This document shows, piece after piece, positions 1-33,868 of a stretch of DNA of 33,868 nt. The DNA comes from Gemmatimonadota bacterium (lineage in GTDB: Bacteria; Gemmatimonadota; Gemmatimonadetes; Gemmatimonadales; GWC2-71-9): assembly GCA_003221005.1 (NCBI GenBank), contig QHTZ01000055.1, forward strand, positions 1 through 33,868. The letters run 5' to 3'. Under the pieces are notes generated by a model. The model ran no database searches and was not told the DNA's origin. It saw only the letters and a program-made list of their open reading frames with translations. The stretch's first letter is position 1. Each line of letters begins with the position of its first letter. A program made the translations under genes and the position numbers.

Positions 1-796
1 CGAAGAAGACGTTGTGCTCACCCCCGGTGTTGATGACGAGGCTGGCGCTACCCCTGGCGATGGTAGTGCCAATGGTGCCCGTGGTGTCGACCGGCTTGGC
101 CATGTTCGCGTCCACTTCCAGCCCGAGGTACTTGTTCAAGAAGAACCCGAGCCGTCCACCCCCGCCAGGCTGCCATTTGAGGCCCCACACCGGGTCGTAC
201 CGGGTGTAGGTGCCGAACCCGCCAATTTCCAGTTGGTGGCCGTGTCCCGTGCTCGGCAGGGTCCCGCCCGCAGCGAGGATCGAGTCACGCGTGGCTTTCG
301 GGATCTCCGGAGCCGGCTGCTGGCCGCCACCGCCGCCCCCGCCCAAGAGGAAGGAGAGGCCCGCCGAGCCGGTGAAGTCCAGCGGCTTCTTGCCTGGGGA
401 TAGGTCTTTGAGGGAGTAGAATGCCCGGCCCTCGAGCCGCAGGGCCACGTGGCTGCCGAAGAAAATCCGGTCGCCGATGCCGCCGTGGACTTCGTTGCGC
501 CACAGGTATGGCGAATATCCCCCCCAGCGAGAGCGCGTGTAGCCGCCCAGTACGTAGAGCACGTTGTGCTCGCCGCCGGAGTTGAGCACCAGGCTGGCGC
601 TGCCTCTGGCGATCTTAGTGGCAACGGTGCCGGTCGTGTCGACCGGGTTGGCCATGCTGGCGTCCACTTCGAGACCGAAGTACTCGCTCAGGAAGAAGCC
701 GAGCCGCCCGCCGACGCCGGCCTGCCACTTGAGGCCCCACACCGGATCGTAGCGGGTGTAGATGCCGAACCCCCCGATCTCCAACTGGTGGCCGTG
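1..796 (-). repeat. In-frame tandem duplication, period 552 bp
   Basis: The coding sequence from 796 downward recurs from 244 downward, exactly 552 bases (184 codons) later. Visible matching parts are 796-553 and 244-1. Over the first 60 or so bases of each copy I count close to 87% nucleotide identity, and the match continues through the VDTTGT and GGEHNV motifs. This points to a fairly recent internal duplication of one barrel-forming unit. Confidence 0.8.
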
Positions 797-859
797 TTGC
801 GCGCTCACAGCGGCGACCCCGCCCACGAGCGCCACGCCGACAATGGTGAGAACCCGCAT
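1..859 (-). CDS. Outer-membrane beta-barrel-like protein with tandem duplicated domain (partial, runs off window)
   Basis: The frame is open from an ATG at 859 to the window edge, giving 286 codons with no stop. GAGGAG lies 7 bases before the ATG. Residues 1-20 form a signal peptide ending near AVSA. The mature part begins HGHQLEIGGFG and alternates hydrophobic and polar residues, with many Gly and aromatics, as in small OmpA-like barrels. A Gly-rich linker (seven Gly, then QQPAPE) leads at residue 206 into a second copy beginning HGHQLEIGGFG, which continues to the edge. The copies start 184 residues apart. Such proteins often end in a peptidoglycan-binding OmpA domain, but that part would lie outside the window, so the full architecture is unknown. 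Function beyond an envelope barrel is inference. Confidence 0.75.
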   Translation of the reverse strand, partial: MRVLTIVGVALVGGVAAVSAQHGHQLEIGGFGIYTRYDPVWGLKWQAGVGGRLGFFLSEYFGLEVDASMANPVDTTGTVATKIARGSASLVLNSGGEHNVLYVLGGYTRSRWGGYSPYLWRNEVHGGIGDRIFFGSHVALRLEGRAFYSLKDLSPGKKPLDFTGSAGLSFLLGGGGGGGQQPAPEIPKATRDSILAAGGTLPSTGHGHQLEIGGFGTYTRYDPVWGLKWQPGGGGRLGFFLNKYLGLEVDANMAKPVDTTGTIGTTIARGSASLVINTGGEHNVFF

Positions 860-883
860 GGCCAGGCTCCTCGGTAGAGACTA

Positions 884-909
884 TCGGGGGCCCTGCAGGG
901 GGCCCCCGA
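884..909. other. Perfect 10-bp palindromic hairpin between kbl and the barrel gene
   Basis: TCGGGGGCCC at 884-893 pairs perfectly with 900-909 around the loop TGCAGG. It lies in the 198-base gap 860-1057, in the 5' leader of the barrel gene and downstream of kbl on the same strand. There is no T-tract, so it is not a standard intrinsic terminator. It could be an attenuator, an mRNA-stability hairpin or a dispersed palindrome. A weaker 7-bp inverted pair (AAGGCTT/AAGCCTT) lies farther upstream in the same gap. Confidence 0.5.
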
Positions 910-1057
910 AGACCACCGAAAATAGGGGTTCAGGTCAAAAAATGCGAGACCCGAAAGGCTTGGAGAGAGGGGAGTTAAGCCACTAAGCCTTGAAACTACT
1001 TGAAGGTCACCTTGCCTTGTCCCTAACCCATACCGAACAAATGCCGAAAATGGCGGC

Positions 1058-2251
1058 CTAGATCAGCCCCAGGCTCGTCCCGACCTTCTTGAATGCAGCC
1101 AGGGCGAAGTCGAGATCGTCCCGCGTATGCGCTGCCGAGAGCTGGCAGCGGACCCGGGCGTGTCCTTGCGGCACGACGGGGTAGCCGAAGCCGGTGACGA
1201 AGACGCCCTCGGCGAGCAGCAGCTCGCTCATCTGAATCGCCTTCGCCGTTTCACCTAGGATCACTGGCACGATCGGTGTCCCCCCCGGGAGCGGCTTGAA
1301 CCCCAGGTCCAGGAGTCGCTCGCGGAAATACGTGGCGTTGTCCCGCAACGTGCGTACGAGCTCCGGATGGCGCTCGATGCGGCGCACCGCGGCGAGCGCG
1401 CTCGCGGCGACGGTCGGGGGGAGCGCATTGCTGAACAGCTGGGGACGCGACCGCTGCGTGAGGTAGTCGGCGACCTCGGCCGGTCCGGCGACGAACCCCC
1501 CGGCCGCCCCGCCTAAGGCTTTTCCGAGGGTCGAGGTGATGATGTCCACCTCCCCGAGCATCCCGTAATGCTCCGCCACGCCGCGACCGTGCTCCCCGAG
1601 CACTCCGCTGCCGTGAGAGTCGTCCACGACTACGGTGGCGTCATACTGTCGCGATAGTGCTACTATGTCCGGAAGCCTGGCAATATCGCCCTCCATCGAG
1701 AAGACCCCGTCGGTCAGGACGAGCTTGAGGCGATGATCCTTCGCGGCGCGGAGCTTCTCCTCCAGGTCCTTCATATCCGCGTGCCGGAACACGGCCGACT
1801 CGCACTTGGTGATCGCCTTGGCGAGGCGTATCGAGTCGATGATCGATGCGTGGTTCAACTGATCGGAAATGACGATGTCGTGCTCGCCGAGCAGCGTCGG
1901 ACAGAGGCCCTCGTTCGCGTTCCAGCAGCTGACGTAGGTGAGGGCGGCGCCGCAGCCGACGAAGCGGGCGAGCGCCGCCTCGAGCTCCCGGTGGATCGTG
2001 AACGTCCCGCAAATGAACCGGACCGATCCCGTGCCGGCGCCGAACTCGTCCAGGGCCTGCTTTCCGGCGGCGACCACCTCGGGCTCATTGCACAAGCCGA
2101 GGTAGTTGTTGGAGGAGAGGATCACGACTTCGCCGCGCCCTTCCATCCGCACGCGCGGGCCCTGAGGTGACGCGAGGTAGTTGAGGCGCTTGTAGACGCC
2201 CTCCTGCCTGAACTGGTCCAGTTCGGCGCGCAGCCGGGCGGCGAGGCTCAT
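1058..2251 (-). CDS. kbl: Glycine C-acetyltransferase (2-amino-3-ketobutyrate CoA ligase)
   Basis: This PLP enzyme cleaves 2-amino-3-oxobutanoate with CoA to glycine and acetyl-CoA, the second step of threonine breakdown. It has 397 residues, like the E. coli enzyme. Visible motifs include SSNNYLGL (46-53), GTGSVRF, the PLP-ring and phosphate region VVVDDSHGSGVLG (207-219) and the Schiff-base lysine K244 in TSTLGKALGG. An upstream in-frame start exists, but ATG 2251 is chosen because it begins at the conserved N-terminus. That ATG overlaps the tdh stop by four bases (ATGA), implying translational coupling. The related oxoamine synthase BioF is the main alternative on sequence alone. The directly coupled tdh gene makes Kbl much more likely. 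Confidence 0.95.
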   Translation of the reverse strand: MSLAARLRAELDQFRQEGVYKRLNYLASPQGPRVRMEGRGEVVILSSNNYLGLCNEPEVVAAGKQALDEFGAGTGSVRFICGTFTIHRELEAALARFVGCGAALTYVSCWNANEGLCPTLLGEHDIVISDQLNHASIIDSIRLAKAITKCESAVFRHADMKDLEEKLRAAKDHRLKLVLTDGVFSMEGDIARLPDIVALSRQYDATVVVDDSHGSGVLGEHGRGVAEHYGMLGEVDIITSTLGKALGGAAGGFVAGPAEVADYLTQRSRPQLFSNALPPTVAASALAAVRRIERHPELVRTLRDNATYFRERLLDLGFKPLPGGTPIVPVILGETAKAIQMSELLLAEGVFVTGFGYPVVPQGHARVRCQLSAAHTRDDLDFALAAFKKVGTSLGLI

Positions 2252-3276
2252 GCGATCTCCAGGATGATCTTGCCCGCGTCGCCCGAGCGGATGGCAGCGA
2301 GCGCCTCGGCGATGCGAGTGAGCGGAAACTGGTGTGTGATGACAGGACGGGGGTCGAACAGGCCCGCCGTGAGGTAGCGCCGCATCTGGTGCCACGTCTC
2401 GTACATCTTGCGGCCGATCACGCCATATACCGTAATGCCCTTGAAGATGATCTCGCTCGCGAAGTCAATCGGGACCTCGCCTTTGGGAATGCCCAGGAGC
2501 TGGACGCGCCCGCCCATGCGGACGGCGGCGAGCGCCTGATGGAGGGCGGAGGGGACGCCAGACATCTCGCATACCACGTCCGCGCCCTCGCCACCTGTCT
2601 CGGCCTGAACGGTGCGCACGACGTCGTCCTTCCCCGCGTCAATGATGACGTGCGCGCCCATGCGTGCAGCCAGGGCGAGCCGCTTGGGGTTGACGTCCGA
2701 GGCGAGGACCTTGGCCGCGCCGGCCGCGCGGGCGATGCCGACCGCGAAGCAGCCGATCGGCCCGCACCCCACGACGAAGACGGTGCTCCCGGGGATCTCC
2801 GCGGTCAGCACCGTGTGAAACGCATTGCCCATCGGATCCATGACGGCCCCGACCTCGGTCGGGATGCCGTTTAGCGGGAGCACGTTGGTGGCGGGCATGA
2901 CGATGTAGTCGGCGAAAGCGCCGTCGCGGTCCACGCCGATGATTTGGGTGCGCCGGCAGATGTGGCTGTTACCGGTGCGGCACTGGAGGCAGTGCCCGCA
3001 CACGATGTGTCCCTCCGCGGTGACCAGCTGGCCCGGCTTGAGCTCCGCCACGCCGTCGCCGACCACGACGACCTCGCCCGCGAACTCATGCCCCACCACG
3101 AGGGGAGGCTTGAGCCGCCCCTGGGCCCAGGCGTCCCAGTCGGCGATGTGGAGGTCGGTGCCGCACACGCCCGCGTGCCGCACGGCGATGAGCACATCGC
3201 CGGGGCCGGCCGTCGGTTTGGGCACGCTCTTCACCGTGAGACCGGGGGCAGGCTTTTCCTTGACAATCGCTTGCAT
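2248..3276 (-). CDS. tdh: L-threonine 3-dehydrogenase, zinc-dependent
   Basis: A medium-chain dehydrogenase that oxidises L-threonine to 2-amino-3-oxobutanoate with NAD+. It has 342 residues, the normal length for Tdh. The catalytic zinc ligands are visible as C38 (GVCGTDLH) and H63/E64 (GHEFAG). The structural zinc lobe has C93, C96, C99 and C107. The NAD-binding turn is GCGPIG (170-175). ATG 3276 is chosen over an earlier in-frame start because MQAIVKEK is the usual Tdh beginning. It lies 37 bases after the SDR stop and overlaps kbl by four bases, so SDR-tdh-kbl is probably one transcript. No good Shine-Dalgarno sequence precedes the start, consistent with coupling to the upstream gene. Confidence 0.95.
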   Translation of the reverse strand: MQAIVKEKPAPGLTVKSVPKPTAGPGDVLIAVRHAGVCGTDLHIADWDAWAQGRLKPPLVVGHEFAGEVVVVGDGVAELKPGQLVTAEGHIVCGHCLQCRTGNSHICRRTQIIGVDRDGAFADYIVMPATNVLPLNGIPTEVGAVMDPMGNAFHTVLTAEIPGSTVFVVGCGPIGCFAVGIARAAGAAKVLASDVNPKRLALAARMGAHVIIDAGKDDVVRTVQAETGGEGADVVCEMSGVPSALHQALAAVRMGGRVQLLGIPKGEVPIDFASEIIFKGITVYGVIGRKMYETWHQMRRYLTAGLFDPRPVITHQFPLTRIAEALAAIRSGDAGKIILEIA

Positions 3277-3313
3277 CACGAATCGGGACGCGGGGTGCGG
3301 GACGGAGGACGGG

Positions 3314-4105
3314 TCAGAAGATGGACCGCGTGAATCCGCCGTCGACCTGGAGCACAGCCCCGGTAATATAGCTGGCCCGATCGGAGCCAAGGAACGCGAC
3401 GGCGGCCGCGAGCTCATCGGGGTGACCCATCCGGGCCATCGGGATGTCCGCTACCATGTCGCGCATCACCTCTTGCGGAGTGCGGTGTTCTCGTTTGGCC
3501 CGGGTCTCGGTGAGCTCCTCGATCCGCTCCGTGGCCACGAAGCCCGGGCAGACGACGTTCACCGTGATGCCCTCGGGGGCCACCTCGTCCGCCAGAGCTT
3601 TGGCGAAGCCGAGCACGCCGGCGCGGGCCGTGGTCGAGAGGATAAGCCCGGGTACAGGCTGTTTCGCAGCGACCGACGCGAGGCAGATGATCCGTCCCCA
3701 CTGAAGCTTGCGCATGATGGGCACGGCGGCGCGCGCGAGGTGCACCGTGGAGAGGAGATTGACCTCGACGACGCGGTGCCACGCCTCGGCGGTCTGGTGG
3801 GCGAACGGCGCCGCGGGCGGCCCGCTCGCGTTGCAGAACAGGATGTCGAGTCGTCCCAGCTCGTGGGCGACGTGCTGCACCAGCTGCTCGGCTTGCTCGG
3901 GAACCGCGACGTCCGCCACAAAGGGCTGGACCGGTCGTCCGGTTTCGGACCCAAGCTGTCGCGCGACGGACTCGACCGAGTCCTTGTGACGCCCGTTGAC
4001 GGCGACGCGGGCCCCTTCCTGTGCCAGCGTCTTCGCGACCGCCCGCCCGAGTCCTTTGGTGCTGCCACAGACGAGCGCCACCCGCCCTGCCAGGCCCAGA
4101 TCCAT
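3314..4105 (-). CDS. SDR-family oxidoreductase-like protein lacking the catalytic Tyr/Lys
   Basis: A 263-residue short-chain dehydrogenase/reductase fold. The nucleotide-binding loop is GSTKGLG (14-20), the NNAG-like motif is CNASG (91-95), and the C-terminal CPGFVAT and ITGAVLQVDGG match FabG-like proteins. The active site is altered: Ser144 is present, but the expected YxxxK is S157...R161. As I recall the family classification, a divergent FabG-like subgroup (BKR_like_SDR_like) has an imperfect catalytic tetrad of this kind. It may bind nucleotide or act by altered chemistry. It is the first gene of the tdh-kbl operon, so a role in threonine or hydroxy-acid metabolism is possible, but no substrate can be read from the sequence. 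Confidence 0.85.
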   Translation of the reverse strand: MDLGLAGRVALVCGSTKGLGRAVAKTLAQEGARVAVNGRHKDSVESVARQLGSETGRPVQPFVADVAVPEQAEQLVQHVAHELGRLDILFCNASGPPAAPFAHQTAEAWHRVVEVNLLSTVHLARAAVPIMRKLQWGRIICLASVAAKQPVPGLILSTTARAGVLGFAKALADEVAPEGITVNVVCPGFVATERIEELTETRAKREHRTPQEVMRDMVADIPMARMGHPDELAAAVAFLGSDRASYITGAVLQVDGGFTRSIF

Positions 4106-4121
4106 ACCGGGCGGAAATCTA
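4106..4121 (-). promoter_or_regulatory. Candidate -10/-7 element of a leaderless promoter for the SDR-tdh-kbl operon
   Basis: Immediately before ATG 4105 the minus strand reads TAGATTTCCGCCCGGT. No Shine-Dalgarno sequence is present. A TAnnTTT box 16 bases from the ATG would start transcription at or within a few bases of the start codon. A nearly identical string sits at the same distance before the ion-channel gene start at 28264. There is no obvious -35 element. The reading rests on this recurrence. Confidence 0.4.
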
Positions 4122-4169
4122 GGGGTGGGTGTTGGGACGGGTTAGTTGTGAGCGAGCGGGGCTGAATGC

Positions 4170-4193
4170 AGGGGCACGGCGAGCCGTGCCCCT
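4170..4193. repeat. Perfect 11-bp palindrome (REP-like)
   Basis: AGGGGCACGGC at 4170-4180 is followed by two bases and then its exact complement at 4183-4193. Compact GGGGCACGG/CCGTGCCCC palindromes of this kind are often dispersed intergenic repeats in GC-rich genomes. It lies upstream of the SDR gene and downstream of the small ORF on the minus strand, so it could also form an RNA hairpin ending that transcript. There is no U-tract. Confidence 0.55.
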
Positions 4194-4209
4194 ACCACTG
4201 CGGTGTGGT

Positions 4210-4377
4210 CTAGTGCGACCGCTCTACCGGCAGATGCCGATGCGGATGGTCGTCCCCATCGGGCTCGTCGGCGCACCAACAGTACGCCCAGATCCTTGCC
4301 GGGCGGAGCAACTGCCGGCCCGCGCGCAGGATGATACCGAGGGGCTCTTCATCGAGGACTAAGGGAAGGCTGGTCAT
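4210..4377 (-). CDS. Probable small protein of 55 residues, unknown function
   Basis: ATG 4377 to TAG at 4212-4210 encodes a 55-residue protein beginning MTSLPLVLDEEPLGI. It has an ordered hydrophobic/acidic N-terminal half (PLVLDEEPLGIILRAG), a short aromatic motif (IWAYCWC) and an Asp/His-rich tail. It fills part of a 388-base gap (4106-4493) that otherwise has no gene. No Shine-Dalgarno sequence is visible. A sigma54-like site lies about 40 bases upstream of the ATG. I do not recognise a named family and infer coding only from the protein-like composition and position. It could be a chance frame. Confidence 0.45.
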   Translation of the reverse strand: MTSLPLVLDEEPLGIILRAGRQLLRPARIWAYCWCADEPDGDDHPHRHLPVERSH

Positions 4378-4398
4378 GAGAACCGCTGCACGGTGAAT

Positions 4399-4456
4399 GA
4401 CGCCACGTTACAAGGGCAACATTTCTGCCATGTGGGCCCTCTTGCAACGTGGCGTC
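4399..4456. repeat. Inverted repeat, 16-bp arms with one mismatch
   Basis: GACGCCACGTTACAAG at 4399-4414 is the reverse complement of 4441-4456 with one mismatch. The 26 bases between the arms contain a sigma54-like site. The element TGCAACGTG recurs as a direct repeat at 4443-4451 and 4458-4466. Paired and repeated CACGTTGCA-type elements suggest a regulator-binding region, though a plain hairpin between operons is also possible. Confidence 0.5.
4416..4430 (-). promoter_or_regulatory. Candidate sigma54 (-24/-12) promoter
   Basis: The minus strand reads TGGCAGAAATGTTGC. Against the consensus TGGCAC-N5-TTGC, the GG and GC dinucleotides have the exact spacing and only one of the ten core bases differs. 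Transcription would start near 4404, about 27 bases before ATG 4377. A match this good arises by chance roughly once in a few such windows, so this is a candidate only. Confidence 0.3.
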
Positions 4457-4493
4457 GTGCAACGTGTTACAGGGGAGGGCCTGGGCGGAGTGG

Positions 4494-5357
4494 CTAATCC
4501 GACACGTTCAGCGCCGTGTCGAGGTGACGCTCGGGCTTGGTGGCGAGGAACCCCGAGCCCGCGCGGGTCCGCCGGCGCCGCGAGATCTCCCAGCCGGCGT
4601 ACGCCGCCTGGAGCGCTTCCGGGGCGAGCGGGATCACTTCGCGAGCCGCCGGGGTCGGCAAGACGAGGTGGACGCCGCCCGGTCGGGTCCGCGCCTGCAG
4701 TTCGGCCAGGACCGCGCTGCGATCCTTCGCTCGCGACGCGGCCAGGGCCGGGGGATCGATGACCACGAGGCTGGGCGCGACGTCGGGCAGCCAGCTGCCG
4801 AACTGGATCACGAGCGCGTGAAAGCGACCCGCGAGCTGCTCCGAGACCGCGCGGCTCTCCGCCGCCTCCACGGCGCCGAGGTCTTGATCGAGCAGGAACA
4901 CTTCGGCGTCGTAAGCAGCAAGGAACAGAGCGCCCGGGAGGGCCGTCGCGCCGACGACGAGCACCAGGTCACCCGGCTCGAGTCGCCGCACGAGGCCGAC
5001 CAGCGGCCCATCGTGCTCCAGCCCCCAGTGCGTCGGCTCACGTTGCGACAGCCGCAGGGTGCGGTGCCGTTGCCGCCAGCGGGGGAACGTCGGCAGGCGT
5101 AAGCGGCGCGCGATGACACGATCCACGTGCTCGAGCAGCAGCACCTCGGTGAGCAAGTATTGTGCGCCGGCGTTTGCCTCCAGCTCGCGCACCGCCTCGT
5201 CCCCGATTTCGAGCAGCTCTTCGCGAGTGAGCGTGTTCTTGTATTCCTCGATCCGCTGCAGCATGAACTCTTCGTACTCCTGCTTCAGGGAGCGGGGTGG
5301 GCGGCGCACGCTGCGGGACGGCTGGCCCGCCGGAGTGGGCGGGAGCGCGCTCAGCAC
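4494..5357 (-). CDS. Methyltransferase-like protein of unknown function
   Basis: A 287-residue protein starting at GTG 5357, which overlaps the end of the upstream cation transporter gene by seven bases. The first 100 residues are charged and helical (LKQEYEEFMLQRIEEYKN; EELLEIGDEAVRELE). Residues about 126-157 look like the first Rossmann strand and loop of a class I methyltransferase (LEPGDLVLVVGA, then an acidic strand end FLLDQD), but the loop lacks the usual GxGxG. VVIDPPALAASR at 198-209 resembles the DPPA motif of the nearby RlmI. It may be a diverged or inactive SAM-dependent enzyme. The true start could be internal. I cannot assign a substrate. Confidence 0.8.
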   Translation of the reverse strand: MLSALPPTPAGQPSRSVRRPPRSLKQEYEEFMLQRIEEYKNTLTREELLEIGDEAVRELEANAGAQYLLTEVLLLEHVDRVIARRLRLPTFPRWRQRHRTLRLSQREPTHWGLEHDGPLVGLVRRLEPGDLVLVVGATALPGALFLAAYDAEVFLLDQDLGAVEAAESRAVSEQLAGRFHALVIQFGSWLPDVAPSLVVIDPPALAASRAKDRSAVLAELQARTRPGGVHLVLPTPAAREVIPLAPEALQAAYAGWEISRRRRTRAGSGFLATKPERHLDTALNVSD

Positions 5358-6229
5358 GGCTCGACGTGCACGATCACCTCGTGCAGCTGGAGGTCGCGCT
5401 TGAGCCGCTCTTCGACTTCGTCGGCGATCGCGTGCGCGTCAGCGACGTTCGCTCCCCGGTCGACCGCAATGGTCACCTCCGCGTAGCGCCCGGGCGGCGC
5501 TCCCCGCGACCGGATCCCGTAGGCGCTCTTCACTCCCGACACGGTCTCGGCGGTCTCCTGGATCGCGCCGGGCGGCAGGGCGCGCTGGTCCACGAGCACG
5601 GGAACGGCGTGTAAGACGATGCCGTAGGCGACCCGCACGATGACCAGGGCGACCGCGATCGCCACGATGGGGTCCGCCCACCACCACCCCTGGCGTGCCA
5701 GCAGCACGCCGACGAGGACGCCCACGGTGACCAGCGCGTCCGCCCGGGTATGACGGGCATCGGCGATCAACAGCTGGCTCCCGAGCTCCGTCCCGCGCCG
5801 CTGCTCGTACCAGGCGACGACCACGCTCGTGCCGATCGTGAGGACGAGCACCGCGAGCTGGAAATCGCTCACCGTGACGGGATGCCGGCTCGAGACCAGG
5901 TGGTTCACGGCGCCCCGCACCAGCTCAAAGCAGCTGACCGACAGGAAGCCGACGATCGCCAGCGTACCCAGGGCTTCGAACTTGTCGTGACCGTAGGGAT
6001 GATCTTCGTCTGGCGCCTTCGACGCGACTCGCACCAGCACCATGGCGAGGCCGTTGCTCAGGGCGTCCACCGCCGAGTCGAGCGCCCCGCTCAGCACGGC
6101 GAGTGAGTTCGCGGCGATGCCCACGAACAGCTTGGCCAGGACGACAATCAGGTTGGCCACGAGGAGGCCGAACAGGACCCGGCGTACTAAGCTCGGTCGG
6201 TCGCGAGTTTCGGGTCTGGGGGAGGGCAT
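5351..6229 (-). CDS. Cation diffusion facilitator (CDF) family efflux transporter
   Basis: An inner-membrane proton antiporter exporting divalent metal ions such as Zn, Mn, Fe or Co. It has 292 residues, normal for the family, with about six membrane helices followed by a cytoplasmic domain (about 215-292). Metal-site residues are visible: D51 and D55 in the second helix (LDSAVDALS), the HPYGHDK loop at 77-83, and H160/D164 (HTRAD) in the fifth helix. A DxxxD rather than HxxxD pair in helix 2 is seen in non-zinc-specific CDFs, so Mn or Fe export is possible. ATG 6229 is chosen because upstream sequence is Arg-rich and not conserved-looking. The gene lies 53 bases downstream of rlmI on the same strand. 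Confidence 0.92.
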   Translation of the reverse strand: MPSPRPETRDRPSLVRRVLFGLLVANLIVVLAKLFVGIAANSLAVLSGALDSAVDALSNGLAMVLVRVASKAPDEDHPYGHDKFEALGTLAIVGFLSVSCFELVRGAVNHLVSSRHPVTVSDFQLAVLVLTIGTSVVVAWYEQRRGTELGSQLLIADARHTRADALVTVGVLVGVLLARQGWWWADPIVAIAVALVIVRVAYGIVLHAVPVLVDQRALPPGAIQETAETVSGVKSAYGIRSRGAPPGRYAEVTIAVDRGANVADAHAIADEVEERLKRDLQLHEVIVHVEPC

Positions 6230-6282
6230 GCGTGCAAGCTTGTAAACCCGGGAGCCGAAGTCAATCGGACTCGGACGCCGGG

Positions 6283-7491
6283 TCAGTCCACGGGTGCGAG
6301 CAGCGCCCCCTTCAGGTAACCCGTCTCGGGCACGTTGAGCAGCTCCGGGTGGTCGGCGCCCGCCCCTACCCACGTGACGAGTTGCAACCGGCGGCCCGAG
6401 TCGCGCGCTGCGTCGGCGAGCATATCGGCGAAGGCCGCGCGGTGCACGTGGTAGGAACAGGAGCACGTGAACAAGACGCCGCCCGGGTTCAGGAGGCGCA
6501 TCGCCCGCAGGTTGATCTCCTTGTACCCGGCGCGCGCGCGGGGGAGACTTTCCTTGCTCTTCGCGAACGCGGGCGGGTCGAGCACGATCGTGTCGAACCG
6601 CTCGCCCTGGCGCTCGAACTGCCGCAGCAGGTCGAACGCGTTCGCCTCACGCCACGTGATGTTCGTCAGGCTGTTGAGCGCGGCGTTGTCACGCCCCCGG
6701 GCGAGCGCGTCCGCGCTCGAATCCACTGCGACGACGTCCGCCGCGCGACGCGCCAGCTGCAGCGCGAACGAGCCGTGGTAGGTGAACAGGTCGAGAGCCC
6801 GTCCCCCGGGGGCCGTGTGCGCCGCGACCAGCGCGCGGTTCTCCCGCTGGTCGAGGAACGCACCAGTCTTCTGACCGGACCAGGGGGCTGCGAGGTAGCG
6901 CACGCCGTGCTCCAACACCTCCACCAGCTCGGGGACGGTCCCGAACGCCGGTACCACTTCGAGGGGGAGCCCTTCGTGCCGCCGGATCGCCACGTCGTTC
7001 CGCAGCAGGATACCCTCCGGGGCGAGCGCGGTCCGGATCCCGTCCACGATATCGTCCCGCAGTCGCTCCACGCCGGCCGACAAGAGCTGGGCTACGACGT
7101 AGGGCCCGTACCGGTCAACGACCAGAGATGGCAGGCCGTCACCCTCGGCGTGCACGACCCGGTAGGCCGTCGCCGCGATCGTGCCGCGCCGTGCGAGGGC
7201 CGCCGCGATCCGCGCATTCCACCAGGCGGCGTCGACGTGCTCCGTGCCGCGGGTGAGGAGCCGGAGTCGGATCTCCGACTTCGGGGAGTACAAGGCCTGC
7301 CCGAGGTGCCGGCCGCGGCGATCGGTCACCGCCATGAGGCCGGCCTCGTCGCGCGGCTCGGCGTAGACGTCGGTGCGGTAAATCCAGGGGTGTCCCGCAG
7401 TCCAGCGGCCGGCGCCCTTGGCGGAGACGACGACCGTGTGCTGCCGAGTCTCCCCCGCGGCTGACCGCCCGACCGCTTGACTGCCCGTCAT
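6283..7491 (-). CDS. rlmI: 23S rRNA (cytosine-C5)-methyltransferase, RlmI-like
   Basis: A 402-residue class I rRNA m5C methyltransferase with an N-terminal PUA RNA-binding domain (about 18-85: VVVSAKGAGRWTAGHPWIY). Diagnostic stretches are GQKTGAFLDQREN (207-219), SAM motif I LDLFTYHGSF (233-242), the acidic end VVAVDSS, VLDPPAFAKSK (303-313) and the cysteine motif TCSCSYH. In E. coli this enzyme methylates C1962 of 23S rRNA. The same fold includes RlmK/L-type enzymes, so the exact base is inferred. ATG 7491 overlaps the aroH stop in an ATGA, so rlmI is probably coupled to aroH. Confidence 0.9.
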   Translation of the reverse strand: MTGSQAVGRSAAGETRQHTVVVSAKGAGRWTAGHPWIYRTDVYAEPRDEAGLMAVTDRRGRHLGQALYSPKSEIRLRLLTRGTEHVDAAWWNARIAAALARRGTIAATAYRVVHAEGDGLPSLVVDRYGPYVVAQLLSAGVERLRDDIVDGIRTALAPEGILLRNDVAIRRHEGLPLEVVPAFGTVPELVEVLEHGVRYLAAPWSGQKTGAFLDQRENRALVAAHTAPGGRALDLFTYHGSFALQLARRAADVVAVDSSADALARGRDNAALNSLTNITWREANAFDLLRQFERQGERFDTIVLDPPAFAKSKESLPRARAGYKEINLRAMRLLNPGGVLFTCSCSYHVHRAAFADMLADAARDSGRRLQLVTWVGAGADHPELLNVPETGYLKGALLAPVD

Positions 7492-7856
7492 TTCGTCCGG
7501 TCGGGGCGGAGCTGGGCAGCGCCCCGGAGGTAGATATGTTTCAGCTCGCGGGGCGACTTGGTCGTGTAAAAGTGGAGCAACAACCGGATGCAGTACGGCA
7601 CGCCGTCCGGCACCGCCACCTCGCTCGCGCCGAGCAGGGGGACACCGTCCCATCCCAGGCGCCGCGCCGCCCGGGCGGGGTATTCCGCCGTGAGGTCCGG
7701 CGACGATGTGAAGATCGCGCTCTCCACCTCATCCGGGGTGAAGCCGTTCGCTTCCTGGAGGGCGCGGATCAGCTGCTCCGTCGCCTCGAGGATCGCCTCT
7801 CGCGTATTCGCCTGCGCGGTGGTCGCGCCGCGCAGTCCACGCAGGGTCTTGGCCAT
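7488..7856 (-). CDS. aroH: Chorismate mutase, AroH class
   Basis: A 122-residue monofunctional chorismate mutase converting chorismate to prephenate for Phe/Tyr synthesis. It aligns by eye along its length with Bacillus subtilis AroH: LRGLRGATT at the N-terminus (R9 equals Bs Arg7), SSPDLTAEYPARAAR, the glutamate in LGASEVAVP, CIRLLLHFYT (Arg90 equivalent) and HIYLRGAAQLRPD (Tyr108 equivalent). It forms a trimer in the known family. ATG 7856 is preferred because MAKTLRGLRGATT is the conserved start. This ATG overlaps the thiE ATG on the opposite strand by two bases, so any aroH promoter must lie inside thiE. Confidence 0.93.
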   Translation of the reverse strand: MAKTLRGLRGATTAQANTREAILEATEQLIRALQEANGFTPDEVESAIFTSSPDLTAEYPARAARRLGWDGVPLLGASEVAVPDGVPYCIRLLLHFYTTKSPRELKHIYLRGAAQLRPDRTK

Positions 7857-8478
7857 GGCACTCGCTGATCGGTTGCGCTTGATGGTGCTCACGGACGCCC
7901 AGTTACTCAAGGGGCGGGACCCCGTCGACGCATGCCGTCGTGCCGTGCGCGGCGGCGCGACCGCGGTGGAAGTGCGGCTCAAGGAGGCGCAACCGCGGGA
8001 GGTCCTCGCCCTCGCCCGGGCGCTGGTCGGCGCCCTGTCCGTCCCGGTGCTCGTAAACGACCGCGTGGATCTGGCCCTCGCCGCCGGTGCCGCCGGCGCG
8101 CACCTCGGTCACGAGGACGTCCCTCTCGCTGCGGTGAAGCCGCACGTCCCTCCGGGGTTCCTGCTCGGGATCTCGGTCGGCTCGCCCGTCGAAGCGGCCC
8201 GCGTCCAGGGGTGGCCGGCCGATTACTGGAGCGTCGGCCCCTGCTTCGCCACGGGGCACAAGCCGGACGCCGGACCGCCGCTCGGACCCACAGGATTCGC
8301 CGCGCTGGCGCGGCTCGCGCCGCGCGGCGTGCCGGTGATCGGCGTCGGGGGGATCACCGCGGCCAATGCGGACGCGGTCAGGCGGGCTGGTGCCGCCGGC
8401 ATCGCGGTGGTGGGCGCGATCTGGGACGCTAGCGACCCGGAGGCCGCCGCCCGCGCGCTTCGCTCCGCATCCGCTTGA
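7855..8478 (+). CDS. thiE: Thiamine phosphate synthase (ThiE/TenI superfamily)
   Basis: A 207-residue TIM-barrel protein. ThiE couples the pyrimidine and thiazole phosphates into thiamine phosphate. Family landmarks in order are LMVLTD near the start, VEVRLKEAQ, VPVLVNDRVDLALAAGAAG with HLGHEDVPL, the GISVGSPVEA motif, YWSVGPCFATGHKP, and VIGVGGITAANADAV near the end. The thiazole-regulatory homologue TenI is hard to exclude, and the substrate-loop GHKPD differs from the usual TKPD. ATG 7855 gives a natural N-terminus; a start at the internal ATG 7882 would remove the first nine residues. The 3' end overlaps the convergent mltG by 50 bases. No other thi gene is nearby. Confidence 0.87.
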   Translation: MALADRLRLMVLTDAQLLKGRDPVDACRRAVRGGATAVEVRLKEAQPREVLALARALVGALSVPVLVNDRVDLALAAGAAGAHLGHEDVPLAAVKPHVPPGFLLGISVGSPVEAARVQGWPADYWSVGPCFATGHKPDAGPPLGPTGFAALARLAPRGVPVIGVGGITAANADAVRRAGAAGIAVVGAIWDASDPEAAARALRSASA

Positions 8479-9430
8479 CGGTACGAATCGCCGCCTCATG
8501 CTGGGCGAGCGTGACAGAAAAGATGTGCTTGCCGTCCGGCTGCGCCACGAAAAAGAGAAAGGGCAGGGGGGCCGGGTAGAGTGCCGCGAGCAGGCTCGCC
8601 CGCCCGGGCTCGCCGATCGGGCCCGGGGGCAGGCCCGCGTGGAGGTAGGTGTTGTACGGCGAGGCGATCGCGAGGTTCTTCTCCCACACCCGCTTGAGGC
8701 GCCGGCCGTAGGCGTAAATCACCGTGGGATCCGCTTCGAGCCTCATCCGTCGCCGCAAACGGTTGTGGTACACGGCGGCCACGAACGGTCGGTCGGGATC
8801 GTAGCGCACCTCGGCCTCGATGATGGACGCCAGGGTCACGATTTGATAGCGCGTCATGTGGAGCGAGTCGAGCCGGGCCTCCCACTCGGGCTGCCATTGC
8901 TCGCGGAAGTCACGGATCATCACGCGGATGAGCTCGCGCGCGCCGACGTGCAGCGGCAGGGTGTACGTCGTGGGGTAGAGGTAGCCCTCGACGCTGCGCG
9001 CCTCAGGCGGCAGGCCGAGCTCGCTGCGGAGCGCGGGATCGCGCGCGGCCGCGAGGAACGAGTCGCGCGGCACCCCGAGCGCTTCCGCGGCGAGCGTCGC
9101 GACCTCGCCGAGCATCAGGCCCTCGGGAACGGTCCAGCGTACCTCGATGCCGTGCCCCCGGCCGAGCGCGGCCACGACGTCGCCCCAGGCGGCGTCGGGA
9201 CGCAGCAGGTAGTCGCCGCTCTTGAGCGAGCCGCCGAGCCCGCGCAGCCGGGCATACAGGCCGAACAGCGAGGCGTGCCGGATCACGCCGTGAGCGGCGA
9301 GCGAATCGACCGCAGCGTCGAGGGTCGCCCCCGCCGGGATGGTGACGGTGACGCGGGGCTTGTCGGATCGCCCGCACGCGGCGACCACGAGGGTGAGACA
9401 AATGCGGAACGCGGACTTCCTCGCCCTCAT
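8429..9430 (-). CDS. mltG: Endolytic murein transglycosylase MltG (YceG), predicted lipoprotein form
   Basis: A 333-residue peptidoglycan lytic transglycosylase that cleaves nascent glycan strands and so limits their length. The catalytic-domain signature LASIIEAE (200-207) includes the presumed catalytic E205, followed by RPFVAAVYHNRL, LEADPTVIYAYG and SPYNTYLHAGLPPGPIGEPG. The N-terminal LysM-like part (about 27-95) fits the family. The N-terminus is unusual: VAAC at 16-19 is a lipobox in a short signal peptide, where most MltG proteins keep an uncleaved transmembrane helix. ATG 9430 overlaps the ruvX stop by four bases. The 3' end overlaps thiE tail-to-tail. Confidence 0.93.
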   Translation of the reverse strand: MRARKSAFRICLTLVVAACGRSDKPRVTVTIPAGATLDAAVDSLAAHGVIRHASLFGLYARLRGLGGSLKSGDYLLRPDAAWGDVVAALGRGHGIEVRWTVPEGLMLGEVATLAAEALGVPRDSFLAAARDPALRSELGLPPEARSVEGYLYPTTYTLPLHVGARELIRVMIRDFREQWQPEWEARLDSLHMTRYQIVTLASIIEAEVRYDPDRPFVAAVYHNRLRRRMRLEADPTVIYAYGRRLKRVWEKNLAIASPYNTYLHAGLPPGPIGEPGRASLLAALYPAPLPFLFFVAQPDGKHIFSVTLAQHEAAIRTVKRMRSEARGRRPPGR

Positions 9431-9858
9431 GTCCCGCTCCCGCGCCGGGCGTCGAGATAGTGTTGCAGCAGCAGCGTGGCGGCCAGCGCATCGAGATCGG
9501 CCTTGCGGCCGCGGGCCGACCCTCCCATTTCGCGCACCGCCTGGAGCGCGCGGGCGGTCGTGAACCGCTCGTCCCACAGCGCGACTGGCAAGCCGGCGCG
9601 GCGCGCGATATGGCCGGCGAGCTCGCGCGCCTGGTGCGCCGGCTCGCTTTCCGACCCGTCGGCCGCCAGCGGCAGGCCCACCACCACCCCGGTCGCGCCG
9701 TGCTGCTGGATGAGCGTGAGGAGTCGCTGCATCGGGAAACGCTTCCCGGTGCGGCGCGTGAGCGTGGTGAGGGGTTGGGCGAGGACCTGGTGCTCGTCGG
9801 AGAGGGCGAGACCGATGCGTCGTTCACCCCAATCGACGGCGAGGATCCTGCCCGTCAC
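9427..9858 (-). CDS. ruvX: Putative pre-16S rRNA nuclease / RuvX-like (YqgF)
   Basis: A 143-residue RNase H-fold protein of the YqgF/RuvX family, implicated in 16S rRNA 5'-end maturation and historically called a Holliday-junction resolvase homologue. Key stretches are [17 protein letters not shown] with the first acidic residue D9, [24 protein letters not shown] and [18 protein letters not shown], which together supply the acidic active site. The start is GTG 9858, overlapping the rho stop in a GTGA. Its own stop overlaps the mltG start. This yields a tightly coupled rho-ruvX-mltG series. YqgF next to mltG is a common arrangement in bacteria. Confidence 0.92.
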
Positions 9859-11108
9859 CCCTGCGCCATCGTGGCGAAGAATTCGATATTGGTCTTCGTG
9901 CGCTTCATCCGCTCGAGCAGGAACTCGATTGCCTCCACCGGCGGCATGTCGGAGAGGAAGTTACGGAGCAGGTAGACCTTGTTGAGCTCTTCCTTGGAGA
10001 GCAGCAGCTCCTCCTTGCGGGTCGAGCTGCGCTGCACGTCGATCGCGGGATACACCCGGCGGTCGGCGATACGCCGGTCGAGGATGACCTCCATGTTGCC
10101 CGTCCCCTTGAACTCCTCGAAGATCACCTCGTCCATGCGGGAGCCCGTATCGATGAGCGCGGTCGCGATGATCGTCAGGGAGCCACCCCCTTCGATGTTG
10201 CGGGCCGCGCCGAAGAACCGCTTGGGCTTCTGCAGGGCGTTCGCGTCCACGCCACCGGACAGGATCTTGCCGGAATGCGGGACCACGACGTTGTGCGCGC
10301 GGCCGAGGCGCGTGATCGAGTCGAGCAGGATCACGACGTCCTTGCCGTGCTCGACCATGCGCTTCGCCTTCTCGATCACCATGTCGGCAACCTGCACGTG
10401 ACGGTCGGCAGGCTCGTCGAAGGTGGAGGAGATCACCTCCGCCCCCTTCACGTTCTCCTCCATGTCCGTGACCTCTTCGGGCCGCTCGTCGATGAGCAGC
10501 ACGATGAGGAAGATCTCGGGATGGTTCTCGATGATGGAGTTGGCGAGCTTCTGCATCAGGATCGTCTTGCCCGCCTTGGGCGGCGAGACGATCAGACCAC
10601 GCTGGCCCTTTCCTATGGGACACAGGATGTCCATGACCCGCATCGACAGGTCGGCGTCCTTGCGCTCCAGCCGGATCCGCTCCTCGGGATAACGTGGCCG
10701 CAGGTTGTCGAACGCGACGCGGTGCTTGGCCTTCTCGGGTTCGTCGCCGTTCACCACCTCCACCTTCAGCAGCGCGAGGTAGCGCTCTCCTTCCTTGGGG
10801 GGCCGGACCTGACCCATGATCGTGTCGCCCGTGCGCAGGTCGAACCGCTTGATCTGGCTGGGAGAGACGTAGATGTCGTCCGGGCCGTACAGATAGTTCC
10901 AGTCCGGGCTGCGGAGGAAGCCGTAGCCCTCGGGAAGGATTTCGAGCACGCCCTCGCCGCGCAGCACGGTATCGGAGTCGAGGAGCGACTGCTCGATTCG
11001 GAAGATGAGGTCCTGCTTGCGGAGCCCTGAGTAGTTGGTGATGTTCAGGGTCTCGGCCATCGCGTGCAGTTCCGCGACGGATTTCCTCTTGAGTTCAGCG
11101 ATATCCAC
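9855..11108 (-). CDS. rho: Transcription termination factor Rho
   Basis: A hexameric RNA-dependent ATPase that ends transcription at unstructured C-rich RNA. It has 417 residues, close to the 419 of E. coli. It has the N-terminal helical Rho-N domain (1-45), the cold-shock-like primary RNA-binding domain (about 49-118: [15 protein letters not shown]), Walker A PPKAGKT (176-182), Walker B region [14 protein letters not shown] (258-271), Q-loop [16 protein letters not shown] (285-300) and R-loop region [17 protein letters not shown]. The start is GTG 11108 with ACGGAG about 8 bases upstream. A good sigma70 promoter lies about 100 bases upstream, leaving a leader of about 93 bases that could carry autoregulation, as in other bacteria. 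Confidence 0.98.
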
Positions 11109-11207
11109 TGGTGGTTTGGCTCCGTTACACTACGGCGGGCGGACCCCGGGACTGGGGGAGTGAACGCGTCGAAGTGAGAACTAGGGAATGTGCAGAGGTG
11201 CGAGCAT

Positions 11208-11236
11208 ATAGTAGGCCCAGCCTCTCCGCCAGTCAA
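11208..11236 (-). promoter_or_regulatory. Sigma70-type promoter for rho
   Basis: On the minus strand TTGACT (11236-11231) is followed by a 17-base spacer and TACTAT (11213-11208). This is 5/6 and 4/6 against consensus with optimal spacing. Transcription would start near 11201. On the plus strand the same place reads TATAGT (11207-11212), a possible -10 box for the divergent protease gene, but without a matching -35 element. Confidence 0.65.
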
Positions 11237-11244
11237 GAGCGCTC

Positions 11245-12354
11245 GTGCAGCTGAACGAGTTCCTGGTGGCGTGGCGCACCACGGTCCTGCACGATCGGGA
11301 AGTGGTTGATGCGCTTGTACATCCGGCCCACGCCGCCCCCTCCCCGGAGCTTGCCCGGGAGCTCGCGCGCTGGCCCGGCCGCTTCTATTGGTCCGCCGAG
11401 CCGGACGGGCACCACCTGATTCTCACGCGCCGGCTCGGGCCGCCGCGACGCGAGCGTTGGCCGGTCCACATCACCTTGTTCCTCGCGACGCTGCTCACCA
11501 CCACGTTCGCGGGCGCGGTGCTCGCGGGCGCGATTCCCTACGACAATCCGCTCGATCTCTTCACCGGCGCGTATCCGGTGCCGCCGGCGTTCGCGCGCGC
11601 CTGGTCGTCGGGGCTGCGTTTTTCGGTCCCCCTGCTCGCGATCCTGCTGTGCCACGAGCTGGGCCACTACCTCACCGCGCGGTGGTACTTGCTCGACGTC
11701 TCGCCGCCCTACTTCATCCCCGTGCCGCTCGTGCCGTCGTTCATCGGTACCATGGGTGCGTTCATCCGGCTCCGGACCGTGCTCGCCGACCGGCGGCAGC
11801 TGTTCGACGTGGGCGTCGCCGGTCCGCTCGCGGGGTTCGCGGTCGCGCTCCCGGTGCTATGGATCGGGCTTGCGCACAGCCATGCACTCCCAGGCCACGG
11901 CGCCGTCTCCGGCCTGCTGCTGGCGATCGGCGGTGAGACCGCAGGCCTCGGCGACTCGCTCGTGACCCTGGCGTTACGGCGGCTCACGCACGGCGACGCG
12001 CCCGCGGTGCTGCTCGACCCGGTGGCCGCCGCCGGTTGGTTCGGGATGTTCGTGACGATGCTCAATTTGCTCCCGATCTCGCAGCTGGACGGCGGGCACA
12101 TCCTGTACGGCGCGGTGCCGCGCTGGCATGGGCGCTTCGCGCTCGCGTTCTGGCTGTTCATTATGGCGCTCGGCTGGTTCTGGTGGGGTTGGTTCCTGTG
12201 GGCGCTGCTGGTGCTGGCGCTGTCCCGCGGGCGGCTCGGCCACCCGCCCGTCCTCGACACCTACCGCCCCCTGCCGCGCTCCCGCCGGGTTGTGGCGTGG
12301 TCGGCGCTGGTGCTGTTCGCGATCACGTTTGCGCCGGTGCCGTTCAGAATCTGA
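11245..12354 (+). CDS. Site-2-type (M50) intramembrane zinc metalloprotease
   Basis: A 369-residue polytopic membrane protein. The zinc-binding HELGH lies at 137-141 inside a hydrophobic helix, and the second zinc-ligand motif NLLPISQLDGGH is at 274-285, the hallmark pair of M50 proteases. Members cut membrane-embedded substrates such as anti-sigma factors or signal-peptide remnants. There is no PDZ domain, unlike RseP, so it belongs to the shorter SREBP-protease-like bacterial branch. The N-terminal 70 residues are soluble. The start is GTG 11245, with the CAAGAGCG region weakly resembling a Shine-Dalgarno site. The gene is divergent from rho. No partner sigma/anti-sigma pair is present in the window. 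Confidence 0.93.
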   Translation: MQLNEFLVAWRTTVLHDREVVDALVHPAHAAPSPELARELARWPGRFYWSAEPDGHHLILTRRLGPPRRERWPVHITLFLATLLTTTFAGAVLAGAIPYDNPLDLFTGAYPVPPAFARAWSSGLRFSVPLLAILLCHELGHYLTARWYLLDVSPPYFIPVPLVPSFIGTMGAFIRLRTVLADRRQLFDVGVAGPLAGFAVALPVLWIGLAHSHALPGHGAVSGLLLAIGGETAGLGDSLVTLALRRLTHGDAPAVLLDPVAAAGWFGMFVTMLNLLPISQLDGGHILYGAVPRWHGRFALAFWLFIMALGWFWWGWFLWALLVLALSRGRLGHPPVLDTYRPLPRSRRVVAWSALVLFAITFAPVPFRI

Positions 12355-12367
12355 GGGACGGGGGATG

Positions 12368-12420
12368 AGGGACGAGGGACGGGTGGCTTCGGAACCACAC
12401 GTCCCCCGTCCCTCGTCCCT
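12368..12420. terminator. Long hairpin after the M50 gene (16-bp perfect arms)
   Basis: The arms at 12368-12383 and 12405-12420 are exact complements built from GGGAC units. The inner loop carries a further GTGG/CCAC stem around CTTCGGAA. It starts 14 bases after the protease stop. The left side has direct repeats of GAGGGAC. There is no following T-tract, so it may be a Rho-type or structural end of transcript, or a dispersed palindrome. Confidence 0.5.
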
Positions 12421-12438
12421 TCTCCCTGTCGTTCAGTA

Positions 12439-12468
12439 TTGCGTAAGTCGCAGAGTCGTTTATCTTTG
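12439..12468 (+). promoter_or_regulatory. Candidate promoter for the two small genes
   Basis: TTGCGT (12439-12444), a 16-base spacer, then TATCTT (12461-12466). The latter extends to TATCTTTG, which fits the TAnnTTTG -7 box described for Bacteroidota primary promoters. The ATG of the next gene is at 12493. The match to a sigma70 consensus is moderate. Confidence 0.4.
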
Positions 12469-12492
12469 CCCAAACCAGCCTCACGGGGCCGC

Positions 12493-12777
12493 ATGCCCGC
12501 ACAACCGGCTCGGTACTCGAGTCCCGATTCCAACGCAGCGGTCGTACACGACCTCCCCCCCATCCGATTCGACGGACAACTCATCGCCATTCGCCTCCTG
12601 GTGCGGCGCACTGAGGACGGCATCTGGCGCGGCCGCATCATGTACGGCGCGCCCGACACGGAGGGGGAGCGCTCCACGGCGGAGATCTTCTGCGCGGTTT
12701 CCGAGCAGGACCTGTGGCAGTCGGTGCGGGATCTGCGGGATCACCACCTGCGGGACCTGTACCGGTCGCTGTTGTGA
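12493..12777 (+). CDS. Hypothetical protein of 94 residues
   Basis: The ATG at 12493 gives a 94-residue protein. The first 18 residues are Pro/Ser-rich and disordered-looking. The rest alternates strands and helices: IRFDGQLIAIRLLVRRTEDG, WRGRIMYGAP, TAEIFCAVSEQDLWQSVRDL. This resembles a small alpha/beta domain. An upstream in-frame GTG/ATG extension exists but would begin within the candidate promoter. The stop TGA shares one base with the next start (TGATG), so the two proteins are probably made together. I recognise no family. Partnership with the downstream H-box protein is inference from coupling. Confidence 0.75.
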   Translation: MPAQPARYSSPDSNAAVVHDLPPIRFDGQLIAIRLLVRRTEDGIWRGRIMYGAPDTEGERSTAEIFCAVSEQDLWQSVRDLRDHHLRDLYRSLL

Positions 12778-12965
12778 TGGTGGAGTCGGAGAAACTCCGC
12801 AAGCTGCGGCACGACCTCTCCAATCCCCTGGCCGCAATGCTCGCGGAGACGCAGCTTCTGCTGCTCAATGCCGATGCGCTTAGCGGTGAAGTCGTGACCG
12901 GCCTGAGGCAGATCGAAACGCTGGCGCGCAAAATGCGCGGCATCATCCAAGACACGGACGTGTGA
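12777..12965 (+). CDS. Stand-alone HisKA-like (phosphoacceptor helix) mini-protein
   Basis: A 62-residue protein beginning MVESEKLRKLRHDLSNPLAA. RHDLSNPLA (11-19) closely resembles the H-box of histidine-kinase dimerisation/phosphotransfer domains, with H12 as the candidate phosphoacceptor. The following residues (ETQLLLLNADALSGEVVTGLRQIETLARKMRGIIQD) suit the second helix of a four-helix-bundle dimer. There is no ATPase domain, no sensor and no room for one before the stop at 12965. It could be a phosphotransfer shuttle, a dimerising decoy for a full kinase, or a remnant. It is coupled to the 94-residue protein by TGATG. The downstream 127 bases to 13092 contain no gene I believe in. Confidence 0.7.
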   Translation: MVESEKLRKLRHDLSNPLAAMLAETQLLLLNADALSGEVVTGLRQIETLARKMRGIIQDTDV

Positions 12966-13057
12966 GTCGGCAGCACCGGCCGCGGTTCTCTCCGCCGTCC
13001 CGTTGGTGGCGCCCCCTGCCGCGCCTAATGCCGCGGCGCGCCCCCTGGCTACGCTGG

Positions 13058-13083
13058 CCCCCGCCCCCGCCCCCGCTGCCCCC
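13058..13083 (-). other. G-quadruplex motif (four G5 runs) just after the RDD-SpoIIM stop
   Basis: On the minus strand there are four runs of five G with loops of 4, 1 and 1 bases (C runs on the plus strand at 58-62, 64-68, 70-74 and 79-83 of the 13000s). The first run begins 9 bases after the stop codon. It lies between convergent genes. The motif is a strong candidate to fold in the RNA 3' end or in DNA, where it could pause polymerase or stabilise the transcript end. Confidence 0.6.
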
Positions 13084-13092
13084 GCCCTCTCG

Positions 13093-14925
13093 TCACAGCG
13101 CTGCCGGTTTCCCTGAGGTGCTCTGCCGCAGGCTTGCCGCACCGTTCCTGAAATAAAGGAAGAGCAGGCCGACGCTGGCGACGCTGGCGCCGTACTTGAG
13201 GGGGGCGGGAGCGTCGCTCGCCGACAGCAAGCCCTCGATCGTCCCCGCGATGGCGAGCAGCGAGACCACGGCGCCGATCATGCGGGCCGCGATGCGGCCC
13301 TCGACGACCAGGGCGTCCCGGCGGGTGCGATCGCCCGGGGCGATGAGCGCCCCGGCCAGGCGGAAGCCTGCCCCGGCCGCGACGCAGATCGCCGTCAGCT
13401 CCAGCACGCCGTGTCCCGCCACGAACGTCGCGAGATAGCTGGCCGCGTGGTAGTTGGCGAACAGCCCGAACCCCATGCCGAGCATTAGGCCGTTCTGGAC
13501 GAGCAGCCACGCCGTCAGGGTCCCGGCGAGCAGACCACCCACGAACACCCAGAAGGACACGACGACGTTGTTGCTGATGATCATCGAGGCGATCACGGGG
13601 AGGTCCCGCTCGTCCGACTGGGCGTACCCGACGCCGCGGGCCTGGTTCTCAGCGGCTTGCTCGGCCCGGCTGACCATGACCGGCATGAGCTCCTCGCCGA
13701 GTGCCGGGCGCTGGCGCATCATGGTGAACCCCACGAGCGCCGGCACGGCGAGGAGCAGGCCCGCGGCGGCGACGTAGCGGCGGGACGCGACCACAGCCGC
13801 CGGGAAGTCCCGCAGCAGGTAGCGGGCGACCGGGGCGCGGCGGTCTGAGCGACTCTGGTACAGGGCGTTGTGTCCCGCACTCACCAGGCGCTCGAGGTAC
13901 TCGATCACCGGCGGATCCACCCCATAGGTGCGGGCGCGCGCGAGGTCGGCGGCCACTTCGCGGTAACGCGCGGCGAACCCCGGAATCTCGGCCGCCGGAA
14001 GCCTCCCCACGCCCCTGCGCTCCACGCGCCGCGCCACCGCGTAGAACGCCTCCCAGGTGTCGCGCTTGCGGGCCAGGAAGCGCTCGGCCGTGACCGACGT
14101 CTGTCCGGCGCTCCCGGGCCGCGCCCGCGTCCCGAACCGGCTCGCCCGCCGGCGCTGCTCCGCGCCGTGCAGTTCAACGAGGTAGGCCTCGTCGTCGTTC
14201 CCCCTCCGCCCCGGCCCGCGCGGCACGCGCGTCTCGAAGCGGCGGACCAGCTCCGCTGTCGTGCGGGCCCGCAGTTCGGCGCTCAAGTCCGGCAGCCGGG
14301 CGACGAAGCGGTCGAGCAGCCGGTACTCAGCGTCCGAAAGCTCCGGGGGGCCTGGTTCGAGCACCTCGACCTCCCCGCCGCCGACGGCGCCGAGGCTCCA
14401 TTGGGTCGGGCGGTCGCGCACGACGATCGTGCCCGCCGCTATGTCGCCCAGCCGCTTATTGCTCTTGTGGAGGAAGACAAGCAGCAAGCCCGGGAGGAAC
14501 GGCAGCAGCGGGAACAGGCAGTCGAGCAGCCGAACCAGGTTGCGGATCACCGCCGCCGCCGGTGTTACGGGATGGCCGGTGTCCATCACCACGCGGAGGC
14601 CGAGGGCGCGTTTCCCCGGGGTGCGACCGCCGTTCAGCGCCTCGAACAGGGTGAAATAGAGGAAGAAGCTGAACACGTACAGCAGCAGCAGCAGGGCGAC
14701 GCCCCAGGGGTTGGCGCGGCCAGTGGCACTCTGCCCAAACACGCCGATGACCGCGGCGATCAGCATCAGCCCCAGCACCACGAGCGTCGTATCGAGCAGC
14801 GCCGCAGCCGCGCGCGAGCCCAGGCCAGCAAGCTCGACGTTGAGCTGCACGTGCTCCGGCGTTTCGATGCCGAGCCGCCGCCGCAGATCGAGCGGCGCCG
14901 GCGGGACTCGCGCGGGAGGGGTCAC
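13093..14925 (-). CDS. RDD domain-SpoIIM (stage II sporulation protein M) fusion membrane protein
   Basis: A 610-residue membrane protein. Residues about 30-172 form an RDD domain with helices near 43-63, 76-97 and 132-152, an arginine in GLGSRAAAALLDT, and LNGGRTPGKRALGLRV. Residues about 180-275 are a polar linker. From about 278 the SpoIIM-like part begins (ERFLARKRDTWEAF, then YREVAADLARAR), followed by helices and the conserved NNVVVSFWVFVGG, NGLMLGMGFG and HGVLELTAICVAAGAG. In most genomes these are two separate proteins beside MoxR and DUF58 genes. The gene starts at GTG 14925 with GAGG closely upstream and diverges from the MoxR series across 42 bases. No sporulation role is implied in this clade. 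A membrane-complex role with the divergent genes is inference. Confidence 0.9.
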   Translation of the reverse strand: MTPPARVPPAPLDLRRRLGIETPEHVQLNVELAGLGSRAAAALLDTTLVVLGLMLIAAVIGVFGQSATGRANPWGVALLLLLYVFSFFLYFTLFEALNGGRTPGKRALGLRVVMDTGHPVTPAAAVIRNLVRLLDCLFPLLPFLPGLLLVFLHKSNKRLGDIAAGTIVVRDRPTQWSLGAVGGGEVEVLEPGPPELSDAEYRLLDRFVARLPDLSAELRARTTAELVRRFETRVPRGPGRRGNDDEAYLVELHGAEQRRRASRFGTRARPGSAGQTSVTAERFLARKRDTWEAFYAVARRVERRGVGRLPAAEIPGFAARYREVAADLARARTYGVDPPVIEYLERLVSAGHNALYQSRSDRRAPVARYLLRDFPAAVVASRRYVAAAGLLLAVPALVGFTMMRQRPALGEELMPVMVSRAEQAAENQARGVGYAQSDERDLPVIASMIISNNVVVSFWVFVGGLLAGTLTAWLLVQNGLMLGMGFGLFANYHAASYLATFVAGHGVLELTAICVAAGAGFRLAGALIAPGDRTRRDALVVEGRIAARMIGAVVSLLAIAGTIEGLLSASDAPAPLKYGASVASVGLLFLYFRNGAASLRQSTSGKPAAL

Positions 14926-14967
14926 GTCCTCATCTTACCGCCGTCCTCTTCACGGAGCGAGTGCGGC

Positions 14968-15733
14968 ATGAGCGAGTTGCGGCCCATGGACGTCGGCGAA
15001 ATCCTCGACGGCGCCTTCACGATGTATCAGCGCCACTTTGGGCTGCTCGCGCAACTCGGGATCGCGGCCCTCTGGCTCCCGGTGGCGCTCACCACGTACA
15101 TCCGACTGTCGGGCGGGGAGCAGAGCCACCTCCTCCTCACCCTGGTGACTGTCGTGTGTCAATACTTCGCTGGGCTGGTCCTCACGGCCGGCGCAATCCG
15201 GGTCATCTCGGACTCGTACCTGGGGCGCGCCCCCCGGCTGGGGGACGCCCTGCGGCTCGGGACCGGGAAGATCTGGCCCCTGTTCCTCGTGGGTCTCGGG
15301 AAGGGGCTGGTGCTCGGGTTGTGCGTTGCGGTGGTGGGCGTCGCGACGGCGATCTTGGTCCCGGCCCTGGCGAGCGCGAAGGTGGCGGCGGCGCTGACGG
15401 CGGTGGGGCTGGTGGCGTTCGGCATCTGGCTGGTGGTCGTGGTCGCGTGCGGCTACGCGGTCACGACGCAGGTCGTCGTGCTCGAGGACTTGGGCAGCGC
15501 CTTTGACGCCTTCACGCGCTCGTGGGAGCTGACGAAGGGGTCACGGCGCAAGATCTTCTCGACGGCGCTCGTGGCGTTCGTCATCTTCGTGCTCCCCACG
15601 GGAGTGATGTCGGGGGTGCGGGACCTCGTGGCGGCGCGCTACCCCGTCGTGGGTCAGATCGCAGCGGTCCTCGCCGCGCTGCTGCCGATTATCATGACGC
15701 CGCTGCTACTCGCTCCGGCGCGCGCTCGACGAG
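14968..15733 (+). CDS. Polytopic membrane protein with disrupted 3' end
   Basis: ATG 14968 begins RPMDVGEILDGAFTMYQRHF, typical of the membrane-domain family annotated as glycerophosphodiester phosphodiesterase membrane domain-like. About five or six hydrophobic helices follow up to IIMTPLLLA near 15714. After that this frame becomes an Arg/Pro-rich nonsense-like stretch to a stop at 16338, while the neighbouring frame encodes the DUF4129 protein. Homologues would be expected to end with a final helix and a short tail, which is missing. Either a deletion or a single-base indel (biological or assembly) has joined the two genes. Formal in-frame length is 456 codons, but only the first about 249 look genuine. 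The catalytic phosphodiesterase domain is absent. Confidence 0.75.
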
Positions 15734-16303
15734 GTGTTCGCGCGCCCCGAATACCGGTGGGTGGCGACTCGCAACCCACTCGACTGGCTGCTCGGTCTGT
15801 GGCACCGGCTGCTCGCGCTGCTCGAGGGCCTGGGGCGCGCCCACCCTGTTACGTACCGACTGCTCGCGATCGGACTCGCCTTGCTGCTCGTCGGACTCGT
15901 CGTCCACATGGGCTATGTGGTGTGGCGCATCACGCGCCCCACGGTCCGCACCGAGCCGGCGGGCCCTGCCCGTGTAGGTGGCGATCGCCTGGACGCGCGC
16001 GCACACCTGGAGCGCGCCGAGGAGCTGGCGCGCCTGGGCCGTTACCCGGAGGCGCTGGCGCACCGGTTCCTGGCGGTCGTGCTGCAGCTCGACGCGCTTC
16101 GAGCCCTCACGTTCCATCCAGCGAAGACGCCCGCCGAGTACGTGGTCGAAGCGCGCCTCGACACGGCGGGGCGGGCATCGCTCGCCGACCTCGTCGGCCA
16201 GCTGTACCGGCATCTCTTCGGCGCGGTGCCGTGCGACGGGGACGCGTATCGGGCATTCGGGGCGGCGGCCGACGTGGTGCCTCTGCATGTCGCGTCGCAC
16301 TGA
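15734..16303 (+). CDS. DUF4129 domain protein (5' end uncertain)
   Basis: The first available start is GTG 15734, giving 189 residues: VFARPEYRW, a loop, one membrane helix (about 43-65), then the DUF4129 domain (about 88-180) with HLERAEELARLGRYPEALAHRFLAV and TPAEYVVEAR. Codons just upstream in this frame read RRALDEVFARPEYRW back to a stop at 15695-15697, and RALDEVFARP looks like conserved sequence. The real N-terminus, normally a signal peptide, has therefore been lost or frameshifted. DUF4129 domains occur at the C-terminus of transglutaminase-like proteins and in MoxR/DUF58 clusters. The 3' end overlaps the DUF4350 gene by 17 bases. Confidence 0.8.
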   Translation: MFARPEYRWVATRNPLDWLLGLWHRLLALLEGLGRAHPVTYRLLAIGLALLLVGLVVHMGYVVWRITRPTVRTEPAGPARVGGDRLDARAHLERAEELARLGRYPEALAHRFLAVVLQLDALRALTFHPAKTPAEYVVEARLDTAGRASLADLVGQLYRHLFGAVPCDGDAYRAFGAAADVVPLHVASH

Positions 16304-17510
16304 GCTGTGGTGGGTGCTGCTCCTCGCGGGGGCGGTGACGGTCGCGGCCATCGCGGGGCTGAGGCACGGTACGCCGCCGCCCGACGTGGACTACCGGACC
16401 TCGGCATTCCTCAGCGGGCCGCGCGGGAGCAAGGCCCTGTACGAGGTGCTCGCTCGGCTCCGTTTCCCGGTCGAGCGGCGCCGCGCGCCGCTGTTCGAAC
16501 TCACCCGCGCCACGGCGCGGCGCCCCGCGGTGCTGCTCGTGCTGGGTCCCGTCATTCCGCTGCTCCCGGCCGAGCTCGCGCAGGTGGCGCGCTTCGCCCA
16601 CACGGGCGGCTCGGTAGTCGCTGCGGCGGGTGGCGGAGGTATCGCGCGCTGCGCCGGGTGGCGCCCGCGCCATGCCCCGAGCCCGTTTCTCGACGACACC
16701 ATTGGCGTCCTCCCCCCGCGGCCGGGGCTCGGGCTCCCTCCGGTCGCCAACGTGCTCGAGCCGGTGGTCGCCGCCGAGCAGCAATCGAAGGTGGACGAAT
16801 GCCGGCTGCTGGTGCCGTCGGCGCGGGACACGCTGCTTGCGGCGCGGGACGGGAGTCCCGTCGCCTTGCGACTGCGCTACGCGGGGGGTGGCAGCATCGT
16901 CCTCTGGGCGGACCAAGGCTACTTCCGCAACAGCGCCTGGCGTGAGGGGAGCGTGCCGTATTTCGTAGCCCCATTGCTGACGCCGGCGCAGCCCGGCCTG
17001 ATCGTCTGGGACGAATACCACCAGGGCTTCGGCGAGGAGGTGTCGCTGGCTGCGACGACGCTCGATTGGCTGGTCAGCACGCCGGGCGGGTGGGCGCTGC
17101 TCCAGCTCATCGGTGTGCTCCTTGTCGCGCTTGCCGTAGCGGCGGTGCGGTTCGGCCCGGCGCGACCCGCCGTGGAGCGGCGCCGCCGCTCGCCGCTCGA
17201 GCATCTGGAGGCCCTCGCCGCCGGGCTCGAGGGCGCGGCGGGAGTCGACACCGCTCTGCAGCTCACGGTCGCGGGGCTGCGGCGGCGCCTCTCTCGGACA
17301 GGGCGGGAGCGAACGCCGCCTGGCGGCGAGCGGCAGTGGCTCGCCGCGCTCGAGTTGGCCCTGCCGACCCCGCGCGGCCGCGCCGCGGTACGTCGCCTCG
17401 AGCGGTCCGTCAGCGAACCCGGGGGCGTGGAGCGGGTGCTCGCCGCCGCCCAAGCCGTGGAGGACGTGTGGGAGGAGCTTCGCCCGCGCACGACGCGCGA
17501 CGCATCCTAG
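16287..17510 (+). CDS. DUF4350 domain membrane protein
   Basis: A 407-residue protein starting at ATG 16287. A signal-anchor helix (8-25) is followed by an extracytoplasmic DUF4350 domain (about 33-250) with YRTSAFLSGPRGSKALYEVLARL, GSVVAAAGG, and WDEYHQGFG (241-249), and a second membrane helix (about 268-287). The C-terminal 115 residues are helical and probably cytoplasmic. The domain is related to GATase-like Rossmann folds, but no catalytic cysteine pattern is evident. It stands between DUF4129 and MoxR genes, a conserved order in many phyla. Its biochemical role is unknown. It overlaps the previous gene by 17 bases and the next by about 43. Confidence 0.85.
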   Translation: MSRRTELWWVLLLAGAVTVAAIAGLRHGTPPPDVDYRTSAFLSGPRGSKALYEVLARLRFPVERRRAPLFELTRATARRPAVLLVLGPVIPLLPAELAQVARFAHTGGSVVAAAGGGGIARCAGWRPRHAPSPFLDDTIGVLPPRPGLGLPPVANVLEPVVAAEQQSKVDECRLLVPSARDTLLAARDGSPVALRLRYAGGGSIVLWADQGYFRNSAWREGSVPYFVAPLLTPAQPGLIVWDEYHQGFGEEVSLAATTLDWLVSTPGGWALLQLIGVLLVALAVAAVRFGPARPAVERRRRSPLEHLEALAAGLEGAAGVDTALQLTVAGLRRRLSRTGRERTPPGGERQWLAALELALPTPRGRAAVRRLERSVSEPGGVERVLAAAQAVEDVWEELRPRTTRDAS

Positions 17511-18424
17511 ACGCTGTGCGGCTGGTGGTGCTCGGCCAGGACGGCGCGACGCGGGAGGCGCTCATCTGTCTACTCGCCCGCGGCCATGTGCTGCTGGAGG
17601 GCGTGCCCGGCACTGCCAAGACGCTGCTGGTGCGGACTCTGGCGCTCGCCCTTCAGGTCCGCTTTCAACGCATCCAGTTCACCCCTGACCTCATGCCCGC
17701 GGACATCACCGGCATTTCGCTGCTCTCGGGCACGCACGAATTCACTTTCCGGCCCGGCCCGGTGTTTGCCGATCTGGTGCTCGCGGACGAGATCAACCGC
17801 GCCCCCGCGAAGACACAGGCCGCGTTGCTCGAAGCGATGCAGGAGCGCACCGTCACCGTGGACGGCACGGCGCACCCCCTCTCCGACGTCTTTACCGTGT
17901 TCGCGACGCAGAACCCGATCGAGTTCGAGGGCACGTATCCGCTCCCTGAAGCCGAGCTCGACCGCTTCATGATGAAGGTGCTGATTGGATACCCCGCGGC
18001 GGGGTTGGAGCAGGGGATCCTCACGCGCTATGTCGGGGGGTTCGAGGCCGACCGGCCCGCGACGTACGGGGTGACCGCGGTGACCGATGCCGCCGGGCTC
18101 GAGCGGCTGCGCCGGGCCGTGGAGGCGGTGCGGGTGGAGCCCCAGATCACCGCCTACATCACGGCCATCGTGCGGGCGACGCGCGAGGCGGCGTCGCTCA
18201 CGCTGGGGGCAAGCCCGCGCGCCGGCGTGGCGCTGCTCAAGGCCGCACGGGCTGGCGCGCTGCTCGCGGAGCGCGACTACGTGATCCCCGACGACGTAAA
18301 GGGGATGGCGCCAGCGGTGCTGCGGCACCGCGTGAGCGTCGCCCCGGAGCTCGAGCTCGAAGGCGTGACGCCCGATGCCGCCCTCCAGGCCGTGCTCGAC
18401 AAGACCGAGGTGCCGACGACGTGA
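17468..18424 (+). CDS. MoxR-family AAA+ ATPase
   Basis: A chaperone-like AAA+ ATPase of 318 residues if GTG 17468 is used. That start keeps the first helix before VVLGQDGATREAL, and a later GTG (17516) would truncate it. Walker A is GVPGTAKT (45-52), Walker B LVLADEIN (103-110), sensor 1 ATQNP (146-150) and the MoxR-typical EGTYPLPEAELDRFMMK follows. The C-terminal lid ends with the arginine-rich ASPRAGVALLKAARA and YVIPDDVKG. MoxR proteins work with vWA-containing partners to mature or remodel protein complexes, and the coupled DUF58 protein is the likely partner. It overlaps DUF4350 by 43 bases and DUF58 by four (GTGA). Confidence 0.93.
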   Translation: MGGASPAHDARRILDAVRLVVLGQDGATREALICLLARGHVLLEGVPGTAKTLLVRTLALALQVRFQRIQFTPDLMPADITGISLLSGTHEFTFRPGPVFADLVLADEINRAPAKTQAALLEAMQERTVTVDGTAHPLSDVFTVFATQNPIEFEGTYPLPEAELDRFMMKVLIGYPAAGLEQGILTRYVGGFEADRPATYGVTAVTDAAGLERLRRAVEAVRVEPQITAYITAIVRATREAASLTLGASPRAGVALLKAARAGALLAERDYVIPDDVKGMAPAVLRHRVSVAPELELEGVTPDAALQAVLDKTEVPTT

Positions 18425-19740
18425 TCCTGCCGACGCGGCGCGCGCTGGCGCTCGGCGCAGCCCTGTCGGTGGTCGGTGTGCTCGGCTTCCGCGCGCCGCG
18501 CGCGCTCGACGCCATGCTGGTCGCCGACCTGGCGCTCGTGCTGGGCATCTGGCTCGACGCGAGCCGCGCCGTCCGTCCCGGGTCGCCCGATCTCGTGGTG
18601 CAGCGCGAAGTGGCACCCGCCTTCTCGGTCGGCCGGGTGGGCACGGTCGTCTATCGCTGGATCAACCGCTCGCGCCGGCGGCTCCGGCTCCGGGTGCGCG
18701 AGGTCCGGCCGGACATCCTGGGCGGGACGCAACGCCCGCGGGGCGTGTCGGTCGGCCCACGCGGCGAGGCCCGCGAGACGCTTCCCGTGATGCCTGTACG
18801 TCGGGGCCGCGAGCGGGCTGGAGCGATGGTCGCAGACAGCACGGGCCCGCTCGGGCTCGGCCGGCAGCGAGAGTGGATCGCTCTCCCGTGGGACGCGGTG
18901 GCGTACCCGCCGCTCGTGTCGGTGCGGCTCCGCAGCTCGGTGGCACAGCCGCGGCGGCGCCGTGAGCCGGGCGTTACGCCTGTCCGCCGGCTGGGCGAGG
19001 GACGCCTGTTCGAGTCGTTGCGGGAGTGGGTGCCGGGCGACGACATCCGTCATATCGACTGGAAGGCGACAGCCCGGCGCCGCAAGGTGATCGCCCGGCA
19101 GTACGAAGCGGAGCGGCGCCAGCATGTGCTGCTCGTGCTCGACACGGGGCGGCTGCTGACCGCGGAGATCGCGGGCGTCGCCCGTATGGACTACGTGGTG
19201 CAGGCGGCGCTTGAGCTGGCCTACACTGCGACGCAGCACGACGACAACGTGGGCATCATGGCGTTCGCCGACGGCGTGCAGCACTTTGTCCCCCCCGAAC
19301 GCGGCCGGCGCGGTCTGAAGGGCGTGGTGGACGTGCTCGCGGTCGTGGAGCCGCGTCTCGTCGAGCCCGACTATCCCGGCGCGTTCCGCTATCTCGCGGT
19401 GCGCAACCGCAGGCGCGCGCTCACGCTGCTGTTCACCGATGTGATCGCTCGCTTCGCCTCCGAGGCCCTGGTGGCGAGCGTCGGCTCGCTGCGCCCTCGC
19501 CACCTCCCCCTGGCCGTGACCCTCCGCAACCCCGAGCTCGACGCCGTCGCCGCCTTGCGCCCCCGCGAGCCCCGCGACGCGTTCCGGAAGGCTGCAGCCG
19601 AGGAGTTGCTACACGCGCGGGAGGAAGCGTTGACGCACATGCGGCGAGCGGGCGTGCTGGTGCTCGACGTCGCGCCCCAACGCGCGGCCCAGGCGGTGGT
19701 CGCGCAGTACCTCGATTTGAAGCGGCGGGGGCGTCTCTAG
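18421..19740 (+). CDS. DUF58 protein with von Willebrand A-like fold
   Basis: A 439-residue protein starting at GTG 18421 within the MoxR stop. Two helices at about 9-25 and 29-46 anchor it in the membrane. The DUF58 signature REWVPGDDIRHIDWKATAR (201-219) is followed by the vWA-like strand HVLLVLDTGRLL (235-246). The metal-ion site is DTGRL rather than DxSxS, so metal binding may be changed. DUF58 proteins accompany MoxR ATPases almost universally and are thought to act as their adaptor. A long helical tail (from about 350) ends in basic residues. The next gene begins 34 bases later. Confidence 0.92.
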   Translation: MILPTRRALALGAALSVVGVLGFRAPRALDAMLVADLALVLGIWLDASRAVRPGSPDLVVQREVAPAFSVGRVGTVVYRWINRSRRRLRLRVREVRPDILGGTQRPRGVSVGPRGEARETLPVMPVRRGRERAGAMVADSTGPLGLGRQREWIALPWDAVAYPPLVSVRLRSSVAQPRRRREPGVTPVRRLGEGRLFESLREWVPGDDIRHIDWKATARRRKVIARQYEAERRQHVLLVLDTGRLLTAEIAGVARMDYVVQAALELAYTATQHDDNVGIMAFADGVQHFVPPERGRRGLKGVVDVLAVVEPRLVEPDYPGAFRYLAVRNRRRALTLLFTDVIARFASEALVASVGSLRPRHLPLAVTLRNPELDAVAALRPREPRDAFRKAAAEELLHAREEALTHMRRAGVLVLDVAPQRAAQAVVAQYLDLKRRGRL

Positions 19741-19746
19741 TAGATT
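19717..19746 (+). promoter_or_regulatory. Candidate promoter for the Ser/Thr kinase operon
   Basis: TTGAAG (19717-19722), an 18-base spacer and TAGATT (19741-19746) overlap the end of the DUF58 gene. Both boxes match consensus at four of six positions. Transcription would start near 19753, about 22 bases before ATG 19775. The kinase operon could therefore be transcribed separately from the MoxR series. Confidence 0.35.
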
Positions 19747-19774
19747 GGGGCCGGCCTTCGCCGGATTGGCGCAC

Positions 19775-21415
19775 ATGCGAGCCGGACCCCCGATCACGCT
19801 GGCCGTGGCACTGTGCAGCGGCGCAACCGCCGCGACCTGCGTCTTTCCGACCGAGCGCGACTCGTCGGTGCACGTCAGTTTGACCAAGATCCCCATCCTG
19901 TTCCGCGGCGAGGACACGGTCGCCACGGCACGGGCCTGGCAGATGGTCGGGCCAGGCGATTCCCAGCCGATCCCGAACGTCGTATTTGTCTGGTCCAGCA
20001 GCAACCCGAGCGTCGCGACGGTGGACGGCGCCGGTCACATCGTCGGCGTGACGTCCGGGACCGTGATCATCACCGCGGCGGCGGCGAACTTCGACAAGCA
20101 GGCGCGGGCGGCGGCCGACACGCTGCGGGTGGCCGCCCCGCTAGAGATCGACAGTCTCCGGCCAAAGGGCGTGAAGTACGGCGAGATATTGTCTATCTAC
20201 GGCGTGGGGGTCGACTCGATCTTCTCGGCGTCGCTCGCCGGCGCCCAGCTCATCCGCGTGCCGTTTGCGGACACCCAGTTCGCGGGCGGCACCGAGCGTT
20301 CGAAGTGGTGGGTACCGCCGCCCGCCCATACGGACACGCTGTTCTTCCTCGGGATTTCGGGCCCCAACGGCATCTTTGGCTTCTTTCACGGCGACACCAC
20401 CCGGGTCACCGAGGTGGATCTCTTTGAGCCGAACGACATCATACCTACTACGATCAGCCTGAACGCGCCGCCGCCGTTCGCCGTGTTTCCGACGCTCGAG
20501 TTCACGAATCCGGCCCTCGCGTTCGAGCCCATCAAGCGTCCCGCGCTTGCGGGGTCGGACTGGTACCGTTTTACGCACGCGGGGGCGCGCGACGTGACGA
20601 TCATTCTCAGTGCGCCACAGATCGCTCGCACCTTCTCTACCTTCCTCACCGACTCGCTCATCTGGGACCCGGCGAAACAGACCTACACCATCGGTCCTGA
20701 CTCCTGGACATTCGGTCCCAAGTCGCACGTCTGTCACGGAGTCCCCTGGGCCCCCGCCGCCTCCCCCTCCACCTCCATGCCGGATGAGGCACCCGCGGAC
20801 TCCACGATCGTGGCGTTCAAGAACCTGAGCCTGCCCCACGACTTCCTGGATGCCGTCGCGGTCTATACCGCACAGGGACGCTACGGGCTGACGGTGATCA
20901 CCGGGTACCAGAGCGAGCTACCGGCGGACAGTCACGAGGACGACAACTCGTGTAACGCCGCGGACTCTCGTCAGGTGTTCGCTGTCCCGTTTCGCGACAC
21001 GCTGGCGATCGAGAACCCGCACGACGTGGACTGGATCCGTTTCACTGTCGCCAGCCTGGGCAACTATCAGTTCCGGCTCCACGCGTTCCCGGGCGTCCAC
21101 CCCGACTCGCTGAAGGACCTCGATCTCTACGTGGTCAAGGTGCCCAATCCCGGGGACCCGTCTCTCTCGATCATCATGGCGGACACCGCTGCGGGCTCGG
21201 ACGTAAACCGCACGGTCGTAGGGCTTGCTGCGGGGAGCTACTACGCGGTGGTGGTCGACTTCGCGGGGACGGCCACGATGTACGAGATATGCGCCGCGCC
21301 GCTGCTCGGTTCCTGCAGCACAAGCTTCCCCGCGCCGCCCCTGTCCACCGGCGCTAGCACCGTGCGGCAGCGGTCCGCTCAGGCACCCCTCCTCCTGCCG
21401 AGCCCGCGCCCATGA
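19775..21415 (+). CDS. Secreted protein with bacterial Ig-like and two PPC-like domains
   Basis: A 546-residue exported protein. The N-terminus (MRAGPPITLAVALCSG) is a signal peptide; the cysteines there do not make a proper lipobox. Residues about 45-120 form a Big_2-type Ig-like domain (WSSSNPSVATVDGAGHIVGV). Residues 123-165 resemble an IPT/TIG strand pair. Two pre-peptidase C-terminal (PPC)-like domains follow: DLFEPND...SDWYRFTHAG (215-280) and DSHEDDNSCNAAD...DVDWIRFTVASLG...DLDLYVVK (385-508). These modules bind or cap surface polymers or proteases; no enzyme domain is visible. The stop overlaps the kinase start by four bases, so it probably supplies the outside part of the kinase system. 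Confidence 0.85.
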   Translation: MRAGPPITLAVALCSGATAATCVFPTERDSSVHVSLTKIPILFRGEDTVATARAWQMVGPGDSQPIPNVVFVWSSSNPSVATVDGAGHIVGVTSGTVIITAAAANFDKQARAAADTLRVAAPLEIDSLRPKGVKYGEILSIYGVGVDSIFSASLAGAQLIRVPFADTQFAGGTERSKWWVPPPAHTDTLFFLGISGPNGIFGFFHGDTTRVTEVDLFEPNDIIPTTISLNAPPPFAVFPTLEFTNPALAFEPIKRPALAGSDWYRFTHAGARDVTIILSAPQIARTFSTFLTDSLIWDPAKQTYTIGPDSWTFGPKSHVCHGVPWAPAASPSTSMPDEAPADSTIVAFKNLSLPHDFLDAVAVYTAQGRYGLTVITGYQSELPADSHEDDNSCNAADSRQVFAVPFRDTLAIENPHDVDWIRFTVASLGNYQFRLHAFPGVHPDSLKDLDLYVVKVPNPGDPSLSIIMADTAAGSDVNRTVVGLAAGSYYAVVVDFAGTATMYEICAAPLLGSCSTSFPAPPLSTGASTVRQRSAQAPLLLPSPRP

Positions 21416-22935
21416 CCAACGGCACGGTCGAATGCATCAGCTGCCATACGCCGGTGCCCGAGAACAGCCGGTACTGCTCGGTGTGCGGCGCCGACCAGTC
21501 CGGCGGTGGTGGACCGACCAGCACCACGAGCGCCGCGGCGCTGCTCCAGCGGCTCCAGCGCCTCGTGGAGGGCAAGTACAAGATCGAGCGGATGCTCGGC
21601 AAGGGCGGGATGGGCGCGGTGTTCCTCGCGCACGATCTCACGCTCGAGCGCGAGGTCGCGATCAAGCTGCTGCCGCCCGACATCGCCCAGGACGATCAGG
21701 TCGTGCGCCGGTTCCAGCAGGAGGCCAAGACCGCCGCCAAGCTCGACCACCCGAACATCATCCCGATCTACCGCGTCGAGAGCGAAGGCGGCCTCAACTA
21801 CTTCGTGATGAAGTACATCTCGGGGACGTCGCTCGAGGACGTGTTGGAGCAGAAGGAGCCCCTCGCCGCCGACTACATCCAGCGGGTGCTGTGGGAGGCT
21901 GCCTGCGCGCTCGGGCACGCCCACCAGCGCGGCGTCGTGCACCGCGACGTCAAGCCGGCGAACATCATGTTCGACCATGACGGGCGCGTGATGCTCACCG
22001 ACTTCGGAATCTCCAAAGCGCTCCAGGCGGCCACCGGCTTCACAGCCACGGGGATGATCATCGGTACGCCGCACTACATGGCGCCCGAGCAGGCGAAGGG
22101 GGCGACGGTGGATGGACGCGCCGACGAATACTCGCTGGGGGTGGTCGGGTACCGCATGGTCACGGGCGCGCTGCCGTTCAGCGGCGACTCGGTGCACACC
22201 ATTCTCTACAAGCACATTTTCGAGCAGGCGCCGCAGGCCAAGTCGCTCCGGGCCGACATCCCCGACCACATCTCCGCGGCGATCGGGCGCGCGATGTCGA
22301 AGGACCCGGGCGAGCGGTTCGCGACGATGGAGAGCTTCGCGACCGCCGTGTGGCCGGAGCAGCCGGTGGTGGCAGCGGGCCCGGCGCGCCCGCCTACCCG
22401 GCCCGCGGCGCGGGCTCGCGCCGGCGCCACTCCGGAGGCGCCGACCGAGGTGACAGCGGCGCCCACGACGCCGCTCCCTGTGGCGCGGGGTGCGGCGCCG
22501 CGCAAGTCGAAGACCGGTCTCCTCGTGAGCGCCGCGCTGGTCGCGGTCGCGGCCGTAGGAGGATACCTGGTGTTCGGGCGGGGCACGGCAGCGCCGCCCG
22601 AGCCGGCGTCGCAGCCCGCCGCCACGCGGGTGGACACCGTTCGCGTCTCGGACACCGTGCGGGTCCCACAACGTCCCTTCCGGATCGATCGACGCCAGCC
22701 GGTGACCGTTCCTTCCGCCGGCCAACAGGGCTACGTCACGGTGAATGCCGAGCCGTACGGCGAGGTGTACGTCGACGGCGTGGATGTCGGCCCGACACCC
22801 GTCGTGCGCTACGCCGTCCCTGCGGGCGCGCACACGATCAAGGTCGTGCGCGAGGGGTACCGGTCGGTGACCGAGCGCGTCCAGGTGGACGCCGGGAACA
22901 CCGTGCCGAAACGCTACACGCTCTTGCCCGAGTGA
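21412..22935 (+). CDS. Transmembrane Ser/Thr protein kinase with zinc ribbon and PEGA domain
   Basis: A 507-residue eukaryotic-like kinase. An N-terminal zinc ribbon has C8, C11, C22 and C25. The kinase domain (about 56-315) has the glycine loop LGKGGMGAV, K85 in VAIK, E104, catalytic HRDVKPANI (177-185), DFG (197-199) and GTPHYMAPEQ (218-227), so it should be active. A Pro/Ala-rich linker leads to one membrane helix (368-387), then a PEGA domain (about 439-505: YVTVNAEPYGEVYVDGVDVG). PEGA domains typically lie outside the membrane and bind surface structures. The ATG overlaps the previous stop and the stop overlaps the next start (TGATG). Substrates are unknown; the coupled neighbours are the first candidates. 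Confidence 0.95.
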   Translation: MTNGTVECISCHTPVPENSRYCSVCGADQSGGGGPTSTTSAAALLQRLQRLVEGKYKIERMLGKGGMGAVFLAHDLTLEREVAIKLLPPDIAQDDQVVRRFQQEAKTAAKLDHPNIIPIYRVESEGGLNYFVMKYISGTSLEDVLEQKEPLAADYIQRVLWEAACALGHAHQRGVVHRDVKPANIMFDHDGRVMLTDFGISKALQAATGFTATGMIIGTPHYMAPEQAKGATVDGRADEYSLGVVGYRMVTGALPFSGDSVHTILYKHIFEQAPQAKSLRADIPDHISAAIGRAMSKDPGERFATMESFATAVWPEQPVVAAGPARPPTRPAARARAGATPEAPTEVTAAPTTPLPVARGAAPRKSKTGLLVSAALVAVAAVGGYLVFGRGTAAPPEPASQPAATRVDTVRVSDTVRVPQRPFRIDRRQPVTVPSAGQQGYVTVNAEPYGEVYVDGVDVGPTPVVRYAVPAGAHTIKVVREGYRSVTERVQVDAGNTVPKRYTLLPE

Positions 22936-23984
22936 TGAGGGCCATGCGCTCGAGCGGCTTGCTCCTGATGCTGGCGCTGGGCATCCCGGCGGCGGTGCGT
23001 GCTCAGGCGGCGCCCGCGCCGCAGAACGCGACGCTGCGCGCCGCGATCCAGGCGTACGAGAACCTCGACTTCACGCGCGCGATCACGCTCGCGCGCCGGG
23101 CGCTGAGCGAACACATGACCGGGCCCGATCAAGCGCGCGCCTACGAGCTGCTCGGCTTCAGCTACAGCGCCACCGACTCGCAGGTCAAGGCGGTGGACGC
23201 CTTCAAGCAGGCCATCCTGCTCGATCCCGATCGCCAGCTCGACCCCAACAAGGTGTCCCCCAAGATCACGAGCCTCTTCTACTCGGCGCTGGGACAGGTG
23301 CTCGTGGTGCGGCAGCTCCAGGCGGACAGCGCGCGGTTCATCGGTGGGCAGGGCGCGGTGCCGCTCCGGTTCACGGTGACGAGTCCGGCGCGGGTCCGCG
23401 TGCGCGCGGTGAGCGGCTCGACTTCGCTGCTCGTCGACTCCGCCGTCCTCACGGGAGCGGTCAACGTGCGCTGGCTCGCCCGACTCCCGAACGGCGATCC
23501 GGTCCCGTCCGGGACGTGGCTCATCGTGGTGGAAGCGACCTCGGGGCAGAACACCTTCTCCGCGTCGCGGTCGCTGCGGGTGACCTACAGTCCGGTGGAC
23601 ACGCTGCCGCACCTGACCAGCTTGCCGGGTTACAAGGAGCTGCCGGAGACCGAGGTGCCGCCGCAGAGCTGGCGCCCCTTGGGACTAGCGTTCCTGTTCA
23701 CGGGCAGCGCCGCCGCGGGCGCGCTCGCCCTCAACAACGACGGTCTGGGCTCCGCACCGGGGCGCGAGCTGATCGGCGTAAGCGTCGTGACGCTGGCCGC
23801 GGGCTTCGTGATGACGCTCCGCAAGCCGGCACCGCGGCCGGCAGAGGCAAACATCCTCTACAACCGGCTGCTGCGCGAGCAGCTGTCGCAGCGCAACGCC
23901 GACATCGCGAAGGAGAACGTAAAGCGGCGCCAGCAGGTCCAGCTCACGGTCGTGCCCCTGCCCAAGACCGGAAGCGCGCGGTGA
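22935..23984 (+). CDS. Membrane protein with TPR-like helices and Ig-like domain
   Basis: A 349-residue protein with a signal peptide (1-23, ending VRAQ). Helices at about 32-100 resemble tetratricopeptide repeats (AYENLDFTRAITLARRAL; ARAYELLGFSYSATDS; AVDAFKQAILLDPD). A beta-rich region (about 141-220) contains LPNGDPVPSGTWLIVVEA, similar to FlgD-type Ig-like capping domains. Two membrane helices (about 248-266 and 279-294) and a charged coiled C-terminus (305-335) follow. The first-gene-to-next overlap (TGATG with the kinase, GTGA with the barrel gene) places it in the kinase module, possibly linking inner and outer membranes. I do not recognise a named family. Confidence 0.8.
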   Translation: MRAMRSSGLLLMLALGIPAAVRAQAAPAPQNATLRAAIQAYENLDFTRAITLARRALSEHMTGPDQARAYELLGFSYSATDSQVKAVDAFKQAILLDPDRQLDPNKVSPKITSLFYSALGQVLVVRQLQADSARFIGGQGAVPLRFTVTSPARVRVRAVSGSTSLLVDSAVLTGAVNVRWLARLPNGDPVPSGTWLIVVEATSGQNTFSASRSLRVTYSPVDTLPHLTSLPGYKELPETEVPPQSWRPLGLAFLFTGSAAAGALALNNDGLGSAPGRELIGVSVVTLAAGFVMTLRKPAPRPAEANILYNRLLREQLSQRNADIAKENVKRRQQVQLTVVPLPKTGSAR

Positions 23985-24625
23985 GGGCCCTGGCGCTGGG
24001 CGGCTTCTTGCTGGGGCTCTGCACCAGGTCCGCGGCGGCGCAGCACGCGACCCTCGGGCCGGCGGTCGCCGTGGCCGAGTATCGCGAAGTCGCGTCCAGC
24101 CTGCGCTACAGCGGCGTCGGCCCCGGGGCGTCGGCCCGGGTGACGTGGCATCGCTTCACGCTCGATGCCGCGATCGTGTCGATCCAGATGAAGCCCGCGT
24201 CCGGGAGCGCCGCGACGCAGAGTTTCCGCGCTACCGAGATCGACGGGTGGCTGCGGTGGGATGCGCTGAACTACATGAGCTTCGAGGTGGGACTCACGCA
24301 GCGCTCGCCAGACTCGGATTTCGCCGCGCAGTCGCTCGGTGCGGTGCGCGTGGGTGCCCGCACGCGCTACCTCCTCGGACCCGGTGCCACCATCTGGCTG
24401 CGGGGCGACTACCTCGCGGGCGCGCAGTTCTCAGGCGGCGGCACCGCACCGCTGGCCCTCGAGTTGGGCTTGGGCCTCGATCTCGAGTTGTCGCGCCACG
24501 TGCGCGCCCAGGTGGATTACTCCTTCCAGCGCCTGGACCGCAAGACCAACCCCGCCGGCGGCGCGAAAGCGAGCGTGCCGATCGAACAGTCGCTCGCGCG
24601 CCTCGGGCTGACGGTAGGACTGTAG
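23981..24625 (+). CDS. Predicted small outer-membrane beta-barrel protein
   Basis: A 214-residue protein starting at GTG 23981, inside the preceding stop. A signal peptide ends near SAAAQ (residue 21). The rest is a series of amphipathic strands with conserved turn glycines, such as ATLGPAVAVAEYREV, SARVTWHRFTLDAAIV, YMSFEVGLTQRSPDSD, GAVRVGARTRYLL, IWLRGDYLAGAQF and HVRAQVDYSFQRLDR. The pattern fits an eight- to ten-stranded barrel. The last strand ends LARLGLTVGL, without the terminal Phe common in BAM substrates. It is the last gene of the kinase module. A GCACCG/CGGTGC hairpin lies at 24651-24672, and the remaining gap to 24873 (248 bases from the stop) has only a possible promoter. Confidence 0.75.
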   Translation: MRALALGGFLLGLCTRSAAAQHATLGPAVAVAEYREVASSLRYSGVGPGASARVTWHRFTLDAAIVSIQMKPASGSAATQSFRATEIDGWLRWDALNYMSFEVGLTQRSPDSDFAAQSLGAVRVGARTRYLLGPGATIWLRGDYLAGAQFSGGGTAPLALELGLGLDLELSRHVRAQVDYSFQRLDRKTNPAGGAKASVPIEQSLARLGLTVGL

Positions 24626-24830
24626 CAGCACACTAGGGCGTCGCGCGGGCGCACCGGGTCGCGCCGCGGTGCACCCGATCGGCGAGCCGGTGAACCCAAC
24701 CCTGCATTGTGCCGTCGCCGGGTGCTGGACGTAACCGGCCGCGCGGCAATCACTTCCGCACCACTCCATCGCGCGACCGGAACGTCCGTGATATCGCTCA
24801 CCCCCGCGCGGGGTGCGGTGCGGCATATGC

Positions 24831-24859
24831 TTGGACGACAACAGCGGAACAACGATACT
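24831..24859 (+). promoter_or_regulatory. Weak sigma70-type promoter before the receiver-GGDEF gene
   Basis: TTGGAC (24831-24836), a 17-base spacer and GATACT (24854-24859). The -10 box matches four of six, the -35 box three of six. Transcription would begin about 8 bases before ATG 24874, an almost leaderless message, which fits the absence of a Shine-Dalgarno site. Confidence 0.3.
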
Positions 24860-24873
24860 GCACTACGGTCGTA

Positions 24874-25761
24874 ATGAAATCATCGCGTGCGGGCAACCGG
24901 GCCGCCCGACTGCGGCCGCCGGCGGCTCTGATCGCCGGCGGGCGCGAAGGGGCCGCCTGGGACGTCGAAGGCATCCTGGCGCGACGTGGCTACCTGGTGT
25001 TTCGGGCCCACGCGCTCAGTGGCGCTGTTGCCCTGGCGCGGCGCGTGCGTCCCGACGTGATTATCCTCGACGCCGCCCCGTCCGACCCGGGCGGCCTCGC
25101 GTTGAGCCGAGAGCTTCGCGGCGACCGGGAGGTCGGGGTGAGCACTCCCGTGCTGGTCGCCACGCGCGAGCAACCGACGCCGCGGCAGCATCGTGACGCG
25201 CTGCGCGCCGGGACGTGGGGCTTCCTCACGTCGCCGCTCGGGGCGGCGGAGGAGGAGCTCGTAGCCACGCTCGACACGTTCGTGCTCGCTAAACGCGAGG
25301 CGGACCGCGCTGGGCTCGAGAGCCTGCGGGACGCGGGGAGCGGCCTGTACGACGTGCGCGGCCTGGCGCACCGCGCGCGGGAGCTCACGCTGCAGGCGTT
25401 CCACCACCACGCGGGACTCGCGTGCGTGGCCTTGGGGCCGGCGACCGACGCGGAGGAACGGTTCGCGCGGGCGCTGGCTTCCGGTGGCCGGCAGTCGGAC
25501 GCCATCGGCCGTACCGGGGCCGCGGAGTTCGCCGTCGTCGCGCCCGGCACCGATCGCGGGGGCGCGGTGAAGCTCGCGGAGCGATTCGCGCGGCTGGCGC
25601 CCGGCGTGGCGCTGCGCGCGGGCTACGTCGCCGTCGGGAACGTGCGCTACACGCCGCTCGAGCCGAAGAACATGCTGGCGCACGCACGCAGGGCGCTACG
25701 GCTTGCCCAGGCGGAGCACGCCGGGGCATGGATCCGCGCATTCGACGAGCCACGGAGGTGA
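24874..25761 (+). CDS. Degenerate receiver-GGDEF protein
   Basis: A 295-residue protein with two decayed signalling domains. Residues about 17-140 follow a response-regulator fold and keep a candidate phosphorylation site D66 (DVIILDAAPS), but the N-terminal acidic pair is replaced by AGGREG and the conserved lysine by S120 (FLTSPLG). Residues about 150-290 follow a GGDEF fold (SGLYDVRGLAHRARELTLQ; ending MLAHARRALRLAQ), but the signature is GAAEF (215-219), so cyclase activity is unlikely. It could be a nucleotide sensor or a regulatory partner. It ends four bases before the intact diguanylate cyclase, so the pair is probably co-transcribed. Confidence 0.8.
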   Translation: MKSSRAGNRAARLRPPAALIAGGREGAAWDVEGILARRGYLVFRAHALSGAVALARRVRPDVIILDAAPSDPGGLALSRELRGDREVGVSTPVLVATREQPTPRQHRDALRAGTWGFLTSPLGAAEEELVATLDTFVLAKREADRAGLESLRDAGSGLYDVRGLAHRARELTLQAFHHHAGLACVALGPATDAEERFARALASGGRQSDAIGRTGAAEFAVVAPGTDRGGAVKLAERFARLAPGVALRAGYVAVGNVRYTPLEPKNMLAHARRALRLAQAEHAGAWIRAFDEPRR

Positions 25762-25765
25762 TGCG

Positions 25766-27151
25766 GTGAACCGGACGCGGCTGGTGCTGCGCCATCTGGC
25801 GCTGCTCCTGACTCTCACCATCGTTTATCTCGTCGCCGGCAAGCTTGGCCTGCGGCTCGCCTTCGTGCACGCCAGCGCAACCGGCGTATGGGCGCCGACG
25901 GGGATCGCCCTTGCAGCGTTCCTGACCCTCGGCTACGAGGTGTGGCCGGCCATCCTGTGCGGCGCGTTTCTCGTGAACCTGACGACCGCGGGGACGGTCG
26001 CGACCTCAATCGGCATCAGCATCGGGAACACGCTCGAGGGGGTGGTCGGCGCCTACCTCGTGACCCGCTTCGCCGCCGGCAGCCGGGCCTTCGTGCGCGC
26101 GCGGGACGCGCTCCGTTTTGCCATCCTCGCTGGCATGCTCGCCACGACCGTCAGTCCCACGATCGGCATCACCACCCTCGCCGTGGCGGGGTTCGCCCGC
26201 TGGGCGGACTACGGATCCATCTGGCTGACGTGGTGGCTCGGAGACGCGGTCGGCGCCCTCATCGTCGCGCCGGTCCTGCTGCTGTGGACGGCGGACCCCC
26301 GGCTCGGCTGGAGCAGACGCCAGCTGCTCGAGGCTGGCGCCTTGGTCGCGACGCTCGTCGCCGCCGGCGTGATCGTGTTCGGCGGCGCCCTCCTCCCGGG
26401 GATCCGGAACTATCCGCTCGAGTTCCTGTGCATGCCGTTCCTGCTGTGGGCGGCGTTCCGCTTCGGCCCGCGCGAGGTGGCGACGGCGATCGTCGTGTTG
26501 TCGGTGATCGCCATCTGGGGCACGCTGCACGGGTTCGGTCCGTTCGTGCGGGACTCGGAGAACGAATCCCTCCTGCTGTTGCAGGCCTTCATGGGCGTCA
26601 CGTCGGTGATGTCCACGGCGCTGGCCGTGGTCGTCTCGGAGCGGAAGCACGTCGAGGAGCAACTGCGGCGCCTGGCCGTGAGCGATCCCCTCACCGGGCT
26701 CGCCAATTACCGGCAGCTGATCGAGGTGCTCGACGCCGAGATCATGCGGGCGCAGCGCAACGGCCGGTCGTTCGCGATCCTGTTTTTCGATCTCGACGGC
26801 CTCAAGAAGATCAACGACCGCCACGGCCACCTCGTCGGGAGCCGGGCGCTGTGTCGCCTGGCCGAGGCGATGCGGGCTTCGTCCCGCGCCATCGACACGG
26901 GGGCCCGCTACGGCGGCGACGAGTTTGCCTTGATCCTTCCCGAGACAACGGAAGCGGCAGCCTGGCAGGTCGCGACCCGCATCACGGAACGACTGGCGGC
27001 GGACCGCGAGCATCCAAAGCTGTCGGTGAGTGCGGGTGTCGCGGAGTATCCGCGCGACGGGGATACGGTCGAGGTGCTGCTCGGCGTCGCGGACCGGCTG
27101 TTGTACGAGGCAAAGCCCCACGTCCCGAGCAGGTCCGCGCGCCGCGCCTAG
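25766..27151 (+). CDS. MASE1-GGDEF diguanylate cyclase
   Basis: Makes cyclic di-GMP from two GTP. It has 461 residues starting at GTG 25766, chosen because GGAGG sits 7 bases upstream and an ATG at 25761 is out of frame. Residues 1-290 are a MASE1 sensor with about eight membrane helices (opening LVAGKLGLRLAFVHASATGVW; WAPTGIALA). The GGDEF domain (302-452) has DPLTGLANYR, FDLDGLKKINDRHGH and the intact RYGGDEFALIL (381-391). An inhibitory I-site RAID (374-377) sits exactly five residues before GGDEF, so product inhibition is expected. There is no EAL domain. The ligand sensed by MASE1 is not known. Confidence 0.95.
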   Translation: MNRTRLVLRHLALLLTLTIVYLVAGKLGLRLAFVHASATGVWAPTGIALAAFLTLGYEVWPAILCGAFLVNLTTAGTVATSIGISIGNTLEGVVGAYLVTRFAAGSRAFVRARDALRFAILAGMLATTVSPTIGITTLAVAGFARWADYGSIWLTWWLGDAVGALIVAPVLLLWTADPRLGWSRRQLLEAGALVATLVAAGVIVFGGALLPGIRNYPLEFLCMPFLLWAAFRFGPREVATAIVVLSVIAIWGTLHGFGPFVRDSENESLLLLQAFMGVTSVMSTALAVVVSERKHVEEQLRRLAVSDPLTGLANYRQLIEVLDAEIMRAQRNGRSFAILFFDLDGLKKINDRHGHLVGSRALCRLAEAMRASSRAIDTGARYGGDEFALILPETTEAAAWQVATRITERLAADREHPKLSVSAGVAEYPRDGDTVEVLLGVADRLLYEAKPHVPSRSARRA

Positions 27152-27154
27152 GCC

Positions 27155-28264
27155 CTAGAAGTGGACGCGCGGGCTGACCCGCCCGCGATCCCATGCACTC
27201 GTCTGCCAGTTGTCAGGCCGCTCCGCCGTCCGCACCCATGGCGGGAGCGGCACCGCCAAGTACGCCGCCAGGGCGACGACGTACGGCTCGTACATCCGCC
27301 GCAGGTCCGCCAGCCGCTCGGCCGTCTGCCCGTCCCGCAGCCGCATCCCACCGTCGGCGAGCCGCGCCCGCAAGCGCGCGAACTCCTCGTCCGGGAGCCG
27401 GTCCGCCGGCGGCGCGGTCGGCGGCGTGCTGAAGACCTGCGCCAGATCCACCACGGAGTGTCGCGCCATCGCGAAGGTCAACTCGGCTTGGCGCACGCAC
27501 CATCCCTCGAGGCCTACGATCACGAGGGCGCTCGCGTCGAGGATCGTCGTCAGCGCGGCGAGCCAGGACTGATTGTTGTGTTGGGAGCGGAAGTACGCGA
27601 GCACCGGATACGAGATATGACTTTCGAGGACGTCCGCGGCCCAGCGCTCCCACTCGTGCAGCAGCTCTCGGAGCGCCTCGTGTTGCCCGTCCTGACGGTG
27701 CCGCCACAGCAGCTCGCCCGCCGTCGGTGGCGAGCCGGCGCGCGCGTCCAGCAGCGAAATCGCACCCTCGCGGCGGGAGAATGCCTGGTAGATCACCGGG
27801 AGGTACCCGATCACGCTCGCGAGAAAGGCGAACCCCGTGCCCGCCTCGATCACCGTCACGGCCTTGGCAAGTGCCGTCCGCGGCACGACGTCTCCCAGGC
27901 CGAGCGTGAAGAAGGTCGTGCCGCTGAGGTAGAGGTCCGCCCCGAAGCCAGGTGATCCTCCGGTCATGGCGAGCGCCGACCCAGCCGCCCATTGAACCAT
28001 CCCGAACGCGAGCACGATGCCGATCGCCCACACGCTGAGGAGCGCGAGGAGCGAGAGGGGCCCGAAGAAGCTGAGGAACGCCTCGCGCCGCTTCGCAGGG
28101 AGCAGCCGCGCGGTTGCGCGCCAGGGGAGCCAGGTGCCGCGGTAAAACAGGCGCGTGATCCGGAACCGCCGGCTGACGCGGCGCGGCAGAATGATCGTCT
28201 CGAAGGCGTCGAGCAGTACCGCGGCGAGCAGCGCGGCGCCCAACGCACCGATGCCCCATCGCAT
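27155..28264 (-). CDS. Ion channel family protein with TLGLGD filter
   Basis: A 369-residue membrane protein starting at ATG 28264. Helices lie near 5-27, 66-90 and 131-160, with the pore loop between the latter two: GTTFFTLGLGDVVP (115-128). The filter TLGLGD (120-125) replaces the potassium signature TVGYGD. FETIILPRRV (21-30) follows the first helix. A helical cytoplasmic domain (about 165-369) has no recognised RCK/TrkA motif. It is most simply a potassium-channel relative of the two-helix pore type, but selectivity cannot be deduced. Its stop lies three bases from the stop of the convergent cyclase gene. Confidence 0.8.
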   Translation of the reverse strand: MRWGIGALGAALLAAVLLDAFETIILPRRVSRRFRITRLFYRGTWLPWRATARLLPAKRREAFLSFFGPLSLLALLSVWAIGIVLAFGMVQWAAGSALAMTGGSPGFGADLYLSGTTFFTLGLGDVVPRTALAKAVTVIEAGTGFAFLASVIGYLPVIYQAFSRREGAISLLDARAGSPPTAGELLWRHRQDGQHEALRELLHEWERWAADVLESHISYPVLAYFRSQHNNQSWLAALTTILDASALVIVGLEGWCVRQAELTFAMARHSVVDLAQVFSTPPTAPPADRLPDEEFARLRARLADGGMRLRDGQTAERLADLRRMYEPYVVALAAYLAVPLPPWVRTAERPDNWQTSAWDRGRVSPRVHF

Positions 28265-28280
28265 AGCGGCCGGAAAGCTA
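28265..28280 (-). promoter_or_regulatory. Candidate leaderless promoter element before the channel gene
   Basis: The minus strand reads TAGCTTTCCGGCCGCT directly before ATG 28264. It matches the string before the SDR gene start at 13 of 16 positions, with identical spacing to the ATG. A TTG lies 17 bases upstream of the TA box. No Shine-Dalgarno site is present. Confidence 0.4.
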
Positions 28281-28399
28281 GCGCGTTTGTGGTCCGGCAA
28301 CTCGCAGGGCAAATGGAGCGTCGCGCCGGTGGTTTGTCGCAATTTCGCCCGCCCGTGCCGCAAAAACGCCCTATTTCCGTGGTTGGGTGTGCTGGCATC

Positions 28400-28415
28400 T
28401 TGACTGGTAAGTCAA
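28400..28415 (+). promoter_or_regulatory. Palindromic operator-like dyad overlapping a possible -35 box
   Basis: TTGACT (28400-28405), four bases, then AGTCAA (28410-28415) is a perfect dyad, and the first half doubles as a -35 box. A -10 sequence at good spacing is poor (TAGGTA at 28424). It lies about 80 bases before the receptor start in the 228-base divergent gap 28265-28492, so a repressor site controlling the receptor operon is plausible. Confidence 0.4.
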
Positions 28416-28492
28416 AGTTCCCCTAGGTATTAGCGTCTCGCGTCCCAGGGGGGCGAGCACCCACCCGTCAATGGACCGAAAGGATCCGAAGC

Positions 28493-30328
28493 ATGGCTGA
28501 GGTGAGGCAGGGGGCCACGACGTCCGCGCTCGTGATCGTGGGCTTGGTGTGCTTCGGTCGGTCTGCGCTCGCCCAGCAACCCGACTCGCTTGGGGCGCTC
28601 AAGCGACTGAGCATCGATCAACTGATGAACATCGAGGTGACGTCGGTGTCCCGGCGTGCGGAACGATTGTCGCACGCCGCCTCGGCGATCCAGGTCATCA
28701 CTCAGGAAGACATTCGTCGCTCCGGTGCATCGAACCTTCCCGAGGCACTGCGCCTCGCCGCGAACCTGCAGGTCGCGCAGATCGATTCACGCCAATGGGC
28801 CATCAGCGCGCGCGGTTTCAACAGCACGACGGCCAACAAGCTGCTGGTGCTCGTCGACGGACGGACGATCTATACGCCGTTATACTCCGGGGTGTTCTGG
28901 GACGTGCAGGATGTAGCCCTTTCGGACATCGACCGGATCGAGGTCATCAGCGGGCCGGGCGCGACGTTGTGGGGGGCCAATGCCGTCAACGGGGTGATCA
29001 ACGTCATCACCAACGACGCCAAGGAGACGCAGGGGCTGTTCCTGTCGGGCGGGGGTGGCACGGAGCTACGCGGCTTTGGGACCGCGCGCTACGGAGGGGC
29101 GCTCGGCTCCAAGGCTCACTATCGAGTCTACGGCAAGGGATTCGCGCGCGATCCGACGGTGTTGCCGAGCGGCCAGGACGCCCCCGACGACTGGCACATG
29201 GAGCAGGGCGGCTTTCGGATGGATTGGGATGCGGCGAGCAACCGCGTTACGCTCCATGGAGATCTGTACGACGGTCGGATCAGCCAACCGAGCCCGAGCG
29301 ACATCGCTGTCAGTGGCGGCAACGCGGTCGGCAAGTGGTCGCATACGGTCTCCGCGACTGCCGGTATCGAGGCTCAACTGTATTACGACCGGACTCACCG
29401 CGACATTCCGGGCACGTTTGGCGAGAATCTCGACATCTACGACGTCGACCTCCAGCACCATGCGCTGCTGGGCACCCGGCATGACGTGGTCTGGGGGCTC
29501 GGCTACCGGCTGATCAACGATCGCGTCGCTAACACGTCGGCGCTGGCGTTCTTGCCGTCACACGTCGCGCGCCAGTGGTTCACGGGGTTCGTAGAGGACG
29601 AAATCGCATTCCTGTCTGACCGGCTCCACGTGTCACTCGGCACGAAGCTCGAGCAAAACGATTACACGGGCTTCGAGTTCCAGCCCAGCGGTCGGGTGAA
29701 CTGGACCCCCAGTCCGCCGGCGACGCTCTGGGCCGCCGTCTCCCGGGCCCTCAGAACGCCCTCACGAATTGATCGAGAGTTCTTTGCCCCCGGTCAACCG
29801 CCGTACTTGCTCGCCGGCGGCCCGAACTTCCGGTCTGAGGGGCTGCGCAGCCTGGAACAGGTGAATCCGCCTGCACCCTTCCCCATCGTCATCGGAAACG
29901 GGCAGGAGGGCGAGTCCTACGGAGCGGAGTTGACCGGGGACTATCGCATCTCGGGTCGCTGGCGTGTGCGCGCCGGCTATACGGAGTTGCGCGTCCACAT
30001 CTGGGCCAGCCCCGGGAGCACCGACACGACGCGCGGCAGCGCCGAATCGCACGACCCGGAGCGTCAATTCATCGTCGCTACGTCGGCAGACTTGCCCGCG
30101 CAGCTGAGACTCGGCGGCGTGTTGCGCTACGTCGCCAGCATCACCAACCAACAGGTCCCCGACTATGCCGAGCTGAATGCCCGGCTTACGTGGCAGCCGA
30201 CGCGGACACTGGGCCTGTCCCTCGTGGGGCAGAACCTGTTGCATGATCGTCACGCCGAGTTTGGGACAGGGGCGACGCGTCGCGAAATCGAACGCGGCGT
30301 GTTTGGGGGCGTTGAATGGCATTTCTGA
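28493..30328 (+). CDS. TonB-dependent outer-membrane receptor
   Basis: A 611-residue receptor. The signal peptide is cleaved after ALA27. The plug domain (about 45-165) shows ASAIQVITQEDIRRSGASNLPEALRL, ISARGFNSTTANKLLVLVDGR and IDRIEVISGPGATLWGANAVNGVINVIT. The barrel follows and ends in the terminal phenylalanine of GGVEWHF, as expected for BAM-assembled barrels. The sequence KRLSIDQLMNIEVTSVSRR before the plug is typical of receptors paired with YfiR-family genes. The length is slightly shorter than siderophore receptors. AAGGAT lies 8 bases before the ATG. Its substrate is unknown, and linkage to a sensor kinase suggests it may feed a signalling system. It overlaps the next gene by 13 bases. 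Confidence 0.93.
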   Translation: MAEVRQGATTSALVIVGLVCFGRSALAQQPDSLGALKRLSIDQLMNIEVTSVSRRAERLSHAASAIQVITQEDIRRSGASNLPEALRLAANLQVAQIDSRQWAISARGFNSTTANKLLVLVDGRTIYTPLYSGVFWDVQDVALSDIDRIEVISGPGATLWGANAVNGVINVITNDAKETQGLFLSGGGGTELRGFGTARYGGALGSKAHYRVYGKGFARDPTVLPSGQDAPDDWHMEQGGFRMDWDAASNRVTLHGDLYDGRISQPSPSDIAVSGGNAVGKWSHTVSATAGIEAQLYYDRTHRDIPGTFGENLDIYDVDLQHHALLGTRHDVVWGLGYRLINDRVANTSALAFLPSHVARQWFTGFVEDEIAFLSDRLHVSLGTKLEQNDYTGFEFQPSGRVNWTPSPPATLWAAVSRALRTPSRIDREFFAPGQPPYLLAGGPNFRSEGLRSLEQVNPPAPFPIVIGNGQEGESYGAELTGDYRISGRWRVRAGYTELRVHIWASPGSTDTTRGSAESHDPERQFIVATSADLPAQLRLGGVLRYVASITNQQVPDYAELNARLTWQPTRTLGLSLVGQNLLHDRHAEFGTGATRREIERGVFGGVEWHF

Positions 30329-30918
30329 AGGCGATCGTCCTCCGAGCCTGCAAGCCGCGCGGCGTGTGGGGCGTGCCCGGCGCTTGGTTCCGCGCGGCCG
30401 CTCTGGTGCTCACGGTGGGGGCCGGCCTGGCCGCGCAAGGCGGTCGCGCCCCGGAGTATCAGGTAAAAGCAGTGTTCCTGTTCAACTTCGCGCAATTCGT
30501 CGATTGGCCGCCAGAAGCGGTACCGGATTCCAAGGCGCCGCTGGTTATCGGCGTGCTGGGGGACGATCCGTTCGGTGGCTTCCTGGAAGCGACAGTGCGC
30601 GGGGAACACCGGGGCGCGCGGCCATTCGTGGTGCGTCGTTTTAAACGGGTGGAAGACATCAAGACATGTGACATCCTGTTCATCAGTCAGTCCGAGGGGG
30701 ACCGGGTGGACGAGATTCTCGCGACTCTCAAGAGCCGGCCGATCCTGACCGTTAGTGATGGTGAAGCGTTTGCGGAGCGCGGAGGCATGATCCGCTTCGT
30801 CACCGAGAGCAATCGCATTCGGCTCAAGATCAACCTGCAGGCGGCGCAGGCGGCACACCTGACGATCAGCTCCAAGTTGCTGCGGGTGGCCGAGATCGTC
30901 ACGCCGACCAGGTCCTGA
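30316..30918 (+). CDS. YfiR/HmsC family periplasmic protein (DUF4154)
   Basis: A 200-residue exported protein with a signal sequence ending near residue 40. The mature part begins [19 protein letters not shown], the diagnostic opening of DUF4154/Yfi[35 protein letters not shown] and the C-terminal [22 protein letters not shown] complete the family pattern. In Pseudomonas, YfiR inhibits the CHASE8 diguanylate cyclase YfiN in the periplasm and depends on disulfides. Here only one cysteine (about residue 116) remains after the signal, so that redox control seems absent. The gene overlaps the receptor by 13 bases and precedes the histidine kinase by two. Confidence 0.92.
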
Positions 30919-30920
30919 GA

Positions 30921-32417
30921 ATGGCGTTCCGCGACTGGCCGATCAGACAGAAGCTGACCGCGATCCTCCTGGTGATCAGCGGCTTGGTGCTGCTGCTGAC
31001 CTCGGCCGCGTTCGCGACCTACGAGGTCCTGACCATTCGGCGGAGGACGGTGGCGAACCTCGCGACGCTGGGCCGCGTCCTCGCGGCCAATAGCACCGCC
31101 GCGCTGGCCTTTGCCAACGCGGCCGACGCGAGGGAAATCCTCTCCGCGCTACGCGCCGAGCCGCACATAATAGCGGCGGGTCTGTATACCCAGGACGGCC
31201 GGTTATTCACCAGGTATCCCGCGGACCTGCCAGACGACGCCCTGCCCGCGAGCCCAGAGATGGACGGGTACCGCTTCGAGCGCGGGTACATTATCGGACT
31301 CGAGCCTGTGGCGGAGGCGGGGAATCCGCGTCTGGGCACGTTGTACTTGAAGTCCGATCTCAAAGCCGTGTCCCGCACGTTGCGGCTTTCGGTGGCCATC
31401 GGCGCGAGCGTCTTGGCGATCTCGCTCTTGGCGGCGTACGTCCTGGCCGCGCTGCTGCAGGGACGAATCTCGCAGCCCATTACGGCGCTGGCGGACGCTG
31501 CAGCGGCGGTCTCCGCGCGCCAGGACTACTCCGTGCGGGCGCCCAAGGTCGGGGCGGACGAGTTGGGCGCGCTCACCGACGCTTTCAATCAGATGCTCGG
31601 CCGCATCGAGGAGCAGGAACGCGCTCTCAGAGCCAGCAAGGACGAGCTGCAACGCTACGCCTCGGAGCTCGAGCGGCGCGTCGCTGAGCGCACCCACGAA
31701 CTCGAGGAGCGCAACCAGGCGCTGCGGCGCAACGCCGCCGAGCTGAGCGCCGCCAACACCGAGCTCGACGCGTTTGCCTACTCGGTTTCGCACGACCTCC
31801 GGGCGCCGCTGCGCAGCATTGACGGGTTCAGCCAGGCCCTGTTGGAGGAGTACGGGGGGCGGCTGGATGACGCCGCCCGCGGCCACCTCGACCGCGTGCG
31901 GGCGGCGAGCCAGCGCATGGCGCAGTTGATCGACGACCTCCTGGGGCTCTCGCGGGTCACCCGCGCCGAGCTGCGGCACGAACGGGTGGACCTGAGCGCG
32001 CTAGCCCAGAGCGTCGTGGCGGAGCTTCGGGGGAGGGATCAGGAGCGCGCAGTCGAAATTGCGATCGCGCCGGACCTGACCGTGGAGGCCGATCCGGATC
32101 TGCTTCGTGTGGTGCTCGAGAACCTGCTCGCCAACGCGTGGAAGTACACGGCGAAGCGTTCGCCGGCGCGTATCGAGTTCGGGCTCACACGCCACGACGG
32201 CAAGTCAGCGTTCTATGTCAGGGACAACGGGGCGGGCTTCGACATGGCGTACGCGAACAAGCTGTTCGGCGCGTTCCAGCGCCTGCATTCGAGCAGGGAA
32301 TTCGAAGGGACGGGCATTGGCCTCGCGACCGTGCAGCGCATCGTGCACCGCCACGGCGGGAAGGTCTGGGCGGAGGGGGCCGTGGGACAGGGCGCGACAT
32401 TCTACTTCACACTCTAG
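30921..32417 (+). CDS. Sensor histidine kinase with YfiN-like (CHASE8) sensor and HAMP
   Basis: A 498-residue inner-membrane kinase. Helix 1 (12-34) and helix 2 (155-178) flank a periplasmic domain in which [25 protein letters not shown] (50-74) resembles the CHASE8 sensor of YfiN-type cyclases. HAMP spans about 178-232, a coiled coil 235-285, and HisKA has the H-box [17 protein letters not shown] with H291. The ATPase domain has the N-box LLANAWKY (402-409), DNGAGF (435-440) and GTGIGL (463-468), all intact. The output is phosphorylation of a response regulator, most likely the next gene. It differs from YfiN in having a kinase rather than GGDEF output. ATG 30921 lies two bases after the yfiR-like gene. 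Confidence 0.93.
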
Positions 32418-32437
32418 ACCTTCAGCAATGGACGGCC

Positions 32438-32869
32438 ATGAAAGACTCGATGATCCTGCTGGTCGAAGACAACGCTGACGACGAGGCGCTGACCCGGCGC
32501 GCGCTCCAGAAGAACAACGTCAGGAATGAGCTCGTCGTCGCGCACGACGGGCAGGAGGCCCTGGACCTGCTCTTCTCCGGCAGGCGGCTTCCCCAGCTCA
32601 TCCTGCTCGACCTCAAGCTCCCCAAGATCGACGGGCTGGAGGTGCTCCGCCGCCTCCGGGCCGACGAGCGCACCAAGCTGTTGCCCGTCGTGATCCTCAC
32701 GTCGTCGACCGAGGAGCGCGACCTCGTGAACGGGTACAGCCTCGGTGCCAACAGCTACGTGCGCAAGCCGGTCGATTTCACCGAGTTCACCGAAGCCGCG
32801 CGGCAGCTGGGCCTGTACTGGTTGCTCCTGAACGAGGCGCCTCCCGCTCCGCAGCGCATGCGGTCCTAA
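32438..32869 (+). CDS. Single-domain response regulator (Rcp1-like)
   Basis: A 143-residue stand-alone receiver with E10/D11, phosphoacceptor D58 ([11 protein letters not shown]), T88 and K110 (RKPVDF), so it should be fully functional. The sequence type with [18 protein letters not shown] and the extended C-terminal helix ([17 protein letters not shown]) matches the Rcp1 class that partners CHASE/GAF histidine kinases. There is no DNA-binding or enzymatic output, so it probably passes phosphate or acts by protein contact. It starts 20 bases after the kinase stop and its stop TAA shares one base with the next ATG. Confidence 0.93.
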
Positions 32870-33153
32870 TGGGCATCCCACTCCGCGTCCTGCTGGTCGA
32901 AGACTCCGAGGACGACGCCCTGCTGGTCGTTCGCGAGCTGCGGCGCGCGGGGTACGATCCGATCTACGAGCGCGTGGACTCGGCGCCCGCCACGGAGGCG
33001 GTGCTCGACTGCCACACCTGGGACCTGGTGCTCGGCGACTACAACATGCCGCACTATTCAGGCACGGCGGCCTTGCAGCGGCTGCGCGAGCACGGTCTGG
33101 GGCGAGTCTCATCAGTCACTCTGGCCAAAGCCCTTCCCGGCACAGCCACGTAG
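32869..33153 (+). pseudogene. Truncated response regulator
   Basis: ATG 32869 opens a second receiver: VLLVEDSEDDALLVVRELRRAGY, with D57 in LVLGDYNMPHYSG. Sequence similarity stops near residue 77 (33100). The remaining 17 residues are unrelated and the frame ends at 33153. A normal receiver would have about 45 more residues with the conserved Thr/Ser and Lys, and in relatives of this type is often followed by PAS or kinase domains. I could not find the continuation in another frame nearby, so a deletion or rearrangement near 33100 is likelier than a simple frameshift. The truncated protein cannot fold as a complete receiver. Confidence 0.65.
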
Positions 33154-33381
33154 AGCCGTCCTGCGGATCGGCATACACGTGCTGGCGACGACGCCGTGGG
33201 CGGGTGCCGCCGGAAGCGCCATGCACGTTGGGTGCGGTCTGTTGGCCCGCAGCACGCGATGCCGACCCCCGGAGTGCGAGCCCGAATCATCCCCCGATTT
33301 CCCCGCTCGCCAAGCTTAGGTGGGACGCTGTAAACTTGTGTGCCTTCGCTGCCCCCCTGGGCACGGCTTCCACGTGGACTT

Positions 33382-33390
33382 GAGGAGGAG
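33382..33390 (+). promoter_or_regulatory. Strong Shine-Dalgarno site
   Basis: GAGGAGGAG ends 8 bases before ATG 33399 and decides that start. It is the strongest ribosome-binding site I see in the window. The 245-base gap before it (33154-33398) contains no gene or clear promoter that I can support. Confidence 0.75.
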
Positions 33391-33398
33391 ATCGCGAG

Positions 33399-33868
33399 AT
33401 GCACATCACCCTGAGCGCCCGGGTGGGCGCTGCGCTGGCGTTGCTCGCTGGCGGCCCATCACCAGCCCGCTCACAGATGCACATGCAGCACCCGATGTCC
33501 ATGACCGAGGGTCCGCTCGGCATCCCGGAGACGCGGCAAGGATCGGGGACCTCGTGGCTCCCCGACGCCTCCCCGATGCACGCCTCCCACTTTGCTCTCG
33601 GAGCGTGGACGCTGATGCTCCATGGGAACGCGTTCTTCATGTATGACTGGCAAAGCGGGCCGCGGGATACCGCACAGGCAACGGGCGGGGCGCGGGGCGG
33701 TGACCAGGTAGGCATGCTCGACTGGTTGATGTTCGCGGCGAGCCGCCCGTTCCTCGGGGGACAACTGCACCTCCGCGGCATGTTTAGCACCGACCCGTAT
33801 GAAATCACCGGCGCCGGCTATCCGGAGCTCCTCCAGACGGGCGAATTTTACAAGGGCTTGCACATTCA
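33399..33868 (+). CDS. Secreted or outer-membrane protein with Met/His-rich N-terminus (partial)
   Basis: The frame is open from ATG 33399 to the window end, 156 codons with no stop. A signal peptide ends near PARS (about residue 25). The mature protein begins QMHMQHPMSM, then PLGIPETRQGSGTSWLPDAS, then HASHFALGAWTLMLHGNAFFMYDW. Aromatic-rich alternating segments (LDWLMFAASRPFLGG, LHLRGMFSTDPYE) suggest a barrel or beta-rich fold. The Met/His-rich start would suit copper or other soft-metal binding, but that is inference. I do not recognise a named family. Downstream gene context lies outside the window. Confidence 0.8.
   Translation, partial: MHITLSARVGAALALLAGGPSPARSQMHMQHPMSMTEGPLGIPETRQGSGTSWLPDASPMHASHFALGAWTLMLHGNAFFMYDWQSGPRDTAQATGGARGGDQVGMLDWLMFAASRPFLGGQLHLRGMFSTDPYEITGAGYPELLQTGEFYKGLHI

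Follow-up and report, generated by a model that had tools for sequence, protein, structure and literature searches.

A conserved four-gene module of Gemmatimonadota that may link the outer membrane to a PEGA-bearing Ser/Thr kinase

The window (the whole stretch of 33,868 nucleotides analysed here, contig 38 of a 2.8-Mb metagenome-assembled genome whose relatives are Gemmatimonadota) carries, at positions 19775-24625 of the plus strand, four genes arranged head to tail, here termed G1, KIN, G3 and G4, which constitute a real unit. Its best explanation, to which we assign a probability of roughly 55%, is a lineage-specific trans-envelope receptor-kinase module acting as a sensor. G1 and G4 would form the outer part of a complex, the TPR and Ig domains of G3 would bridge the periplasm, the PEGA domain of KIN would dock on G3 at its TPR/Ig part, and KIN would convert the state of the envelope complex into cytoplasmic Ser/Thr phosphorylation. 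We infer the contacts and the direction of the signal in this scheme, as well as a ligand and substrates. There is nothing unusual about the kinase or its domains; what is new is their combination with the other genes, the multiplication of the module and a branch of pseudokinases.

A gene caller based on codon usage also picked out these four genes, scoring them highly (Table 1). In the initial annotation, all junctions were described as overlaps of 1 or 4 bases. This holds for G1/KIN (ATGA) and G3/G4 (GTGA), which both overlap by 4 bases, whereas the KIN/G3 junction overlaps by 1 base (TGATG) only if translation of G3 starts at the ATG at 22935; the ATG at 22944, which is the one that aligns with homologues and is favoured by the relatives, leaves a gap of 8 bases. 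Gene overlaps by themselves are weak evidence, and it is the conservation of the four-gene set that stands above chance. The operon upstream, which ends 34 bases before G1, adjoins the module in the nearest relatives and is absent from more distant ones; we, therefore, treat it as context outside the module.

Table 1. Coordinates of the module, its domains and the operon upstream
Feature	Position	Strand	Description
DUF4350-MoxR-DUF58 operon	15734-19740	+	context
Unassigned ORF preceding the operon genes	15734-16303	+	
G1	19775-21415	+	546 aa; exported, probably lipid-anchored; Big_2 Ig-like domain and two PPC-like regions
Big_2 domain of G1	19985-20098	+	residues 71-108; Pfam E=2.7e-6
First PPC-like region of G1	20414-20926	+	residues 214-384; EPND...DWYRF; from alignment
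Second PPC-like region of G1	20927-21289	+	residues 385-505; EDDN...DVDWIRF...DLDLYV; from alignment
KIN	21412-22935	+	507 aa; zinc ribbon, Ser/Thr kinase, TM, PEGA
Zinc-ribbon-like motif of KIN	21433-21495	+	residues 8-28; CxxC...CxxC; cytoplasmic N terminus
Kinase domain of KIN	21577-22332	+	PF00069; E=1.2e-49
Transmembrane helix of KIN	22516-22575	+	residues 369-388; mean hydropathy 2.2
PEGA domain of KIN	22732-22923	+	PF08308; E=2.3e-13; expected outside the inner membrane
G3	22944-23984 (alternative start 22935)	+	346 or 349 aa; exported linker protein
TPR of G3	23022-23300	+	five-helix region; TPR_2 E=4.6e-4
FlgD-type Ig domain of G3	23307-23591	+	beta-sandwich; weak FlgD_ig match
Hydrophobic hairpin of G3	23673-23819	+	predicted helices 247-266 and 276-295
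C-terminal helix of G3	23844-23942	+	long helix
G4	23981-24625	+	214 aa; signal peptide, then outer-membrane beta-barrel of 10 strands
Barrel strands of G4	24044-24619	+	AlphaFold model

A scan of 84,980 prokaryote species (one genome per species), made with the clade-A G3 profile only and covering sequences that matched two peptide patterns, retrieved 32 loci, all of them in Gemmatimonadota metagenome-assembled genomes (MAGs). Across several genomic settings, 23 further loci from Gemmatimonadota MAGs had all four genes complete and in the order G1-KIN-G3-G4. Gene calling found this order at every scanned locus on a long enough contig, with the exception in clade A of one genome (G013, locus L076), where KIN, G3 and G4 stand together and a G1 homologue lies about 3 kb away on the opposite strand. 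At loci L119-L123 and L125-L127, for example, unrelated genes surround the module and there is no MoxR-DUF58 operon, indicating that the four genes hold together independently of context. The one-contig genome G104, from another family (f5), has the order G3-G4-G1-G1-KIN on one strand; the linkage of the same set thus survives rearrangement. A kinase found beside unrelated neighbours in relatives, named beforehand as the outcome that would speak against the unit, did not occur for the orthologues. Close relatives of G3 were present in 14 of the 36 other genomes of the window's family, and this patchy presence, which shows the module to be dispensable, weighs against the receptor model.

In KIN, the predicted arrangement of a cytoplasmic catalytic domain and an outward PEGA domain is consistent with Pfam and hydropathy, which identified a kinase domain of the Hanks-type Ser/Thr family (PF00069; 169.5 bits against a cut-off of 31.7), a single transmembrane helix and a PEGA domain (PF08308; 50.3 against 20.8 bits). 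The VAIK lysine, the HRD aspartate and the DFG aspartate are intact, and with every catalytic residue in place KIN appears to be of the active type. A zinc ribbon at the N terminus, which the initial annotation had missed, matches PF13240 weakly (E=7.5e-5, slightly under the cut-off), and its motif is kept in most homologues.

The export signal at the N terminus of G1 ends at Cys22, which is invariant in 25 homologues. G1 is, therefore, probably lipid-anchored, albeit with a Thr at position -1 that is atypical of a lipobox. Its description as an exported Ig/PPC protein stands for the export signal and the Big_2 domain. For PPC (PF04151), Pfam gave no match in the window's own copy, although 11 of the 25 homologues match at E<=0.1 (best 2.5e-6), and the alignment shows the EPND and DWYRF motifs twice in G1. 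The barrel proposed for the fourth gene was supported by the AlphaFold model of G4, a closed barrel of 10 strands behind a signal peptide (pLDDT 92.1), whose best Foldseek matches include OpcA, Pla and OmpT (E 1e-8 to 1e-5). G4 alone has no Pfam match; OMP_b-brl matches 2 of 30 homologues.

G3 begins with a signal peptide, and the TPR-like and FlgD-like parts attributed to it were both recovered, with FlgD_ig matching 31 of 34 homologues. The two membrane helices also attributed to it are probable, their hydropathy being modest (1.5 and 1.3, compared with 2.2 for the transmembrane helix of KIN); a positive net charge follows them. This hairpin may lie in the inner membrane or be tied to the outer membrane together with G4. 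Apart from TPR, FlgD_ig and OMP_b-brl, searches of Pfam, NCBIfam and PADLOC assigned G3 and G4 to no family, and Foldseek searches with G3 returned local Ig and TPR matches only. An identity of G3 as TssQ was rejected, since the match (28 bits against a cut-off of 65) is that of a generic TPR. At locus L195, two PEGA domains have been inserted behind the TPR of a G3 homologue, which places PEGA and TPR in one compartment.

The module belongs to a wider family. Relatives of G3 at about 21-29% identity directly follow a kinase and mostly precede an exported protein of about 210 aa. A phylum-wide profile search, with deep sampling confined to Gemmatimonadota, found near-full-length G3 (matches spanning 200 or more positions of the model; genome G102 left out) in 36 of 249 sampled genomes. 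These 36 fall into five families of the class, with 22 belonging to the window's own family, 9 to f2, 2 each to f3 and f5, and 1 to f9. Copy numbers from this search are lower bounds, as eight candidates were scored per genome. At locus L191 (genome G255), the profile search reported a G3 where the gene caller had called none. In distant paralogues, KIN, G3 and G4 stay together in this order, mostly overlapping by 4 bases. Profile comparison shows the G4 proteins of the three clades to be homologous (hhalign probability 95 and 97%). The gene in front of KIN is variable and mostly encodes an Ig-type secreted protein. In clade A it codes for a PPC/Big_2 protein of about 550 aa and in clade C for an Ig-type protein of about 125 aa, whereas elsewhere genes for long Ig-repeat proteins or other genes take this place. 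This difference in protein family at the first position among paralogues was counted against the receptor model. The window's genome itself contains at least three modules, namely the present one, a clade-A copy on contig 68, whose G3-G4 part is cut by the contig end, and a clade-C module on contig 3, together with a further G3 fragment on contig 34.

We assessed how closely the kinase is tied to this family. Among 43 kinases with G3 directly downstream, 42 carried PEGA, compared with 2 of 30 other kinases sampled; one more unlinked entry in this comparison belongs to the rearranged module of G104. The window's genome encodes 26 kinase domains, of which only 2 adjoin G3 (those of the window and contig 3). 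On a kinase tree, G3-linked kinases cluster, the module label requiring 3 changes compared with 23.7 for shuffled labels, which is consistent with one old kinase-G3 association, albeit on a tree whose bootstrap had not fully converged; the exceptions are two unlinked PEGA kinases and the kinase of locus L190.

In most modules, the kinase is intact, of the active type and the best-conserved part (62-68% identity). A sublineage of pseudokinases and G3 loci without a kinase were further observations beyond the initial annotation. On the kinase tree, eight modules of clade B group together with support (100/98); the HRD aspartate has been lost in seven of them and the alpha-C glutamate in all eight, while PEGA and G3 have been retained. 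Identity within this group is 41% for the kinase, 56% for PEGA and 41% for G3, compared with 62%, 43% and 37%, respectively, in its active sister group, which suggests that constraint has moved from the kinase to PEGA. At two loci (L192 and L194) that have no kinase, a G3 relative is preceded by an Ig-repeat gene and followed by a small Big_2-like gene, and at a third (L094) an Ig-repeat frame leads straight into G3 and G4. These cases point to the envelope part as the constant core, with the kinase reading it, and indicate that phosphorylation is not needed in every module. They also complicate the signalling role that had been proposed for the four genes. These genes form a real unit that reaches from the cytoplasm through the inner membrane and the periplasm to the outer membrane, and the passage of a signal from the envelope to the kinase is plausible.

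The main rival, which we consider unlikely, draws on the same loci. G3 and G4 would be a surface-display or export assembly that transports the Ig-type protein or anchors it at the outer membrane, with the kinase as a regulator or, where it is a pseudokinase, as merely an inner-membrane anchor bearing PEGA. The persistence of an Ig-type gene and G3 without a kinase, in one case also with G4, or with a catalytically dead one fits such an assembly. The barrels of OpcA and OmpT are small and have no wide export pore, and G4, being a small 10-strand barrel of this kind, argues against export, as does the retention of a well-conserved active-type kinase in most modules. The combination of a periplasmic TPR, an outer-membrane barrel and a surface lipoprotein does resemble Slam/DUF560 surface-lipoprotein export (PMC5449769, PMC8406197). 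However, Slam/DUF560 proteins join a DUF560 barrel and an N-terminal TPR in one protein, whereas in the module the TPR and the 10-strand barrel are on separate, unrelated proteins and a kinase is present; no DUF560 match was found in 30 G4 or 34 G3 members.

Contacts within the module were approached through correlated divergence, with DUF58 as background. Divergence of PEGA follows that of the TPR (0.75) and Ig (0.70) domains in G3, and divergence of the G3 hairpin follows that of G4 (0.85), compared with within-chain values of 0.81 for TPR-Ig and 0.79 for PPC1-PPC2. This pattern, suggestive in values that carry no significance estimate, fits a pairing of PEGA with G3 and of G3 with G4. The correlated segments are also neighbours in the DNA, so linkage could cause the correlations. 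This leaves room for an improbable reading in which the genes are a co-regulated operon of envelope proteins with no common complex, their adjacency accounting for the divergence pattern and their contacts being inferred only. The different gene order in family f5, the several genomic contexts, the almost exclusive pairing of PEGA kinases with G3 and the persistence of the set in paralogous lineages speak against it. An anti-phage defence kinase unit was set aside as very improbable, because the PADLOC PD-T4-6 models that match the kinase (up to E=9e-95) cover the kinase domain alone and would match many Hanks-type kinases, and no PADLOC defence model matches G1, G3 or G4.

The module belongs to none of the described systems with which we compared it. 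The closest kinases are the PASTA-type receptor kinases (PknB/Stk1, NF033483), which share with KIN a cytoplasmic Hanks-type kinase, one transmembrane helix and an extracytoplasmic domain. KIN differs in having PEGA instead of PASTA, an N-terminal zinc ribbon and dedicated partners in G1, G3 and G4; it scored 326 bits against the NF033483 cut-off of 450, through the kinase domain only, and Pfam found no PASTA repeats in it. The closest working analogy is the Rcs system (RcsF-OmpA/OMP-IgaA-RcsCDB; PMC4942254, PMC7553776, PMC9907809), with its outer-membrane lipoprotein and barrel, inner-membrane link and cytoplasmic kinase. The likeness is one of outline only, as the proteins of the module are unrelated, its kinase is a Ser/Thr kinase and there is no histidine phosphorelay; Pfam and NCBIfam gave no match to RcsF, IgaA or a histidine phosphorelay among the four genes. 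Nothing relevant emerged from literature searches on Gemmatimonadota kinases or on PEGA kinases associated with TPR. The earlier statement that no described system has this composition agrees with the literature searched, outside which many subscription papers lie.

Receptor Ser/Thr kinases have been studied in depth mostly in single-membrane Gram-positive bacteria. Little is known of how a kinase of this type might monitor the outer membrane in cells that have two membranes, and the module names candidate parts for this task. We propose, tentatively and with somewhat less than even confidence, that it represents an undescribed class of trans-envelope signalling, found in our searches in Gemmatimonadota only, in which a PEGA receptor Ser/Thr kinase would use a TPR-Ig bridge to read an outer-membrane barrel and a variable Ig-type surface protein, with paralogous modules, interchangeable sensors and one pseudokinase-based lineage. 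The system can be dissected through dozens of natural variants, some with a dead kinase and some with none, and it offers a functional handle on the Gemmatimonadota, an abundant but little-studied soil phylum with few cultured members.

The DUF4350–MoxR–DUF58 operon ends 34 bases before G1, the exported Ig/PPC-type protein gene that opens the module. Since this operon also precedes the module in near relatives, the two may be co-transcribed. The receiver/GGDEF-like and MASE1-GGDEF pair that follows the module was found adjoining it in none of the relatives examined.

Of the kinases that do not adjoin G3 (the exported TPR/FlgD-type Ig linker protein) elsewhere in this genome, a single one, on contig 21, was found to carry PEGA. 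In a group of Gemmatimonadota PEGA pseudokinases, the alpha-C glutamate is gone, as is the HRD aspartate in most; PEGA and a downstream G3 are still present, and most loci also retain a gene resembling G4, the predicted outer-membrane barrel. The kinase-less variant encodes a secreted Ig-repeat protein, a G3 relative and an exported Big_2-like protein of 118-126 aa, in that order, with genes overlapping by 1-4 bases.

The L199 PEGA kinase is sister to that of L195, a locus whose G3 homologue carries two PEGA domains. It is followed by an exported TPR protein, which seems to include a protease-like and a PEGA-like part, and then by a protein of 1616 aa; this set is possibly another type of module.

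Loci related to the module and genes flanking it
Feature	Location	Remarks
DUF4350–MoxR–DUF58 operon	window 15734-19740	directly upstream of G1
Receiver/GGDEF-like gene, then MASE1-GGDEF gene	window 24874-27151	immediately downstream of module
PEGA kinase, 614 aa	L161 (contig 21, window's genome)	minus strand
PEGA pseudokinase loci	L086:550-2004; L089:6123-7634; L090:1578-3023; L098:4093-5757; L183; L196	
Loci partly fitting this group	L081; L198	
Variant without kinase	L192:3-2262; L194:4777-7408	
L199 gene set	L199:4875-12999	PEGA kinase, exported TPR protein, 1616-aa protein
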